64,000 nt of DNA from Prevotella sp. (GTDB lineage Bacteria > Bacteroidota > Bacteroidia > Bacteroidales > Bacteroidaceae), in the NCBI GenBank assembly GCA_017478025.1, contig JAFVGZ010000014.1:1-64000 (forward strand). The letters run 5' to 3'. The notes beneath the pieces were generated by a model. The model saw only the letters and a program-made list of their open reading frames with translations. It was not told the origin of the DNA and made no database searches. The number at the start of each line of letters is the position of its first letter. The stretch's first letter is position 1. Shown here piece after piece: positions 1-64,000 of this stretch. A program made the translations under genes and the position numbers.

Positions 1-153
1 AGCGAGGAAGAGTTCACCGCCACGGAGAACATCACCGGCTTCCGCGTGAAGTTCCTCCCTGAGGGCAAGAAGGACGGCACTACGGGCAAGATTACCCGCA
101 ACTGGCTGGAAGACCTGAAGGTGCAGAAGGCTACGGGGTTCGTTAAGGCGTAA
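1..153 (+). CDS. HU-like DNA-binding protein, C-terminal fragment (partial)
   Basis: The reading frame is open from base 1 and stops at 151-153, leaving 50 codons; the 5' part lies outside the window. The visible tail, with 'EEFTATENITGFRVKFLPEG' followed by a lysine-rich end, resembles the C-terminus of the HU-like DNA-binding proteins of Bacteroidales, which end in a similar 'F.A..I.GFRV.F.PG' strand. Those proteins are typically followed by a smalltalk micro-protein, which is the case here. The family assignment therefore rests on a short stretch plus gene context and would need the upstream sequence to confirm. Confidence 0.6.
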   Translation, partial: SEEEFTATENITGFRVKFLPEGKKDGTTGKITRNWLEDLKVQKATGFVKA

Positions 154-154
154 G

Positions 155-320
155 GACATGTACAATGTACCATTTACAATGTACGATTTTCATTGTTGCA
201 TAGAGTCATTCTCTTTCCCAATCGCGCAAGCCAAATTGTACATTGTACTTGGTAAATTGTACATAGTAAATGGCACATCGCGCAAGCCAAATTGTACATT
301 GTACTTGGTAAATTGTAAAT
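155..320. repeat. 7-bp-period intergenic repeat (TGTACAA family) with a duplicated block
   Basis: Heptads such as TGTACAA, TGTACCA and TTTACAA follow each other in register. A block beginning CGCGCAAGCCAAATTGTAC occurs twice, near 223 and 277. The array fills the gap between the HU-like gene and the 63-aa gene and runs up to its start codon. Confidence 0.8.
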
Positions 321-323
321 GAA

Positions 324-515
324 ATGATGAACATTCGTGAACTAACGGCTGTCGCCATGCTCTTTGCAGGCGTGGCGATGGCTTTTACCGCACTCCTGAT
401 GCCGCCGCCTGGCGAGATACACGACTCCGTGCTGTGGATATTCGCACAGATCCTGCTCTACGCAGGCTCAGCACTGGGCATAGACGCATACGTCAGGAAG
501 CGACTTGGGAATTAA
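324..515 (+). CDS. small two-helix membrane protein, function unknown
   Basis: A 63-residue protein with two hydrophobic segments, roughly residues 8-26 and 36-53, joined by a short acidic loop (PPPGEIHDSV) and ending in a basic tail (RKRLGN), so the C-terminus is probably cytoplasmic. It lies between the HU-like gene and the smalltalk gene, 17 bases before the latter, and is probably co-transcribed with both. Two adjacent ATG codons can serve as start. I do not recognise a family beyond its context as a small membrane protein of the HU/smalltalk module. Confidence 0.65.
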   Translation: MMNIRELTAVAMLFAGVAMAFTALLMPPPGEIHDSVLWIFAQILLYAGSALGIDAYVRKRLGN

Positions 516-532
516 AATGAAAGGAGGAAACA

Positions 533-628
533 ATGACTGACAACACAAAGAACAAGTGGTCTGTGTGGATAAATCTCATCCTCACGACCGTCACAGCGGT
601 ACTCACTACCCTCGGATTTAATGTGTAG
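533..628 (+). CDS. smalltalk micro-protein
   Basis: A 31-residue protein: a polar N-terminus (MTDNTKNKWSVW) followed by one hydrophobic helix of about 18 residues (INLILTTVTAVLTTLGFNV). Size, single helix and the 'TAVLTTLG' pattern match the smalltalk family of Bacteroidales, normally found between an HU-like protein and an N-acetylmuramoyl-L-alanine amidase. A strong AGGAGG ribosome-binding site lies at 522-527, unusual for this phylum and supporting real translation. No amidase follows; a terminator comes next. The family's function is not known to me. Confidence 0.75.
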   Translation: MTDNTKNKWSVWINLILTTVTAVLTTLGFNV

Positions 629-672
629 ACCATTGACCGTTGACCATTGACCGTTGAGCGTTGACCATTATG

Positions 673-714
673 TCCCCGAAATAGGATTAACCACCCTGTT
701 TCGGGGATTTTTTT
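673..714 (+). terminator. intrinsic terminator after the smalltalk module
   Basis: TCCCCGAAA pairs with TTTCGGGGA around an AGG/CC-containing apical region, followed by a run of seven T. It is preceded by a short CCATTGA/CCGTTGA heptad array (628-671). Confidence 0.85.
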
Positions 715-750
715 GTATGATTACTCATTACTATAAACAGTAGAAACAGT

Positions 751-1107
751 TTATTGTTTCCATTTCTCCCATTCCTTCATGGCTTTCTGCCAATCAGCAT
801 TCTCATCGTATGGCTCAGCTGCGGGCTTTTCGGCGGCATCGCGCTCTTTGTCGCGTGCACGCTTTGCTTTCATGTCGGCAATAGTGGCATCGTCGAGTAT
901 CTGTATGACACCTCTCTGCAATGCATCATCAAACGACACATCGCTGAAGGCCTGACCCGGAGTTCCGAAGTCAGAGATGTTGAACTCGTATTTTGTGCGC
1001 AGCTCATGCCTGATGACTTTCTGCTTAAAGCGGTTTGCGCTGCATTTCATACGCAGAAGTTTCCTGATATCGTCTGCTTCGCTTTGTGAAAATTTGCTTC
1101 TGCCCAT
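751..1107 (-). CDS. conserved small protein, function unknown
   Basis: A 118-residue soluble, strongly charged protein. The N-terminal half (SEADDIRKLLRMKCSANRF, then QKVIRHELRTKYEF) is helical and looks like a small nucleic-acid-binding fold; a 'NISDFGTPGQAFSDVSFDDA' segment follows; the last 40 residues are a lysine/glutamate-rich helix ending in WEKWKQ. An overlapping frame on the plus strand is less protein-like. The gene stands alone, and its neighbour at 1240 on the same strand has its own promoter. It resembles hypothetical proteins widespread in Bacteroides and Prevotella; no function can be assigned. Confidence 0.65.
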   Translation of the reverse strand: MGRSKFSQSEADDIRKLLRMKCSANRFKQKVIRHELRTKYEFNISDFGTPGQAFSDVSFDDALQRGVIQILDDATIADMKAKRARDKERDAAEKPAAEPYDENADWQKAMKEWEKWKQ

Positions 1108-1239
1108 AGTGCTTTGTTTGTGAGAAGTTTTGAGTGTCTATTATTTAGCGTATTGACTTAACCGATTACGGAATGTTGACAAACACGAAAAGATAATGAA
1201 ACCATCATTTTGGGAACATCTTGGCGCGTGTATTCCCAT

Positions 1240-1785
1240 TTATAATACTTTCAGAAGTGCATCTGCTTCTGCCTCAAGGTTTTTCTGATCCGCATCTGTC
1301 AGGATAAGTTCGTCTGTTGTCCAGCATTCCGGTTGTAATGCAATACCTGTCTGTTGGTCAATAACTTCGGCTTTGATAAACTCCAGCAAGTCTGTGAGTT
1401 TCTGCCGGCATTGGGCAGTTGCAACTTGGCCGCCAACACCGCTGATGGCGACTTTCTTGCCGTTGATGCAGGTGGGCGTTCCGTAATCCATCGGCTTGAG
1501 TGGACGCGAGAGCCAATCGAGCAGATTTTTCACATGACCGGGATAGCTGAAATTATACTCTGGTGTAAAAATCCACAGAGCATCAGCCGCTGTTATTTCT
1601 GAACGGACACGGGCGACCTCTGCCGGAGCAGGAAACTCCTTGTCTTGATTTATCCAAGGCAGATCTGCGAAGTCCAGATACTTCACCTCAGCCTTACCTT
1701 CCAGCAACTTTTCAGCCTTCTTGGCTAATTGTCTGTTGAACGATTTCTCACGCAACGACCCGATGACAAACAAAACACTCTTCAT
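1240..1785 (-). CDS. NAD(P)H-dependent FMN reductase (flavodoxin-like)
   Basis: This 181-residue protein belongs to the NADPH-dependent FMN reductase family, two-electron reductases of quinones, azo compounds or chromate that bind FMN in a flavodoxin fold. The FMN phosphate loop is visible at residues 9-16 (GSLREKSF) and the second flavin-contact segment at about 94-101 (PEYNFSYPG), followed by the NLLDWLSR helix. Length is normal. It is cytoplasmic, with no signal peptide. It is transcribed alone from a strong promoter at 1816-1847. The physiological substrate cannot be read from the sequence. Confidence 0.85.
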   Translation of the reverse strand: MKSVLFVIGSLREKSFNRQLAKKAEKLLEGKAEVKYLDFADLPWINQDKEFPAPAEVARVRSEITAADALWIFTPEYNFSYPGHVKNLLDWLSRPLKPMDYGTPTCINGKKVAISGVGGQVATAQCRQKLTDLLEFIKAEVIDQQTGIALQPECWTTDELILTDADQKNLEAEADALLKVL

Positions 1786-1815
1786 ATCTTTTAGTTTTTA
1801 TAAGTTTTTCGCTGG

Positions 1816-1847
1816 CAAAGATACGATTATTTTTTCAAATAAGCAAA
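1816..1847 (-). promoter_or_regulatory. promoter of the FMN reductase gene
   Basis: On the minus strand TTTG (1844-1847) is separated by 20 bases from TATCTTTG (1816-1823), an excellent match to the Bacteroidetes primary sigma consensus. Expected start of transcription is near 1810. Confidence 0.8.
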
Positions 1848-1903
1848 GAAATATGATTATTTATATGAACAGGACAGCACGGGGATAATAGTTTTCCTGC
1901 TCA

Positions 1904-4777
1904 TTACTTATTCTTCTTCGGGGTTTTGGTGAATCGGTAACTTACGGTCAGCATGGCGTAGCGGCGCATGGAGTTGGTCCAGGTCTCGGTGCGGCCCTGT
2001 GCGTTGATGCTGTAACGGAGGTTGCTGACCTGGCCTAAGAGGTCGTAGCCACGAAGCTTCAGCACCCAGCGGCCTTGTGCCAGAGATTTGGTGAGCGAGG
2101 CATCCCAATAGAGGCGGTTGTCGTTCATCTCCGCGTCGGCATATCCACGGTGGGAGTGCATGGTCAGGTCGGTGTCGATAGTGAGGTTCCACGGCAGTTT
2201 ATACGAGCCGTCGATGCCGTAGCTGAAGTCCCAGATGTCAGTGGGCTGGTTGACTGCCTCGATGTTGCGGTGAATGTTGCGATAGTTCAGCTCGCCCTTC
2301 AGCCGCAGCGTAAGGTTTCCTTTCTGGTAACGTACATTGGGCTTGTAACGCACGAAGAAGTTGCCTACGCGACTCAAATCTGCTGAGGTACTGCCTGTGG
2401 TGAGTGCCAATCCCGTGCTCTTGTTGTAGCGCACTGTCACCTCGTTGGTAATGTGGAAGAACTTCTGCTTGCCTATGGCACGGCTCCAATTCACTGAGGC
2501 GCTCAGGTTCCAGTTGCCGCTACTGATATTTTCAGGACGGTAGGTGCGAATACCGGTCGTCAGGTCATAAGTATAGCCCTGCGTGCGTTGGTTGTGGGTG
2601 ATACTGCCGTCGATGTTGAAACGTATGGTCTGGTCGATACTGTCGCGACGCAACCGCAGCATGGCGTTCCAGTTGTGCTGCACCTGCATCTTCAGGTCGG
2701 GATTGCCGAGATAGATATTCAGCGGATCGCTGGTGATGGGACGGTCTATGAGGTCGGTGACGGAGGGCGTAGAGGGGCTGAGGTAGTATTGGCCATCCAG
2801 ATTCACTTTGTTGTCCTTGCTACTAAGGTAGAAAAACACGTTAGGCTGGAAGAGTGTGTAATGGCGTGTTAGGTCCGTGGTCAGTGGCTGACTGTCATAA
2901 CGCATACGCTGCCGCTGGAAGTTAACCTGAATCGAAGGTCTGGCATACAGGTAATAGTTCCCCATCTCCTTATTATAGTTTACGCTCATCAAGGCCTTGC
3001 GGTCAAGTTTCTGTGTGCGTTGATTGTAGCTGTTCTGCCGGTCAAACAGATAGTCAACACTGTCACGCAGGTATTCGTGGCGGTCGCTGCGGTCATCGCT
3101 GGTGCCGATGCTTATCTCGGGGATGATGTCTATATACTTCGACAACTGGTAGCGATAAGACAGATCTGCGGAGTAGCCATACCTGTAACCAGGCGAGTGA
3201 GTGTAACGGTCGCGGTGGTCGGTAGTACCAAACTTGTAGTAGTCATAGTGGTTCAGGCTCCATGAGTCCGGTTTATACTGACGGCTGAAGTTGCCGTTTA
3301 CTGAGAGTGAGATATTGTCGCCTGTTGCCAGTTTGCGTGTGATGTATGCATAGCCCTGCCCACTGAGGCGGTCATTCTTACTGCGCGAGCGGTACCACGA
3401 GCTGTTGATGCTATCTGTCTTCAGGGCATCGGCAGTGGTCAGGTTCCATCCCTCACTCTCGTTGCGGCTGCGGTTGTAGGATAGTTGCAGGTCAGAGTAC
3501 AGGCGCCACTTGTCCTGCCATGTTGCTCGCAGGGTGTTCCTCAGGCTCACATTGGTGGGCTTACTGCGACTGCTGCGCTGCGACTGTCCGAAGGTGCTGG
3601 CATCGCTCATGTAGGTCTCGCTCTGCTGGCGTGTCTCAGTCCGCTCATCTTGCCATGAAGCATCCACCTCCGTAGAGTTGGTCAGCCGTTGCTCTGGGGC
3701 CTGATAGACAAATTGTCCGCCCACCTGTCTGAAATGTCGATTGCCCGACTGGTTCTGCTTATCGTTGTAACTGCTACGGTCGCCGTTGTATTCCATAGTC
3801 TCGTTGATATTGTTCGCTCCGCCAAAGAGCACTGCCCTCGTGCGGTCAGTGAAGCGCATACCAAAGGCTTTCAGCTTATAGCGAAGCCCCCCTCCCGTAC
3901 CGCCGAGGGTGGATGACGTGCCATCATCTTGCGACGACAACGTAGGGCCAAGACCCGCCTCAATGTTAGCAGAGCCTCCTATGCTGTATTCCCGCTTCAG
4001 CACCACGTCCATCGTATATTCCTTCTTGTCCTCGTCGGTGATGCCGAGGAACTTGTTCTCCTCCGTTTGCTTCTTATACACCTCGATGTTCTTTACCGTG
4101 AAGTAAGGCAGGTTGTCAAGCATCACCTTATTCTTGCCTTTGAAGAAATCCGCGCCATTCAGCGTCAGGTTGTCAATCTTCTTGCCATTGACAAATATCT
4201 CGCCCTCGTCGGTCAGTTCCACACCAGGCAACTGCCTGATGAGTCCGTCGAGCATCGACCCCTCAGGCACGTTGAAGGCATCGGCATTATATACCAAGGT
4301 GTCGCCCTTCCACACCATCTTCACCTTCGTGGCCTTCACCACCACCTCGTCCAGCTCTCCGCCTTCATGGTGGTGGGCCTTTGCCGCCTTCTTCATATAC
4401 ACGGTAGGTATGTCCGTATATTGCAATCGGCGGCTCACTTTCTTCTGCGTATAGGGGGTAAAGGCGGTTTCGTAATTCTCATGCTCCACCTTGATGATAT
4501 AGTCCTGCGGCTCACGGCTGATCTGGAAGTAGTAACGCGATGTGGCATTTCCCTTTCCCACCCCCGACACCCAGGTGTGGCTATCATGGACGTGCATAGT
4601 ATCTACCACCGTCGAGTCCTGCCGCATCAGCGTAACGAAGGCCTCAGGCACGGCGGCTTTTGTAAATCCGTCGGCCACGGTTCCTATGATGTAAAGTGAG
4701 TCTTTGCTCTCCTGAGCGTGTCCCGCCAATGTGAGAGAGGCCAGTAACATCAGCAGTATGGTTAGTGATAGCTTCAT
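1904..4777 (-). CDS. outer-membrane beta-barrel protein with carboxypeptidase-like and plug domains
   Basis: A 957-residue outer-membrane protein. The chosen start gives a clear signal peptide (MKLSLTILLMLLASLTLAGHAQ); a longer frame begins at 4816 but adds a polar leader. Residues about 25-130 form a carboxypeptidase-regulatory-like domain, a plug-like region follows (LDEVVVKATKVKMVWKGDT, then 'LIRQLPGVELTDEGEIFVNG'), and the remainder is a large barrel ending in the strand RYAMLTVSYRF. This is the OMP_b-brl_3 branch of TonB-receptor-like proteins, without a TonB box I can identify. It is the last gene of a minus-strand unit with an ECF sigma factor, a membrane protein and a thioredoxin-like protein, so it is probably the regulated output. 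The substrate is unknown. Confidence 0.85.
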   Translation of the reverse strand: MKLSLTILLMLLASLTLAGHAQESKDSLYIIGTVADGFTKAAVPEAFVTLMRQDSTVVDTMHVHDSHTWVSGVGKGNATSRYYFQISREPQDYIIKVEHENYETAFTPYTQKKVSRRLQYTDIPTVYMKKAAKAHHHEGGELDEVVVKATKVKMVWKGDTLVYNADAFNVPEGSMLDGLIRQLPGVELTDEGEIFVNGKKIDNLTLNGADFFKGKNKVMLDNLPYFTVKNIEVYKKQTEENKFLGITDEDKKEYTMDVVLKREYSIGGSANIEAGLGPTLSSQDDGTSSTLGGTGGGLRYKLKAFGMRFTDRTRAVLFGGANNINETMEYNGDRSSYNDKQNQSGNRHFRQVGGQFVYQAPEQRLTNSTEVDASWQDERTETRQQSETYMSDASTFGQSQRSSRSKPTNVSLRNTLRATWQDKWRLYSDLQLSYNRSRNESEGWNLTTADALKTDSINSSWYRSRSKNDRLSGQGYAYITRKLATGDNISLSVNGNFSRQYKPDSWSLNHYDYYKFGTTDHRDRYTHSPGYRYGYSADLSYRYQLSKYIDIIPEISIGTSDDRSDRHEYLRDSVDYLFDRQNSYNQRTQKLDRKALMSVNYNKEMGNYYLYARPSIQVNFQRQRMRYDSQPLTTDLTRHYTLFQPNVFFYLSSKDNKVNLDGQYYLSPSTPSVTDLIDRPITSDPLNIYLGNPDLKMQVQHNWNAMLRLRRDSIDQTIRFNIDGSITHNQRTQGYTYDLTTGIRTYRPENISSGNWNLSASVNWSRAIGKQKFFHITNEVTVRYNKSTGLALTTGSTSADLSRVGNFFVRYKPNVRYQKGNLTLRLKGELNYRNIHRNIEAVNQPTDIWDFSYGIDGSYKLPWNLTIDTDLTMHSHRGYADAEMNDNRLYWDASLTKSLAQGRWVLKLRGYDLLGQVSNLRYSINAQGRTETWTNSMRRYAMLTVSYRFTKTPKKNK

Positions 4778-4875
4778 TGTGTAGTCTTTCTTATGATTTG
4801 GGATGTATGCGGACATGGCGCATCCTCACGATGTACCATACCCTGATTTTTACTAACTAAATATCTGATTACTGA

Positions 4876-6855
4876 TTATTTATCTCTCAACTTCAGGCTT
4901 TCCACCTTCTGCTTCAGGCTTTCACCCGCAAGTCCTGTGCTGATGATACGGCCTTTGGGGTCGAAGATTATTGTCTCGGGCAATGACTTTATGCCGTATG
5001 CCTTCACGACGTTGTCCTCCCAGCGTTTGTTTGCATCAGATGTCAAGATGGTGAGGTGCTCATAGCTCAGGTCACGCTTTCTCACATAATTCTTCCACGT
5101 TTCCTTATTATAGTCTAATGAAAGGCCTACGAAACGTATGTTCTTGCCTTTATACTTCTTCGCCATCTGCTTCATCTGCTTGCATCCTGCATGTGCAATC
5201 CAGCTTTGCTCCTCCCAGAACTGCAGCACCACATAGTCACCCTTGCCTATGTATTCGCTCAGTCGGTGTCTGGTGCCTGTGGTGTCGGCACACTCTGCAT
5301 CGGCAAACCTTCTGCCAGTCAGACGTTTTGCCATACCTTCATAATACTCCCATACCGGCTGCAACGCCACGTGATTGGAGTAGGGTCTGTCCTTCTTCAG
5401 GTAGCGTCCAAGGTCATCATAACTCATCATGGTGTAGTTATTGGCAAGGAACCACACGGGTATCAGGTTGTCAGCATTCTCGTCCATCAGCTGCATCTGC
5501 AATCGCTGCACGTCTGCCAGCCATCCCTTGTAACCTTCCTGATCCATCACGGTAACGTCGCCGTCAGAATCAACAATGGCATATCTGCGCACCTCTGGGT
5601 CAAGGGCCTTCAGCCTCTGCTGTGCCTGGGCAAAGCGCTCGTTGAGGGGTGAGCCGCTGAGGATCATTGTCAGAAGGTTAACGGTGGTGGGTATGCTGTC
5701 GGCAAAGACAGCGAGGCTATTGCCGTTTGCGTCTCTTATCATAAAGAGTTGGTTCTCTATCAGCTGCTCTCCGAACGTGAAGCGGCCGGAGTCGGCTGCT
5801 GTCTCATACGGACGCCAATTAGGGAAACACGGATAGACATCCACCCTACCCGATGCGGTGCCCGTCAATTTGGTATTCATAAGCCTGGGCTTGTCACTGC
5901 CCAGGTTGTACTTCACCTCCATCATGCGCTCCAGTTCGGGGTCTGTATATTTGCCGCTATTGGTAGCAGAGCAATTGACGATGCCTGAAGGGAATGTGCG
6001 GACATGTTTGTAAAGCGAAGCTGAGGCCTTGCTGATGAAGCGCTTTTCCTCTTCTGACGAGCTATTAAGGGCAAAGGAATGGAGTTTTCCTGTCAGTTCT
6101 TGATGCTGTTGCTCGGTAAGTTGCCCGTCATATTCATCTATCAGTTTTGTCAAAATGTACAGACGCAGGTCAGCATTCGTGCCCTCTCCATTGCTGAAGC
6201 GCTCTTCCAGTTTCTGCAACTGGGTCATCAGCGTCTCAAACTTCAGCTGGTCGCTGCTGCTCAGCGGAGGCAGGGCATACCCTTTCCGGTACTGCGAATG
6301 GTTGTACTGAGGTTGCACGTCAATGTCCCAGATGCCGTCCCTGAATATGAACAGCCAGCCATCCAGCGTGCACCATGACTTGCCGTTACGGTCACAGAAA
6401 GGCGTGACACGCCACTTCATGCCGTAATATGTCCTATTCGCCGAGTCTCCAAGGGCTACTATGCGCATATCGCTGGACTTATCCATGCTGTAGCGTCCGT
6501 AGATGTTGCCATACATATTGTCGGTCCTGACGAAGCGCACTTCTGCCTCTTGCTTCGGACCATTGCCGGCATCACGGAGATAGACAAATGGGCTGTGCGA
6601 GGCAGCAGCGGCAAAGGCATCCTTGAGGCGGGTCAGAGCCTGAGGCTCACAGAGGGTGTCGCCCTGTATGACGTACTTGAAGTCCCATTGCTCCATAGCA
6701 TGGCTCCAATGCGTGTCCTTCGTCATCAACTGGCCAGAGGCGAGGAAAGACTCTACCGCAGCATTCATATCGGCAATGCCGTTATCGTTCCGGGCTTTCA
6801 TGCCTATGGCACAAAGCAGCGCGGCAGCAAGCAGGATGGTCGTATTCTTTTTCAT
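4876..6855 (-). CDS. exported thioredoxin-like (TlpA/AhpC-type) protein lacking CXXC
   Basis: A 659-residue exported protein with an N-terminal signal peptide (MKKNTTILLAAALLCAIGMKA), a long central region of unknown family, and a C-terminal thioredoxin-like domain (about residues 530-655: GDYVVLQFWEEQSW, 'NIRFVGLSLDYNKETWKNY', then LPETIIFDPKGRI). The cis-proline region is present, but the usual WCxxC site is replaced by WIAHAGCKQM, leaving one cysteine. It probably does not catalyse ordinary dithiol exchange. It lies between a sigma/membrane-protein pair and a barrel protein on the same strand. Proteins of this layout are common in Bacteroidetes but have no agreed role. Confidence 0.75.
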   Translation of the reverse strand: MKKNTTILLAAALLCAIGMKARNDNGIADMNAAVESFLASGQLMTKDTHWSHAMEQWDFKYVIQGDTLCEPQALTRLKDAFAAAASHSPFVYLRDAGNGPKQEAEVRFVRTDNMYGNIYGRYSMDKSSDMRIVALGDSANRTYYGMKWRVTPFCDRNGKSWCTLDGWLFIFRDGIWDIDVQPQYNHSQYRKGYALPPLSSSDQLKFETLMTQLQKLEERFSNGEGTNADLRLYILTKLIDEYDGQLTEQQHQELTGKLHSFALNSSSEEEKRFISKASASLYKHVRTFPSGIVNCSATNSGKYTDPELERMMEVKYNLGSDKPRLMNTKLTGTASGRVDVYPCFPNWRPYETAADSGRFTFGEQLIENQLFMIRDANGNSLAVFADSIPTTVNLLTMILSGSPLNERFAQAQQRLKALDPEVRRYAIVDSDGDVTVMDQEGYKGWLADVQRLQMQLMDENADNLIPVWFLANNYTMMSYDDLGRYLKKDRPYSNHVALQPVWEYYEGMAKRLTGRRFADAECADTTGTRHRLSEYIGKGDYVVLQFWEEQSWIAHAGCKQMKQMAKKYKGKNIRFVGLSLDYNKETWKNYVRKRDLSYEHLTILTSDANKRWEDNVVKAYGIKSLPETIIFDPKGRIISTGLAGESLKQKVESLKLRDK

Positions 6856-6905
6856 TGTGGTTATAGAGCCTCCCTCCAGCTCCCCCCAAGGGGGGAGGAC
6901 GTAAA

Positions 6906-6972
6906 GCGGCTAATTATGAATTATGAATTATAAATTAATTATGAATTTTGCATTATTAATTATTAATTTAAA
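6906..6972. repeat. 7-bp-period intergenic repeat (AATTATG family)
   Basis: Heptads AATTATG, AATTATG, AATTATA and variants fill the gap between the membrane-protein gene and the thioredoxin-like gene; a GC-rich inverted repeat (CTCCCCCC..GGGGGGAG) lies just beside it at about 6876-6899. Confidence 0.75.
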
Positions 6973-7582
6973 GGTGCTTCACATGTACGGCAGATTGCGC
7001 TTCCTCGGTGGTCTCGTTGATGAAGTCATCCACCAGTCGCCGCAGCTGTGGATCATTGTTGATGGTTCTCGACAGGCGTTCCATGTAGCAGTCATCACTA
7101 ATCTGCTGCATCTCAGCCTCTATGCGGGCCGAGAGGATTGCCGTGCTGTCAGCACTTCTCGGTGTGGTCTCAGCCAATGCCGGCGCTTCCTTCACGGTTT
7201 CCCTGACTTGCATGTCAGGCTTCCTTTTCTCTTTCTTCGCAGTTATGACAGAGGGCTTTACGGCTACGGTATCGGCAAGCATACTCTTCACCAGATGCCG
7301 ATCAACGGCGCGTGCCGTATGAACGACCGTCGGCTGTCCTTTATGAGCCTGCTTCGGCACTTCCGTAGCAATGCCAAAACGGAGCACCATCAGCAGGGCG
7401 ATGCCTGCGGCGATGGAGATGGCAGAGAGGGCGTACAGCCTTGAGCGCCGCAGGGGCTTTGGCTCCACAGTCTCCCTGTCAGGCAAAGCGGACATGATAC
7501 TGTCCGTCAGCTCGTCCGGAAGGTCAACCGCTGGTTGCGGCTGGTTCTGCAACCTTTCAAGTATGTCATCTATTTTATTCAT
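6968..7582 (-). CDS. single-pass membrane protein, probable anti-sigma partner
   Basis: A 204-residue protein with a cytoplasmic N-terminal segment of about 45 residues (DDILERLQNQPQPAVDLPDE), one transmembrane helix (LYALSAISIAAGIALLMVL, about 48-66), and a periplasmic region rich in charged residues. Its start overlaps the end of the ECF sigma gene by 8 bases, the usual arrangement for sigma/anti-sigma pairs. I see no recognisable zinc-binding anti-sigma or FecR motif, so the role is inferred from topology and gene order only. Confidence 0.6.
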   Translation of the reverse strand: MNKIDDILERLQNQPQPAVDLPDELTDSIMSALPDRETVEPKPLRRSRLYALSAISIAAGIALLMVLRFGIATEVPKQAHKGQPTVVHTARAVDRHLVKSMLADTVAVKPSVITAKKEKRKPDMQVRETVKEAPALAETTPRSADSTAILSARIEAEMQQISDDCYMERLSRTINNDPQLRRLVDDFINETTEEAQSAVHVKHL

Positions 7583-8117
7583 ATCCTAAGTCTTTCAGTC
7601 GTTTGCGTATTGTCTGGCGTGCCACGTAAAGGTTGCTCTTCACCTGCCGGGCATCCATCTCTGTAATCTGTTCCACCTCTGCCGATGACAGCCCTTCGAG
7701 CTGGCAGAGCGTAAAGACGAGGCGCTGCTTCTCACTGAGTTCCGCTGCCAGCATCCTCACTATCGACACCCATTCGCTGTTCTCCAGTGCGCGCTCCGTA
7801 TCGGTCTCTGAAGCAAAGCGTGCCAGCACCTGCTCGTCCTGTGGCAGAGGTCTAAGCCTTCGCAGGCGGTCCAAGCATAGCCGCGAGGCTATGGTGTAAA
7901 GCCATGTGGGGAATGACCGCCGCGGGTCGTAGTCCGTAATGTTCTGCCAGGCACGGATGAAGGCCTCCTGAACGACGTCTTTAGCGTCCTCCTCGTCGGC
8001 AAGCATCTTCAGAGCGAGGGAGAAAAGCATGCGCTGATAGGTCTGCACCACCCACCGGAACGCGGTCCTGTCACCGTTCCGGCATCGCTGGAGTATGTCG
8101 CTTTCCATCTCTGTCAT
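7575..8117 (-). CDS. ECF-type RNA polymerase sigma factor
   Basis: A 180-residue sigma-70 family factor of the ECF group. Region 2 is clear at about residues 22-85 (YQRMLFSLALKMLADEEDA, 'DVVQEAFIRAWQNI', 'FPTWLYTIASRLCLD') and region 4 at about 120-178 (LSEKQRLVFTLCQLEGLSSA then 'QVKSNLYVARQTIRKRL'). It heads a minus-strand unit with the membrane protein, thioredoxin-like protein and outer-membrane barrel. It probably directs transcription of that unit in response to a signal relayed by the membrane protein; the signal is not evident. Confidence 0.9.
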   Translation of the reverse strand: MTEMESDILQRCRNGDRTAFRWVVQTYQRMLFSLALKMLADEEDAKDVVQEAFIRAWQNITDYDPRRSFPTWLYTIASRLCLDRLRRLRPLPQDEQVLARFASETDTERALENSEWVSIVRMLAAELSEKQRLVFTLCQLEGLSSAEVEQITEMDARQVKSNLYVARQTIRKRLKDLGYE

Positions 8118-8300
8118 TTCTGTGCCTGTCTATTATGTTATACGTATGACGCAGACAAAAGTCAAAAAGAAAATGCAAAAAACAGTCTGTGCCGCCTTGA
8201 AAGAGGGGGGATGGTTAAGGGCTGGAGGGAGCTTCCCAGCGGCCTCCAGGGTCCCGGGATATCAATTATGAAAAAACGTAAGACATGGTGAAAAACGCGG

Positions 8301-9080
8301 TTAGCGTATGATGCGTCCTTGCTTCTTGGGCTTCTCTTTTGCCTGCTTCTTGGCTTTGGGGCGCAGGTCATCAAGGTTATATGCCTTGGAGATACTGCCA
8401 TCACCGCTCATCCATTGGCGTGCCTCGCTGCTGGCAGAGTATATCTGCACACGCTTTACCGACAGAGGCAGTGGGGGATACTTGCAGATGAGGCGTATGG
8501 TCTCGTTCTTATGGCCGTAGATCCAGAAGCATTGGTCGAGGGGGAAGTGTATGTGGCTCTGCACTACGTAACGGTCTCCCGTGTCGGCATCGATGATTGC
8601 GGAGCCTGAATTCTCGCGGAAGAACCACCAGTCCTGATATTCCGGCACGTGGAAGTCGAAGCACAGATAGGTAGCATCCTTGCATCGGTAGAGCGTGGTT
8701 CTGGTGGTATTGAAGGTTCCGTCTTCCATTATGAGATTCACTCCCTCACCCTTGGGTGCTGTCTGCACGTGTGAGAAGGCTGCAAACGAGCGGTCATCGT
8801 GGAGGTCGTAGTTAGGCCATGCGGGGCGCTCTAAGACGGGTTGCTTGTTCTCGGGTTGCTCGTCGTATGCTGAGCGGGGATTATTTATGGTCTGGCAACT
8901 GAAGAGCATGACCGCTGCTATAATGCTTAAGGCATAATGGAAGAGGGAGGAGCGATGAAAGAGTCGTGGGGGTGTCGCGATTAAATCGCGACGCAATGGA
9001 CGAAGGAAGCGTGGGGGTGTTGCGATTAAATCGTGACGCAATGGACGGAGGAGGAGGGTGGTTTTATGTTTTGTATTCAT
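8301..9080 (-). CDS. lipoprotein resembling the BlaR1-like C-terminal domain
   Basis: The ATG at 9080 gives 259 residues; a TTG at 9089 is the alternative. A repeat-derived, arginine-rich leader of about 45 residues precedes a lipoprotein signal (ALSIIAAVMLFSCQ), whose cysteine would be lipidated. The mature part has aromatic-rich strands and a segment 'IIDADTGDRYVVQS' followed by 'NETIRLICKYPPLPL', and ends near QGRIIR. The upstream M56 protein has the matching order 'IVDDQTGDKYVCRS', 'DTVRIYQACLVFPPF' and KGRVITK at its end, so the two appear paralogous. It is the third gene of the blaI/blaR1-like unit, 28 bases after the sensor gene. Function unknown. Confidence 0.65.
   Translation of the reverse strand: MNTKHKTTLLLRPLRHDLIATPPRFLRPLRRDLIATPPRLFHRSSLFHYALSIIAAVMLFSCQTINNPRSAYDEQPENKQPVLERPAWPNYDLHDDRSFAAFSHVQTAPKGEGVNLIMEDGTFNTTRTTLYRCKDATYLCFDFHVPEYQDWWFFRENSGSAIIDADTGDRYVVQSHIHFPLDQCFWIYGHKNETIRLICKYPPLPLSVKRVQIYSASSEARQWMSGDGSISKAYNLDDLRPKAKKQAKEKPKKQGRIIR
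8965..9054. repeat. two 45-bp direct repeats with internal palindrome inside a coding start
   Basis: Units starting at 8966 and 9011 share GTGGGGGTGT..GCGATTAAATCG..ACGCAATGGACG. The first contains the palindrome TCGCGATTAAATCGCGA. Because 45 bp is 15 codons, the downstream lipoprotein frame is kept and its N-terminus repeats every 15 residues. Confidence 0.85.
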
Positions 9081-9108
9081 AGTTGTCAAAACTCTTTGTT
9101 TGGGGTTA

Positions 9109-11079
9109 TCATTTAGTTATCACGCGTCCTTTGCGGGGGATGGCGTTCAGATCGAAGGATCGGGAGGCGTAGTCGGATTCACTGTCAATCGTTCCCATAT
9201 AAGCTTCCTTCATGTGCTTGCTAAACGGAGGAAAGACAAGGCAAGCCTGATAGATTCTGACGGTGTCACGGCCTATGTACTCGTCACGGACATACTTGAA
9301 GTAGTCGTAGTCAATGGAGCGGCACACGTATTTGTCGCCTGTCTGGTCGTCAACGATGGCGAGGTCTTTATATATATTGATGTTTTGCTGCCGCCAAATA
9401 TCTATTTGCTGCTCTCGCCTATCCCTGAAGCCCATGTATATGTAAACGCGGGTCTCTTTCTTGCCCCGCTCTATGGCAGCTGGCTTGAAGGTGAGGAGAT
9501 CACGGCGGCTGCGCTTGGTGAGCACGCTGTCTGTGGAGAGCATCTTGGGGTCTATGTACTTCTTGTCATAGCTGCGCACGTTGGAGCTGACGGGCTGCAG
9601 GTAGCGTATGTAGTAGCCTGTGCGGTCCTTGCGTGTCTCGGCATTGAGGGTGATGTTGAAGGCATAGGGGTCAGAGGCGTTGTGGGCAAAGAGGTGTTCG
9701 CCTGTCTGCTTTGACTCGCTGTCAAGGATGGTGGCGCGGGCTATGCGCACGGTGTCGTTGTTCAGGTTGGGCTGGAAGTGGCCGATGTAGGTGCCTTCGG
9801 CAATCTTTCTGGCTCCCACGGCCTGCATGGTGCTGTCGAGGAGCTGGGTGGGGGACTTGGCGGGGAAACTGCCAAGCACTCTATGGGCAGACTCTGCGAG
9901 GTCAGCCTTTACCAGGTTGGAGTCTGAGAATGCCTGCAGCTGGGGTTGCGATGGCATAGCAACTGGCTTGGCGGGGAAACTGCCAGACACGGTGCTGGCG
10001 GGGTCGGTAGGCTCTGTTAGGACGGCTTCATACTTGGTAACCTCCTGTTCCACTTTCTCTTCAATTTCGCTGAGGGCCTTAGGATGGGCAAAGGCGATGA
10101 CGGCCAATGCGCTCAGCGGGAGCAGATAGGCGGCTTTTAGGGCCACCCATCGCCGGGATGGTTTGCGGTACATCATTTTGAATCTTCGTTTGATTGGACT
10201 TTGGTTGAATGCATTCACCACAGGCTGCAGTCCCGTGCTGGTTGCTTTCTTTATTAATAACAGCTGATATTCTTCATCTCTTATGCCGCTCTGCAAGACG
10301 TTTCTGTCGGCCTGATATTCGTGTACATCACGCAAATCCTGACGCAGCATCCATGCAAAGGGGACGAACCACAGCATGCGGCATGTGAGTTCGCAGAGCA
10401 GTATGTCCCATGAGTGACCATAGCGCACGTGGGCAAGCTCATGGCTGATGATGGCACGGGTTCGTGTGTCAGCGGGGTTTAGGATAATCCATCGCATCCA
10501 GCTGCACGGTGCCTTTACATCGGGATTGGTCACTACATGCACGTAAGCGGGCACTCCCTCTGTGCTTATCCTGTTGCTGCGGCGTATCAGTAGCAACAGA
10601 GCAGCCATCTGCCAGAAGTAACGGAGCCAACAGACGATGAGGCCGAGAAGGTAGATAGCGATGGCGATGAGGATAAACATCTCCCCCGACCAATCATTGA
10701 TCATTGACCATTGAGAATTGACCATTGAGAATGGAGAATTAAAGCCCCCTTCAGCTTCCCTTAGGGGTGAAGGGACGTGGGCGGCGGCGCTTTGATGGCT
10801 TGTGGGAAGCCCATCGGGATGCTCAACGGAGAGCCGTTGAGCACTGTGGCTTACGCTGGTGATCTGCTGTTCTATCAGTTCGCGTCCCTGTGTCACAATG
10901 TTTGACTGTGTTGTGCTAACCTGTATCAGGGGCAGTATCATGCTGGATACAAGGACGAGCATGAGGACGATACGGTTCACGGAGTGCAACGTCTCGCGCT
11001 TCATGAAGAGCCCGAAAAGGGAGTAAAGCATGGTAAGGCATACGGCCCACCTTATTATATATATAATGAATGCTGCCAT
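9109..11079 (-). CDS. BlaR1-like M56 family membrane metalloprotease sensor
   Basis: A 656-residue antirepressor-type protein. The N-terminus has several transmembrane helices (IIYIIRWAVCLTMLYSLFGL, then 'IVLMLVLVSSMILPLIQV', and one near residue 140), followed by the M56 zinc-protease site HELAHVRYGH in a cytoplasmic loop, another helix near residue 320 (AAYLLPLSALAVIAF) and a long extracytoplasmic sensor region. In this family, signal sensing activates the protease and leads to loss of the BlaI repressor encoded just upstream. Residues about 98-133 (SPFSMVNSQWSMIND) look like translated intergenic repeat. Two copies of GSFPAK in the sensor region also come from a small duplication. The inducer is unknown; beta-lactam is not implied. 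Confidence 0.8.
   Translation of the reverse strand: MAAFIIYIIRWAVCLTMLYSLFGLFMKRETLHSVNRIVLMLVLVSSMILPLIQVSTTQSNIVTQGRELIEQQITSVSHSAQRLSVEHPDGLPTSHQSAAAHVPSPLREAEGGFNSPFSMVNSQWSMINDWSGEMFILIAIAIYLLGLIVCWLRYFWQMAALLLLIRRSNRISTEGVPAYVHVVTNPDVKAPCSWMRWIILNPADTRTRAIISHELAHVRYGHSWDILLCELTCRMLWFVPFAWMLRQDLRDVHEYQADRNVLQSGIRDEEYQLLLIKKATSTGLQPVVNAFNQSPIKRRFKMMYRKPSRRWVALKAAYLLPLSALAVIAFAHPKALSEIEEKVEQEVTKYEAVLTEPTDPASTVSGSFPAKPVAMPSQPQLQAFSDSNLVKADLAESAHRVLGSFPAKSPTQLLDSTMQAVGARKIAEGTYIGHFQPNLNNDTVRIARATILDSESKQTGEHLFAHNASDPYAFNITLNAETRKDRTGYYIRYLQPVSSNVRSYDKKYIDPKMLSTDSVLTKRSRRDLLTFKPAAIERGKKETRVYIYMGFRDRREQQIDIWRQQNINIYKDLAIVDDQTGDKYVCRSIDYDYFKYVRDEYIGRDTVRIYQACLVFPPFSKHMKEAYMGTIDSESDYASRSFDLNAIPRKGRVITK
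10690..10790. repeat. intergenic-type repeats inside the blaR1-like coding sequence
   Basis: Heptads CCATTGA and GAATTGA alternate, followed by a GC-rich inverted repeat (CCCCCTTCAGCTTCCCTTAG..GGTGAAGGG type). Both types are otherwise intergenic in this window; here they are in frame. Confidence 0.7.
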
Positions 11080-11121
11080 ATTCTAATTAACAAATTAACG
11101 AATTAACGAATTGCGCCGCTA

Positions 11122-11484
11122 CTATGCACGTGATTGTCTCAGTTCTTTAACGAAATCGAGAAGCTCCTGTTCGCTTACCTTCTCCTCTGCCACGAGGGAT
11201 GAGACGAGCTCCATGTAAGAGTGTTTGAAGTATCTATCTACAAATCCGCCCAGCTTTGTGCGGCCATAATCATCCTGACTGACTATGGGGAAATAGATGT
11301 AGCCCCGCCCCTGGGGACGATGACTAACGTATCCCTTGCGCTCTAATGACTGCACCATTGTGGCTATGGTGTTGACATGAGGCTGCGGTTCATCATAGAG
11401 AGCCACGATGTCCTTGGGGGCACACTCACCCAATTGCCACATCAGCTCCAGTACTTCTTCCTCTTTTGCGGTTAGTTTATGCAT
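11122..11484 (-). CDS. BlaI/MecI/CopY-family transcriptional repressor
   Basis: A 120-residue winged-helix repressor. The family signature is visible at the N-terminus: HKLTAKEEEVLELMWQLGE, then 'PHVNTIATMVQSLERKGYVS' as the recognition helix and wing, and a C-terminal dimerisation/cleavage region ending in VKELRQSRA. An upstream ATG at 11532 would add 16 residues but overlaps the promoter, so 11484 is chosen. It is followed after 42 bases (holding an AATTAACG 8-bp repeat) by the M56 sensor it presumably works with. A perfect palindrome just after the predicted transcription start (11507-11520) is the likely operator, giving autoregulation. Confidence 0.9.
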   Translation of the reverse strand: MHKLTAKEEEVLELMWQLGECAPKDIVALYDEPQPHVNTIATMVQSLERKGYVSHRPQGRGYIYFPIVSQDDYGRTKLGGFVDRYFKHSYMELVSSLVAEEKVSEQELLDFVKELRQSRA

Positions 11485-11506
11485 AGAATCCTTGATGTTT
11501 GATTTG

Positions 11507-11520
11507 ACTAAATTTTTAGT
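11507..11520 (-). promoter_or_regulatory. candidate BlaI-family operator
   Basis: Perfect inverted repeat ACTAAA-TT-TTTAGT located between the promoter and the repressor start codon. Position fits autorepression; the sequence differs from the TACAnnTGTA operator of staphylococcal BlaI, so binding is inferred. Confidence 0.5.
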
Positions 11521-11529
11521 TTGATGCTG

Positions 11530-11561
11530 CAAAGGTATGCTTTTTTATTATAGCATCCAAA
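11530..11561 (-). promoter_or_regulatory. promoter of the blaI-blaR1-like unit
   Basis: On the minus strand TTTG (11558-11561), 20 bases, TACCTTTG (11530-11537). Predicted start near 11524, about 40 bases before the chosen ATG. Confidence 0.8.
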
Positions 11562-11603
11562 TATCAGAGATTCTTTTAACCTATTTTTTTAGTTGAATCA
11601 GAT

Positions 11604-11664
11604 TAAGCCTCACGGGGGATTTCCTCTTCCACGGTAGGAAAAACTCCCGTCGGTTTAGGGCTTA
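11604..11664. other. long imperfect hairpin between divergent genes
   Basis: TAAGCC (11604-11609) pairs with GGGCTTA (11658-11664), and inside it ACGGGGGATTTCCT pairs imperfectly with AGGAAAAACTCCCGT. It lies upstream of the plus-strand promoter at 11668. It could be a regulatory site or a relic repeat; no T run follows. Confidence 0.5.
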
Positions 11665-11667
11665 TCC

Positions 11668-11699
11668 TTTGCGTATTAGCCAAGGAATGCCGAACTTTG
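11668..11699 (+). promoter_or_regulatory. promoter of the secreted protein gene
   Basis: TTTG (11668-11671), 20 bases, GAACTTTG (11692-11699): one mismatch from TAnnTTTG. Confidence 0.6.
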
Positions 11700-11755
11700 C
11701 CGGTGAAATAAAACAAACAAATATATTAACCCATTAAAAAATAGGAGACATTATT

Positions 11756-12397
11756 ATGAAGAAGATGATGATTATGGCAATGATGATGGTGATGACTATC
11801 GCAGCCAACGCTATGAGCTATACGAAGGTAAGGAACGAGGCACTGTTCCTGAGTGACAAGATGGCTTATGAGCTGAACCTGACAGATGCTCAGTATGATG
11901 CTGTCTATGAGATAAACCTCGACTATCTGATGAGCATCAACGGACGCAACGATGTGTATGGCACGTGGTGGGACCGCCGCAACACCGACCTGCAGTATGT
12001 GTTGACCGCCTGGCAGTATAACAAGTACGTGGCACAGAGCTATTTCTATCGCCCGCTATCATGGGAGACAGGCACGCGGACACTTCATATCTACAAGCAC
12101 TACACCAACCATACGCACTTCTATAAGGCTCATCCGACGGTATATGTGACCTATAAGGGCGGCAACAACCGCAAGACTGCACGATACTATGCTGACCGCA
12201 AGGTGGCAAAGCCGGCTCCTCATCACAATGTGAGCAAGCCAGCTCCCGCACCAAAGCACCATGCGAGCAAGCCAGCTCCCGCACCAACGCCAAAGAGCAG
12301 CACCCCGGCCAAGGCAAAAACGAACAGTAAGACACACGCTAATAAGCACATAGCTCAGAACATGGGCAAGAGCAGCAACGGTATGATGCGCCGATAA
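11756..12397 (+). CDS. secreted protein with basic, proline/alanine-rich tail, function unknown
   Basis: A 213-residue protein with a methionine-rich signal peptide (KKMMIMAMMMVMTIAANAMS). The mature part (about 20-150) has a helical segment 'LNLTDAQYDAVYEINLDYL' and many tyrosines and tryptophans, recalling small periplasmic proteins of Prevotella and Bacteroides. From about residue 155 a low-complexity tail repeats SKPAPAPKHHA and similar, rich in lysine, histidine, proline and alanine, which could bind an anionic polymer or metal. It has its own promoter (11668-11699) and is followed by a hairpin. No family assignment is possible. Confidence 0.7.
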   Translation: MKKMMIMAMMMVMTIAANAMSYTKVRNEALFLSDKMAYELNLTDAQYDAVYEINLDYLMSINGRNDVYGTWWDRRNTDLQYVLTAWQYNKYVAQSYFYRPLSWETGTRTLHIYKHYTNHTHFYKAHPTVYVTYKGGNNRKTARYYADRKVAKPAPHHNVSKPAPAPKHHASKPAPAPTPKSSTPAKAKTNSKTHANKHIAQNMGKSSNGMMRR

Positions 12398-12421
12398 GGA
12401 GGATGCTTTCATAGTATGATA

Positions 12422-12454
12422 AAGGAGGACAGGGCTGATGACCTTGTCCTTCTT
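12422..12454 (+). terminator. hairpin, probable terminator of the secreted protein gene
   Basis: AAGGAGGACAGGG pairs with CCTTGTCCTTCTT (two G-T pairs) around a 7-base loop; no clear T run follows. Confidence 0.6.
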
Positions 12455-12558
12455 CCGTATTGATACGCATGGCGCATAGCGGGAATGATTTGTGATAAAA
12501 TACGTTAAGCGGAGTGTTTTTACTCCGTTTGCGTGGATGATAATCGGAATAAAATGCT

Positions 12559-12566
12559 TAACTTTG
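12559..12566 (+). promoter_or_regulatory. -7 element of the inositol monophosphatase-like gene
   Basis: TAACTTTG followed by C, only 10 bases before the ATG at 12577, so the transcript would be leaderless or nearly so. No good -33 element at the usual distance. Confidence 0.5.
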
Positions 12567-12576
12567 CGCAAAATAT

Positions 12577-13395
12577 ATGGAAAAGGAATATACACTACAA
12601 GACATAAAGGCTGCTGCCATAAGTATGGCGGCCAAGGCCGGAGAGATACAGATGGAGCATTTCCGCTCCAAATCGTTGCAAATGGAGACCAAGAGCACCG
12701 TCTATGACGTTGTGACCCAGGTGGACAAGGCCTGTGAGAACATGCTCGTGAAGGCTATTTCCAAGAAGTTTCCCGACCACTCCATCATTGGTGAGGAGAC
12801 TGGTAAGCACCTGCACGACGAGTCGCGTTGGGCATGGGTGATAGATCCGCTTGACGGTACGAACAACTATTCACAGGGGCTGCCCATCTTCTGCGTCAGC
12901 ATCGGCGTGACATACGAGGGTGAACCCGTTGTGGGGGTGGTTTATACACCCTATCTTGACGAGCTGTTTACCGCCGTCAAGGGCGAGGGAGCGTACATAC
13001 AGATGGGCCTTTGCATGGATGAGCTGCTGCCACCCGAGAGGCTGCACGTTTCAACAAAGACGGACCTGAAGCAGAGTGTTGTGGCTTCGGGCTTCCCATA
13101 TGACAAGGCTACGCATCCGATAAACAATGTGAGGGAGGCTTCGCTGGTGATACCCCAGGTGAGAGGATTCCGCAGAATGGGTGCCGCAGCATACGACCTC
13201 TGCTCCGTGGCGCTCGGCACGATAGACGTGTATTGGGAGTATGACCTGAAACCGTGGGATGCCTGCGCTGCCAGCCTGATAGTGAAAGAGGCAGGAGGCG
13301 TCATAAAGCCCTTGCGAGATGACCGCAACATCAGCATCGTGGCAGGCAATGAGACGATAGTAGAGAACCTGATGGGGATAATTAAGAATGCATAA
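12577..13395 (+). CDS. inositol monophosphatase-family phosphatase
   Basis: A 272-residue Mg2+-dependent phosphatase of the inositol monophosphatase superfamily. The metal site is complete: E73-type 'SIIGEETGK', then 'WVIDPLDGTNNYSQGLP' with both aspartates, and the C-terminal 'KPWDACAASLIVKEAGG' motif. Length is normal. The protein is cytoplasmic. Likely substrates in the family include inositol phosphate, 3'-phosphoadenosine 5'-phosphate and sugar phosphates; the sequence does not decide between them. It lies between an unrelated secreted protein and rmuC, apparently as its own transcription unit. Confidence 0.88.
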   Translation: MEKEYTLQDIKAAAISMAAKAGEIQMEHFRSKSLQMETKSTVYDVVTQVDKACENMLVKAISKKFPDHSIIGEETGKHLHDESRWAWVIDPLDGTNNYSQGLPIFCVSIGVTYEGEPVVGVVYTPYLDELFTAVKGEGAYIQMGLCMDELLPPERLHVSTKTDLKQSVVASGFPYDKATHPINNVREASLVIPQVRGFRRMGAAAYDLCSVALGTIDVYWEYDLKPWDACAASLIVKEAGGVIKPLRDDRNISIVAGNETIVENLMGIIKNA

Positions 13396-13437
13396 TTCAT
13401 AATGCAGAATTAAGAATGCAGAATGCATAGTTAATCC
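13380..13437. repeat. 7-bp-period intergenic repeat (ATAATTC / GCAGAAT family)
   Basis: Degenerate heptads such as AGAATGC, ATAATTC and AGAATTA run from the end of the phosphatase gene into the gap before rmuC. Confidence 0.7.
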
Positions 13438-13503
13438 AAGTTTCTGAAGTCGAAAGACACCCTGAAACTTGAATAATTAAGTATTGACCAAACATCATAA
13501 TCC

Positions 13504-15027
13504 TTGGAAGCAAACATTATATTATATACATCAATAGCGATAATGCTATTTGCATGCGTACTCCTCTGTACGCTATTAGTGCGCACTATGCACAGTAAAT
13601 CACGCTCATCACGGCTCATTGAGGACATAAAGAATATGTACGAGAAGCAGATGAGCGATGAGAGGGAGAGGGAAGAGAAACGTATGACTGATGAGAGAGA
13701 GAGGTATGAGAAGCGACTTGCTGAGCAACGCGTGCTGCATGAGAAGCAGGTTACGGAGCTGCGCGGGCAGTACGATAAACAACTTACGGAGCAAAGGGAG
13801 CAGTATGATAAACAGCTTACGGAGCAAAGGGAGCTGCATGAGAAACAGATTACTGAGCAGCGTGAGCAGTATGAGCAGCAGATGAGGGATGAAAGAGAGA
13901 GGGAAGAGAAAAAGTTTGCGGACATTAAGCAGCAGCACTCCGAGCAGATGCAGCAGCAGATGCAGCTGATACGCGAGCAGATGAACACGGCATCTGAGAA
14001 GATATTGCGTGAGCGTTCGGAGCAGTTGACTGAGCAGAACCGCGAGCAACTGGCCTCCATTCTCAATCCTCTGAAGGACGGTATCAGCCAAATGAAGGAG
14101 GCTGTGGAGAAGAGCGAGCGTGAGCATGCAGACAGAATGGTGCGCCTTGATGCTACTATCAAGACCAGCATAACCCAGAGCCGCGAGGTGGGTGAACGCG
14201 CAGACAAACTGGCTCAGGCGCTGACAGGAGAGAACAAGTCGCAGGGAAACTTCGGCGAACTGCGTCTGAAACAGCTGCTTGAGGATATGGGACTTGAGGA
14301 AGGAGTGCAGTTTGAGGAGCAGACGACGATGCGCGACGAATTCGGGCGCGCCATATATGACGAAGAGGATCGTACCCGCAAGGTGCCTGATGTAATTCTC
14401 CACTTCCCCGACAAGCGCGACATCATAATAGATTCCAAAATGTCGCTGAAGGCTTTTGAGGACTATCACAACGCAACAACAGAAGAAGAGCGCCAAGCGG
14501 CACTGAAGAATCACATCGCTTCGGTGCGCAATCACGTCAATGAACTGTCGCGCAAGAACTACAGTTCATACATCAAGTCAGACCGCAACCGGCTCGATTT
14601 CGTCATGATGTACGTATTCTCAGAGAGTGCGTTGCAATTGGCTCTGTCCAATGCTCCCACGCTGTGGAAGGAAGCATACGACAAGGGCGTCATAATATCA
14701 GGCAGCCAGACACTCTATATGATGCTGCGCATACTGGAGATGACGTGGCGACAGATGCGACAGGTGGAGAATCAGCAGGACATGATGAAGGCCGCCAATA
14801 CCGTCATAGACCGCGTGCAGATGTTCTATGAGCGCTTTGCAAAGGTTGATGACATGCTTAACAAGACGCAGGAGGCATTCAGAGAAATGAAAAACATCAG
14901 CGCATCATCAGGAAAAAGCGTAGAGGTTGCTGCACGCAACCTCCTGAAATTCGGCGCTCAGGAGAACCCAAAGCGCAAGCATAGCTTGACGTCTTCTAAC
15001 TCTATACAAGATTCTATACCAGAGTAA
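13504..15027 (+). CDS. rmuC: RmuC-family DNA recombination/nuclease-associated protein
   Basis: A 507-residue RmuC protein, a family that limits DNA inversions and carries a restriction-endonuclease-like domain. The start is a TTG: an in-frame stop lies two codons upstream and the TTG keeps an N-terminal membrane anchor (ANIILYTSIAIMLFACVLL). Residues about 35-250 are a long coiled coil; within it about six 11-residue units (EKQITEQREQY and variants, residues 69-134) form an unusually regular hendecad. The conserved RmuC domain follows, with 'GNFGELRLKQLLEDMGLEEG', 'VPDVILHFPDKRDIIIDSK' and 'YVFSESALQLAL'. It is followed by an inverted repeat that may terminate it. Confidence 0.92.
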   Translation: MEANIILYTSIAIMLFACVLLCTLLVRTMHSKSRSSRLIEDIKNMYEKQMSDEREREEKRMTDERERYEKRLAEQRVLHEKQVTELRGQYDKQLTEQREQYDKQLTEQRELHEKQITEQREQYEQQMRDEREREEKKFADIKQQHSEQMQQQMQLIREQMNTASEKILRERSEQLTEQNREQLASILNPLKDGISQMKEAVEKSEREHADRMVRLDATIKTSITQSREVGERADKLAQALTGENKSQGNFGELRLKQLLEDMGLEEGVQFEEQTTMRDEFGRAIYDEEDRTRKVPDVILHFPDKRDIIIDSKMSLKAFEDYHNATTEEERQAALKNHIASVRNHVNELSRKNYSSYIKSDRNRLDFVMMYVFSESALQLALSNAPTLWKEAYDKGVIISGSQTLYMMLRILEMTWRQMRQVENQQDMMKAANTVIDRVQMFYERFAKVDDMLNKTQEAFREMKNISASSGKSVEVAARNLLKFGAQENPKRKHSLTSSNSIQDSIPE

Positions 15028-15080
15028 CACGCGCCAAACCTCCACAAGGGTATCCCTATACGAACTAAAGAATAATTTTC

Positions 15081-15120
15081 CGTATTTGCAGAATTCTCAG
15101 AATATTATTCTGCAAATACG
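15081..15120. promoter_or_regulatory. 14-bp perfect inverted repeat upstream of the cooS-like promoter
   Basis: CGTATTTGCAGAAT and ATTCTGCAAATACG separated by 12 bases. It could end rmuC transcription, but there is no T run, and it abuts the -33 element at 15128, so a regulator site is equally possible. Confidence 0.6.
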
Positions 15121-15127
15121 CTTATTG

Positions 15128-15160
15128 TTTGGAAGTAATATCCCAATCTTACTAATTTTG
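15128..15160 (+). promoter_or_regulatory. promoter of the cooS-like operon
   Basis: TTTG (15128-15131), 21 bases, TAATTTTG (15153-15160). The leader of about 90 bases contains ATTCACCTTT and its complement AAAGGTGAAT, able to form a 10-bp stem before the start codon. Confidence 0.8.
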
Positions 15161-15257
15161 CATTCGGAAATCCTAACCGATTCACCTTTTTCTCTGTGAA
15201 AAGTGTCGCTGGAGATTATTATAATAAAGGTGAATATAATAAAATAAGGAAAGAAGA

Positions 15258-17360
15258 ATGGCAAAAGAAGAATTACATCACCACCATGAGCACCATCACC
15301 ACGACCTCAACGAGCAGTTTGAGGAGGTGTTTTCGGGCAAGAAGACGGATGAGGAAATCCTGGCTCATCAGGCATCCCATGCACATCATCACGACCCCGA
15401 GCACCCACATGTGCATGGTGACACTAAGGATTACATGTCTGCTGTGAACGAGTATCGCAAGACATTCTCAAACAAGCAGAAAGTTATTGAACAGACTCCA
15501 GACCCCGCAGTGCGCGAGATGTTGCTGCGTATGGAGGAGCTGGGCATCGAAACGGTGTTTGACCGCTTTGACAGTCAGCAGCCACAGTGTAACTTCGGCA
15601 TTGCCGGCACGTGTTGTAAGAACTGTTTCATGGGCCCATGCCGCATCACTAAGAAGGCTCCACGCGGCGTATGCGGTGCTGATGCCGACCTGATAGCAGC
15701 GCGCAACCTGCTGCGCCACCTTGCTGCAGGGACTGCAAGTCACGGCGCACGCGGCAGGGCATCGATGTTGGCATTGAAGTATGCTGCTGAGGGTAAAGCT
15801 CCTATAGACATTGAGGGAGAGAAGAAAATCCTGGCAGAAGCAAAGACCTACGGCCTCAACACCGAGGGCAAGAGCGTAAAGGAACTGGCAGGCGAGATTG
15901 CAGACATACTGCTTGAGGACCTTAGCCGCACCGTACCGGGTAAGCACAAGACCATCTACAGCCACGCTCCAAAGGAACGCATAGCCGCATGGGAGAAGGC
16001 TGGCATCATACCCATATCGCCCTATCACGAGGTGTTTGAGTCGCTACACCGCACCACTACGGGCACCGATGGCGACTGGCGCAACGTGATGCAGCAGTTT
16101 CTGCGCACAGGTGTCAGCTTTGCATGGACATCGTGTCTGGGGTCTGGCATAGCGATGGACTGTCTATACGGCTTACCACACCGCAGCACGTCGAAGGTCA
16201 ACCTGGGTGCGCTGAAGAAAGGATGGGTGAACATAGCCGTTCACGGACACTCCCCGCTGCTTATTCGGGAGATTGTGAAACTCGGACAAAGCGACGAGTA
16301 TCAGCAGAAGGCTCGCGAGGCCGGTGCTGAGGGCATACAGTTCTACGGCATCTGCTGCTCAGGACTTAGCGCCATGTACCGCTACGGAGGCGTGATACCA
16401 CTAAGCAATGCCGTTGGTTCTGAACTCGTTTTGGGTACCGGAGCACTGGACCTGTGGGTGGCTGATGTTCAGGATGTATTCCCAACGATAATGGATGTGG
16501 CAAAGTGTTTCCGTACTGTGGTGGTGACAACAAGCGACTCAGCACGTCTGCCAGGGGCCGAGCACTATGGCTTTGACCATGAGCACTCCAATATAGGCCA
16601 AATAAAGGAGTTGGCACAGAAAATCATACTGCGTGCTATTGAGGCTTTTCAGGACCGTCGTGATGTGCCGGTGAAGATACCACAGTATGAGGTGGAAGCC
16701 GAGATGGGATTCTCCGTAGAGTGGGCCGCACAGCACTTTGAGCGTGGTTTACGCGACCTGGCCGATGCCCTGAGAACGGGAAAGATACGCGGCATCGTAA
16801 ATCTCGTGGGCTGTAACAATCCGCGCTTAGTGTATGAGAAGCACATCGTGGAGGCAGCAGAAACACTTCTGAAGAACAATATACTGATACTCACCAACGG
16901 GTGTGCATCGTTTGCGTTGCTAAAGTTAGGCTACTGCTCATCTAAGGCGTTGGAATATACAGGCGATGACCTGCGCAGATTCTGCGAAGAGCACGGCAAC
17001 ATACCCCCTGTATGGCATCTCGGAGAATGCTTGGACAATGCCCGTGCAAGCGGCTTCTTCAACGGTATCAGCGGAGCCTTGGGCATAGCGATAAAGGATT
17101 TGCCGTATGCTTTCATGTCTCCAGAGTGGAGCAACGAGAAAGGTATCTGTGCAGCACTTGCCTTCAGGCTGTTGGGCATGAACTCCTACCACAGCGTATA
17201 TGCCCCAACACAGGGCGCGCCAAACGTGCATGAATTTATGGCAACGGGCACAAAACCCATCCTTGGCTCTGAGATGGTAGTGAATGTTGATACGCAGGAG
17301 CTGGCTCAGCAGCTGGTGGATGACCTCAACGCAAAGAGAAAGGCGTTGGGATGGAGCTAA
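15258..17360 (+). CDS. divergent nickel carbon-monoxide dehydrogenase-like protein (CooS family)
   Basis: A 700-residue homologue of the catalytic subunit of anaerobic Ni-Fe CO dehydrogenase, about 60 longer than usual because of an N-terminal extension with 16 histidines in the first 53 residues. D- and B-cluster cysteines are all present: C111, C119, C120, C123, C128 and C139 ('CCKNCFMGPCRI'). Around the C-cluster the HGHSP motif (329-333), C366/C367, C519, C549, C591 and the lysine in SNEKG are kept, but where the family has Cys in DVQC this protein has Asp406 (DVQD), and CTGNE is CSGLS. Spacing from 406 to 519 and 549 equals that of characterised enzymes (113 and 30), so the loss is not an alignment shift. 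It may have altered or different chemistry. First gene of a six-gene operon. Confidence 0.88.
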   Translation: MAKEELHHHHEHHHHDLNEQFEEVFSGKKTDEEILAHQASHAHHHDPEHPHVHGDTKDYMSAVNEYRKTFSNKQKVIEQTPDPAVREMLLRMEELGIETVFDRFDSQQPQCNFGIAGTCCKNCFMGPCRITKKAPRGVCGADADLIAARNLLRHLAAGTASHGARGRASMLALKYAAEGKAPIDIEGEKKILAEAKTYGLNTEGKSVKELAGEIADILLEDLSRTVPGKHKTIYSHAPKERIAAWEKAGIIPISPYHEVFESLHRTTTGTDGDWRNVMQQFLRTGVSFAWTSCLGSGIAMDCLYGLPHRSTSKVNLGALKKGWVNIAVHGHSPLLIREIVKLGQSDEYQQKAREAGAEGIQFYGICCSGLSAMYRYGGVIPLSNAVGSELVLGTGALDLWVADVQDVFPTIMDVAKCFRTVVVTTSDSARLPGAEHYGFDHEHSNIGQIKELAQKIILRAIEAFQDRRDVPVKIPQYEVEAEMGFSVEWAAQHFERGLRDLADALRTGKIRGIVNLVGCNNPRLVYEKHIVEAAETLLKNNILILTNGCASFALLKLGYCSSKALEYTGDDLRRFCEEHGNIPPVWHLGECLDNARASGFFNGISGALGIAIKDLPYAFMSPEWSNEKGICAALAFRLLGMNSYHSVYAPTQGAPNVHEFMATGTKPILGSEMVVNVDTQELAQQLVDDLNAKRKALGWS

Positions 17361-17413
17361 TTCAAAATTCAGAATTAATAATGCAAAATTCAGAATTCAT
17401 AATGCATAATTTT
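17361..17413. repeat. 7-bp-period intergenic repeat (CAGAATT family)
   Basis: Heptads AAAATTC, AGAATTA, ATAATGC and similar separate the cooS-like gene from the binding-protein gene. An ATG at 17351 would translate through it, giving a repeat-like leader, so the start at 17414 is preferred. Confidence 0.75.
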
Positions 17414-18310
17414 ATGAGAAGAATATATTATTTATTGTTTGTCGCAGCGCTGGCACTCGCGGTGTCATGTGGCAAGAAAGAGAGTAAGGACGTTGTGCGC
17501 ATAGCATATCTTCCTATCACGCACGCCCTGCCACTGGTTGAGTTGCAGGATGCGGAGGGCGTAGAGGTGGAATTAGTAAGGTACGGCTCATGGCCGGAGT
17601 TGCTTGATGCCCTCAACACGGGGCGTGTGGATGGAGCCAGTGTCCTGATAGAACTGGCTATGGCTGCAAAGGCGCAGGGCATAGGTCTGACCGCCGTAGC
17701 ACTGGGACACACCGATGGTAACGTGATAGTGGTGTCTGAGGGCATCAACTCCGTAAAAGATTTGAAAGGCAAGACGTTTGCTATACCCCACAGAGCATCG
17801 TCTCACCACATACTTTTGCAAGAGGCTTTAGCCAAAGGAGGCTTGACCATAAGCGACGTTAACGTGGTGGAACTTGCTCCGCCAGAGATGCCAAGTGCTC
17901 TGTCTAGAGGCCAAATTGCAGGCTATTGCGTGGCAGAACCGTTTGGAGCGATGGGTCTGAAAGTGGCTAATGGCAAGGTGCTTTACAGGAGTGAAGAACT
18001 ATGGCCCAACTCCATCTGCTGCGGATTGGTGGTAAATGATGCATCATACAAGCAGAAAAAAGAACTCATAGACAAAGTGATAACGGCATACCGCAGTAAC
18101 GGCAAACATCTGGAGGACAAGGACAAGGCTCTCACCGTGGCAAAACAGATACTGAAACAGCCCGACGATGTGCTGCAGCAATCGCTGAAATGGATTGACT
18201 ACTCAAAACTTGACATCACCGAAGAAGCCTATTCCAATCTCTCCTCAAAGGTAAAGCAATACGGAATACTTGACAATCCACCTTCCTTTGATGAGTTTGT
18301 TGCAAAGTAA
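17414..18310 (+). CDS. ABC transporter substrate-binding lipoprotein (NitT/TauT type)
   Basis: A 298-residue periplasmic binding protein of the NrtA/SsuA/TauA group. The start at 17414 gives a lipoprotein signal (RRIYYLLFVAALALAVSCGK) whose cysteine would anchor it in the membrane. The mature protein has the family pattern: VVRIAYLPITHALPLVEL at the first strand, 'GSWPELLDALNTGRVDGA', 'SVKDLKGKTFAIPHRASSHH' and 'GQIAGYCVAEPFGAMGLKV'. Members bind small anions or organic N/S compounds, including nitrate, taurine, sulfonates and thiamine precursors; the ligand here is unknown. It is linked to the permease 12 bases downstream and to the cooS-like gene upstream. Confidence 0.85.
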   Translation: MRRIYYLLFVAALALAVSCGKKESKDVVRIAYLPITHALPLVELQDAEGVEVELVRYGSWPELLDALNTGRVDGASVLIELAMAAKAQGIGLTAVALGHTDGNVIVVSEGINSVKDLKGKTFAIPHRASSHHILLQEALAKGGLTISDVNVVELAPPEMPSALSRGQIAGYCVAEPFGAMGLKVANGKVLYRSEELWPNSICCGLVVNDASYKQKKELIDKVITAYRSNGKHLEDKDKALTVAKQILKQPDDVLQQSLKWIDYSKLDITEEAYSNLSSKVKQYGILDNPPSFDEFVAK

Positions 18311-18322
18311 TATACTCCGAAA

Positions 18323-19075
18323 ATGAAGACAGTTCTATATACAACAGCCTCATTTGTGCTGGCAATAGCGTTATGGCAGCTGGCCATCATAGTGGGCAAC
18401 TTTGATGAAGCACTCCTGCCCTCGCCGCTGAAGGTGGTGCAGGCGCTGGTGGAGATAGGCTCAAACGGCGTACTGCTGGACGGTATTGCCAGCAGTATGT
18501 ACCGCTTTGTGATTGGCTACCTCATCTCGGTTGTGTTTGGAGTGGCTGTGGGTCTGCTGATTGGCAATGTGAATATACTGTTCCGTTTGGTCAATCCGGT
18601 GGTGCAAATGATACGCCCCATCGCCCCCGTAGCATGGATGCCCATCATCGTACTGCTCATCGGCATAGGCGATGCACCGGCTATAGCCATTATTTTCCTC
18701 GCCGGATTCTTCCCCGTGATGCTCACCACTGCAAGTGCGACGCACAAGGTTGATGACATCTATCTCAAGGTAGCAAGAAACTATGGCATCTCACACACAA
18801 AGACAGTATTTCAGATTATACTACCCGCGATATTCCCACAGATAGCAAACTCGCTGCATATAGCCCTCGGCACTTCGTGGATCTTTCTCGTATCAGGCGA
18901 GATGGTCGGTACACAATCCGGCCTGGGATACATGATAATAGATGCCCGCAATAACTTGCGCACAGATATTCTGCTTGCCACAATGTTGGTAATCGGCGTG
19001 ATAGGCTTTGTGCTTGACATACTTATAGGGCGATTTGAGCTGAGTGTGCTACGTCTGTGGGGGCGGAAAGAGTAA
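18323..19075 (+). CDS. ABC transporter permease (SsuC/TauC type)
   Basis: A 250-residue inner-membrane permease with about six transmembrane helices. The EAA loop that docks the ATPase is visible at about residues 150-170 (VARNYGISHTKTVFQIILPA). Motifs 'RPIAPVAWMPIIVLLIGIGD' and 'GTSWIFLVSGEMVGTQSGLG' are typical of the NitT/TauT permease family. It follows the binding protein by 12 bases and precedes the ATPase, so the three form a complete importer of which the solute is not known. Confidence 0.9.
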   Translation: MKTVLYTTASFVLAIALWQLAIIVGNFDEALLPSPLKVVQALVEIGSNGVLLDGIASSMYRFVIGYLISVVFGVAVGLLIGNVNILFRLVNPVVQMIRPIAPVAWMPIIVLLIGIGDAPAIAIIFLAGFFPVMLTTASATHKVDDIYLKVARNYGISHTKTVFQIILPAIFPQIANSLHIALGTSWIFLVSGEMVGTQSGLGYMIIDARNNLRTDILLATMLVIGVIGFVLDILIGRFELSVLRLWGRKE

Positions 19076-19117
19076 TTAATTCATAATTCATAGTGCATAA
19101 TTCATAATGAATAATTC
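19076..19117. repeat. 7-bp-period intergenic repeat (ATAATTC family)
   Basis: AATTAAT, TCATAATTC and variants in heptad register fill the gap between permease and ATPase genes and end at the ATPase start codon. Confidence 0.8.
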
Positions 19118-19891
19118 ATGGCTTATATAAAAGTAGAACATCTGAAAAAAGACTTCCCCATAAAGAACGGCGTGCAGCATGTATTGGGCGATGTCAACTT
19201 TGAGATTGAGAAAGGAGAGTTCATCTGTCTGCTTGGCTTCTCGGGCTGCGGCAAATCTACCATCCTCAATATCCTTGCAGGCTTTGAGAAGCCAACGGGG
19301 GGCACCGTAACGATAGGAGGAGAACCTGTGACCGGTCCTTCTCCACGCAACATCATGATATTCCAGCATTACGGCTTGCTGCCCTGGAAGAATGTGCAGA
19401 AGAATGTAGAACTCGGACTTGAGACGCACCATCTGAAGGAATCAGAACGTAAGGAGAAGGCGCTGCAGTACATCGAACTGGTAGGACTAAAGGGATTTGA
19501 GAACCAATTCCCCGCACAACTATCAGGAGGACAGCAGCAACGTGTGGCAATAGCACGCGGTCTGGCCGTCAATCCGGAATGTATATTCATGGATGAGCCC
19601 TTCGGAGCCCTTGATCCTATCATCCGCAACAAACTGCAGGATGACCTGCTGGGCATCGTAAAGGAACAGAATAAGACCGTAGTGTTTGTGACTCACGACA
19701 TTGAGGAGGCTGTCTATCTGGCTGACCGTGTATTCGTCATGAAGTCATCTCCCGGACACATCGAAAAGATATACGATATACGCCTGCCAAAGCCAAGGGG
19801 ACGCAACACTCCCGCTACGCTGCAGTACAGAAAGAAGATATACGAAAAGCTATACTCCATACAGGAAGAACAGGTGGAGTACGTAATTTAA
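19118..19891 (+). CDS. ABC transporter ATP-binding protein (SsuB/TauB type)
   Basis: A 257-residue ATPase that powers the importer. Walker A is at about residues 42-49 (GFSGCGKST), the signature LSGGQQQR at about 135-142, Walker B in CIFMDEPFGALDP and the switch histidine in VFVTHDIEEA. The C-terminal part matches SsuB/TauB proteins. It lacks a fused extra domain. Gene order binding protein, permease, ATPase is standard, although here it is embedded in a cooS-like operon. Confidence 0.92.
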   Translation: MAYIKVEHLKKDFPIKNGVQHVLGDVNFEIEKGEFICLLGFSGCGKSTILNILAGFEKPTGGTVTIGGEPVTGPSPRNIMIFQHYGLLPWKNVQKNVELGLETHHLKESERKEKALQYIELVGLKGFENQFPAQLSGGQQQRVAIARGLAVNPECIFMDEPFGALDPIIRNKLQDDLLGIVKEQNKTVVFVTHDIEEAVYLADRVFVMKSSPGHIEKIYDIRLPKPRGRNTPATLQYRKKIYEKLYSIQEEQVEYVI

Positions 19892-19936
19892 TAACATATA
19901 ATCATCAAAATAACATCTTAACAGCATACAATCAAT

Positions 19937-20452
19937 ATGAGAACAAATCAACCTACAGGTATTGCTACCACCATACCATTCACCGACATAAGGGCATATC
20001 TGCTCGCAACAGCCTTTATCATCGGCAATCTTCTGTTGCCACAGTTGTGCCATCTCATTCCTCAGGGCGGACTCATATTCCTGCCTATATATTTCTTCAC
20101 GCTCATAGCAGCCTATCGCTACGGATGGCAGGTGGGCATCCTTACCGCAGTAGGGTCGCCTATCATCAACAGTTTGCTCTTTGGAATGCCTCCTGCAACG
20201 GCGTTGCCAGCTATATTACTCAAATCTGTTGCGCTGGCTCTTGCCGCTGCCTATATATCCCGAAAGCGTGGAGGGGCTGTTACTTTAGCTGCACTTGCAC
20301 TTGTTATCTTGTTATATCAAGGTGTGGGAATGATAGCAGAGTTTCTCGCTTATGACCTGCAGCACGCCCTTCAGGATGTGCGTTTAGGCTATCCGGGACT
20401 CATCGTACAGCTCTTCGGAGGATACCTGTTGCTGAAATGGTTGCAAAAATAA
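19937..20452 (+). CDS. ECF S-component-like membrane protein
   Basis: A 171-residue very hydrophobic protein with five or six predicted helices (for example YLLATAFIIGNLLLPQL, 'GLIFLPIYFFTLIAAYRYGW', 'LPAILLKSVALALAAAYISR', 'LALVILLYQGVGMIAEFLAY'). Length, helix number and the 'FLPIYFFTLIAAYRYGWQVG' region resemble substrate-specific S components of energy-coupling-factor transporters, which bind vitamins or metals. No ECF ATPase or T component is encoded nearby; it would need a shared module elsewhere. It lies 45 bases after the ABC ATPase gene and 22 bases before the fmdE-like gene, within the cooS-like operon. Confidence 0.6.
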   Translation: MRTNQPTGIATTIPFTDIRAYLLATAFIIGNLLLPQLCHLIPQGGLIFLPIYFFTLIAAYRYGWQVGILTAVGSPIINSLLFGMPPATALPAILLKSVALALAAAYISRKRGGAVTLAALALVILLYQGVGMIAEFLAYDLQHALQDVRLGYPGLIVQLFGGYLLLKWLQK

Positions 20453-20474
20453 TTGATAACAGAGGTTGACAACA

Positions 20475-21041
20475 ATGATTGGCAATAATGTTTTGACTTC
20501 ATTCCAATTGCCCGAGTCGCTCTATGCTGATGACGTTAATGCCATTCTTCGCGTCACGCAAGAGCGGTTCGGCATTAGGGAATGGCGGTTGGTAGTTCTC
20601 ACCAACGAGATACACGGGCACCTTGGCATCTACTCCACCATAGGAGTGAAGATGGGACTCAGAGCGAAGGAGATTCTTGAGGCTGAGGGGTATGCAGACG
20701 AACCTTCAATTATCTCCTATGCCGGCAGCCACCCACCCATCAGTTGCATGAACGATGGCCTGCAGATCAGTACGGGTTCTACCCTTGGGCACGGCTTAAT
20801 AAGCATTTCAGATACAGGCGAAGCTAATCCATCAGCATTAATCAGCTATGTCAAAGGCAAACAAAACATATCCTTCCGTATAGAACTGAAGGATGTATAT
20901 CGCAAACAAATAGAAAAAGATATACTTAAAGGCATCAACATGTATGGACACACGGAGCCTTACTGGACTTATGTAAGGCAGCTTGCCCTAAAGTATTGGA
21001 GCACCTGGGACCGCAGGGAAATCTTCACGATTAAAGCTTAA
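20475..21041 (+). CDS. FmdE-family protein
   Basis: A 188-residue member of the FmdE family, named after a gene in the molybdenum formylmethanofuran dehydrogenase operon of methanogens. The pattern is clear: a helical N-terminus, EIHGHLGIYSTIGVKMGLRA at about residues 46-65, and 'CMNDGLQISTGSTLGHG' at about 94-110, which in the family forms a metal-binding site. The usual HGHxCPG motif is HGHLGIY here, so its cysteine is missing. Start: ATG at 20475 rather than TTG at 20466. Role in this organism, which should lack methanofuran, is unknown; a metal- or formyl-related step linked to the cooS-like protein is a guess from context. Confidence 0.75.
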   Translation: MIGNNVLTSFQLPESLYADDVNAILRVTQERFGIREWRLVVLTNEIHGHLGIYSTIGVKMGLRAKEILEAEGYADEPSIISYAGSHPPISCMNDGLQISTGSTLGHGLISISDTGEANPSALISYVKGKQNISFRIELKDVYRKQIEKDILKGINMYGHTEPYWTYVRQLALKYWSTWDRREIFTIKA

Positions 21042-21117
21042 TTCTTCACTCTTAAACTTCGTTTGACTTTCCTCACGCTCGGCCATTGATGCGAGCATCA
21101 TGGCTCTCGCTTAATCG

Positions 21118-21152
21118 GAAAGTTCACTTTTCACTCTTCACTTTTCACTCAC
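21118..21152. repeat. 7-bp-period repeat (TTTTCAC/TCTTCAC family)
   Basis: Tandem TTCACTTTTCACTCTTCACT heptads at the convergent junction of the fmdE-like and mutS2 genes; the mutS2 stop codon lies at its edge. A further fragment is at 21042-21055. Confidence 0.8.
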
Positions 21153-23614
21153 CCTATTTCCACAACTGTTATACCTGCTCCGCCGAACTGTACATGCTCG
21201 TCTCTGCAGCCCAGGACATTGGGGACGGTGTTGAGATATTGCCTTATGAGTTGCCGCAGGATGCCGTTGCCCTTACCATGAAGAATGCGCACCTGCGACT
21301 CTCCCATCAGAATGGCATCGTCTATGAAGCGCTGCACCTCCATCACGGCTTCGTCACCTCTGTAGCCTCGCACGTCAATCTCATGCCGGAAGGTGCTGCG
21401 GTGTTCGTCTATGACATTGCGCGTCATGCGGCTCGACTTCGTAATCTGCTCTTCCGTAGGCGTTGCGGCAGCCTTGCCCTGCTTGCCTCCGGCCAGGAGA
21501 AGTTTCCATTTACCGTTCACCTGCACCCACTCTCCGCTTCCGCTGACGAGTTTCTTGGCTATCTTAGGCATCTCGTCGGCTGACGGAGCCGCCGGTTTTT
21601 CAGCTGTCTGGACAGGTTGTGATGCTTTTTCTTTGGCAGCCTGAGCTTTCTTCTTCTCGCGCCGCTCCTTGCGGGCTATGATTTGCTGCATCTTCTTCTC
21701 TATGGCAGCATCCTTAGCCTTAGTATCGATGTCGGCCACCTCCTCGCGGAACTCCTGCATCTCCTCTCGCAACTGGCGCGTACGTTCCTTCTCTGCCTCA
21801 GCCTCACGGATCTCGCGGATAGTGTTTTCTATCCTCCTGTTGGCTTCCTTCAGCAGTTCCTCCGCCTGCTCCTTAGCGCGGCGCAGTATGGCTTTTCGCT
21901 CCTGTTCTATCTCCAGGGCGCTGCTTTCATACTTCGTGATGGTCTTCTCTATATCCTTTTCCCTTTGGTGCACCGTCTGGCGTTTGTGCTCCCAGTAGCG
22001 CTTATCCCTCACGATGTCCTGCAGGTACTTGTCACTCTGTATGTAGTCGCTGCCCACAATCTCGCTGGCATCGCTGATGACCTCCTCGGGCAGACCTATC
22101 TTGCGTGCTATCTCTATAGCGAACGATGAGCCCGGCCTTCCTATCTGCAACTGGAAGAGGGCCTGCATCTGGTGACGGTCATAGAGCATGGCGCCGTTTG
22201 TCACGCCGGGATGTTCCTCGGCAAAGTGCTTCAGGTTCTGGTAGTGGGTGGTTATGATGCCCCATGTCTTATGCTGCCAGAACTGCTTGAGTATCGACTC
22301 TGCCAGCGCACCGCCTATCTGCGGCTCCGTGCCGGCACCGAACTCATCTATTAATAATAAGGTGTGGTCATCGCCCTGCTTTATCATCGCCTTCATATTC
22401 TGCAGGTGCGATGAGTAGGTAGATAGGTCATCCTCTATGCTTTGTTCGTCGCCGATGTCTATCATCAGGTTGCGGAAGATGCCCATAGTGCTTCTCTCGT
22501 CAATGGGTACACTCAGTCCGCATTGCACCATATACTGCAGCAGTCCCACAGTCTTCAGGCATACAGACTTACCGCCGGCGTTTGGACCCGATATGATGAG
22601 GATAGAAGCGGGGTTCAGGTTGAGGTTCAGGGGTACGATATCCTTCCCTTGCTTCTGCAAAGAGCGTCGCAACAGCGGGTGAACGGCATTAATCCAGTCT
22701 ATGTGCGGATGGTCTGTCACCACGGGTTCGATAGCATTCAGCTCTGCCGCCAGCTGTCCTTTTGCCTGTATGAAGTCCAGCTCTGCCAGCAGTTTCATTG
22801 ACTGCAGCACGCCCTCGGCATGCGGGCGTATCTCCCCGCTCACCTCTGACAGGATGCGTATCACCTCACGCTTCTCCTCTGCCTCCAGTTCCCTGACGCG
22901 GTTATTCGCCTCCACGACTGCCGTAGGTTCCACAAAGAGCGTCTTACCCGTAGCTGACTCATCGTGCACTATGCCGTTGATGCGTCGCTTCATGGCCGGT
23001 GCAATAGGTATCACGAGGCGTCCGTCGCGCATTGTCGGAGTGACGTCACGTTCCACGATGCCCTCTTGCTGAGCCTTCTTCAGTATGCCGTTCAGGGTCT
23101 GCGAGATACTGCCGGCCGTACGTCTCAACTCTCCCCTGACACGAAAGAGTGCCGGCGAAGCGTTATCCTTCAGGTGGCCGTACTTATCCAGAATGCCGTC
23201 GATACGCGTTGATATGTCGTGATAAGGATTGACATCGCGCACCAATTCCCACAGGAAGGGATATTCGGGAGTCTCGCTCTCAGGCGCTATGCACCCCTGA
23301 AAACCCTCTATCGTCTGCAGGCATCGCATCAGCTCATACATCTCCTGCTCCTCCAGATGCGTGCCGCGCAGCTTCAGTCTCGCCACGCTCTGCCTCACAT
23401 CAAAGAAGAACTCCAGCGGCACCTCTTCCTTCTCTTCCTTCAGTCGGCGGAACTCACGCACCTCTGCCAGGCTGCGGTTAATCTCTGAGGCATCTGTCAT
23501 AAACGACATCTCCCCCACCCGCTCCCAGCCGAGGGTGCACATACAGTTGCCGCGCAGCAACCGGCGCAGCTCGTCAAAGCCTATTTTCTTTTCGTAATTG
23601 TTAGGGTAAATCAA
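21149..23614 (-). CDS. mutS2: MutS2 endonuclease / ribosome rescue ATPase
   Basis: An 821-residue MutS2. The MutS core and ATPase are visible: Walker A in ISGPNAGGKSVCLKTVGLL (about 333-351), Walker B in LLLIDEFGAGTEPQIGG; a long charged coiled coil follows (about 520-640), and the C-terminal Smr nuclease domain ends the protein (DVRGYRGDEAVMEVQRFID, then RILHGKGNGILRQ). In other bacteria MutS2 suppresses recombination and splits collided ribosomes. The start codon is TTG (TTGATTTACCCTAAC), matching the family's usual MIYP N-terminus; no ATG is available. Follows hppA on the same strand after 115 bases. Confidence 0.93.
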   Translation of the reverse strand: MIYPNNYEKKIGFDELRRLLRGNCMCTLGWERVGEMSFMTDASEINRSLAEVREFRRLKEEKEEVPLEFFFDVRQSVARLKLRGTHLEEQEMYELMRCLQTIEGFQGCIAPESETPEYPFLWELVRDVNPYHDISTRIDGILDKYGHLKDNASPALFRVRGELRRTAGSISQTLNGILKKAQQEGIVERDVTPTMRDGRLVIPIAPAMKRRINGIVHDESATGKTLFVEPTAVVEANNRVRELEAEEKREVIRILSEVSGEIRPHAEGVLQSMKLLAELDFIQAKGQLAAELNAIEPVVTDHPHIDWINAVHPLLRRSLQKQGKDIVPLNLNLNPASILIISGPNAGGKSVCLKTVGLLQYMVQCGLSVPIDERSTMGIFRNLMIDIGDEQSIEDDLSTYSSHLQNMKAMIKQGDDHTLLLIDEFGAGTEPQIGGALAESILKQFWQHKTWGIITTHYQNLKHFAEEHPGVTNGAMLYDRHQMQALFQLQIGRPGSSFAIEIARKIGLPEEVISDASEIVGSDYIQSDKYLQDIVRDKRYWEHKRQTVHQREKDIEKTITKYESSALEIEQERKAILRRAKEQAEELLKEANRRIENTIREIREAEAEKERTRQLREEMQEFREEVADIDTKAKDAAIEKKMQQIIARKERREKKKAQAAKEKASQPVQTAEKPAAPSADEMPKIAKKLVSGSGEWVQVNGKWKLLLAGGKQGKAAATPTEEQITKSSRMTRNVIDEHRSTFRHEIDVRGYRGDEAVMEVQRFIDDAILMGESQVRILHGKGNGILRQLIRQYLNTVPNVLGCRDEHVQFGGAGITVVEIG

Positions 23615-23689
23615 CGTTTCTTACTGGTAAGCTAAAAGCTATATGATAAGTTATCTCTATAAGTGAAGGCTTCAGGATGATGCCTGATT

Positions 23690-23728
23690 TCCCTCACCCT
23701 CCCCCAGGGGAGGGCTGGGGTGGGGCTT
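23690..23728. repeat. GC-rich inverted repeat between hppA and mutS2
   Basis: CCCTCCCCCAGGGGAGGG followed by CTGGGGTGGGG. Related copies occur at about 6876, 10745, 32035, 34500, 36003 and 53713; it can form a strong stem. Confidence 0.7.
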
Positions 23729-23729
23729 T

Positions 23730-25910
23730 TTATATGAACGCAACGGTGAGGCCCGCCATTACGATGCTCACCATCGACATCAGTTTTATGAGGATATTGA
23801 GTGACGGACCGGATGTATCCTTGAACGGATCGCCTACGGTATCGCCCACTACGGTAGCCTTGTGGCACTCTGAGCCCTTGCCTCCGAAGTTGCCTTCCTC
23901 TACCATTTTCTTTGCATTATCCCACGCACCACCTGCGTTTGACATGAAGATGGCAAGTGTGAAGCCTGCTGCCAGACCTCCCACGAGGAGTCCGAGCACT
24001 CCTGCTACGCCAAGAAGGAGGCCTACCACGATAGGTATGATGATGGCGAGGAGCGACGGGAATATCATCTCGCGCTGTGCCGAGCGTGTGGAAATCTCCA
24101 CGCAGCGACCGTAGTCAGGCGTTGCCTTACCCTCGAGGATGCCGGCAATCTCGCGGAACTGCCTGCGCACCTCTTTCACCATATCCTCCGCAGCACGTCC
24201 TACGGCTCCCATTGTGATGCCGGAGAACAGGAATGCCGCCATAGCACCGATGAAGACACCCACGATTACCTTCGGGTTCATCAGGTTCACCTGGAAGTAG
24301 TTCATGAACGACGGAATGTCACCAATCTGTCCCAGAACCTCTGCCATGTGCTGGTCGCCTGCGTTTGCCAGGCGCTGCACGGCCTCCTTTATCTCCTCTA
24401 TGTAAGACGCCAAGAGCGCCAGAGCCGTCAGCGCTGCTGAGCCGATAGCGAAGCCCTTGCCCGTAGCTGCTGTCGTGTTGCCCAGAGCATCCAGCGCGTC
24501 GGTACGCTTGCGCACCTCTTCGCCCAGCTCCGACATCTCGGCGTTACCGCCGGCATTGTCGGCTATAGGACCGTATGCGTCTGTTGCCAGCGTGATGCCA
24601 AGCGTCGATAGCATTCCCACAGCGGCGATACCAACGCCATAGAGTCCCTTGGACAGAGCCTCAGCATTGACATCCAGGTTGAAACCGTTGGCGCAGAGGT
24701 AAGACAGCATGATTGCCACAGAGATAGTCACCACAGGCACCATAGTGGAAATCATGCCCGTGCCTACACCTTTTATTATTACTGTAGCCGCGCCTGTCTG
24801 CGATGCAGCGGAAATCTCCTGCGTCGGTTTGTAGGAGTGAGAGGTATAGTATTCCGTTGCCTGACCTATTATGACACCAGCCAGCAGGCCTACGACTACG
24901 GAACATGAGACGTATATCCAGTTTGGTATGCCCAGCAGATAGAGTATAGCGAATGTAGCCACCGCAATCAGCGCCGCCGATACGTTGGTACCCACGCCGA
25001 GCGAGTGCAGCAGCTGACGCATTGAGGCGCCCTCCTCGGTCCTTACGAGGAAGATGCCGAAGAGCGAGAGGAATATACCCACAGCCGCGATGATCATCGG
25101 AGCTATGACATAGTTCAGCTGCAGCTGTGTGCCGAGATATGCCGTAGCGCCCAGAGCGGCGGTAGAGAGTATGGAACCGCAGTATGACTCATAGAGGTCA
25201 GCGCCCATTCCGGCTACGTCGCCCACGTTGTCACCAACATTGTCGGCTATGGTAGCAGGATTACGCGGGTCATCCTCAGGTATGTCTGCCTCCACCTTGC
25301 CTACTATATCGGCACCCACGTCGGCTGCCTTCGTGTATATACCGCCGCCGACACGCGCAAAGAGAGCCTGCGTAGAGGCACCCATGCCGAATGTCAGCAT
25401 CGTCGTAGTAATGGTGATCAGGCTGTTAACGCCTGCTGCATTGAGCACCACGAACCATATAGCGATGTCGAGCAATCCAAGTCCCACGACTGTCAATCCC
25501 ATCACGGCACCTGAGCGGAATGCCACCTTGAGGCCGGCATCCAGGCTTTTGCGTGCTGCGTTGGCGGTACGGGCAGAGGCGTAAGTGGCTGTCTTCATGC
25601 CGAAGAAGCCTGCAAGACCTGAGAAGAAGCCACCGGTAAGGAATGCAAACGGCACCCACGGGTTCTGCAACTGGAAGCCGTAAGCCATCACGGAGAAGAT
25701 TACGGCCAACACGATGAAGACCATCGTCACAACCTTGTACTGCTGCTTCAGATAAGCCATAGCGCCGTGACGCACATGCTCAGCAATTTCCTTCATACGC
25801 GGGGTGCCCTCATCGGCCTTCTTCATCTGAAGATAGAAAGACATAGCCATACCCAGCGACACCAGAGATGCCACAGGCACAAGCCAGAATACACTTGGAA
25901 TGTTGTTCAT
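23730..25910 (-). CDS. hppA: membrane-bound ion-translocating pyrophosphatase
   Basis: A 726-residue integral membrane pyrophosphatase that couples hydrolysis of PPi to export of Na+ and/or H+. About 16 helices are apparent. The substrate-binding motif is intact (DVGADIVGKVEADIPEDDP, then ADNVGDNVGDVAGMGADL), as are the C-terminal lysine/aspartate motifs (GGAWDNAKKMVEEG, GDTVGDPFKDTSGPSLN). The segment GNTTAATGKG has Ala where K+-independent enzymes have Lys, indicating the K+-dependent class, many of which pump Na+. Its promoter at 26053-26083 lies in a repeated element. Confidence 0.93.
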   Translation of the reverse strand: MNNIPSVFWLVPVASLVSLGMAMSFYLQMKKADEGTPRMKEIAEHVRHGAMAYLKQQYKVVTMVFIVLAVIFSVMAYGFQLQNPWVPFAFLTGGFFSGLAGFFGMKTATYASARTANAARKSLDAGLKVAFRSGAVMGLTVVGLGLLDIAIWFVVLNAAGVNSLITITTTMLTFGMGASTQALFARVGGGIYTKAADVGADIVGKVEADIPEDDPRNPATIADNVGDNVGDVAGMGADLYESYCGSILSTAALGATAYLGTQLQLNYVIAPMIIAAVGIFLSLFGIFLVRTEEGASMRQLLHSLGVGTNVSAALIAVATFAILYLLGIPNWIYVSCSVVVGLLAGVIIGQATEYYTSHSYKPTQEISAASQTGAATVIIKGVGTGMISTMVPVVTISVAIMLSYLCANGFNLDVNAEALSKGLYGVGIAAVGMLSTLGITLATDAYGPIADNAGGNAEMSELGEEVRKRTDALDALGNTTAATGKGFAIGSAALTALALLASYIEEIKEAVQRLANAGDQHMAEVLGQIGDIPSFMNYFQVNLMNPKVIVGVFIGAMAAFLFSGITMGAVGRAAEDMVKEVRRQFREIAGILEGKATPDYGRCVEISTRSAQREMIFPSLLAIIIPIVVGLLLGVAGVLGLLVGGLAAGFTLAIFMSNAGGAWDNAKKMVEEGNFGGKGSECHKATVVGDTVGDPFKDTSGPSLNILIKLMSMVSIVMAGLTVAFI

Positions 25911-26049
25911 AAAAGGTGAGTTTTAGTTTATATTGTTTAAGTTTCTTTTCGCAGAAAAGATGCTGTCGGACAGCGAATAAGCGAGCGCATCACGATGCCT
26001 GCTATGTTTATGCCAAGCGTGAGTAAACTCACGACCGCCCGATTATCAG

Positions 26050-26140
26050 GCGCAAAGTTACGATTAAGTTTTGAGATATACAAGAGAAAGAGCTTGTTTT
26101 TTCTATTGTATATCCAAAGCGGAGTGCCTGCGGCAACACA
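26050..26140. repeat. promoter-carrying hairpin repeat, copy A
   Basis: Shares GTACGATTAAGTTTTGAGAT-type sequence, a GATATACAA..TTGTATATC stem and a CGGAGTGCCTGCGGC end with copy B at 43575-43662; copy C (43664-43735) shares the first 40 bp. Confidence 0.75.
26053..26083 (-). promoter_or_regulatory. promoter of hppA
   Basis: On the minus strand CTTG (TTG at 26081-26083), 20 bases, TAACTTTG (26053-26060); leader about 135 bases. Confidence 0.75.
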
Positions 26141-26480
26141 ACGCACCAATAACAGTTAATGAGTCGCATTTCCCCAAATGTTAAAATCAGGCCCCGAAAA
26201 GTGTTAAAATCGCAAACGAACGATTTCGGATTCGTCCTCTCTCGTTAAGAATTTGCGAGCAAACTCTCCCTCAATCCAAAATTTGCGCATTTTTTGACGA
26301 TTTCTGTCTCAATCGGACGCAAAAACAGCCACAACCGCAGAACACCCTGACTTCAAGCGAGTTAGCTCCAAACACACCTACTACCACACCCCGGAAGCAC
26401 AAGGTCAAGAGCCAACGCCCTTTGCCTCTTTACAGAAAAACAGAACAATCCACTACCGAAAACCAACAATTTTCCGTCCT

Positions 26481-26656
26481 AATAGCAGGTCTTTTACCCT
26501 CTGAAAGACCTGCTATTACTGGGTAAAAGACCTACTATTACAGGGTAAAAGACCTACTATCACATGACTAAAGTAGGTCAGCGCCACCAGTAAAGTTACT
26601 TACATCCACCAGAAAAGTAGGCTATCGCCACCAGAAAGGCAGCTTCGCGTCTCTAG
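26481..26656. repeat. 22-bp-period array, eight units
   Basis: Eight consecutive 22-base units begin at 26481, 26503, 26525, 26547, 26569, 26591, 26613 and 26635. Most begin with AAAG at the second base. Units 1-2 form a 14-bp stem (AATAGCAGGTCTTT / AAAGACCTGCTATT); units 3-4 repeat AAAAGACCTACTAT; units 5-7 end GCCACCAG or TCCACCAG. The gap 26157-26806 holds no credible gene. Confidence 0.85.
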
Positions 26657-26806
26657 AATACATTTCCCAATGGGGAAAATCACAAAAATTATAAGCCCCG
26701 TTTTAACACTTTTCGGGGATGGATTTTAACAATTAACAACTGGTAATCATAGGGGGCAGTATTTCCGTCTGCCTGTGTGTTGGCTCAGTCGGATTTGAAA
26801 ATGTTT

Positions 26807-27412
26807 CTACCACCCATTAATCTGGAAGCACGCTCCAATACTGATTCCCAAACCGTGAACCAGTTTGCTTTTGTAACCGTTGCTTTGAGTGTCATAAGCA
26901 TTATTCACGAGATAGGACTCGTCACTTACCGATGCCATGATGCCTATGCTGGGTGTGACGTGTATCTTCAGGCCCACGCTCGGCGAGAAATACAGGCTGA
27001 AGCTCTGCTTTTCTTTTGAAAGGGAGTACTTCTCGTTTGCTCCTACGTTCTTCGTATTGAACATGGCATATCCTCCAAGGCGCAGATTAACAAAGGGGGA
27101 AAACCGCTTGTCGAGAAAGAAATAGTGGGTGCTGAGATAGATGAGGATTGCAGAAAACTTATACTTTTGGTGATAACTATATCCTGCACCGGGTCCTATG
27201 CTGAAGCGATCATTGATGAACTTTTCGTGCAGGTAGTTTGCGGAGATGCCGCCGTCACCATATTCTCCAAGCCCTTTGGCATAAGAAACATCAACGACAT
27301 TCAGGCAACCTCCTTCAGAATCAAACGAGGTCTGAGCAACCGATGGTGATGCTACCGTCAGCATCACCAAACAAAGTCTCAGAATCTTCAATGATTTCAT
27401 TTTCGGTGTCAT
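26807..27412 (-). CDS. small outer-membrane beta-barrel protein
   Basis: A 201-residue exported protein with a signal peptide (SLKILRLCLVMLTVASPSVAQ; start at 27412, or the ATG four codons later) followed by alternating amphipathic strands rich in tyrosine, glycine and phenylalanine, such as FSIGPGAGYSYHQKYKFSAI and 'FSPFVNLRLGGYAMF', and a terminal strand ending in FQINGW. This fits an eight-stranded barrel of the OmpA/porin-like type common in Bacteroidetes. No enzyme motif. It stands alone, downstream of a strand switch from no other gene; function unknown. Confidence 0.7.
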   Translation of the reverse strand: MTPKMKSLKILRLCLVMLTVASPSVAQTSFDSEGGCLNVVDVSYAKGLGEYGDGGISANYLHEKFINDRFSIGPGAGYSYHQKYKFSAILIYLSTHYFFLDKRFSPFVNLRLGGYAMFNTKNVGANEKYSLSKEKQSFSLYFSPSVGLKIHVTPSIGIMASVSDESYLVNNAYDTQSNGYKSKLVHGLGISIGACFQINGW

Positions 27413-27622
27413 ATCGTTGTTAATGTTCTACCTGATAAAACGTAGTGACTCATAAAATCTTGCGCCATTGGGCGTTAATTGTTCTTAATTGGGAGAATGT
27501 CTTTGCCGATGCAAGGCTAAGGCTCATAATAACATGTAAAGAGATAGGTAAGAGCGTCCTTCAACATAGAATTTTGAAGCAGGAAAAACTCGATGACACA
27601 TGAAGAACGCTCTCAATAATAG

Positions 27623-30259
27623 TTACAGTCTGTTCTTCTCTGTATTACCGGCGCCGGTGCCGCGATATTTTGACGGAGTGACGTTGAAGCGGTAACGCAG
27701 GGAGAGAATGACGGAACGCGTGTCGTTGTCCTCAGCCTTAGTCACCTTCATGCGGCTGAAGTAGAATGTGCCGTAGCCCGCACCTTGGTTGAAGAGGTCG
27801 CTGCCCGTCAGCTTGATGTTCAGGCGACGCTTGAACAGGTCTTTGCTGACGCTAAGTGACAGCATCGCATTGGTGGTCTCTATCTTGAAGTTAGAGCCGG
27901 TATAGCCGTGCGTATGCATGTTGAAATCAGCCTGCAGCAGCCAGTCGTGAGGCAGGGAGACGATGTTGCCCAGTTGCAGCGACAGCATCGGTGTGTTGAG
28001 GTGCATATCCTGACCGTTAAAGGTGGTCGTGACCCATTGCTTCATCAGCGTGATATTATACTGCGGCGTCCACGTCACGCCCTCTACCAGCCTGACATCG
28101 CGCTGCGCCCCCAGCGTGAGGATGAGCCAGTCGCAGTCGTTGTAGTTCTTGGTGGTGGCGACGTTTACCTTGCTGTCCTGCTCCATGCTCTCCATAACAG
28201 ACATAAAAGGGTCTATGCAATGCACAAAGTTGGCGGTCAGATAGAAGCCCTTCCACATCGCCATGGCGTTCAGGTTGTGATACTTCACAGGTCGCAGATA
28301 GGGATTACCCATCACCCTGTTCAGTCGGTTCTCATACATCACGTCGTTGTTCAGCAGCCAGTATGCGGGGCGGTTCGTGCGCTTCGCATAGCTCAGGGAG
28401 AGCTGCACCTTCCTGACCGAAGTCGATAGGGCGACGGCGGGGAACAGATCATCGTAGGTGCGGCATTGGTCGTCACGACGGAGACCGTTGACATAGTAGT
28501 CAGACGATACATGCTCATAGCGCAGACCTGCCTGCAGTTGGAAGCGCCCTAACCGCTGTCGCAGCTCCACGAACGGAGCCATATTGCTCTCATGCTGCTC
28601 ATTCTGGCTGTTTGCTATATAGCCCTCCACGTTCTCAAAGCTGCTGCTCCAGCGGGTATTGGTATATTCCTCACCTATGGACAGCTCGCCCTTCCACAAC
28701 GGATAGCTGACGATAAGCTTCTCAGCCACCATCCTGCCACGCGTATTTGTCTCGGTATTCACGTCGCGGTCTTCGTAATTGAGGCTCTGTTCCCGCTGCC
28801 CGTTGCTGCTCTGCCGCTTGTAGGAAGTGTAGTCGGCATTGAAGTCAAAGGAGAACCGCCCCACTTTTCCTATATAATAAAGGTTTGCCTGATGCTTGGG
28901 TGTGTTCCTGTCACGACGGATTCCGCTGTTGTGCAGATGGTCGTATGGGATGCCGTCAGCCTGCAAGTCATCGGAATTGTCGTAGCATGTCTTCACGTAG
29001 TCATAGGTATGCTGATAGAAACCGCCAAGCGAATTACTGTCATTCAGCTGATAGTTGAAGCCGCCGCGTCCTTCAAAATACGGGTTGCGAGCCGTGGACT
29101 CATTGCGATTGGTGACGGACCACAGCGTATCGGCAAAGGCGGCCTGCTCGTAGTTGCCCTTCTCCACCCTCTTGTTATAGGCTCCGAAGAGGTTGGCAAA
29201 CAATTCCAGGCCTCCCTTTCGGTAAGTCAGGTTTATGCGCTCGTTGTTGACGTAGCCACGCCCCTTGCGGCTCCACGATGTCAGTTCTACACCAAGACCT
29301 TCGCCAGCTGTGCGCTTGGTGTGGATAACGATAACTGAGTTGACCGAAGCATCATATCGGGCACCGGGATTCTGAATGACCTCTATATTGCGTATATTGT
29401 CCGATTGGATGTTACGCAGCTCATTCAGGTCGGTCAGCTTGCGGTTGTTCACATAGATGATCGGCGCACCCTTGCCGAGGATTTCAAAGCCTTCTCCGTT
29501 CTTCGAGATTGTCGGCACTCGCGACAGCACATCCTCTGCTGTGCCCAGACGCTCCATGACCGTGCCTTCCACATTCATCACAAGCGTGTTTCCCTGCATC
29601 TGCACCTTGGGACGCTCGCCCTGCACCACCACGCCATTGATGGTATAGTTGTCAGGCCTCATCCTGAGAGTACCCACCTCGGGTTTCTCGCACAGCCTGC
29701 AGATACTCTTGTAACCGACGTAGGTGATACGGACAAGCACCTTGTCTTGCTCTATGGGAACGGCGAAGTATCCGCTCTCATTCGACACCCCGCCGCTAAG
29801 CAGCACAGAATCAGCAGGATTAAGCACGGCAATGTTGGCATAGGCCACGGGGCGCCCTTGCTCGTCTATGACATTACCGGTCAGGCGATGGTCGGTCTTG
29901 TGGATGCACTCCACGAATATTTTCTTCATTCCCGCACCATGCCTGCCTTCTTGCAGGCCTTCCTCCTGTGTGCTTTCATATACAGTCATGCGGATAGGGT
30001 AAAAGCCTATCATCTGCTGAATGGCATCAGGCAATGTCTTGCGATGTATGGTGGTGGTGATGCGAAAGTCCTCCAGCTCGTTGTAGAGGAACATGATGGC
30101 ATATTCCTTCTGTTGCTCAGCAAGACCGCTGAGGGCTACAGAGAGCGACACATTATTATATTTGCCATTTACGTATTTACCCTTTACAATTTGCTGCGCC
30201 CGTGCGCTGACAGCCAATAGCAGGGCGAAGGTTAGGAGAGTTGTAATATATCTGTTCAT
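27623..30259 (-). CDS. TonB-dependent-receptor-like outer-membrane protein with STN domain
   Basis: An 878-residue outer-membrane protein: signal peptide (NRYITTLLTFALLLAVSARA), an N-terminal STN-like domain (about 35-95: SLSVALSGLAEQQKEYAIMF), a carboxypeptidase-regulatory-like domain (about 125-205: LTGNVIDEQGRPVAYANIAV), a plug (GTAEDVLSRVPTISKNGEGF, 'RNIEVIQNPGARYD') and a barrel ending in RSVILSLRYRFNV followed by a 20-residue tail. The STN domain and the preceding FecR-like and ECF sigma genes, all in one direction and 3-10 bases apart, point to surface signalling. Substrate unknown. Confidence 0.88.
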   Translation of the reverse strand: MNRYITTLLTFALLLAVSARAQQIVKGKYVNGKYNNVSLSVALSGLAEQQKEYAIMFLYNELEDFRITTTIHRKTLPDAIQQMIGFYPIRMTVYESTQEEGLQEGRHGAGMKKIFVECIHKTDHRLTGNVIDEQGRPVAYANIAVLNPADSVLLSGGVSNESGYFAVPIEQDKVLVRITYVGYKSICRLCEKPEVGTLRMRPDNYTINGVVVQGERPKVQMQGNTLVMNVEGTVMERLGTAEDVLSRVPTISKNGEGFEILGKGAPIIYVNNRKLTDLNELRNIQSDNIRNIEVIQNPGARYDASVNSVIVIHTKRTAGEGLGVELTSWSRKGRGYVNNERINLTYRKGGLELFANLFGAYNKRVEKGNYEQAAFADTLWSVTNRNESTARNPYFEGRGGFNYQLNDSNSLGGFYQHTYDYVKTCYDNSDDLQADGIPYDHLHNSGIRRDRNTPKHQANLYYIGKVGRFSFDFNADYTSYKRQSSNGQREQSLNYEDRDVNTETNTRGRMVAEKLIVSYPLWKGELSIGEEYTNTRWSSSFENVEGYIANSQNEQHESNMAPFVELRQRLGRFQLQAGLRYEHVSSDYYVNGLRRDDQCRTYDDLFPAVALSTSVRKVQLSLSYAKRTNRPAYWLLNNDVMYENRLNRVMGNPYLRPVKYHNLNAMAMWKGFYLTANFVHCIDPFMSVMESMEQDSKVNVATTKNYNDCDWLILTLGAQRDVRLVEGVTWTPQYNITLMKQWVTTTFNGQDMHLNTPMLSLQLGNIVSLPHDWLLQADFNMHTHGYTGSNFKIETTNAMLSLSVSKDLFKRRLNIKLTGSDLFNQGAGYGTFYFSRMKVTKAEDNDTRSVILSLRYRFNVTPSKYRGTGAGNTEKNRL

Positions 30260-30268
30260 GGCACTTTA

Positions 30269-30940
30269 CTACTTTATGGTCATTTCATTATCATTCAGCG
30301 TAACGGTCAGACGCTCAAACTGGTTGAGATCGCTGATGACCTGACCTATCCCCTGCTGCGGATTCCACACAAAGCGAAAGCGGAGCCCACGGGCCTCGTC
30401 GCTGAGGAATGTCACCCTGACGTTGTAGTGCGCAGCTATCTCCGGCAACATCTTCTCCAGTGGGATATTATCATAGGTGACGGGCTCAATGGCAATGGTG
30501 TCTTCGGCAAGTGAAGAGTGAAGAGTGAAGGGGGAGGAATTTGCTGCCGCAGTAGTGTCTGCAGCCTCGGTCATAGGAGGCTTTTGCTTCTGATACTGAC
30601 TGACTATGTGGATGGCTGCAAAGGCGATACCCGACACAAGGAGCACACCCACAATGGAGGCAGCTATCTTTCTGAATCGAGGATAGAGAATTGAGGCCTG
30701 AGACTTATGCTGCTCCGCTGGATATGCAGTAGTGCAGAATCTCTGCCACGCGGCATCTATATCGACAGGCTTGTTGTCCTGACAATGTCTTCTGCTGCGT
30801 TTGGCTTCTGTCATGAGGCGATAGGTCTCGCGTGTATTGTCATCACGGTTGATGATGTCACGGATTTCCTGCTCTGAGTAAGCATCAGGATTGTCGAGCA
30901 TCTCCAGCAGTATGCGAATGTTTTCGTTTGTCGTTTCCAT
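30269..30940 (-). CDS. FecR-like anti-sigma protein with DUF4974-type C-terminus
   Basis: A 223-residue protein with a cytoplasmic N-terminus of about 90 residues, a single transmembrane helix (KIAASIVGVLLVSGIAFAAI), and a periplasmic C-terminal domain of the kind found at the end of Bacteroidetes FecR proteins (VTYDNIPLEKMLPEIAAHYN, then FRFVWNPQQGIGQVISDLNQ, NDNEMTIK). The central FecR domain seems to be missing, so it is a short form. It sits 2 bases after the sigma gene and 9 before the receptor gene. Residues about 138-146 (SPFTLHSSL) match a translated GAAGAGT heptad repeat (30515-30538), probably a repeat insertion in the linker. Confidence 0.8.
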   Translation of the reverse strand: METTNENIRILLEMLDNPDAYSEQEIRDIINRDDNTRETYRLMTEAKRSRRHCQDNKPVDIDAAWQRFCTTAYPAEQHKSQASILYPRFRKIAASIVGVLLVSGIAFAAIHIVSQYQKQKPPMTEAADTTAAANSSPFTLHSSLAEDTIAIEPVTYDNIPLEKMLPEIAAHYNVRVTFLSDEARGLRFRFVWNPQQGIGQVISDLNQFERLTVTLNDNEMTIK

Positions 30941-30942
30941 TG

Positions 30943-31527
30943 TTATTTTATTTTTTTGAAGTGGTTTTTGATTTGCTGAATGCTCTGCATGAGATACTTG
31001 TAGGCGGTACTTTGATTCAGCCCAAGCCTGCTGGCTATCTCCGCTATGGTCAGGTCTTCGTCAAAACGGAGGCGAAAGATACTGCGGTGCGGTTCCCCCA
31101 ACTGTTCGTCCACATAAGCAGCAATCTCATCTAAACGCTCCAGGCGCTTGTCTATGGGTTGCATATCAGCCTCATCCTCAATTGGCATCAGGCCTTTCAC
31201 CCTTTCCCTGAGCCGCATCTGCCTTATTCTGTTCAGGCAGGCATTACGTACAGCTACGAGCAGATATCCCTGGTTCTTAGGCGGCATCTCACTATTCGCC
31301 ACACGCAGGAATACATCCTGCACCACGTCCTCTGCCTCTTCGTCATTGCCTAGCAAGACTCTGGCCAGATGAATCATCCTGCCGTAGTTTTGTCGGAAAA
31401 GCAGTTCGACAAATTGCTTACGCTCAGCCACCCCCAAACTCTCTTGGTCGCCATGCGCGGGATTGCTGTTTTCAAGTATTCTCTGTTTTAGCATATCAGT
31501 CTGTTCACATTTGCGCCCTATTCTCAA
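30943..31527 (-). CDS. ECF-type RNA polymerase sigma factor (FecI-like)
   Basis: A 194-residue ECF sigma factor. Region 2 lies at about residues 42-105 (LLFRQNYGRMIHLARVLLGN, 'EAEDVVQDVFLRV', 'YLLVAVRNACLNRIRQ') and region 4 at about 140-190 (LGEPHRSIFRLRFDEDLT, 'EIASRLGLNQSTAYKYLMQS'). An ATG at 31494 (residue 12) is an alternative start. It heads the sigma / FecR-like / receptor operon and is expected to activate it when the receptor is occupied. Divergent from the tat operon. Confidence 0.9.
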   Translation of the reverse strand: MRIGRKCEQTDMLKQRILENSNPAHGDQESLGVAERKQFVELLFRQNYGRMIHLARVLLGNDEEAEDVVQDVFLRVANSEMPPKNQGYLLVAVRNACLNRIRQMRLRERVKGLMPIEDEADMQPIDKRLERLDEIAAYVDEQLGEPHRSIFRLRFDEDLTIAEIASRLGLNQSTAYKYLMQSIQQIKNHFKKIK

Positions 31528-31774
31528 GGCGCTTCTATATATAAGACACTTCAGCCCTATCGTTTTTTACGGAAACGTCATTTTTTTCATTTTATTCCCT
31601 TTAACCGCAATAATTCTAAAGGTTGCTGCTATTATTATCAACAGACAGAACATACTGATGCATGGGCATTTATCCCCCACCTTAGATATGCATTAGTCTT
31701 TACAAAAAATATCACATTCGTTTGTTTGTTTCAAAAAACGACCTGTGCGGTTGAAAGTTTTTTTTCACAGAATG

Positions 31775-31805
31775 TTTGAAGAATACAGAAAAATGTGTAA
31801 CTTTG
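31775..31805 (+). promoter_or_regulatory. promoter of the tat operon
   Basis: TTTG (31775-31778), 19 bases, TAACTTTG (31798-31805). The 31528-31855 gap otherwise holds AT-rich DNA with nothing I recognise. Confidence 0.8.
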
Positions 31806-31855
31806 CACACAGACCTACAAACCAACTAACAAACAAAAACTAAAAGTGTAAATCT

Positions 31856-32011
31856 ATGTTTGGATTAGGCATACAGGAAATACTGATTATCGCTTTTATC
31901 ATTCTGCTCCTCTTCGGGGGTAAGAAGATACCCGAGATGATGCGCGGTCTTGGACGCGGCGTAAAAAGTTTCAAGGACGGCATGAAGGAAGGCGACGAGA
32001 GTGAAGAGTGA
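31856..32011 (+). CDS. tatA: twin-arginine translocase subunit TatA
   Basis: A 51-residue TatA, the pore-forming subunit of the Tat system that exports folded proteins. The short N-terminal helix ([15 protein letters not shown]) is followed by the family's [20 protein letters not shown] hinge and amphipathic helix. It is near the lower end of the family's size. The last codons and the stop (GAAGAGTGA) come from the first unit of a GAAGAGT heptad array. No TatB-like second copy is nearby, as usual in minimal TatAC systems. First gene of the operon with tatC and two iron-sulfur proteins. Confidence 0.92.
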
Positions 32012-32030
32012 AGAGTGAAGAGTAAACCTC
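32000..32030. repeat. GAAGAGT heptad array flush with the tatA stop
   Basis: Four in-register heptads beginning in the last codons of tatA, followed by a GC-rich inverted repeat (CCCCCTCTCC..GGCGAGGGGGAG) up to about 32070. Confidence 0.85.
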
Positions 32031-32106
32031 ACCCCCCGGCCCCCTCTCCAAGGGGCGAGGGGGAGATGCCCCATCCCGAGCCTCACGGTTAGGCGCGGAT
32101 GAAGAG

Positions 32107-32856
32107 ATGTATTCTTTTTGGGATCACCTTGACGTGTTGCGCTCAGCCTTGCTGCGCGCGGCGGTGGTGACGGTGGTATTTGCCGTGGGTGCTTTCGTAA
32201 TGAAGGACTGGCTGTTCGCCGTAGTGCTGGCACCGAGGAGCAGCGATTTCATCACATATCGGTTGATGGAGACGGAGCCGTTCTTCCTGCATCTGATGAA
32301 CACGGGACTGACGGAGCAGTTTATGGTACACGTGCACACGGCACTCTATGCGGGACTGCTGTTGGCTTCACCTTATATAATATATGAGGTGTTTCACTTC
32401 ATCTCTCCGGCCCTATACAGGCAGGAGCGCCGCTATGCGGTGTGGATAGTAGGTGCGGCATACGCGATGTTCTTGATAGGAACGCTGACGAACTATTTCG
32501 TCGTTTTCCCCCTGACGCTGCGTTTTCTGGGCACCTATCAAGTGAGCGCCGACGTGGAGAATATGCTCACGCTCCAGTCTTACGTTGACACTCTGCTGAG
32601 CATGAGCCTCGTGATGGGGGCTGTGTTTGAGCTGCCTGTGGTAAGCGCCATACTGGGGCGCATGGGGATAATCTCATCATCACTCATGTCCGCATATCGC
32701 CGCCACGCACTTGTAGCAATACTCATAGTGGCAGCCATCATAACGCCAACGACCGATGTGTTCACCCTATTCATCGTGGCGCTGCCGATATATCTGCTAT
32801 ATGAAGTAAGCATCGGGGTATGTACAATTTACAATGTACAAAGTACAAGTTCTTGA
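32107..32856 (+). CDS. tatC: twin-arginine translocase subunit TatC
   Basis: A 249-residue TatC with six transmembrane helices; it recognises twin-arginine signals. The N-terminal FWDHLDVLRSALLRA matches the conserved F.HL.ELR motif, and the first periplasmic region keeps the family's 'TEPFFLHLMNTGL' segment; 'ALYAGLLLASPYIIYEVFHF' and 'SPALYRQERRYA' are also diagnostic. The last 13 or so residues (CTIYNVQSTSS) are encoded by a TGTACAA heptad array, so the natural end was probably lost and replaced. Start codon follows a GC-rich repeat. Confidence 0.93.
   Translation: MYSFWDHLDVLRSALLRAAVVTVVFAVGAFVMKDWLFAVVLAPRSSDFITYRLMETEPFFLHLMNTGLTEQFMVHVHTALYAGLLLASPYIIYEVFHFISPALYRQERRYAVWIVGAAYAMFLIGTLTNYFVVFPLTLRFLGTYQVSADVENMLTLQSYVDTLLSMSLVMGAVFELPVVSAILGRMGIISSSLMSAYRRHALVAILIVAAIITPTTDVFTLFIVALPIYLLYEVSIGVCTIYNVQSTSS
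32818..32852. repeat. TGTACAA heptads encoding the TatC C-terminus
   Basis: TGTACAATTTACAATGTACA and following heptads lie inside the last codons of tatC, in frame with it. Confidence 0.8.
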
Positions 32857-32911
32857 GTTCCTTCTACTGCTTACTTGAAAAAGTTGAGTTAATTAACAAA
32901 TTCGCTAACTG

Positions 32912-34495
32912 ATGCTAAGGAAGATTCGTATTACTCTCGCGACGCTGATGTTTGTCGGCCTCATCTGGCTGTTCGTTGATTTCACCGGTACGGCCAGCGG
33001 CATCGTAGGATGGATGGCGCGCATACAGTTTCTTGAGGCTGTGCTGTGTGGCAGCATCGCCATCACGGCTGTGCTGCTGGTGCTGACGCTTGTTTTCGGG
33101 CGTGTGTATTGTTCTGTCATCTGCCCGCTGGGGGTGATGCAGGATGTCATAGCGCGCATAGGGCGTAAAGCCAACAAGAGGAAGCGCTACACCTTCTCGC
33201 CGGCAAAACGTGTGCTGCGCTATGCGGTACTGGCGCTATATGTGGCAGCACTTGTGGGCGGAGTGAGCATCGTGATTCAGTTGCTTGCCCCCTACTCCAC
33301 GTTCGGGCGTATAGCCACGAATATCCTACAGCCTATCTACATGTTTATGAACAATCTGTTTGCATGGGTTGCAGAGAGGATGGACAGCTACATGTTTTAC
33401 CAAAGTGACCTGTGGCTGCGCTCTGCCGCATCGCTGGGCATATCGATAGCGATGCTGCTGGTGATAGGCGTACTTGCATGGCGCAACGGTCGCACGTGGT
33501 GTAACACCATCTGTCCCGTCGGTACGTTCCTCTCTTTCTTCAGCCGCTTCTCGCTCTTCAAGGTGCGCTTTGATGCTGATAAGTGCCGCAACTGTACATT
33601 GTGCACTTCGGGGTGCAAGGCATCGTGCATAGACTATAAGACGCACACGGTGGATAGCAGCCGATGCGTAGTATGCGGCAACTGCGTAAGCAACTGCAAG
33701 TTCGGAGCGCTGAAATACGAGGTGGGCGCGCTTACCCTGCGGAGAACCGCAGGGCACGGTAGCTGCGCTGAAGGAGAAGAAACAAACAGTAAAAGCAATA
33801 ATGGTAGCTGCGCTGAAGGTGGGAGCGATAACAAGGGAGGCGATAACAGCAAGAACGGAAACGGAGTCAACAGCGGACGTAGGGCATTTCTTACTACCGG
33901 CGCGATGCTGGCGGGTGTGGCGCTGGCACAGGAGGAGAAGAAGGTACACGGAGGCTTGGCTGAGCTTATAGACAAGAAAGCGCCACAACGCAATACGGCC
34001 ATCACCCCGCCAGGTTCTGGGTCGGCACGCAATATGGAGCGCCTGTGCACGGGATGTCAGTTGTGCATATCGGAATGTCCGAATAGCGTGTTGCGTCCAA
34101 GCACGGATTTGCTTCACTTCATGCAGCCCGTCATGAGCTATGAGCGCGGTTATTGCCGCCCTGAATGCAACCGTTGTTCGGAGGTGTGTCCTGCCGGTGC
34201 CATCAAGCCCATCAGTCTGGAGAAGAAGGTATCTACGCAGATAGGCCATGCGGTGTGGATAAAGAAGAACTGCGTAATCCTTACGGACAGCGTAGAGTGC
34301 GGCAACTGTGCGCGCCATTGCCCTGTGCAGGCAATAGAGATGGTGCCCTCAGACCCCAATGACGAAGAGAGTCCATACATACCCGCAGTTGACGAGACGC
34401 GCTGCATAGGATGCGGCGCATGTGAAAACCTGTGCCCGGCACGCCCATTCTCTGCTATTTATGTGGAAGGGCATGAGGTGCATAAAGAGAGTTGA
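32912..34495 (+). CDS. NapH/NapG-like membrane polyferredoxin with internal twin-arginine motif
   Basis: A 527-residue membrane iron-sulfur protein. The first 225 residues hold four or five helices and NapH/CcoG-type loops (VFGRVYCSVICPLGVMQDV, NGRTWCNTICPVGTFL). Two cytoplasmic-type ferredoxin motifs follow (CRNCTLCTSGCKASC, CVVCGNCVSNC), then a low-complexity linker containing a duplicated GSCAEG, then SGRRAFLTTGAMLAGVALAQ with twin arginines at 323-324 and a hydrophobic stretch, and finally a NapG-like domain with four more cysteine clusters (CTGCQLCISEC, CRPECNRCSEVC, CGNCARHC, CIGCGACENLC). The layout suggests electron transfer from quinol to periplasmic clusters, with the tail exported by Tat. 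Partner enzyme unknown; the next gene is a candidate. Confidence 0.82.
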   Translation: MLRKIRITLATLMFVGLIWLFVDFTGTASGIVGWMARIQFLEAVLCGSIAITAVLLVLTLVFGRVYCSVICPLGVMQDVIARIGRKANKRKRYTFSPAKRVLRYAVLALYVAALVGGVSIVIQLLAPYSTFGRIATNILQPIYMFMNNLFAWVAERMDSYMFYQSDLWLRSAASLGISIAMLLVIGVLAWRNGRTWCNTICPVGTFLSFFSRFSLFKVRFDADKCRNCTLCTSGCKASCIDYKTHTVDSSRCVVCGNCVSNCKFGALKYEVGALTLRRTAGHGSCAEGEETNSKSNNGSCAEGGSDNKGGDNSKNGNGVNSGRRAFLTTGAMLAGVALAQEEKKVHGGLAELIDKKAPQRNTAITPPGSGSARNMERLCTGCQLCISECPNSVLRPSTDLLHFMQPVMSYERGYCRPECNRCSEVCPAGAIKPISLEKKVSTQIGHAVWIKKNCVILTDSVECGNCARHCPVQAIEMVPSDPNDEESPYIPAVDETRCIGCGACENLCPARPFSAIYVEGHEVHKES

Positions 34496-34497
34496 TA

Positions 34498-34600
34498 CCT
34501 CACCCCCCGCCCCCCTCTCCCAAGGCGAGGGGGAGGGAAGAGGGTAATTAAGAATGCAAAATGCAGAATGCAGAATTAAGGGAAGAGGGAAGAATTAAAA
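34498..34600. repeat. GC-rich inverted repeat followed by AGAATGC heptads
   Basis: CCCCCGCCCCCCTCTCCCAAG..GCGAGGGGGAGG-type stem, then heptads AAGAATG, CAAAATG, CAGAATG, CAGAATT up to the next gene. Confidence 0.75.
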
Positions 34601-34606
34601 TTGAAT

Positions 34607-36046
34607 ATGGATAAGAGCAGACGACAGTTTATAAAGATGCTAGGCGGCGGTGCTGTAGGCGCTGCTGCTATGATGGCAGGATGCAAGAAGGATATGAATA
34701 GTAGCGATATACCCGATGCAGGAGGCAGCCAGACAGAACCGCCTGTGGGTAAGATGACATATCGCACAGACCCCAAGACGCATGACAAAATTTCGCTGCT
34801 GGGGTATGGCATGATGCGACTGCCTACCGTGGATGGTAATGCGGCGCGTGAGAGCAACGAGGAGATAGACCAGGAGATGGTGAACCGCCTCGTGGATTAC
34901 GCCATAGAGCACGGCGTGAACTATTTCGATACTTCTCCCGGCTACTGCAAGGGGATGTCGGAACACTCCACAGGTATTGCCCTGCACCGCCACAAACGGT
35001 CGGAATACTTCATCGCCACGAAGCTGTCTAACTTTAACCAGGAAGTATGGGGACGGGAGAAGAGCATTGAGATGTATCACAACTCGTTCAAGGAACTGCA
35101 GGTAGATTACATAGACTACTACCTGCTGCACGGCATCGGCATGGGCGGTATGGACAACCTGCACGGACGGTATCTGGACAACGGGGTGCTGGACTTCCTG
35201 CTTGAGGAGCGCAAGGCAGGGCGCATACGCAACTTAGGGTTCTCATACCACGGCGACATAGCGGTATATGACTACCTGCTGTCCCAGCACGACAAGTATA
35301 AGTGGGACTTTGTGCAGATAGAGCTGAACTATCTGGATTGGGATTATGCAGATGAGATCAACGACCGTAACACAGATGCCCGCTACCTGTATGCAGAACT
35401 GGAGAAGCGCAATATCCCCGCTGTCATAATGGAGCCGCTGCTCGGCGGCCGACTGAGCAACCTGCCCGGATACTTGGTAAAGGAGCTGAAGCAGCGCGAT
35501 CCAGAACGCAGCATCGCTTCATGGGCCTTTCGCTATGCTGGAACGCCGAAGGGAGTGCTTACTGTTCTATCGGGTATGACATACATGGAACACCTGAAAG
35601 ACAACCTGCTTTCCTATTGTCCGCTCAAGCCTCTCACGGATGAGGAGATGCAATATCTACAAAAGGACATAGCAGAGCAGATAGTGGGTGTAGAGACGAT
35701 ACCGTGCAACGACTGCAAGTACTGCATGCCGTGTCCGTACGGAATAGACATTCCTGGCATCTTCGTGCATTACAACAAGTGCAAGAACGAGGGCACCCTG
35801 CCCCGACAGACACAGATGGATGAGACATACAGGAAGCTGCGCAGACAGTATCTGATAGGACTTGACCGCGCAGTTCCACGTATGCGTCAGGCTGACCATT
35901 GCATAGGATGCGGGCATTGTGAGCCTCTCTGTCCGCAGAATATCCGCATAGTACGCGAGATGGCAAAAATCAGTAACTATGTGGAAGAGCTGAGAGTGAA
36001 AGCCCCACCCCAGCCCTCCCCTGGGGGAGGGAGGAGTGAAGAGTGA
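34607..36046 (+). CDS. Tat-exported aldo/keto reductase with ferredoxin domain
   Basis: A 479-residue protein with a textbook twin-arginine signal (DKSRRQFIKMLGGGAVGAA) ending in a lipobox (MMAGCKK), so it is likely exported folded and lipid-anchored. The central part is an aldo/keto reductase barrel: LLGYGMMRLPTV, the catalytic-type 'YFDTSPGYCKGMSE', 'FIATKLSNF', 'VDYIDYYLLHGIG'. The C-terminal region has cysteine clusters CNDCKYCMPCPYG and CIGCGHCEPLCPQNI, typical of the ferredoxin-fused branch. Start: ATG at 34607. It follows the membrane polyferredoxin, a likely electron partner. The last residues (PPQPSPGGGRSEE) are repeat-derived. Substrate unknown. Confidence 0.88.
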   Translation: MDKSRRQFIKMLGGGAVGAAAMMAGCKKDMNSSDIPDAGGSQTEPPVGKMTYRTDPKTHDKISLLGYGMMRLPTVDGNAARESNEEIDQEMVNRLVDYAIEHGVNYFDTSPGYCKGMSEHSTGIALHRHKRSEYFIATKLSNFNQEVWGREKSIEMYHNSFKELQVDYIDYYLLHGIGMGGMDNLHGRYLDNGVLDFLLEERKAGRIRNLGFSYHGDIAVYDYLLSQHDKYKWDFVQIELNYLDWDYADEINDRNTDARYLYAELEKRNIPAVIMEPLLGGRLSNLPGYLVKELKQRDPERSIASWAFRYAGTPKGVLTVLSGMTYMEHLKDNLLSYCPLKPLTDEEMQYLQKDIAEQIVGVETIPCNDCKYCMPCPYGIDIPGIFVHYNKCKNEGTLPRQTQMDETYRKLRRQYLIGLDRAVPRMRQADHCIGCGHCEPLCPQNIRIVREMAKISNYVEELRVKAPPQPSPGGGRSEE

Positions 36047-36063
36047 AATTATAAGAACAAGAC

Positions 36064-36100
36064 AGAGCGTTGATACACGTGCGGTGTGTATCAACGCTCT
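36064..36100. terminator. strong 15-bp hairpin after the tat operon
   Basis: AGAGCGTTGATACAC pairs perfectly with GTGTATCAACGCTCT around a 7-base loop. No T run follows, so it may act as a processing or bidirectional stop. Confidence 0.65.
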
Positions 36101-36165
36101 TACAGACAAAACGAAGGAAGCATCAGCAGAAGCCGATGCATTCGTAACAGAAACAGATAAATAAC

Positions 36166-36678
36166 ATGAGTATGGATCAGCAAATAGAATTTATCCTGCG
36201 CATCCTTATAGCATGCCTGCTTGGCGGTGTGATTGGCTTGGAGCGCGAGTACCGTGAGAAGGCTGTGGGCTTCCGCACACACTTTCTGGTGTCGCTGGGC
36301 TCGGCATTGTTTATGATTATTTCGGCATACGGCTTTGAGGGCGTACTGTCTGATGACTTCCAGTCTCCGATACGCCTTGACGTATCGCGCATTGCGGCAC
36401 AGGTGGTGACGGGTATCGGTTTCATTGGCGCAGGTACCATTATATTCCAAAAGAACACGGTCCGCGGTCTGACCACAGCGGCAGGCGTGTGGGTTACGGC
36501 AGCTATCGGTATGGCTTGCGGCGGCGGGATGTATCTCCTGGCAACGGTCTCTACGATAATGGTGCTTGTTGGCTTGGAGGCGTTCAATTACTTCCTTCAT
36601 CGCTTTGATGCAAGGAGAAACCTGAAGCAGAATGAGAACACAGATGCTCCAGCACTTCAAGGGGAAAGTGACGAGTGA
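36166..36678 (+). CDS. MgtC/SapB-family membrane protein
   Basis: A 170-residue inner-membrane protein with four or five helices. The N-terminal MgtC signature is clear: ILIACLLGGVIGLEREYREK, then 'GFRTHFLVSLGSALFMIISA', 'TGIGFIGAGTIIF' and 'VRGLTTAAGVWVTAAIGMAC'. It lacks the C-terminal ACT-like domain of Salmonella MgtC, as do most homologues. The family is linked to magnesium limitation and control of the F-type ATPase in some bacteria, but no such role is shown here. It is convergent with tamL, the two stop codons adjoining. Confidence 0.88.
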   Translation: MSMDQQIEFILRILIACLLGGVIGLEREYREKAVGFRTHFLVSLGSALFMIISAYGFEGVLSDDFQSPIRLDVSRIAAQVVTGIGFIGAGTIIFQKNTVRGLTTAAGVWVTAAIGMACGGGMYLLATVSTIMVLVGLEAFNYFLHRFDARRNLKQNENTDAPALQGESDE

Positions 36679-39012
36679 TCAGAACGGGTAGCCTATAGAG
36701 AAGTTGAGGCACTGGGCATCCTTGAAGTTCGGGATGTTGAAGAACCCCGAACGAGCGGTTTTGTAGGGCACGTGAAGTCCTATGCCCCAGTCGAGTCGAA
36801 GGACGAAGTAGTCAAGGTCATATCTTATACCAATACCCGTATTGACGGCAATGTCCGGCTTCACGGTGTTCACATCGAATATCTCTCGATACTCTTCGCG
36901 TATATCGTGCTTGAGATACCAGATATTTCCGGCGTCAAGGAAGAAAGCCCCGTAGAGCGAGCCGAAGAGCCTGGGCCGGTATTCGAGATTGAGCACCAGC
37001 TTGAGGTCTCCTCCGCCGAAGAGGTACGCCAACTGCCTGTCGGTGTTGTGATTGTCGCCAGGACCGATGGAGCGCTGTGTAAATGCACGCAGGTCGTTGT
37101 ATCCACTGATGTACAGCAGTTCTGAGAACGGACCGCTGTTGTCGTTGCCATAAGCAGCCATGATACCCCCGTAGAAGTGGAACACGAAGGCATCGTGAGT
37201 CCCAATGTGCCACGTTCTCCTTATATCAGTTTCCAACTTGATAAACTGAGAGAAGGGCGTCCCAAGCAGGGTCTTGTTTCTGTCACCCCATGCATGGTGT
37301 GTGAAGGCCGTAGCGAGAAGGTTGGTGATTGCTCCTGCCTGGGTGACAGTGGTGGTAAGATATATTGACGAGGTGCGCGGTGTGGCATAGATGTATGTGT
37401 ATCGCATACGCGGGATGAGTTCGTCCTGCAGTGCAACAATACCGACCGCAGTCTTTGACATCTTCTCCTCGTATTCAGCAGTCTTATTGGTGGTTCGTCC
37501 ATAGGCCAGCGTGAGCGGAGAGAAACGATGTATGGAAGATGCCGTAGGTTGAAAAACGTATGCGTATTCTGCCGACAGGAGAATGCGATTGAAGTATCCT
37601 GCCCGTCGTGTTAGTGTGGCGTTGACATCTATGAGCGTTGACGGCGTGGTGTGCCAGCGGCGACGCTTAGTGATAAACTTGGGTACTATGAGTCGCGGGA
37701 AATCAATTGTAGTGCCCAGCGAGAATTCATAGCTATCACCCATAGAAGCCTGACTCCCTAACTGGAATTCGTAATTTGCCCCCGCGTTGATGCTGAATCT
37801 CTCACCGCCCCGGAAAGCGTTGCGCTTGGTGAGGGAGATACTCAGTCCCGGTCCGACTCTGCGTGATGTCTTTCCAATGACATCTGCCTGAAAGGTAAGG
37901 TCGTATGGCTTGTCCAGCACGGTGTTCACGGTCATATCGAGAATGCCTATACTGTCAGCATCGGGACGTGGAGCAAATGAAATATCTACTGACGAGAACA
38001 CGCCCTTGGAGGCGAGCCTGTTGAGCGACTCCTCATAAGCCTCCTGTGAGAAGGGCATACCGGGGCGCAACCGAGTATCAGCAAGGATGATGCGGGGACG
38101 TATGGGAGTTTTTGGCCCTTTGTAGCGTATCTTCAAGGCCCTGTATTGGAGGCTGTCGGTAAATGGTTCCATAAACTGACGCCGTATCTGCACGGTTGTA
38201 CTTCCGATGGTCCATTTCTTTTCTGCCTCTGGCGGCAGGGAGTCAGCCTGCTGCACTCTCAGCTGTACCTTGCCCGGCACCATGAGAGTATCGGCAAGGA
38301 ACACGATGTTGGAGGGTTTGTAGTAATAATACCCGTTGTCACGTTTCTTCTTATATATGCGCTGTCGCTCCTCGTCGAGGGCTGAGATGGAGAAAGATTC
38401 TCCCTTAGTAAGCGGCTTGACGGAATACTCCCTCAGCTCAGGACTATAGCTTACGCTGTCAAGAGTATAGAGAGGCCCGAAGTTGACATGATACTGAACC
38501 TTGGCTGTCCGGGGCTTCATCACGGTGTCGGTCTTGGTTGTCCGTGGCTTTCCCTCAATGACATCGTATGTCACATCTCCTTGAAAGAAGCCGTTGTTTT
38601 GCAACACCGTCTTGGCAACCGACGCTCGGAGAGCCGGATTGACATTCTGCATCAGCACCGGAGCCTTGCCGAAAGAGGACACAAGCCACTTGGCAAAAGC
38701 CCCTTCCCGATGGGAATACGCATTCCATATCCACAGTCCATAGGGGAACGGTGTGCGATAATACGACGACCCGAAGAAGGCACCATTGGGAGCTGTTGCC
38801 AATGCTGCCTCAACCTCCGACTTCGTGTCGTTGAGATGAGTGGAGAAGACTAATGATTTCTGCGGCATATCAACAGGCGGGACGGCAGTGGCATAGTCTA
38901 TCTTCTTCAGCCCCGTGAAGAGCTGCTCATCTTCCTCCAGATGCGACACGGATGAGCATGAGGATAGTGCGATGAGCGTACATGATATGATTATGTATAT
39001 AAACTTATTCAT
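36679..39012 (-). CDS. tamL: TamL-type lipoprotein of the BamA/TamA superfamily
   Basis: A 777-residue outer-membrane assembly protein with a lipoprotein signal (FIYIIISCTLIALSSCSS), the feature that separates Bacteroidetes TamL from TamA. POTRA-like repeats occupy about residues 90-380 (for example FQGDVTYDVIEGKPRTTKTD, then 'LDSVSYSPELREYSVKPL', 'LASKGVFSSVDISF'), and the rest is a 16-stranded Omp85 barrel with 'GPGLSISLTKRNAFRGGE' and a conserved 'FFLDAGNIW' segment, ending in the strand LNFSIGYPF. Its start overlaps the end of tamB by 8 bases, so the pair is translated together and should form a TAM complex spanning the envelope. Confidence 0.88.
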   Translation of the reverse strand: MNKFIYIIISCTLIALSSCSSVSHLEEDEQLFTGLKKIDYATAVPPVDMPQKSLVFSTHLNDTKSEVEAALATAPNGAFFGSSYYRTPFPYGLWIWNAYSHREGAFAKWLVSSFGKAPVLMQNVNPALRASVAKTVLQNNGFFQGDVTYDVIEGKPRTTKTDTVMKPRTAKVQYHVNFGPLYTLDSVSYSPELREYSVKPLTKGESFSISALDEERQRIYKKKRDNGYYYYKPSNIVFLADTLMVPGKVQLRVQQADSLPPEAEKKWTIGSTTVQIRRQFMEPFTDSLQYRALKIRYKGPKTPIRPRIILADTRLRPGMPFSQEAYEESLNRLASKGVFSSVDISFAPRPDADSIGILDMTVNTVLDKPYDLTFQADVIGKTSRRVGPGLSISLTKRNAFRGGERFSINAGANYEFQLGSQASMGDSYEFSLGTTIDFPRLIVPKFITKRRRWHTTPSTLIDVNATLTRRAGYFNRILLSAEYAYVFQPTASSIHRFSPLTLAYGRTTNKTAEYEEKMSKTAVGIVALQDELIPRMRYTYIYATPRTSSIYLTTTVTQAGAITNLLATAFTHHAWGDRNKTLLGTPFSQFIKLETDIRRTWHIGTHDAFVFHFYGGIMAAYGNDNSGPFSELLYISGYNDLRAFTQRSIGPGDNHNTDRQLAYLFGGGDLKLVLNLEYRPRLFGSLYGAFFLDAGNIWYLKHDIREEYREIFDVNTVKPDIAVNTGIGIRYDLDYFVLRLDWGIGLHVPYKTARSGFFNIPNFKDAQCLNFSIGYPF

Positions 39013-42000
39013 GGACAGATGTCTGCGATGGTTTTATATCCTCCCGTGCAGGAGAGTTTGTTGTATGTGATGGCGCAGTATTCTGCTGTAGTGAGGATAT
39101 TGCAGAAGTGTCTCTTTTCTCTCCCTGTGGGTATCGGATTAAACCCGGACTCGCTATGGGGGCGGGTTTAAGGAACAGTTCTTTGAGCGTCTGCGCTTTC
39201 TTCTTCCACATGTATCCTGCACCGAAGCGTCCTACATATCCCTCCAGATAGTCATAGACAGAGCGCTTATAAAACATTGTGACATAGCTGTTAGCCGTTT
39301 CTGAGAGGCGATACTGCACGTCAACATTGTCGAAGAATGATTTATTCTGACCCGAGACGTCCGGACCTGTGGATATTTTACCGCCGATAGAGATGTTCAG
39401 TCTGTTGTTCCAGAAGCGCTTAGCAAACTTGAACGTGTAGTCTGTGTGCATAGTGCCATCCATTTCTGTGGCGTTGTCCATGCCGAATGAGAGGTCAACG
39501 GTTCTGAGTGCCGAGCCCGCAATGTTGGATATCTCAGCCTGCAGGAAGTTGCTGAGCGCTGAGTTCATGGAGAAGTTGCCCGTGTTTCCATCTGCCAGAT
39601 ACATACCGGTGGTAAGCATAGTTACCGCCACTTTTCCCCGTTCCTCGGCAGACATTATCTTCAGCTCATCGCCGACGGTCTGGTTCTCGGGCGCGCTGAT
39701 TATGAATTCCAGTCCCATATCGTTGAGAGTCTTGCTGAGAACCACTCCTGTCTTGAAGTTACATATCTGGCTCACACCGTTAAGCATTACCGATGCGCGA
39801 ATATCTTCTGTCGCGGTAATGCTGAGCCGGGGGTTCATAATATCTCCCATGAACTCCACATAACTGTCAGGAGCAATGGTGAATGTCTTCAGAGGTATGA
39901 TGGGCAGGGAGTACTTCATCTCTCCCTCGCTGATGGTGAAGCGCCCCATCATATTGCTCTCTCCGTTGTTATAACGCAGACGCAGATTGCCGTTACCGGT
40001 GAAGTCAAGGTAGTTCTTATGGTCAGGGGTTATCCAGCACTTTATGTGTGCCCCCTCCTGAACGTTGATTGTCATATCGGCAGTCAGGTTATCCTCTGCG
40101 GGGCGCTGTATTATGATGGGTTCCTCGGTAGAGAAATCGGTGAATGTAACCAGCTCCTTGAGCCTGTTGTCTGCGGTCAGGGGCGAGTCCTTCAGTATGT
40201 AGAACAGATTGGTTGCGGGCAACAGGTCAATACGTCCGCGCACGTTCAGCTTGTCCAGCTCTCCATTGATGCCGCAGAAAAGGTTTATATAAGCTTTTCC
40301 ATAAGCCTCAGAATGCTTTGTCTCCTTGGAGTCTATGAGCAGGAAATTCCTTGCCGTAGCGCGCAGAGCCAACTGCAAATGGTCTGTGTTAGCGAAGTCT
40401 ATGTTTCCATTGACAGTCAGCGGACTGTTGTCTGAGGCATAGAACTTGATATTGTTGAGCTGCAAGTGGGAGCCCTGCACCTGTATCTTCTCATTGTTCA
40501 TGCGCAGGGCTATGCCGTAAGGCAGGCTGAAGAGCATACAGCTGTCTAATGCTATCTCCCCGTCAACTATAGGTTTCTCTGATGTACCGTGCACAGAGAG
40601 GACACCATCGGCAAAGCCTGACAGGCCTACTATCTGCTGCGGGATAAAGCCATTTATCATCTCCAAAGGCAGTCGGTCCATTGAGAAATCTGCGTCAACT
40701 TTCTTGTTTTCGAAATTATATGATCCGTTGAGTGCTCCGATATGCCGTCCGTTAAGCTCCAGTTCAGCATCCACCACGTGTGTACCGTCCTCCTTTGGGA
40801 TATAAACCAGCTCTGTCCCGACGTTTCCTATAGGGCTGTCCTCATAGCTCATGTTCTGCACTTTCATGTCGGTTGAGATGGCAAAGCTTCTGTTTTCCTC
40901 CTGTACGAAGTGGAAATCCCCGTACATCATTCCCTCTATATTCGGAGCGTACGGTATGGAACGTGCTACACGCCCTATATCGAAATGGCTGAGCGAGAGG
41001 GTAATGTTCTGGCGTTGGCTTTCGTCATATCCCTCATCGTCAGGCTTTACGCTATAGATTAGGATATCCGTACCGTCGGTTGCCCTTAGGTGAACATTCG
41101 CTGCCACACGGTTACCCTTTGTGAGGTTCACATAGTTATCATCGTTAATGCTGAACTCCTGATAGCCTATTATAGGGTTCTGGGGCGTGAGGCGCAGGTT
41201 CAGCATATTGTCTGCCACGGTAGCCTCAGCACCCAGTTTCAGGCCTATCTGCTTGCGGGCATCATAGATACACATGTTCACTGACACACCGTGTTCCAGC
41301 AATGAGCCGTCAAAATAAGCATCAAAGGCATACTGCCCCGCAAGGTTCTTCTTCTTCTCATCATCCAATCCATTCCTGATATTACCCCTGTAATTGATGC
41401 TCAGCGGGTCGTTGTCACTCTCAATTATGATGTTGACATTGTCTGCATGGTATCCTTTTGCATTCAGACCATCCACGTCTATCTCTGCGTTTACGCCCTC
41501 TTCGCGCGATGTATTCATGTCAACATGCAGAGTGTCAAAGTGTATATCGTTATATGCAATAATCCTCGAGAGCGGATTTTCCTCTCCCATGTTGAGTGAC
41601 AGCGACATCTGGGGCAACACCTTGCGCAACTCTTCCTGGTTGAATGTATAGTCTTTGATGCTGTTCTTTATCACCCTGGTTATACGGTCCGAACACCCGA
41701 TGAGCCATTGATATCCCCCGCGGGCATTGAGATTACAGTATAAATCACCGCAACTGGCCTTGACCGCTGTCGTATCACGGCGTGTCAAGAGGTCTAACTC
41801 CATATTATCCAGGGTATATGTGCCCGCTGAATCAACTATATTGATGTCATTGACAATTCCGCTTATGCTGTAATAGTCACCCAGGTCTGTCTGCATTTTG
41901 ATGTCTCCGTTAAAGGCCATCTTCAGCGGAACATCCACTACTCCCAGCCTATAGAGGTCGAGTGACTTCAAGTTTGTTACCACAGTGCCTTGTGCGATTT

Positions 42001-43570
42001 TCCCCGTCATGTGAGCATTCAGGTCTATATCGCCATTTATCAGAGGTCCATTGACGTTTACATCTGACTTGGCGTACCCGCCGTCATAGCCCAGCGTGCC
42101 GTTGACAATGCCGATATTGTAACCCTTCAGGAAATGATCCACATTGAAATTCGTCAGCCGGGCATTGACCTTCGACTGTTTTGGGTTGCGCATATTATAC
42201 CGTCCTTTGGCATTCACGGTTCCCCCACCCTCTTTCAGCGAGGCACTGAAGGCATAGTCTGCACCTTGGATGTCCACGTCACACTGGGCATTGAAGGCCG
42301 GTATCTTTATGGTATTAGCGGTGCTCTTGTCAAGCATTTTCATGATAAACGAAGTGTTTGATACCCTTGCGTCCGTACGAAGTGAGGCTTTGAAATCAGG
42401 AGAATACGGATTATCCCCCAGCGATTCCAATCCCTCGGCAGAGCCTGACAGGTTGAGCGCTATCACACCGGGAGCATTGACAGCCAGTGTCGGAACAAGA
42501 ATCCTTATTCCTCCCTTCTTCCCGTCTGCCTGTTTTGCAGGAGTGTGCTGCGCCGTTACGGTTCCTTTCACCTGCAGCGGGAAGAGCATCGGCGGTACGT
42601 CAGAGAGTGGCGATGCCACTCCCGCAATGCTCAGGCAGGTCTCAATATCCCTGCGGCTTATCGACGCATCAACGGTAGCATTGAGCGCACCCGCCACGCT
42701 ATCGGCAAAGGCATCCTGATCCATATCCATTTTAGCATACAGAGTGCTGGCCGGCGTACGCAGCGTAGCGTCAACAGAGAGGCGGGCCGAGTCCATCATT
42801 ACGTCTGCGCGCAACGATTTCACATCCAGTCCCCTGCGTTCTTTGAGCGAGCATTGCCTTACACCGACGGTCATCTTGCCGTCCTGAGTCATCTCAAAGG
42901 CGGCTCTGGCGTTCAGGTATCCCGCATCAATCTCCATGCTGTCATTGAGCCACAGGTCAACGCGGCTGTCTGCTATACTGATGTCATCTATCTCTATCCC
43001 CCAGGGCTTGCTCTGCGTCGTATCCTCCGGCACGCTGTCACGCAAGGCTATCAGCAGGTCGCAATGATCCAGCGTAGCCTTAGGAATGAGCACGTTTCTC
43101 CCATTCAGCCCCACCTCTGCTACAGCCCCGCTGGGTGGCGGCACCAGGTGCTTAGGGTTGTCTATTGTCAGTCGGCCCACGGTACCACGTATATACACGG
43201 CATCAATGAAGTTTGACGTGTTCACCTTTGCCCCTAACAACTCCACTGCATTGAGCACCACATCACCGTCTATGAGCGGTCTGAACCTGACATCGCACAC
43301 CACGCGCTGGGCACTGACCAGCGTATCTCTGCGCATCATGACCGAATCCATACCGACACACTTCACACCCTCAAGACTCACATTGAGCGGGAATGCCAGA
43401 CCCACACGGTCTATGGAAACCTCCATCCCCGTTTTCTCTGAAGCTATCCCACACGCCTTATCCACCATCCAATTCTGTATCGGAGGGTAATACAACGCAG
43501 CTACTGCCATTGCAAAGATAATAATCGGCAGCAGAACAATAACAACTATAATGCGTAGCAGATGCTTCAT
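39005..43570 (-). CDS. tamB: TamB-family inner-membrane translocation/assembly protein
   Basis: A 1521-residue AsmA/TamB-like protein. A single N-terminal anchor (LLRIIVVIVLLPIIIFAMAV) is followed by about 1400 residues of repeating beta-strands forming the long hydrophobic groove of the family, and a C-terminal DUF490 region with the typical 'SFGMDNATEMDGTMHTDYTF' and 'NVDVQYRLSE' strands. In other bacteria TamB moves phospholipid or helps insert outer-membrane proteins; the tamL partner follows directly. The C-terminus has an extra low-complexity tail (SISSLQQNTAPSHTTNSPA). A promoter ends at the start codon, suggesting a leaderless message. Confidence 0.88.
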   Translation of the reverse strand: MKHLLRIIVVIVLLPIIIFAMAVAALYYPPIQNWMVDKACGIASEKTGMEVSIDRVGLAFPLNVSLEGVKCVGMDSVMMRRDTLVSAQRVVCDVRFRPLIDGDVVLNAVELLGAKVNTSNFIDAVYIRGTVGRLTIDNPKHLVPPPSGAVAEVGLNGRNVLIPKATLDHCDLLIALRDSVPEDTTQSKPWGIEIDDISIADSRVDLWLNDSMEIDAGYLNARAAFEMTQDGKMTVGVRQCSLKERRGLDVKSLRADVMMDSARLSVDATLRTPASTLYAKMDMDQDAFADSVAGALNATVDASISRRDIETCLSIAGVASPLSDVPPMLFPLQVKGTVTAQHTPAKQADGKKGGIRILVPTLAVNAPGVIALNLSGSAEGLESLGDNPYSPDFKASLRTDARVSNTSFIMKMLDKSTANTIKIPAFNAQCDVDIQGADYAFSASLKEGGGTVNAKGRYNMRNPKQSKVNARLTNFNVDHFLKGYNIGIVNGTLGYDGGYAKSDVNVNGPLINGDIDLNAHMTGKIAQGTVVTNLKSLDLYRLGVVDVPLKMAFNGDIKMQTDLGDYYSISGIVNDINIVDSAGTYTLDNMELDLLTRRDTTAVKASCGDLYCNLNARGGYQWLIGCSDRITRVIKNSIKDYTFNQEELRKVLPQMSLSLNMGEENPLSRIIAYNDIHFDTLHVDMNTSREEGVNAEIDVDGLNAKGYHADNVNIIIESDNDPLSINYRGNIRNGLDDEKKKNLAGQYAFDAYFDGSLLEHGVSVNMCIYDARKQIGLKLGAEATVADNMLNLRLTPQNPIIGYQEFSINDDNYVNLTKGNRVAANVHLRATDGTDILIYSVKPDDEGYDESQRQNITLSLSHFDIGRVARSIPYAPNIEGMMYGDFHFVQEENRSFAISTDMKVQNMSYEDSPIGNVGTELVYIPKEDGTHVVDAELELNGRHIGALNGSYNFENKKVDADFSMDRLPLEMINGFIPQQIVGLSGFADGVLSVHGTSEKPIVDGEIALDSCMLFSLPYGIALRMNNEKIQVQGSHLQLNNIKFYASDNSPLTVNGNIDFANTDHLQLALRATARNFLLIDSKETKHSEAYGKAYINLFCGINGELDKLNVRGRIDLLPATNLFYILKDSPLTADNRLKELVTFTDFSTEEPIIIQRPAEDNLTADMTINVQEGAHIKCWITPDHKNYLDFTGNGNLRLRYNNGESNMMGRFTISEGEMKYSLPIIPLKTFTIAPDSYVEFMGDIMNPRLSITATEDIRASVMLNGVSQICNFKTGVVLSKTLNDMGLEFIISAPENQTVGDELKIMSAEERGKVAVTMLTTGMYLADGNTGNFSMNSALSNFLQAEISNIAGSALRTVDLSFGMDNATEMDGTMHTDYTFKFAKRFWNNRLNISIGGKISTGPDVSGQNKSFFDNVDVQYRLSETANSYVTMFYKRSVYDYLEGYVGRFGAGYMWKKKAQTLKELFLKPAPIASPGLIRYPQGEKRDTSAISSLQQNTAPSHTTNSPAREDIKPSQTSVHE

Positions 43571-43577
43571 GCCCGCG

Positions 43578-43608
43578 CAAAGGTACGATTAAGTTTTGAG
43601 ATACACAA
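43578..43608 (-). promoter_or_regulatory. promoter of tamB-tamL, proximal copy
   Basis: On the minus strand TTG (43606-43608), 20 bases, TACCTTTG (43578-43585). The expected start lies within two or three bases of the tamB ATG. Confidence 0.75.
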
Positions 43609-43664
43609 GAAAAAGTGCTCGCATTTTTTCTTGTACATCCAAAACGGAGTACCTACGACACAGT

Positions 43665-43695
43665 CAAAGGTACGATTAAGTTTTGAGGTATGCAA
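43665..43695 (-). promoter_or_regulatory. second promoter-like copy upstream of tamB
   Basis: On the minus strand TTG (43693-43695), 20 bases, TACCTTTG (43665-43672), 87 bp upstream of the proximal copy. Confidence 0.6.
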
Positions 43696-43780
43696 GAGAA
43701 TAAACTACGCTCCGAACTTGCTCGCCTGAGTACCGCTAAAGATAAGCAACGAGCGAAGAGAGGCCGAAGTCGAGTAAGAC

Positions 43781-43868
43781 GATTACCAAGGGCTGGTAAA
43801 CCGATTACCAACGCTTGGTAACTACATTACCAAGGCTTGGTAACTCATTTACCAACGCTTGGTAATGT
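43781..43868. repeat. 22-bp-period array, four palindromic units
   Basis: Four exact 22-base units start at 43781, 43803, 43825 and 43847; each carries a palindrome of the form TTACCAAGGCTTGGTAA or TTACCAACGCTTGGTAA, the first with one change. Confidence 0.9.
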
Positions 43869-43964
43869 GTCAGAACTACTCCACTCAGGCCCTTCAGAAA
43901 CATGAATGAATTGTCCAAACATCACTACTTTTTTCTATATTTTCACATAAAATGTACCTTTTTC

Positions 43965-43995
43965 TTGTCCATATAAAAAAAAACACTTACCTTTG
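43965..43995 (+). promoter_or_regulatory. promoter of the leu operon
   Basis: TTG (43965-43967), 20 bases, TACCTTTG (43988-43995); leader about 25 bases, too short for a peptide attenuator. Confidence 0.8.
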
Positions 43996-44026
43996 CACGA
44001 CATTTTTCATATATATAATAAGGAAT

Positions 44027-45541
44027 ATGGCAGACAGATTATTTATCTTTGACACCACACTTAGAGATGGTGAACAGGTTCCAGGATGCCAGCTGAACAC
44101 AGTAGAGAAGATTCAGGTAGCAAAACAATTGGAACAGTTGGGAGTTGATGTCATTGAGGCTGGTTTCCCTATCAGCTCTCCTGGCGATTTCAACTCAGTG
44201 ATAGAAATATCAAAGGCCGTCACATGGCCTACTATCTGTGCCCTTACACGCGCCGTGGAGAAGGACATAGACTGTGCTGCCGAAGCCCTACAATACGCAA
44301 AGCACAAGCGCATTCACACAGGTATTGGAACTTCGCCGACACACATCAAGTATAAATTCAACTCTACGCCCGAGGAAATCATTGAGCGTGCTGTGGCTGC
44401 TGTAAAGTACGCCAAGAAGTACGTGGAGGATGTGGAGTTCTATGCCGAGGATGCTGGACGCACAGACAACGAGTACCTTGCACGCGTCATTGACGCCGTG
44501 ACAAAGGCCGGTGCCACCGTGTGCAACATTCCCGACACTACTGGTTTCCGCACTCCATACGAGTACGGAGAGAAGATCAAGTATCTCTATGAGCACGTAG
44601 ATGCCTTTGCAGCAGGCAAGTCAATACTCTCCACCCACTGTCACAACGACCTGGGCATGGCTACCGCCAATACCTGTGCAGGCATTCTGAACGGTGCGCG
44701 TCAGGCTGAGGTGACCATCAACGGTATCGGCGAGCGTGCCGGAAACACATCGCTCGAGGAGATCACGATGATATTCAAGACTCACCCGGACCTGGGCATA
44801 GAGACCAACATCAACACTCAGAAGATATGGCCGACAAGCCGCATGGTGAGCACGCTGATGAATATGCCTGTGCAGCCTAACAAGGCCATTGTGGGCAAGA
44901 ATGCCTTTGCACACTCATCAGGCATTCATCAGGACGGTGTCCTGAAGGATGCATCCACATACGAAATCATGGATCCGAAGGAGGTGGGCATTGATGACAA
45001 CGCTATTGTGCTGACAGCACGCTCAGGACGCGCTGCCCTGAAGCATCGCCTCTCTATTCTCGGCATTGAAATGAAGTCACAGGAGCAGCTGGACACTCTG
45101 TACCAGAAGTTCCTCGAGATGGCCGACAAGAAGAAGCAACTGGGCGATGATGACCTCCTTGTACTCGCCGGAGTTTCAGATACCTCTGAGCAGTTGGTGA
45201 AGATGGAGTCTCTGCAGGTTACATCGGGTAAGGGCGTTACACCTATCGCAGCCATAAAGCTGAGGATAGCCAACGAGGTGTTTGAGGCTGCCGCAACGGG
45301 TAACGGCCCTGTTGACGCCTCTATCAAGGCCCTGAAGCAGATTATACACCGCCAGATGGAGCTGAAAGAGCTGACCATTCAGGCAATCAACAAGGGTAGC
45401 GACGACCTGTGTAAGGTGCATGTACAGGTGGAGCACGAGGGTACAATCTATTACGGATTCGGCTCTAACACCGATATCGTCACAGCTACCGTAGAGGCTT
45501 ACATTGACTGTATCAACAAGTTTAAGGTTGCAAAATTGTAA
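44027..45541 (+). CDS. leuA: 2-isopropylmalate synthase
   Basis: A 504-residue LeuA that condenses acetyl-CoA with 2-ketoisovalerate, the first step of leucine synthesis. The HMGL-type barrel is complete ([16 protein letters not shown] at residues 6-21, VEAGFP-type '[14 protein letters not shown]', the metal site [14 protein letters not shown]) and the '[19 protein letters not shown]' loop follows. The C-terminal regulatory domain (about 380-504) is present, so leucine feedback is likely. The frame extends upstream to 43952, but the promoter at 43965-43995 and the usual [11 protein letters not shown] start select 44027. First gene of the leu operon. Confidence 0.95.
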
Positions 45542-45581
45542 TCATAATTCTCAATTTTCAATTCTCAATTCCCAATTACTA
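45541..45581. repeat. 7-bp-period repeat (TCAATTT/TCTCAAT family) between leuA and leuC
   Basis: Heptads such as TCAATTT, TCAATTC and CCAATTA end at the leuC ATG. A longer frame from 45504 would translate this as a repeat-like leader, so it is not used. Confidence 0.75.
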
Positions 45582-46973
45582 ATGAACACTCTATTTGACA
45601 AAATCTGGGACTCTCACGTAGTTCAGAACGTGCAGGACGGCCCCACACAGTTATACATAGACCGCCTCTATGCGCATGAGGTTACCAGTCCGCAGGCTTT
45701 TGACACTCTGCGCGACAAAGGACTGAAGGTTTTCCGTCCTGATCATGTCATCGCCATGCCCGACCACAACACCCCATCCGACCAGCAGGAGCGCATTGAC
45801 GACCCTATAGGAAAGAAGCAGGTGGAGACACTGAAGGCAAACTGTGAGGAGTTTGGCATCAAGCATTTCACAATGGGCACCAAGGACAACGGTATCATCC
45901 ATGTGGTAGGTCCTGAGAAGGGTCTCTCTCTGCCGGGCATGACCATCGTCTGCGGCGACTCACACACCTCAACTCACGGTGCAGTGGGAGCGCTGGCAAT
46001 GGGTATCGGTACGTCTGAGGTGGCTCAGGTGCTGGCATCTGAGACCATTCTGCAGTCCAAGCCAAAGTCTATGCGCATCAATATCGAGGGCGAACTGCAG
46101 CCTGGTGTTACAGCCAAGGATGTGGCTCTCTATATCATGGCTCAGATGACGACATCAGGTGCAACGGGCTATGTAGTGGAGTACGCAGGTTCTACCATAC
46201 GCAATATGTCTATGGAAGGCCGTCTCACACTCTCCAATCTCTCTATCGAGATGGGTAGCCGCGCAGGTATCATCGCTCCAGATGAGACAACCTTCGCATA
46301 TCTCAAGGGACGCGAATATGCTCCTAAGGGCGCAGAGTGGGATAAGGCCGTAGAGTACTGGAAGACGCTGAAGTCTGATGACGATGCCGTATTCGACAAG
46401 GAGGTGACCTATAAGGCAGAGGACATTGCGCCTCGCATCACATACGGCACAAACCCGGGTGCAGGTATAGCCGTTGACGGCACCGTGCCTACCCTTGAGA
46501 GCGTTGGCGAGACAGAGGCAGCACAGCTGAAGAGCCAGCTGGAATATATGCAGTTCCAGCCAGGCGAGAAGCTGGAGGGTAAGCCTGTGGATTACGTGTT
46601 CCTCGGAGCATGTACCAACGGACGTATCGAGGACTTCCGCGCATTTGCATCCATCGTAAAGGGCAAGAAGAAGGCTGACAACGTGGTTGCATGGCTCGTA
46701 CCGGGTTCATGGCTCGTTCGTCAGCAGATTATCGACGAGGGAATAGACAAGATTCTCGCTGATGCCGGCTTTGAGCTGCGTCTGCCATCATGCTCTGCAT
46801 GTCTGGCAATGAACCCCGACAAGGTGCCAGCAGGCAAATTAGCCATATCCACATCAAACCGCAACTTCGTAGGTCGTCAGGGTCCTGGTGCGCGCACCGT
46901 ACTTGCATCGCCTCTTACCGTTGCGGCCAGTGCCATCACGGGAGTAATCACAGACCCAAGGACGATGATCTAA
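45582..46973 (+). CDS. leuC: 3-isopropylmalate dehydratase large subunit
   Basis: A 463-residue aconitase-family protein that with LeuD isomerises 2- to 3-isopropylmalate. The chosen start gives [14 protein letters not shown], as in other LeuC proteins. The 4Fe-4S ligands are visible in [14 protein letters not shown] and [12 protein letters not shown]; other family motifs include [19 protein letters not shown] and '[13 protein letters not shown]'. Length is normal. It lies between leuA and leuD in the same direction and should be cytoplasmic. Confidence 0.95.
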
Positions 46974-47035
46974 CCCCTGCCCCGCCCCGCGGTTTCTCAA
47001 AAGAAGAGCCACCGTGCCCTGCGGTTCTTTGCCGA

Positions 47036-47071
47036 GCAAAGCGTCACCGCTCGGCACTTGTGACGCTTTGC
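47036..47071. other. 12-bp perfect stem between leuC and leuD
   Basis: GCAAAGCGTCAC and GTGACGCTTTGC separated by 12 bases, within a GC-rich spacer (46974-47134) that repeats short CTCCGCAAAG/GCTCGGC words. It could tune the relative level of the two genes; no T run follows. Confidence 0.65.
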
Positions 47072-47134
47072 TCCGCAAAGAAGTGACGAGCGCTCCGCAG
47101 GGATATAACAAGACTAAAAAAAACAGAAAACAAA

Positions 47135-47755
47135 ATGGCTAAAGAAAAATTCAACATAATAAAGTCAACATGTCTGCCAATCAATATTGACAACTGTAAC
47201 ACCGACCTCATTATCCCAGCACGCTATCTGGCTTTCACCACGCGCGATCCCAAGTTCTTTGGCGAGGCGTTCATGCATGACCTGCGATATGATGCCAACG
47301 ACAAGCCCGTTGCCGACTTCGTAATGAACCAGCCACAGTTCTCTGAGGCTCCACGCGAGGGTGTTCACCAGATTATCGTGGGCGGCAAGAACTGGGGCTC
47401 AGGCTCTTCGCGCGAGCATGCAGCATGGGCCATCGCCGGCTATGGAGTGCGCGTTGTCATCAGCTCAAGCTTTGCTGACATTCACCGCAACAACCTCCTC
47501 AACTGCTTTGTGCTCCCTGTCATCGTGACACCGGAGTTCCAGACAGAGCTCTTTGACTCTATCGAGAAAGACCCACAGACCATCGTCACCGTTGACGTGC
47601 CCAACCAGACCGTCACAAACGAGGCTACAGGTCACAGCGAGAAGTTTGAAATCAACTCCTACAAGAAGTACTGTCTTGAGAACGCTCTGGACGATATCGA
47701 CTTCCTGCTCCAGAACAAAGACAAGATCACTGCCTGGGAAGAGGGGAATGCGTAA
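47135..47755 (+). CDS. leuD: 3-isopropylmalate dehydratase small subunit
   Basis: A 206-residue LeuD, the swivel-domain partner of LeuC. The hallmark VGGKNWGSGSSREHAAWAI motif is at about residues 84-102, followed by 'VVISSSFADIHRNNLLNCFV'; the N-terminal LPINIDNCNTDLIIPARYL matches the family's substrate-binding loop. Length is normal for bacterial LeuD. Together LeuC and LeuD form one enzyme; the spacer between their genes holds a hairpin. Confidence 0.95.
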   Translation: MAKEKFNIIKSTCLPINIDNCNTDLIIPARYLAFTTRDPKFFGEAFMHDLRYDANDKPVADFVMNQPQFSEAPREGVHQIIVGGKNWGSGSSREHAAWAIAGYGVRVVISSSFADIHRNNLLNCFVLPVIVTPEFQTELFDSIEKDPQTIVTVDVPNQTVTNEATGHSEKFEINSYKKYCLENALDDIDFLLQNKDKITAWEEGNA

Positions 47756-48090
47756 TTCATAATGTACAATTTACCATGTACAATGTACAATTTACCATGT
47801 ACAATGTACAATTTGGCTGGCGCGATTAGGACTCAAAGGTCTAAATGTCCCAAAGGAAACAGAAAATTGTACATTGGACTCCGAGCTTTGCTCGCCTGAG
47901 CACCTACGGAGCGCAAGAAATTGTACATTGTAAATTGTAAATGGTAATTGTACATTGGACTCCGAGCTTTGCTCGCCTGAGCACCTACGGAGCGCAAGAA
48001 ATTGTACATGGTAAATTGTACATGGTAAATTGTACATGGTAATTGTACATTGTACATTGTACATTGTAAATGGTAAATGGTAAATTGTAC
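47753..48090. repeat. large TGTACAA heptad array with two 45-bp cassettes
   Basis: Over 330 bases of TGTACAA/TTTACCA/TGGTAAA heptads between leuD and the next gene, interrupted by two identical 45-bp cassettes at 47876-47920 and 47957-48001. Each cassette starts GGACTCCGAGCTTTGCTCGC and contains the hairpin TGCTC-GCCT-GAGCA inside CTCCG..CGGAG. Confidence 0.9.
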
Positions 48091-49692
48091 ATGACAAAGA
48101 TGAATGTCGAAATAATGGACTGCACGCTACGTGATGGCGAACAGACCAACGGAGTTTCTTTCCTGCCTCACGAGAAATTGGGCATCGCACGCTTGTTGCT
48201 GCGCGATGTGCATGTGGATCGCATTGAGGTAGCCTCGGCGCGCGTCTCTGATGGCGAGAAGGATGCTGTCAGCATGATTTGTCGGTATGCACGCAGTCTT
48301 GAGACTTCTACAGATACACCAATACCCAATGCTTCAGAGAAAGTCGAAGTGCTGGGATTTGTTGACGGTGGCAAATCAATAGAATGGATTCTGCAATGCG
48401 GCGGCAAGGTTATCAACCTGCTGACAAAAGGCTCCGAAAACCACTGTCGTCACCAGCTGTCCAAGACCCCCGACGAGCATATCTCAGATATAAAGGAGAA
48501 CGTCAGGCTGGCTCAGAAGCGCGGCCTGACCGTCAATGTGTATCTGGAGGACTGGAGCAATGGCATGAAGGACTCTCCGGAGTATGTCTATCACATGCTC
48601 TCATCGCTTCAGGGATTAGGCATAAAGCGCTTCATGCTGCCCGACACCTTAGGCATCCTGACCCCAAAGGAGACAGCGGCATTCTTCCAGGATATCACCA
48701 GTCGCTATCCCGACATCCACTTTGACTTCCACGCCCACAACGACTATGACCTCGCGGTGGGCAACACCCTGGCTGCCGTTCGCAATGGCGCACGTGGCGT
48801 GCATGTGACAATCAACGGTCTCGGCGAGCGTTGCGGCAACGCGCCCCTTGCCAGTGTGCAGGCCGTATTGCACGACCATCTCGGCATCAACACATCCATT
48901 GTGGAGGAGATGCTCGGCGAAGCATCACGCACAGTAGAAGGCTATAGCGGCATCGCCATAGCGCCAAACCAGCCCATTGTGGGTGACAATGTGTTTACAC
49001 AGGTTGCCGGCGTACATGCCGATGGTGACAACAAGCACAACCTCTACTGCAATGCCCTGGCACCTGAGCGCTTCGGACGCAAGCGTGAGTATGCCTTGGG
49101 AAAGAATTCCGGCAAGGCAAACATTGAGAAGAACCTCAAGGAGCTGGGCCTGGACCTCACGCCTGAGCAGACAAAGAAGGTTACGGCACGCATCACAGAG
49201 TTGGGCGACCGTAAGGCTCTCGTCACGCAGGATGACCTGCCTTACATCGTTGCCGACGTGCTGAAGCACTCTGCTCCTGAAGACCGCGTGCGTCTGAAGG
49301 GCTACATGGTGTCCCTGTCCTACGGTCTGAAGCCCCATGCCTGCGTCAAGATTGACATTGACGGCAAGCGCTTTGAGGCTGACAGCAGCGGTGATGGACA
49401 GTATGATGCCTTTGTAAAGGCGCTGCGTCACATCTACAAGGTGACGCTCGGACGCACCTTCCCCATGCTTGAGAACTATGCTGTCAGCATACCCCCGGGA
49501 GGTCGTACCGATGCGTTGGTGCAGACTCAGATTACATGGAGAATGAAGGACGGACGTCTGTTGCGCTCACGCGCGCTGGATGCCGACCAGACCGAAGCGG
49601 CTATCAAGGCAACAATAAAGATGCTGAACCAGATAGAACCCGAATTCCCCAAGGTGTCAACACAAGACGAGGAAAGCGAAACCACAGAATAA
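48091..49692 (+). CDS. LeuA/CimA-family acyl-transfer synthase
   Basis: A 533-residue second member of the 2-isopropylmalate/homocitrate/citramalate synthase family. The barrel is intact (MDCTLRDGEQTNGVSF, 'FMLPDTLGILTPKE', metal site DFHAHNDYDLAVGN, 'VTINGLGERCGNAPLASVQA'), and a C-terminal LeuA-like regulatory domain follows (about 390-510). It is only distantly similar to leuA in the same operon. Candidate reactions are citramalate synthesis, which would feed isoleucine synthesis from pyruvate, or a second isopropylmalate synthase. Start at ATG 48091, with 48100 as alternative; both lie at the end of the heptad array. Confidence 0.85.
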   Translation: MTKMNVEIMDCTLRDGEQTNGVSFLPHEKLGIARLLLRDVHVDRIEVASARVSDGEKDAVSMICRYARSLETSTDTPIPNASEKVEVLGFVDGGKSIEWILQCGGKVINLLTKGSENHCRHQLSKTPDEHISDIKENVRLAQKRGLTVNVYLEDWSNGMKDSPEYVYHMLSSLQGLGIKRFMLPDTLGILTPKETAAFFQDITSRYPDIHFDFHAHNDYDLAVGNTLAAVRNGARGVHVTINGLGERCGNAPLASVQAVLHDHLGINTSIVEEMLGEASRTVEGYSGIAIAPNQPIVGDNVFTQVAGVHADGDNKHNLYCNALAPERFGRKREYALGKNSGKANIEKNLKELGLDLTPEQTKKVTARITELGDRKALVTQDDLPYIVADVLKHSAPEDRVRLKGYMVSLSYGLKPHACVKIDIDGKRFEADSSGDGQYDAFVKALRHIYKVTLGRTFPMLENYAVSIPPGGRTDALVQTQITWRMKDGRLLRSRALDADQTEAAIKATIKMLNQIEPEFPKVSTQDEESETTE

Positions 49693-49718
49693 CAAACAGA
49701 CAAACCATATCAGCAAAA

Positions 49719-49751
49719 AGCAGGTTCCACACTAGGAGCCTGCTTTTTTTT
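49719..49751 (+). terminator. intrinsic terminator of the leu operon
   Basis: AGCAGGTTCC and GGAGCCTGCT form a 10-bp stem (one G-T pair) with a 6-base loop followed by eight T. Confidence 0.93.
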
Positions 49752-49924
49752 GTGCTAGAAATGACTGTATAATCCCCCCTGAGCGGTATAAGCCCATGCA
49801 AAGAACATGCTAACAATCCGCATGGCCAATTATTATTAGTTCCTGATTCAGAACGAGAAAATAAGGCGTATAGCTCATTTTGCAGTGAAATATGAAAAAC
49901 ACCGTCCGGACTGTCGTAGATGGC

Positions 49925-49993
49925 TGAGCAATTCTTCACTCTTCACTTTTCACTCTTCACTCTTCACTCTTCACTTTTCACTCTTCACTCTTC
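49925..49993. repeat. TTCACTC heptad array at the pectate lyase 3' end
   Basis: Long run of TTCTTCACTCTTCACTTTTC heptads; its last unit supplies the stop codon and last two Glu codons of the minus-strand lyase gene. Confidence 0.9.
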
Positions 49994-52054
49994 CCCTCCC
50001 ATTACATTATACATCTTTCCGTCTTTCTCTATGACTACGCGTCCTCCGCGTATTCTCTTCTGCGGAGTGTTGGCTGCTGCGTTCTCCGACGAGATGCGGG
50101 GGAGTATCTCCTCTATTGCCGTCGTTGAGCCGGGAGTTACCTCGGGACGCTCGTAGGGCCCCAGGTCACGGGTTGTGCCCGTTATGGTGCGGCGCAGGAA
50201 GGGGAAGTCCTCCAGCAGGCTCTCAGGCATATCGTGGTCCGCCGTGCCCCTGTCTATCATCCTGCTGTCTGCAGCCAAACGCCCGAAGCGGCGAGGCAGC
50301 GAGCCGTCAATGGCACGGGGCTTCAGCGCATCGTCCTCGTCAAGCGACAGGAAATCATCTGCGCCAATGCCCGTCACGAGGTGGTTGCTCCATCCATTCT
50401 TCGACATCTGAGCGGAGATGGCGTTATAATCATCCGTACCCACGCAGATCTCCTGCTTGCCCAGGCAGATGTTGTTATAGAAGAAGGTCTTGGCATCAGA
50501 ACCACCTGACTCAAACATATAGTCGTAACTGTTATTGAATGCCAGACAGCCTATGAGCACATGTCCGTCCTTGTGGCTGTTGCAGTCAAAGCCCTTCACG
50601 CTGCTGCCGGCGTTACAGTTGAACGCTATGCAGTTATACGCATAGTGCACGCCCTTTGACGAGCCTCCCGTACCGTTGCCGCCCAGCTTTATGCCGTTAC
50701 CGTTGCCTGAGAATGACATATTGCCGCTCTTGGTGATATAGTCCTTCACCCACAGATGATCCTCAGCCTTACCCGAGTCCCACGCCCAGCACTCAGCCAG
50801 TATCACGTCATAATCCGTCTCATACAGATCCCATGCGTCATCGCTGTTGTGCCACGCCCTGCACCTTATGAAACGGTTGCCCCGGCCGTTGTGCATCTTG
50901 CAGGCAAAGCCGTCAGCATCCGATCCGTAGTTGGCGTCATAATCGCAGTTGTGATGCGAGTCACAATCCACTATGTCGTTGTACGAACAGTAGGAGCCGT
51001 CGTTCTTGCTCACGCCGGGGAAGGAGTCGCTGAAGTTATGACCGAAGCCCAACTGCAGGCCTGTGTCAAGGCAATACGAGAATTCGCATCGCTCTATGCG
51101 GTTGTGCGAGCCCTCTAACTTTATTCCGTTGTCAGCGGCGTGTGTGATATGCAGGCCGAAGAACCACCAGTAGTCCCCTTGCAGCAACACGCCTCTGTCG
51201 CCTACGCTCTGATCCCTCAGCTGCTGCTCAAAGTCAAACACGGGTTTCTCGTCCTCATAACTCCTCACGATGATAGGCCGCTCTGCCGTTCCGCTCGTGG
51301 TGATGCGAACGGTATATTTCTTGCCGTCCTTCTTCATTGTGGGCTTATACACCCCGCCGCGACACACTATGTGGTCACCCGGCACAGCGCGGTCTATGGC
51401 ATACTGCAGATTCAGCCACGGGTGCTCCTTCGTACCGTCACCGGTCTGGTCATCGCCGTTGGGGGCGATGTAGAGCTCATGGAGCGGCGCGGGGAAAGCC
51501 TTTGTCGGCACGGGCACACCCGTAGTGATATATGTCGGGTCATCAGGCTCTGTCGGCACCACCGTGGTGGCGCTGTTGAGCGTGATGCTCACATCGTCCA
51601 GGTATATCGTGGCGTTCTGACACGTAAAGCGTATGAGCACCTGCGTGTCCTCCTCCTCGCTGTTCACCTTATACGAGCTGCTGCCGTATGGCGTTGACGA
51701 CGATATGGTTGACGTGCCCAACTGGCTCCATGTGCTGCCGTTGTCCGTAGATTTCTCCACCACGAGCTTCTTGCCGCTTCCCGAAGCGCGATGCTTGAAT
51801 GTCACCCTGCCGGGCTGACACAGGGGCGGCGTGATGAGATACGCTCCCGTGCTGCCCATCGTAGCGCGCAGGCTGCCGTTATCGCTCTTGCTATACACGC
51901 CCTTAGCGCGCCACACCCCGGAGGACAATGTGACCGACGTCTCAGCCGACGGAGCCGAAGATGGCAACCCGCTGTCAAAACTCTCCTCCAAGCTGTCTGC
52001 AAAGACGCAGCAACAAACCAAACACAACGCAATAAGGGTATAAAGTCTCTTCAT
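49985..52054 (-). CDS. secreted pectate lyase-like protein (PL9 type, beta-helix)
   Basis: A 689-residue exported protein. Signal peptide: RLYTLIALCLVCCCVFA. Residues about 25-165 are a beta-sandwich module (GRVTFKHRASGSGKKLVVEK), then a right-handed beta-helix begins at about 190 (ELYIAPNGDDQTGDGTKEHP, 'LQYAIDRAVPGDHIVCRGG'). The segment 'SDADGFACKMHNGRGNRF' with 'CRAWHNSDDAWDLYE' is close to the calcium-binding catalytic region of family PL9 pectate lyases. The C-terminus (GGRVVIEKDGKMYNVMG) resembles sorting tails of secreted Prevotella proteins. No carbohydrate-uptake genes adjoin it, so it acts alone or with distant loci. Confidence 0.83.
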   Translation of the reverse strand: MKRLYTLIALCLVCCCVFADSLEESFDSGLPSSAPSAETSVTLSSGVWRAKGVYSKSDNGSLRATMGSTGAYLITPPLCQPGRVTFKHRASGSGKKLVVEKSTDNGSTWSQLGTSTISSSTPYGSSSYKVNSEEEDTQVLIRFTCQNATIYLDDVSITLNSATTVVPTEPDDPTYITTGVPVPTKAFPAPLHELYIAPNGDDQTGDGTKEHPWLNLQYAIDRAVPGDHIVCRGGVYKPTMKKDGKKYTVRITTSGTAERPIIVRSYEDEKPVFDFEQQLRDQSVGDRGVLLQGDYWWFFGLHITHAADNGIKLEGSHNRIERCEFSYCLDTGLQLGFGHNFSDSFPGVSKNDGSYCSYNDIVDCDSHHNCDYDANYGSDADGFACKMHNGRGNRFIRCRAWHNSDDAWDLYETDYDVILAECWAWDSGKAEDHLWVKDYITKSGNMSFSGNGNGIKLGGNGTGGSSKGVHYAYNCIAFNCNAGSSVKGFDCNSHKDGHVLIGCLAFNNSYDYMFESGGSDAKTFFYNNICLGKQEICVGTDDYNAISAQMSKNGWSNHLVTGIGADDFLSLDEDDALKPRAIDGSLPRRFGRLAADSRMIDRGTADHDMPESLLEDFPFLRRTITGTTRDLGPYERPEVTPGSTTAIEEILPRISSENAAANTPQKRIRGGRVVIEKDGKMYNVMGGEE

Positions 52055-52114
52055 ATTTTTATGAGTTTTACTGAAGTTTCATATATATCTTTAGAACCGA
52101 ATAACACATTGTAC

Positions 52115-52320
52115 TTTGTAAATAGTCAATGGTCAATGGTACATTGGACTCCGAGCTTTGCTCGCCTGAGCACCTACGGAGCGCAAGAAATGGTCAATGG
52201 TCAATGGTCAATGGTCAATGGTCAATGGTCAATGGTCCGCTCGGCCCTATGGGACGCTTGCGTAGTATAACGGAGCAAGAATGATCAATGGTCAATGGTC
52301 AATGGTCAATGGTCAACTCC
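52115..52320. repeat. TGGTCAA heptad array with a 45-bp cassette
   Basis: Tandem CAATGGT/CAATGGTCAATGG heptads. The same 45-bp cassette seen twice at 47.9 kb is present at 52146-52190, and a related segment (CCGCTCGG..ACGGAGCAAGAA) at about 52232-52281. Confidence 0.92.
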
Positions 52321-52362
52321 GTTGCAAAGATATGCATTTTCTTTCATCCGTGCAAAAATACA

Positions 52363-52393
52363 TTTGCCATTTAAGAAAAAAATGTTACTTTTG
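52363..52393 (+). promoter_or_regulatory. promoter of the AEC carrier gene
   Basis: TTTG (52363-52366), 19 bases, TACTTTTG (52386-52393). Confidence 0.8.
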
Positions 52394-52425
52394 CACCCGC
52401 AAACAAAAGGAGAATACCAAAAACA

Positions 52426-53346
52426 ATGGAAAATATAGTATCCCAGATGCTCATCATGCTGCTCGTTGTCATGGTGGGCTTTGTAGCCCAGAAATGCCGC
52501 CTCATGGGCGAGGTCTTTGAGCGCCAGCTCTCCAATCTCATCATCAACCTCACCTGCCCCTGCCTCATCCTCTCATCCGTCATGGGCGATGTCTTTCCGC
52601 GCAGCGAACTCATCCTGCCTCTGCTGGGCGTAGGGTTCCTCACCTACACCGTCCTCTTCATCGTCTGCAGCCTCCTGCCGCGCTTCTATGTCAACGCCCC
52701 CACCCTACGCGGCATGCACAGCTTCATGCTCATGTTCGGCAACGTCGGCTTCATCGGCTACCCCGTGGCCGCCTCCATCTTCGGCGGAGAGGCCGTCTTC
52801 TACGCCTCCCTGCTCAACGTCGCCAACACCCTCTCCGTCTTCATCTGCGGCGTCTATTTCATGCTCGGTGCCGAAGCCACCGAGCACCATCGCTTCAACT
52901 GGCGCGTGCTCTACTGCCCGGGCCTCGTAGCGTCCTATCTCTCCATCCTCATCGTCCTCCTGGGTCTCAGCCACATCCCTCGCGAGCTCAGCGTGCCGCT
53001 ACGCTTAGTCGGCGACATCACCGTCCCGGGTTCCCTGCTCATCATCGGTTCCTCCATCGCCGCCATCTCCCCTCGCCGCATGCTGGGCACCCCCACCGTC
53101 TATGTCACCTCCCTCTTCCGTCTCCTCCTCATCCCGGGCTGCATGTACCTCCTCCTCAGAGCCCTCGGCATCGACGAGACCATCAACCGCATCAACACCA
53201 TCCTCATCGGCATGCCCGTAGCCTCCTTCGGCACCATGTTCTGCCTCCGCTACCAGCGTGACGACACCCTCATGGTGCAGGGCACCCTCATCACCACCAT
53301 CCTCTCCGTCATCACCATCCCTCTACTCACACTCCTCTTCGGGTAA
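52426..53346 (+). CDS. AEC-family (auxin efflux carrier-like) transporter
   Basis: A 306-residue membrane protein with about ten helices. The two homologous halves and motifs of the AEC family are visible: ISNLIINLTCPCLILSSVM-type 'LSNLIINLTCPCLILSSV', 'LMFGNVGFIGYPVAASIFG', and in the second half 'VPGSLLIIGSSIAAISPRR' and 'MPVASFGTMFCLRY'. Bacterial members export or exchange malonate, malate or other carboxylates; the substrate is not evident. Third codon positions are nearly all C or G, quite unlike neighbouring genes, which may mean recent transfer or strong codon selection. It has its own promoter and no visible partner genes. Confidence 0.88.
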   Translation: MENIVSQMLIMLLVVMVGFVAQKCRLMGEVFERQLSNLIINLTCPCLILSSVMGDVFPRSELILPLLGVGFLTYTVLFIVCSLLPRFYVNAPTLRGMHSFMLMFGNVGFIGYPVAASIFGGEAVFYASLLNVANTLSVFICGVYFMLGAEATEHHRFNWRVLYCPGLVASYLSILIVLLGLSHIPRELSVPLRLVGDITVPGSLLIIGSSIAAISPRRMLGTPTVYVTSLFRLLLIPGCMYLLLRALGIDETINRINTILIGMPVASFGTMFCLRYQRDDTLMVQGTLITTILSVITIPLLTLLFG

Positions 53347-53452
53347 CGGCATCTTTGGTTCTAAGAAATATTTTTTAGACATAGTTTTCAAAATATATAC
53401 ACAAAAAATCCCGTAACTGCAAGAAGATAAACGGATTTACCCATTTTTTACA

Positions 53453-53865
53453 TACACCTATACCTACACTAGGCCTACACTAAATATACACCTGATATAC
53501 ACCTGATCAAATTCTTTTTATCTTTAGAAAAAAGCGTCTCATTAAGAGTCAGGCGAACGAATTGCCTCGCGAGTCTTGCCTGGCTACAGGCGAAGTTACT
53601 TACAAGCACAGCCGAAGTTACTTACAAGCGTAAGCGAAGTTACTTACACGCGCGACCGAAGTGGCTCGCCAGTACGGTTTAATCTTCAATCTGATAGGTG
53701 TCCTGTAATCCCCTTCTCCCTCCCTCAGGGGGAGGGACGGGGTGGGGCCTCCCTCTCCTCCTAGGGGGGAAGAGATGCCCTCCGGACAGAGAGGGAACCC
53801 CAATTCGACCAGGTGTACTTTTAGTGTATATTTAGTGTAGATTTAGTGTAGTTACAGGTGTATAT
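53453..53865. repeat. compound non-coding element: inverted 11-bp iterons around a 22-bp array
   Basis: Left block: 11-base units TACACTAGGCC, TACACTAAATA, TACACCTGATA and TACACCTGATC from 53465, 53476, 53487 and 53498. Right block, in opposite orientation: TAGTGTATATT, TAGTGTAGATT and TAGTGTAGTTA from 53822, 53833 and 53844, flanked by AGGTGTACTTT and CAGGTGTATAT. Between them are four 22-base units at 53591-53678 (CGAAGTTACTTAC start) and a GC-rich stem at 53713-53780. No gene is seen in 53347-54240. Confidence 0.85.
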
Positions 53866-53976
53866 CTAAAACGACTTAAATAACTTAAAACCAATGACAT
53901 AAATCAAAATAGGTGTATATATTTTGAAAAGTGCAAACTTTTTTTTCAAAATCCAGAATAATTCAAAATAATTTAT

Positions 53977-53984
53977 TAACTTTG
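53977..53984 (+). promoter_or_regulatory. orphan -7-like element before a 22-bp array
   Basis: TAACTTTG followed by C, without a convincing -33 element. The only thing downstream on this strand is the array at 54041. Confidence 0.35.
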
Positions 53985-54040
53985 CATAAAGAAAGGCACC
54001 GAATGTGAGCTTTATAACCATCAGATAATCAGCGCATTGC

Positions 54041-54128
54041 AATAGCAGGCCTTTTACCCTCTAAAAGGCCTGCTATTACCTTGTAAAAGTTACTCCATTA
54101 GACCCTAATAGTAGGTCTATCATATCGT
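54041..54128. repeat. 22-bp-period array, four units
   Basis: Units start at 54041, 54063, 54085 and 54107. Units 1-2 form a 15-bp perfect stem (AATAGCAGGCCTTTT / AAAAGGCCTGCTATT) and match units 1-2 of the array at 26481 except for paired base changes in the stem. Confidence 0.88.
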
Positions 54129-54240
54129 CACGAACACGCACCGAAAACAGCCAGGTGTATGTACCCCATAAAAAAAATCCACTCCCGAAATTCTCGCGAA
54201 CCGTTTTTTATCAAAAAAAACTGGATTGTTTCATAGGTTA

Positions 54241-54735
54241 TTACCTCTTTCGACTTGAGCCGATATTGTTACCATACTCATCGTAGAATGTTGTAGTCGT
54301 GCCGCCTCCATAGTTAGAGCGTGTCCTTGATGAGCCGATATTGTTACCATACTCATCATAGTATGTTGTCGTTGAACCTCCACCATAATCAGAGCGTGTT
54401 CTGGCACTTCCGGTACTGCCACCATATTCATCATAGTATGTTGTCGTTGAGCCGCCACCATAATCGGAACGTGTTTTGGAACTGCCAGTACTGCCACCAT
54501 ACTGGTCATAATACGTTGTTGTAGATCCTCCACCATAGTCAGAACGTGTCCTAGCGCTTCCAGTACTGCCACCGTACTGGTCATAATACGTTGTTGTAGA
54601 TCCTCCACCATAGTCGGAACGAGTTCTGGCAGAGCCGATACTGCTACCATACTGGTCATAATAGTTAGTGTTGTACTGAGCGTTTGCCGTGATGGCAAAT
54701 ACGACAGCCATCAGTGTCATCATAATCTTTTTCAT
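54241..54735 (-). CDS. secreted glycine/serine/tyrosine-rich tandem-repeat protein
   Basis: A 164-residue protein with a signal peptide (KKIMMTLMAVVFAITANAQ) and six copies of a 25-residue repeat (YYDQYGGSTGSARTRSDYGG core), the DNA repeating every 75 bp with little divergence in the middle copies. The repeats are polar, with alternating aromatic and basic residues, and would form an extended or beta-rich surface structure. The ATG at 54735 is chosen because the longer frame from 54810 crosses the promoter at 54776-54806. Function unknown; copy number probably varies between strains. Confidence 0.72.
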   Translation of the reverse strand: MKKIMMTLMAVVFAITANAQYNTNYYDQYGSSIGSARTRSDYGGGSTTTYYDQYGGSTGSARTRSDYGGGSTTTYYDQYGGSTGSSKTRSDYGGGSTTTYYDEYGGSTGSARTRSDYGGGSTTTYYDEYGNNIGSSRTRSNYGGGTTTTFYDEYGNNIGSSRKR

Positions 54736-54775
54736 AAACTTTTTGCGCTTTTGAGTTTTTATACTTTTGATGCTG

Positions 54776-54806
54776 CAAAAATAGATGATATTTTGGTGCG
54801 AACCAA
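54776..54806 (-). promoter_or_regulatory. promoter of the tandem-repeat protein gene
   Basis: On the minus strand TTG (54804-54806), 20 bases, TATTTTTG (54776-54783). Confidence 0.78.
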
Positions 54807-54860
54807 GCAAATTACAATAACAAGGCTTGTGAAAGTTGTATTTTCATGTGGAAGGAGTGA

Positions 54861-54889
54861 TTGAATTTCAAGAAAAAGTGTTAACTTTG
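54861..54889 (+). promoter_or_regulatory. promoter of the WYL regulator gene
   Basis: TTG (54861-54863), 18 bases, TAACTTTG (54882-54889). Transcription would begin at about 54895, so the ATG at 54894 is unlikely and the ATG at 54912 is preferred. Confidence 0.65.
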
Positions 54890-54911
54890 CAGCATGTATA
54901 ATGCAACAAGT

Positions 54912-56009
54912 ATGGCGACCAAGAATATCTTTGCAGGAACAGGTGTCAAGACGATCTTTGTGAATGTCTTCTATGAGGAACTGATGAAGCGGGAGTTTGT
55001 GACACTCGCTGATGTGATGTGTATCAAGCGAAGGCTTCCGAAGGGATACTACGACCATAATCCGAAAGCGACATTGTCAGGGGAAATGTTCTATGGTGAT
55101 TTGAAGAAGGCCTCTTCTGAGGTGGTAAAGGCATTGGAGCAAGCCAGTCCCGGATGTATTGAGGATAATGGTAAGAAGGGAAAAGGTAAAGCCTTCAGGT
55201 ATGTTGGTGCAGATGATGATCCGCTGGCAGCAGAACGCCATGCCATTGAGCAGAAGCGGATTGAGGATTATGTTGCTTTCTGCAAGGCGTCAGCAGGTAT
55301 CTTGCCGTCTAGTTGGTTCTCGTCTTATTTCGAGAATACGCAGTTGCTGCTTGACACCAATAGAGAGGCAGAGAGCGGAGCCAGCCATATTCGTTCGAGT
55401 CTGGAGCAGAACCTTACCAACATAGATCTGCTGCCTGTGTTCAACAAGGCTATTACGGACAGGCAGGTTATGCGGTTCTCCTATCAGCCTTTCGGACAGG
55501 ATCAGTTTGAATTGACGTTCCATCCGCAATTCCTCAAAGAATACAATGGACGATGGTTCGTGTTTGGCGAGGCTGACCGCGAGCCATATCAAGCCTATAA
55601 TGTGCCATTAGACAGAATTGTTGGCGAGGTCAGTCCCATTGAAGGTGTTGAATACCTACCAGCTACAAAAGGTTTCTATCAGCACTATTTCAAGGATATC
55701 ATCGGTGTCACCCATGAGCAAGATGCAAAAGTAGAGCAAGTTGTTATCCGTACAAAATCGGAATATCAGCACGGATTGTTGCTCACCAAGCCACTGCATC
55801 ATTCTCAAAAGGAGACGCTGCCATTTGGCGAGCACGATGGTCTGTGGTATGGCGAGGTGACACTGACGATAGAACCTAATCGCGAACTGCGAGGCCGGAT
55901 TTTGATGTATGGGGAGGGCCTTGAAGTGATGCAACCGCTGACGTTGAGAGAGCAAATCAATGAGATTGTTCTGAAAATGACAAAGCAATACGAACCAAAG
56001 GCAATATAA
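54912..56009 (+). CDS. WYL-domain transcriptional regulator
   Basis: A 365-residue regulator with a WYL domain, a ligand-binding module often found in regulators near CRISPR-Cas and other phage-defence genes. The N-terminal part (FVTLADVMCIKRRLPKGYYD) is probably a winged-helix DNA-binding region; the WYL region starts at about residue 180 (VMRFSYQPFG, then FHPQFLKEYNGRWFVFGEAD and VPLDRIVGEVSPIEGVEY). A WYL C-terminal extension follows. It lies 26 bases before the AlbA_2/ATPase gene on the same strand, upstream of the type III CRISPR operon, which it may control. Confidence 0.82.
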   Translation: MATKNIFAGTGVKTIFVNVFYEELMKREFVTLADVMCIKRRLPKGYYDHNPKATLSGEMFYGDLKKASSEVVKALEQASPGCIEDNGKKGKGKAFRYVGADDDPLAAERHAIEQKRIEDYVAFCKASAGILPSSWFSSYFENTQLLLDTNREAESGASHIRSSLEQNLTNIDLLPVFNKAITDRQVMRFSYQPFGQDQFELTFHPQFLKEYNGRWFVFGEADREPYQAYNVPLDRIVGEVSPIEGVEYLPATKGFYQHYFKDIIGVTHEQDAKVEQVVIRTKSEYQHGLLLTKPLHHSQKETLPFGEHDGLWYGEVTLTIEPNRELRGRILMYGEGLEVMQPLTLREQINEIVLKMTKQYEPKAI

Positions 56010-56035
56010 AAAAGTATCAGAATCGTTTTACAAAT

Positions 56036-57514
56036 ATGACAATACAAGAAATCACCACTCGAAAAGAGGATCAGACTTTCGACTGCAAAAGCATACAGAT
56101 AGACCCCAAAGCATTGGCTGTAACTATCGTGGCATTTGCCAATGCTGATGGCGGCGTGATAGCCATTGGCGTGTCAGACAAGACCAGGAAGATTGAAGGG
56201 ATTGACCAGCATACGGAGAAACTCAACGAACTGTTACGTGCGCCCTTCGACTTCTGTAATCCATCGGTGCCTGTTACTTGTTCGTACCTGCCTTGTACAG
56301 ACAAGGAAGGTAATGACAACCGTGTCTTGTTGATGCAAGTGCCCGCCAGTATGTATCTGCATACGAACCAGGCAGACGAAGCATTCATGCGAGTGGGTGA
56401 CAAGAGCAGAAAACTGGGTTTCGACGAACGGGTGCAACTCATGTATGACAAAGGTGAGCGCTTCTACGAGGATACCGCAGTCTATGGTGCTACGATTGAT
56501 GACATTGACATGAATGCCGTTGCAGAATATGCACAAATAGTTGGCTATGGAAAGACTCCACTTGAATACCTGCGTGAGAACAACGGCTTCGTAACCACCA
56601 ACAAGAAAGGAGAAGAAGATGTCAGTGTAGCCTGTATCCTGCTCTTTGGAAAGGATCCTCAGAGGTTTTTCCCTCGCAGCCGTACCCGTTTTATCCGATA
56701 TGAAGGTGTTGATGAAAGAGTAGGTGCAGAGATGAACGTCATTAAGGATGTCATCTTCGAGGGGACTATCCTGAATCAGGTACAAAAGACCATCGAGTTT
56801 ATAGAGACTCAAGTACGTGAGCACACTTTCTTGGGGCAGCATGGGCAGTTCATCACTCGTCGCGACTATCCGAAGTTCGTTATACAAGAGATGGTGGTCA
56901 ATAGCTGCTGTCATAGAGCCCACAATATAAAAGGTACAGAGATTCAGGTCAAGATGTTCGATGACAGATTGGTGTTTGAGACGCCTGGAAAATTGCCTGG
57001 TCAGGTGAAACCAAGTAACATTCGCGACACTCACTTTTCTCGGAACCCCAAGATTGCAGCCTTCCTCAAGGCCTATCACTACGTGAAGGAGTTTGGCGAG
57101 GGTATGGACCGTATCTGTCGTGAACAAGAGGCTAATGGTGCTGCTGCTCCGACCTTTAGGACTGACGATTTCATTTTGAAGATTACAGTGCCAAAGGTGA
57201 CAGAAATGGTGACAGAAAAGGTGTCAGAAAGCGTAAACGTCACAGAAAACACAAGAAAGGTGATAGAAAAGAATGACGGGGTTATAGAAAAAGTGATAGA
57301 AAAAGCGGCTTTGCTCAATGAAAAGTTGACAGAAAACCGAATTCTCATCATCAAACTAATGATAGAGGATCCATACATTTCCAAATCGGAATTGTCCAAA
57401 CATATTGGAATCAGCGAAAACTCAATTTCTCGCAACATTGAAGCTCTGCGTGGCAAATACCTGCGTCGTGTCGGTCCGGACAAGGGCGGCTTCTGGGAAG
57501 TTATTTATGATTAG
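56036..57514 (+). CDS. AlbA_2/Schlafen-like ATP-binding protein with winged helix
   Basis: A 492-residue protein in three parts: an N-terminal AlbA_2 (Schlafen-like) domain (TTRKEDQTFDCKSIQI, 'VAFANADGGVIAIGVSD'), a central GHKL-type ATPase segment of the RecG-C/HATPase_c_4 kind (IQEMVVNSCCHRAH, 'FDDRLVFETPGKLPG', 'YVKEFGEGMDRICREQEANG'), and a C-terminal winged helix (SKSELSKHIGISENSISRNI). Between the last two lies a run of degenerate VTEKV/VIEKV repeats. Such proteins are common in mobile and defence regions, with roles from transcription control to nucleic-acid sensing. It follows the WYL gene and precedes the CRISPR operon. Confidence 0.82.
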   Translation: MTIQEITTRKEDQTFDCKSIQIDPKALAVTIVAFANADGGVIAIGVSDKTRKIEGIDQHTEKLNELLRAPFDFCNPSVPVTCSYLPCTDKEGNDNRVLLMQVPASMYLHTNQADEAFMRVGDKSRKLGFDERVQLMYDKGERFYEDTAVYGATIDDIDMNAVAEYAQIVGYGKTPLEYLRENNGFVTTNKKGEEDVSVACILLFGKDPQRFFPRSRTRFIRYEGVDERVGAEMNVIKDVIFEGTILNQVQKTIEFIETQVREHTFLGQHGQFITRRDYPKFVIQEMVVNSCCHRAHNIKGTEIQVKMFDDRLVFETPGKLPGQVKPSNIRDTHFSRNPKIAAFLKAYHYVKEFGEGMDRICREQEANGAAAPTFRTDDFILKITVPKVTEMVTEKVSESVNVTENTRKVIEKNDGVIEKVIEKAALLNEKLTENRILIIKLMIEDPYISKSELSKHIGISENSISRNIEALRGKYLRRVGPDKGGFWEVIYD

Positions 57515-57536
57515 GATGCTTAACAACTACTCCAAA

Positions 57537-57563
57537 AACGGTTCCACGAAGAACGGAACCGTT
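57537..57563. promoter_or_regulatory. 9-bp inverted repeat upstream of cas6
   Basis: AACGGTTCC and GGAACCGTT separated by 9 bases, 60 bases before the cas6 promoter. Without a T run it is a candidate operator rather than a clear terminator. Confidence 0.5.
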
Positions 57564-57621
57564 CGCGATACAGAAATGCTTGGAATAATATAAAACGGGT
57601 TGTACTTTTACACTAAAAAAC

Positions 57622-57652
57622 TTGTAGAAGTCAAAGATAAGTCGTATTTTTG
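57622..57652 (+). promoter_or_regulatory. promoter of the type III-A cas operon
   Basis: TTG (57622-57624), 20 bases, TATTTTTG (57645-57652); leader about 35 bases before the cas6 ATG. Confidence 0.75.
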
Positions 57653-57693
57653 CCATTGTAAAACCACGTGAGACCTAAACTACGAATACCTAA

Positions 57694-58398
57694 ATGAAAT
57701 ATATACGAACACTAACAGTATTAACCGATGCGGAGATTCTACAGAGAGAAATTCCGCTATTCCGAGGGGCTGTTATCCACAGCCTTGGCGAACATCCTAA
57801 TGTGTATTTCCATAATCATTTGGATAATGATAAGTACAGATATGCTTACCCCCTTATCCAGTATAAACGATTAAGTGGCAAGGCTGCTATCGTCTGTGTT
57901 GAAGATGGTGTAGACATCATCGGGCAGTTCCTGACGGAGGTTGATGGTACGCTGACCATCGGAGACCGCCAGGTAACATGTAATACAGGAAGAATCCAGC
58001 CAGCCAGGATTCTCGTTCAGACATGGGAAGAGATGTTCAGTTATCATATAAGCAGGTGGCTGCCTCTTAACTCACAGAACTACCAGCGTTATAAAGGCAT
58101 CGAAGGTGTGGTGGAAAAGGTTTCATTCCTTGAGAATATACTGAAGGCCAATCTGCTCTCCATGCTGAAGGGGCTGGATATCCATCTGGAAAAGGAACTG
58201 ATTCTGAAGATTACCGAGATAAGCGATTCCTACCTTATATATAATAAAGGTGTAAAGATGATGGCTTTCAATGCCGACTTCAAGTGCAACCTGTCGATTC
58301 CTAACAACATTGGGATAGGCAAGAATGCCAGCATCGGGTGTGGAAGAGTACACCAGTTACGAAAAGGCAAAGACATTAACAACAATACTAATCAATAA
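57694..58398 (+). CDS. cas6: CRISPR repeat endonuclease Cas6
   Basis: A 234-residue Cas6, the RAMP nuclease that cuts precursor crRNA within repeats. The C-terminal RAMP glycine-rich loop is visible (IPNNIGIGKNASIGCGRV) and a conserved core (VYFHNHLDNDKYRYAYPLIQ) follows the N-terminal strand. The sequence is of the branch annotated as Cas6 in Bacteroidales type III and I-B loci. It starts the operon, 6 bases before cas10. No Cas1, Cas2 or CRISPR array is visible in the window. Confidence 0.8.
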   Translation: MKYIRTLTVLTDAEILQREIPLFRGAVIHSLGEHPNVYFHNHLDNDKYRYAYPLIQYKRLSGKAAIVCVEDGVDIIGQFLTEVDGTLTIGDRQVTCNTGRIQPARILVQTWEEMFSYHISRWLPLNSQNYQRYKGIEGVVEKVSFLENILKANLLSMLKGLDIHLEKELILKITEISDSYLIYNKGVKMMAFNADFKCNLSIPNNIGIGKNASIGCGRVHQLRKGKDINNNTNQ

Positions 58399-58404
58399 CC
58401 ACGG

Positions 58405-59877
58405 ATGGAAAAAAGTCAAGTTTTCAATCGACTGTTTGTGGGAGGGGATTTGTCTGGTATCCAGCGATTCCTTTATAACATCTCGTCAAAGAAGGCTGCC
58501 GTCAGTCTGAAGGGCCGTTCCTACTATCTCCGTCAACTGATGGAGAATGTCTGTGATGACATCAAGCAGGCCGCAGAAGCGAATGGAGCCAAAACTACAA
58601 AGGTCATCTACAGTTCTGGTGGCAAGTTCTACCTATTGACGGATAATACTCCCCAGATTGTGCAGGCTGTCGAATCATGTGCCATGCAAGCAAAACAAAA
58701 GCTTTGGGAAGAGCACAAAGGACAGTTGGGGCTGAGCATCAGCCATGTGGCTTTCAACGAGAATCCTGATGGCACTGTAGATTGTCAGGATGCACCCAGA
58801 CAGAAGCCTGGCTATCTCTGGAAATTGGTGAATGCTGATTTCGCACATCAAAAAAGTCAGAAGTTCAAAGAGCTTCTCACTGAAAGTTATCAAAACTTCT
58901 TTGAGCCAATACCTGTTGGTGGCAAACCCAAGGTATGTGCCATAACAGGTGTAGAATCACCTGATTGTGTCAAAATGTCGGCAGACGGAAAAGATGATGA
59001 GATGTACGTACTTCCATCTGTTCGGCAGCAGATACAGTTAGGTGAGGAACTTCGTCGGCAAGAAGGATTTAAGACCTTTGAAGAATACGCAGAAGATACA
59101 AACTTAGGCATTCTCCGTATGGACGTTGATGGTTTAGGAAAACGTTTCATCACAGGCTTCGATAGCTTCAGTCAGTACAAGGCCTTCTCCGAGCGACTGG
59201 TTGAATTCTTTGAAGATGAAACAAAAAAGATACAGCGTGAACCTGCCTTCAAACCCTATCTGAATATCATCTATGCAGGTGGTGATGACTTGTTTGTCGT
59301 GGGGCGCTGGGATAAAGTGATTGATTTTGCCGAGCGCATCCATCAAGAGACAAATGCCCGCTTCGGAAGTGATGACATTAGCATATCAGGAGGCATTGCT
59401 ATCGTACAGCCCAAGTTCCCGATAGCAAAGGCAGCTGAATTGGCTGGCGAAGCCGAAGATGCAGCCAAGCACTTCCGTGATGGAGAGAAGAACGCCTTCT
59501 GCCTGTTGGGTAAAACGATTTCATGGAATCAAGAGTTTGGCTACGTGAAGAGTTTCAAGCAACAGTTCGTAAGTCTGATAAAAGACTTTGACCTCAGTAA
59601 AGGTATTCTGCATAAGTTGATGCTCTATTCTTCAATTGCCGACCGTAACAAACTACGTCGTAAAGAAGGCAAGACAGAGGACTTCAGCTATATTTGGCAC
59701 ATCAGTTATTACTTGACGCGCTTCATGAAACGCTATGAGGCTAGCACTGCCGTCTGTGATTTCTGTCAATCACTGCGAGACAAAGAGATTGATTATCGCA
59801 ATGGGCGCAAATTGGAACTGATTGCTCTTGCAGCCCGTTGGGCGGAATTAATTTTAAAGGACGAGATTAATAACTAA
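58405..59877 (+). CDS. cas10: Cas10/Csm1 cyclic-oligoadenylate synthase lacking the HD domain
   Basis: A 490-residue Cas10, the large subunit of the type III complex. It begins directly with the first palm-type region (FVGGDLSGIQRFLYNI, residues 11-26), so the N-terminal HD DNase domain usually present (protein length about 750) is missing. The second palm has DVDGLGKRF (240-248) and the catalytic GGDD at 292-295 (YAGGDDLFVVG), so synthesis of cyclic oligoadenylates should be retained. A Zn-type cysteine pair occurs at VCDFCQSL near the C-terminus. Immunity should depend on the CARF effector encoded at 63705. Confidence 0.9.
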   Translation: MEKSQVFNRLFVGGDLSGIQRFLYNISSKKAAVSLKGRSYYLRQLMENVCDDIKQAAEANGAKTTKVIYSSGGKFYLLTDNTPQIVQAVESCAMQAKQKLWEEHKGQLGLSISHVAFNENPDGTVDCQDAPRQKPGYLWKLVNADFAHQKSQKFKELLTESYQNFFEPIPVGGKPKVCAITGVESPDCVKMSADGKDDEMYVLPSVRQQIQLGEELRRQEGFKTFEEYAEDTNLGILRMDVDGLGKRFITGFDSFSQYKAFSERLVEFFEDETKKIQREPAFKPYLNIIYAGGDDLFVVGRWDKVIDFAERIHQETNARFGSDDISISGGIAIVQPKFPIAKAAELAGEAEDAAKHFRDGEKNAFCLLGKTISWNQEFGYVKSFKQQFVSLIKDFDLSKGILHKLMLYSSIADRNKLRRKEGKTEDFSYIWHISYYLTRFMKRYEASTAVCDFCQSLRDKEIDYRNGRKLELIALAARWAELILKDEINN

Positions 59878-59890
59878 AAACATTATAACA

Positions 59891-60307
59891 ATGAGTTGGA
59901 AAAAGAATGATCGAATTCCTAAAGAGGAAATTCAAAACAAAGTAACAGACATTACGGTACAGTTCGCAAAAGGCTTTGGTGACTATCTTGCTGAAAGAGA
60001 GGATAATGCAGAACCTTTGTCAACTAGCCAACTTCGCAAGTTCTTCGGAGAAGTAAAACGCCAACAGATGCTTGGCTACAAAGAAACAGAGTTTGTGATG
60101 CTCAAACCAAAACTTGCATACGCTGTTGGGCGTGCTAAGCAGAATGGTGGTAAATTTAAGGCTTATAAGATAGAGGACTTTTACGATGTTTTAGCAGATG
60201 CTATTGACAAAGTTCAAAGTTGTGTAGATAGACAAAAGGCTTTCAAGAATTTTATTACAGTCTTCGAGGCTATCGTAGCCTATCACAAAGCAGCAGAAAA
60301 GAAATAA
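59891..60307 (+). CDS. csm2: type III-A small subunit Csm2
   Basis: A 138-residue all-helical small subunit that lines the crRNA-target duplex. The N-terminal STSQLRKFFGEVKRQ and 'FVMLKPKLAYAVGRAKQNGG' patterns match Csm2 proteins. Length is normal. It lies 13 bases after cas10 and 22 before csm3, which together define the subtype as III-A. Confidence 0.85.
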   Translation: MSWKKNDRIPKEEIQNKVTDITVQFAKGFGDYLAEREDNAEPLSTSQLRKFFGEVKRQQMLGYKETEFVMLKPKLAYAVGRAKQNGGKFKAYKIEDFYDVLADAIDKVQSCVDRQKAFKNFITVFEAIVAYHKAAEKK

Positions 60308-60329
60308 TAACCCAAAACCGAAAACGACA

Positions 60330-60983
60330 ATGAAACAGTTAGTTAAAAAGATCAAGATAAACACCTCCATCACCCTCATTACAGGTCTCCACATCGGAGG
60401 TAACAGTGAGAATGTTGAGATTGGTGGTATTGATAATCCAGTTATCAAGTTGGCATCAAAGGGTGACGTTCCTTATATTCCAGGAAGTTCATTAAAGGGC
60501 AAAATGCGTTGCTTGTTGGAACAGGCAGCTGGTGCTCCAAAGGTAGGGCTTGATGCAAAGGTTAACAATCTGTTTGGCATCACAGAGAGTAAGGCAAATA
60601 ACACTACTAATCAGCCCTCTAAAATCATAGTCAGGGATGCCATGCTGAGCGATGACTCTAAGAAGATGCTCTTGGATTGCGACAACTTGGATATGCCCTA
60701 TACAGAAAATAAGTTCGAGAATGTTATCGATCGCGTAAAGGGTATTGCCCAGCATCCTCGCCAGACAGAGCGTGTTCCAGCAGGTGCCGAGTTCAATGCG
60801 GAGTTCGTCATCAATATTTGGGATGATGATAAGGAAGAGGAACTGATGGCTCTTTTCGAGAAGGGCATCCGTCTGTTAGAGAACGACTATCTTGGTGGCA
60901 GTGGCTCTCGTGGCTATGGTCAGATTAAGTTCGGAGAGATGAAGAAGACGGAGTTCTCTGATGCAAACAACTGGACAGCATAA
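60330..60983 (+). CDS. csm3: type III-A backbone RNase Csm3
   Basis: A 217-residue RAMP protein that forms the backbone and cuts target RNA every six bases. The catalytic aspartate is Asp35 (IGGIDNPVI), at the position of Asp33 of the Streptococcus thermophilus protein. Other features are TGLHIGGNSENV, 'YIPGSSLKGKMRCLLEQ' and the glycine-rich loop LGGSGSRGYGQIKF near the C-terminus. Length is normal. Target RNA cleavage should therefore be intact. Confidence 0.95.
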   Translation: MKQLVKKIKINTSITLITGLHIGGNSENVEIGGIDNPVIKLASKGDVPYIPGSSLKGKMRCLLEQAAGAPKVGLDAKVNNLFGITESKANNTTNQPSKIIVRDAMLSDDSKKMLLDCDNLDMPYTENKFENVIDRVKGIAQHPRQTERVPAGAEFNAEFVINIWDDDKEEELMALFEKGIRLLENDYLGGSGSRGYGQIKFGEMKKTEFSDANNWTA

Positions 60984-60994
60984 AGCAGGTAACT

Positions 60995-62011
60995 ATGGCA
61001 ACATTTAAAATCTATAAGTTGCACTTCACGGCTCCCCTCCATATCAGCGACCAGCATGAGGATTTGGGCAACAGTCAGAGAACTATCCAGTCTGATACAC
61101 TCTATGCTGCCCTTATGTCGTGCCTGGCAAAGAGTGGAGAGAGTCTGCCTGAGGATGGTGACCTTGGATTCACTGTGAGCAGTCTGTTCCCTTATTTCCA
61201 AAAGGATGTGGATAGCACGCCCGTCTATTTCCTGCCCATCCCAATGCAAGCCAGACAAGCGAATCTTCCGGATGCTTCAATGGCCAAGAAAGTGAAAAAG
61301 GTGCAGTGGATAGACAGTGCTCTTTATTCCTCAGTCTTGTCTGGTGACTCTTTGTTTGATGGAACAGACAAATACATCCCTTATATCCAGGAAGGCTATC
61401 TGTCAGCCTGCGAATTACCAGAAGATGTCAATGGCTCAAAAGAGTTTGTAAGGTCTGAGGTATCACAGCGCGTTACGCTGGACAGCAGAACAGGAGAAGA
61501 AGATGCCAACCCCTTTTATGTCGACAAGATACTCTTCCGTCATCATGCTGGGTTCTACTTCATGGCAGAAGGAGATACCGCGCTATTAGAAAAAGCATTG
61601 CAACTTCTTTCTATGGAGGGCATCGGCACCGACAGAAATGTAGGATATGGATTCTTCGAGTATGTGGCTGATACACTTTCGATAGATTTGCCTGAAAATG
61701 CTAATTATCAGCTGTCGCTTTCTCTCTTCATTCCAGAGTCAAGTGAGCAGTTGAAGGCATTGATGAACTCTGAACGGGTCGCTTACGACTTTGTGCGTCG
61801 CGGTGGTTGGATTACCACATATCCCTACACGACGCTACGAAAGAATGCCATATATGGTTTCCTGCCTGGTTCCGTATTCTGTAAGGACGCAAATACCGCA
61901 GCCACTGTTATTGGCAAGATTGCGGATTTGAAGCCAGAGGCCGACTTGGGCATTTCGCACCATATATGGCGGAATGGCAAGGCAATTATGCTACCTATAA
62001 ATCTAAAATGA
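60995..62011 (+). CDS. csm4: type III-A RAMP subunit Csm4
   Basis: A 338-residue RAMP protein that binds the 5' handle of crRNA and Cas10. The N-terminal KIYKLHFTAPLHISDQHEDL, 'QSDTLYAALMSCLAKSGE' and the C-terminal 'GIGTDRNVGYGFFEYV' glycine-rich loop match Csm4. The stop codon overlaps the csm5 start (ATGA, 62008-62011). Length is slightly above the family average. Confidence 0.88.
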   Translation: MATFKIYKLHFTAPLHISDQHEDLGNSQRTIQSDTLYAALMSCLAKSGESLPEDGDLGFTVSSLFPYFQKDVDSTPVYFLPIPMQARQANLPDASMAKKVKKVQWIDSALYSSVLSGDSLFDGTDKYIPYIQEGYLSACELPEDVNGSKEFVRSEVSQRVTLDSRTGEEDANPFYVDKILFRHHAGFYFMAEGDTALLEKALQLLSMEGIGTDRNVGYGFFEYVADTLSIDLPENANYQLSLSLFIPESSEQLKALMNSERVAYDFVRRGGWITTYPYTTLRKNAIYGFLPGSVFCKDANTAATVIGKIADLKPEADLGISHHIWRNGKAIMLPINLK

Positions 62012-63702
62012 CAATGGAAGATAGAAGATATCCCATAGAGTTAGAAGTCATCACCCCGCTCTCTGTCGGTGCAGGCAATGATAATGAATGGGTGAAGGGC
62101 CTTGATTTTGTGCAGAAAGATGGCAAGGTCTATGTCATTGACATGCAGAAAGTGTCTGCTGCTGGTTTAGACGTGGGAACACTTACTGCCTTGTTTCTGA
62201 AATCGGACGACAAAGGTATCAGCCAACTTCTTGGCAATAAAATTGGCGAGCTGTCGCGCTATGTCTTTGATTTGCCAGCGAAGACAGATAATAACATCAA
62301 GACATTTCTGCGTACCCAGTTTTACGACAAACCTTTAGTGGCAGGAAGTTCCATCAAAGGGTCTATACGTTCTGCGCTTTTCAACTATCTGCGGACTGAC
62401 GAACATAAGAATGAAGATGTCTTTGGCACTATGAAGGACGGAACAGACTTTATGCGTTTCGTTCGCATTAGCGATGTGGAAATGCCAACGACTGTACTTG
62501 TCAATACCAAGTTGTTCAATCTTCAAAAAGGCGGTGATGAATGGTTTGGTGGATGGAAACACTCTAAGAATAAGACAACTGATGATTACAATTCAGTTGG
62601 CTTTAACACACTCTATGAGTGCGTCGCTCCTGGTAGCAAAGGACTCGGCAATATCTCTCTGGCAACAAATGCCTTTAGTTTGCTGGACAAATATGGTAAA
62701 ACCAAGTTGTCATATTACAGTAAGAAAAAGTCATTACTCAATGAGCCTATCAACCACCTGTTTCAGGTAATCAATGATGTCACTAAAGAATATCTGCAGA
62801 AAGAGTTGGCTTTCTTTCAAAAGTATGATGCGGAAAGGTCTGATGAAGTGTTAACCTGCATAGAGTCACTTCTGTCAAAGATTCCTGCTGATGGTAGCTC
62901 TTGTCTGATGAAGATGTCGGCAGGTGTTGGCTTTCATTCCATTACCGGCGATTGGCAGTATGATGACTATGACAAGACGAAATTATGGACAGAAGGAAGA
63001 CACGCAGGGAAGAAGAAGTATAAATCGAGAAAGATTGCAGACTACAATCATCGTCTTCAACTGATGGGATTTGTGAGGCTTCACGCTTTGAGTCAAGATG
63101 AGGTATCTGAGAGAGAGCAGAAACTTCTGAAAAGTCACTTTGTAAAGCAAAAACAGATGTTAAATGCTGTTAGAAAGTGCGAAGCAGAACAGCAACGGAA
63201 ACATGTAGAAGAACTTGCTCGCCAGCAGGCTGCGGAGCAAGAAAAGAAGAGGCAAGAAGAATATAACAGACTTATTCTTCAGGCTAAGCAGGATAAAGAC
63301 TCTGAACGATGGGATGCGGCTATATCCAATTTGGAGAATGCCGCTGCTCTATATCCTGAAAAGACAGAGGTTATTCAATTGAAGGATGAATGTCAGAATG
63401 CTAAATCCATTGAGGAGTATCGTAGGAGGGAATTGGATGATAATCAAAAGAAATTCAGCCAACCTCTATCAGAGGTGATAAAAGGCAAGACATCTGCCGG
63501 CAACTTAGTAGGAACTACCGTAAAGTGGCTGAAAGGTGATGGACATGCCTTTGGACTGCCTGAACAAGCTGCATTCCTTAATGAGGCCCAAAAACTGAAT
63601 TCTGGTGAGAAGAAAAGACTTAAAAGCAAGCTCTCTGCCTTAGAGGAAATAGCAGGTAAAGGAAGTGTAGATCAGTTGTGTAGAGAATTAGGAATAGTAT
63701 AA
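62008..63702 (+). CDS. csm5: type III-A RAMP subunit Csm5 with extra C-terminal domain
   Basis: A 564-residue Csm5, which caps the crRNA 3' end. The start is chosen from the ATGA overlap with csm4; an upstream in-frame ATG at 61966 lies inside csm4. Residues about 1-370 are the normal Csm5 core (LEVITPLSVGAGNDNEWVKG, 'PLVAGSSIKGSIRSALFNYL', 'SSCLMKMSAGVGFHSITGDW'). The rest, about 195 residues, is not part of usual Csm5: a charged coiled coil (RKHVEELARQQAAEQEKKRQ), a TPR-like helical pair (WDAAISNLENAAALYPEK), and a final helical domain ending in LCRELGIV. It may recruit an accessory factor or effector. Confidence 0.88.
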   Translation: MTMEDRRYPIELEVITPLSVGAGNDNEWVKGLDFVQKDGKVYVIDMQKVSAAGLDVGTLTALFLKSDDKGISQLLGNKIGELSRYVFDLPAKTDNNIKTFLRTQFYDKPLVAGSSIKGSIRSALFNYLRTDEHKNEDVFGTMKDGTDFMRFVRISDVEMPTTVLVNTKLFNLQKGGDEWFGGWKHSKNKTTDDYNSVGFNTLYECVAPGSKGLGNISLATNAFSLLDKYGKTKLSYYSKKKSLLNEPINHLFQVINDVTKEYLQKELAFFQKYDAERSDEVLTCIESLLSKIPADGSSCLMKMSAGVGFHSITGDWQYDDYDKTKLWTEGRHAGKKKYKSRKIADYNHRLQLMGFVRLHALSQDEVSEREQKLLKSHFVKQKQMLNAVRKCEAEQQRKHVEELARQQAAEQEKKRQEEYNRLILQAKQDKDSERWDAAISNLENAAALYPEKTEVIQLKDECQNAKSIEEYRRRELDDNQKKFSQPLSEVIKGKTSAGNLVGTTVKWLKGDGHAFGLPEQAAFLNEAQKLNSGEKKRLKSKLSALEEIAGKGSVDQLCRELGIV

Positions 63703-63704
63703 CT

Positions 63705-64000
63705 ATGGCAAGAAAAGTATTTATTTCCGTGTTGGGCACAGGCTTTTACGATGCCTGTAAGTATGTGAAGGGTGGATTCGTTTCGTCCGAAACGCGATTT
63801 ATCCAGCAGGCTACGCTGGAGTATCTTAAGGTTTGTAACAACTGGACGACGAAAAACGCCAATGGTGAAGTTATTGATCGTATCTATATTCTTCTGACGG
63901 ATGGGGCAAGAGAAAAGAATTGGAACAAGGCAATATCATCACGCACTAATTTTAAGAATGGGCAAGAAGAACCTTATCTGGGTTTAGAGCAGGTGCTGAT
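63705..64000 (+). CDS. CARF-domain type III effector, N-terminal fragment (Csx1/TM1812-like)
   Basis: The frame starts 2 bases after csm5 and is cut by the window end after 98 codons. The N-terminal strand SVLGTGFYDACKY, then 'SSETRFIQQATLEYL' and 'IYILLTDGAREKNW', is the opening of the CARF domain of Csx1/TM1812-type proteins, which bind cyclic oligoadenylate. The effector domain that would be C-terminal (often a HEPN RNase) is outside the window. With an HD-less Cas10, this gene is the likely executor of the response. Confidence 0.82.
   Translation, partial: MARKVFISVLGTGFYDACKYVKGGFVSSETRFIQQATLEYLKVCNNWTTKNANGEVIDRIYILLTDGAREKNWNKAISSRTNFKNGQEEPYLGLEQVL

Follow-up and report, generated by a model that had tools for sequence, protein, structure and literature searches.

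A group B-1 carbon monoxide dehydrogenase-like protein in Prevotella sp., its dedicated importer and a possible role in sulfur acquisition

Clade B enzymes and the protein encoded in the window

Among the CO dehydrogenases (CODHs) of clade B, Inoue et al. (2019; PMC6344411) describe a group, B-1, that carries Asp or Glu at the position of the second C-cluster cysteine. Its members are also reported to have an N-terminal His-rich region and neighboring ABC transporter genes of the NitT/TauT type, and a function in Ni import was proposed for these ABC genes. The published B-1 reference is an enzyme of Butyrivibrio. According to a survey of the human gut (PMC11338639), clade B is the second most frequent CODH clade, representing 493 of 1,380 genes. 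A 2026 eLife survey (PMC13056359) reports ABC genes in 64% of the clade B operons and an almost complete absence of maturases; it states that the biochemical characterization of any clade B CODH is still awaited and that the function of the clade could not be deduced from the genomic survey. Sequences with altered C-cluster cysteines were excluded from a 2026 marine survey (PMC13240472), and PMC7000372 deals with another CODH-like gene. A further related case is CooS-V of Carboxydothermus (clade D-1), in which the first C-cluster cysteine is replaced by Glu and which was reported to contain a hybrid-cluster-like Fe/S/O cluster and to have no CO/CO2 activity (PMC9311411). For transport, the closest described system is a TauABC-like operon of Staphylococcus aureus, NWMN_0115-0119, which belongs to the CymR cysteine regulon, is repressed by sulfide, like cysK, and contains a putative NAD-dependent formate dehydrogenase and a hypothetical gene, whereas a CODH is not among the genes described (PMC5480029). 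In PMC3128592, SAOUHSC_00136-00138 are given as ATPase, substrate-binding protein (SBP) and permease.

The stretch analyzed here, referred to as the window, comprises 64,000 nucleotides of Prevotella sp. DNA. At 15258..17360 on the forward strand, it contains an ORF with an ATG start and zero internal stops that encodes a CooS-type CODH-like protein of 700 amino acids. This protein matches the NCBIfam model of the anaerobic CODH catalytic subunit (TIGR01702) with 495.1 bits (cut-off 478), and the Pfam Prismane/CODH model with 465.4 bits. By sequence, the closest solved structures are the Thermococcus AM4 CODH (6t7j, 442 bits) and Carboxydothermus CODH-IV (6elq, 418 bits). The former is also the top Foldseek match of the AlphaFold model (TM 0.94 by target length), which has a pLDDT of 83 and is disordered at residues 1-29 and 36-57. 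At 15081-15120, between an rmuC-like gene and the CODH gene, two 14-bp arms separated by 12 nt form a perfect inverted repeat, a candidate terminator or regulator site.

The preliminary description of this locus covered 16241-17030, which corresponds to about residues 329-591, and proposed that an Asp replaces a C-cluster cysteine. This was confirmed: in HMMER alignments D406 lies opposite the Cys of the DVQC or DYQC motif in all five solved CODHs that were aligned. In the alignment with 7err, a CODH-II construct, D406, C367, S371 and H331 correspond to C353, C315, E319 and H281, respectively. Assuming a tag of 20 residues in 7err, these positions are C333, C295, E299 and H261 in CODH-II numbering. 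The cysteines C111, C119, C120, C123, C128, C139, C366, C367, C519, C549 and C591 are all found in the translation, including those proposed for the B- and D-clusters (C111 to C139), and C111-X7-C119-C120 forms a type II D-cluster motif. The His ligand, however, aligns with H331 and not, as had been suggested, with H329. Similarly, the change from CTGNE to CSGLS noted previously is present, but it includes the loss of Glu299, replaced by S371, which had been overlooked, as had the His-rich N-terminus and the downstream ABC, ECF-like and FmdE-like genes described below. The set of one His and five Cys that ligates the Ni-CODH C-cluster is therefore incomplete in this protein, with D406 at the second Cys, whereas the His and the other four Cys are kept. 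The acid-base His and Lys are H162 and K628, and the N-terminus is His-rich, with 16 His among the first 79 residues, at about residues 7-53. As judged from these alignments, the protein retains the CODH scaffold, the cysteines of the B- and D-clusters, both catalytic residues (His and Lys) and, with one exception, the ligands of the C-cluster.

The protein thus shows the three published hallmarks of group B-1, namely the acid at the second Cys, the His-rich N-terminus and the adjacent NitT/TauT ABC genes, as well as the type II D-cluster and the acid-base His/Lys pair that are also B-1 features; no difference at the protein level was noted from the B-1 features described in PMC6344411. Its sequence places this CODH-like enzyme in group B-1 of clade B, an assignment made by published hallmarks, with trees (described below) that hold no named clade B reference such as WP_026514536. 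The variant is therefore not an unrecognized one, but already in print as a group. New here are the clade-wide loss of Glu299, which was not found in the passages of PMC6344411 consulted, the context of sulfur genes and an S-box, the strict association with a single SBP subfamily and the presence of ECF-like and FmdE genes in Bacteroidales. A link to sulfur was not found in the text of PMC6344411 or PMC13056359, nor by title or abstract among the open-access papers listed, supplements aside; it may be printed elsewhere.

Residue pattern and phylogeny of the acid-type clade

Relatives were gathered from named contigs (15 loci) and from whole-genome searches; L012, which is the same locus as L100, was dropped from the residue and neighbor counts. 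The distinct full-length sequences with at least 50% identity number 53, counting that of the window; 51 of them have Asp at position 406 and 2 have Glu. Position 371, equivalent to Glu299 of CODH-II, is occupied by Ser in 49 sequences and by Ala in the other 4. H162, H329, H331, K628 and the remaining cluster cysteines, C367 among them, are invariant in all 53, and all possess a His-rich N-terminus with 3 to 20 His. The more distant CODH rows differ from this pattern, since Cys406 is present in 32/32 and position 371 is Glu in 26, Gln in 3 and Asp in 3. In a 59-row tree the acid-type sequences group as a single clade (35 rows, support 100/100), and they do so again in an 85-row tree calculated by a quicker method (53 rows, SH-aLRT 100). 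The suggestion of a distinct clade was thus borne out, and the Asp is shared across the branch, with Glu as the occasional substitute. Because the acid is found in all 53 sequences and these form one clade, D406 is not the one-off mutation that Cys in close relatives would have indicated. The loss of the carboxylate at the Glu299 site and the gain of one at the Cys333 site have consequently both occurred within the same clade.

The sister group consists of L101, L159, L160, L176 and L177, all with Cys406 and Glu371. These sequences share 37-39% identity with the window protein and 80-91% with one another, so that they represent one lineage; the sister relationship is less sure because long branches meet at that node. 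They resemble group B-4, described as having a complete C-cluster motif, in their Cys406 and Glu371, the lack of a His-rich tail and the same ABC neighbors, and are candidate B-4 members by motif, in a comparison that includes no named B-4 sequences. CooS-V shares with the window protein the CODH scaffold (Foldseek TM 0.84 by query length) and the exchange of one C-cluster Cys for a carboxylate, but the exchange is at the first Cys in CooS-V and at the second in the window protein. In addition, the acid-base His kept in the latter is a Tyr in clade D-1 (PMC6344411, Table 2).

CODHs are rare in Bacteroidales, where the cut-off is passed by 3 of 393 genomes, and the other two proteins (L017 and L018) carry Cys. 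Two genomes contain two clade B copies each: G396 (L004 and L007) and G404 (L097 and L098). In L158 and L175 the CODH is present as two adjacent ORFs, which may reflect a frameshift or an assembly error. ORFs of the resolvase/recombinase type, of about 540-570 amino acids, flank L078-L081 and L173 (as identified by a Pfam scan of L078), and these flanks may indicate mobility of clade B loci.

A dedicated importer and its neighboring genes

The CODH gene of the window is followed by five genes on the same strand. These encode a substrate-binding lipoprotein of the NitT/TauT/SsuA type (NMT1_2; 17351..18310, with the true start probably downstream of 17351), an ABC permease (18323..19075, BPD_transp_1), an ABC ATPase (19118..19891, assigned by profile matches), a small membrane protein weakly resembling an ECF S-component (19937..20452; Pfam 20.8 bits, cut-off 30.7) and an FmdE-family protein (20466..21041; PF02663 57.9 bits, cut-off 22.9). 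The ECF-like gene is conserved in 6 and the FmdE gene in 5 Bacteroidales loci, window included. Both lie upstream of the CODH gene in L004 and L006, and in L007 the ECF-like gene is located between the CODH and the ABC genes. A search with the FmdE protein returned 2gvi as the only credibly scoring match. Other loci encode CbiM-type transporters, identified by NCBIfam or Pfam models in L001, L008, L011, L137 and L140; the NCBIfam models used do not separate Ni from Co transporters. In L001, L008 and L011 they are encoded after the ABC genes, and CbiM-CbiQ is found inside the L137 operon; L138 has the same layout as L137, as seen from gene order only. In the window, the ECF-like and FmdE genes are present instead of a CbiM-type transporter.

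One dedicated importer of the NitT/TauT type accompanies the clade B CODH gene. The ABC genes are contiguous with the CODH gene in 56 of the 60 loci counted. Of the four others, L007 and L009 have ABC genes at a short distance, L142 is without any and L102 is a fragment. L012, which is outside this count, lacks both ABC and sulfur genes next to its CODH; L097 was dropped because no CODH ORF was kept, and L143, L144, L162 and L163 were left out as Cys-type CODHs outside the clade with neither ABC nor sulfur gene. In one class, the importer SBP was detected (E<=1e-40) in 21 of 391 genomes, and all 21 carry a clade B or sister CODH. Such a CODH is found in 23 of these genomes, and the two without an SBP match are G727, in which the SBP is split into two ORFs, and G711, which contains a short CODH piece. 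The SBP also appears as two adjacent ORFs in L087 and L175, perhaps again through a frameshift or an assembly error.

The nearest solved structure to the SBP is that of S. aureus 3un6, with 309 bits versus 75 for SsuA. It is also the first-ranked Foldseek match (38% over 282 columns), followed by SsuA and TauA, and the SsuA_fam match of the window SBP is below the cut-off. We take 3un6 to be the SBP of the S. aureus TauABC-like operon (SAOUHSC_00137/NWMN_0117); if so, the SBP of that operon is close to the one of the window. H58, H120, C223 and C224 are invariant in 25/25 aligned SBPs. The 3un6 structure contains zinc, and the invariant His and Cys-Cys residues would suit a metal site.

Genes of sulfur metabolism occur around part of these loci. 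Neighbors were labeled by BLAST to profile-scanned members; CysK, MetY and PatB passed the NCBIfam cut-offs where scanned, and the cystathionine-type (CGL and CBL) equivalogs were below theirs. In all five sister loci, CysK is directly upstream in the order CysK-CODH-SBP, which in L176 extends to CysK-CODH-SBP-permease-ATPase-CGL-CBL. Within the acid-type clade, the orders are RidA-CGL-CBL-CODH-ABC (L082, L086 and L161), RidA-CGL-PatB-CODH-ABC (L083 and L085, with L175 similar but with split ORFs), CGL-CODH-ABC (L174) and ABC-CODH followed after one or two genes by MetY-CysK (L091 and L157). L003, a Prevotellaceae locus close to the window, has the order MetY-CODH-ABC-ECF-FmdE, and MetY is further from the CODH-ABC unit in L007. 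A CysK-, MetY-, CGL-, CBL- or PatB-type gene on the same strand and at most two genes from the unit was found in 14 of the 60 loci, or in 4 of 17 CODH clusters at 80% identity, a clustering that leaves out L102, L103, L158 and L175. The window and the other 13 clusters have no such gene at this distance, and most of the loci nearest to the window are also without a sulfur neighbor, L003 being the exception.

Sulfur genes occupy 22/224 near slots versus 14/374 far slots (Fisher p 0.0026, calculated on loci that are not independent). Within about 16 kb, they were found in 16/56 acid-type and 5/5 sister loci, versus 0/20 windows around more distant CODHs and 2/20 random 16-kb windows. As 2 of the 20 random windows were also positive, the background rate is poorly known, and the simulated chance of at least 4 clusters is P 0.003 at the random-window rate and 0.11 at a threefold rate. 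An Rfam scan of the window gave no family at the gathering threshold, and that of 56 further clade B or sister loci (L004, L171, L172, L173 and L175 being left out) gave one S-box and one T-box. The S-box, a SAM riboswitch (RF00162, 89.5 bits), is located in L089 on the strand of the CODH ORF and 211 nt before it, in the gap that separates this ORF from the gene upstream, with no ORF kept in between; the His-rich start then follows. Found in 1/57 loci scanned, it could be a chance occurrence. The T-box leader (L136:9721-9970) is situated before a CGL-type gene oriented divergently to the clade B CODH gene.

Possible functions of clade B

The clade is known and the observation of an acid at its C-cluster is correct; a function in sulfur acquisition is only moderately supported. 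We lean towards the reading that clade B is no longer part of CO metabolism and works in sulfur acquisition, to which we give slightly less than an even chance. The importer would bring a small sulfur-containing compound into the cell, and the CODH-like enzyme would split or reduce it at the modified cluster, by a two-electron reduction or a bond cleavage. The Asp would provide one iron of an otherwise C-cluster-like site with a hard oxygen ligand, low-potential electrons would reach this site through the B- and D-clusters, and the sulfide released would be passed to CysK, MetY or transsulfuration enzymes. A continuing requirement of the cluster for Ni (or Co) is suggested by the His-rich tail and by the CbiM-type transporters next to several relatives. 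By analogy with the importer's nearest structures, sulfonates or other small sulfur anions are candidate substrates. The substrate and the metal are the weakest steps of this mechanism. The earlier idea that the enzyme catalyzes something else is partly supported, and it gains from the gene context and not from D406 alone. For the earlier proposal that the Asp would change or abolish CO oxidation, CooS-V provides an analogue at a different ligand. The window protein scores above the CODH equivalog cut-off, so that it would be annotated as a CO dehydrogenase and might enter tallies of CO use. Such tallies would mislead if the branch functions in sulfur acquisition, in which case the CODH scaffold would have found a new use.

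Several observations argue against sulfur acquisition: 13 of 17 clusters are without a sulfur neighbor, siroheme reductases are not depleted, and the invariant SBP residues, the zinc-bound 3un6 structure and the interpretation of Inoue et al. (PMC6344411) favor a metal importer. The last of these would also fit a genuine Ni-CODH whose C-cluster has an Asp ligand; such an enzyme would interconvert CO and CO2, perhaps slowly, and pass electrons to ferredoxin while the importer and the His tail supply Ni. The TIGR01702 score, the conservation of H162 and K628 in a site with a single changed ligand, the His-rich N-terminus of all 53 sequences and the CbiM-type transporters adjoining five scanned loci are consistent with this, but the second Cys and Glu299 are missing across the clade, the own genome is without ACS, maturases are almost absent from clade B operons (PMC13056359) and the CysK, MetY and cystathionine-type neighbors are left unexplained, so that we consider it unlikely. 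Less probable still is a Ni-free, hybrid-cluster-like Fe/S/O enzyme that reduces N-O or other oxidized small molecules under stress. The precedent of CooS-V speaks for it; however, the change in clade B is at the second Cys and not at the first, where C367 is conserved throughout, the window protein scores 20.2 bits with the HCP model TIGR01703, far under its cut-off of 360.8, and the CbiM neighbors and His tail point to a need for Ni or Co. A degenerated, non-catalytic CODH kept as nickel store or chaperone would account for the His-rich tail and the lost ligand, but the B- and D-cluster cysteines, the remaining C-cluster ligands and the catalytic His and Lys are invariant, and Asp406 is exchanged only for Glu. 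Such strict conservation does not fit decay, and we regard this explanation as very improbable.

The sulfur-acquisition reading can be taken further. SsuD and TauD represent a monooxygenase/dioxygenase route for sulfonate sulfur. Instead of acting on CO, clade B might be a NiFe-S enzyme that serves sulfur assimilation under anaerobic conditions, obtaining sulfide from a sulfonate or another small sulfur compound imported by its own ABC transporter, and this specific version is doubtful at present. To the same limited degree, it might be the O2-independent counterpart to the SsuD/TauD route.

Two further roles were considered and rejected. Participation in a Wood-Ljungdahl (CODH/ACS) pathway is not supported, as no PF03598 was detected in the own genome (84.68% complete); an ACS gene is present in 6/36 clade B or sister genomes, weakly in G718. 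The simple model of a replacement of the siroheme sulfite reductase was rejected because PF01077 is not depleted in clade B or sister genomes (15/36) with respect to 40 comparison genomes (10/40), which were chosen by the authors: 20 of them had no match, and the other 20 carry more distant CODHs. The own genome itself encodes a protein with two PF01077 (siroheme reductase) matches, located at G000:C31:15346-16425 in an open frame of 801 amino acids.
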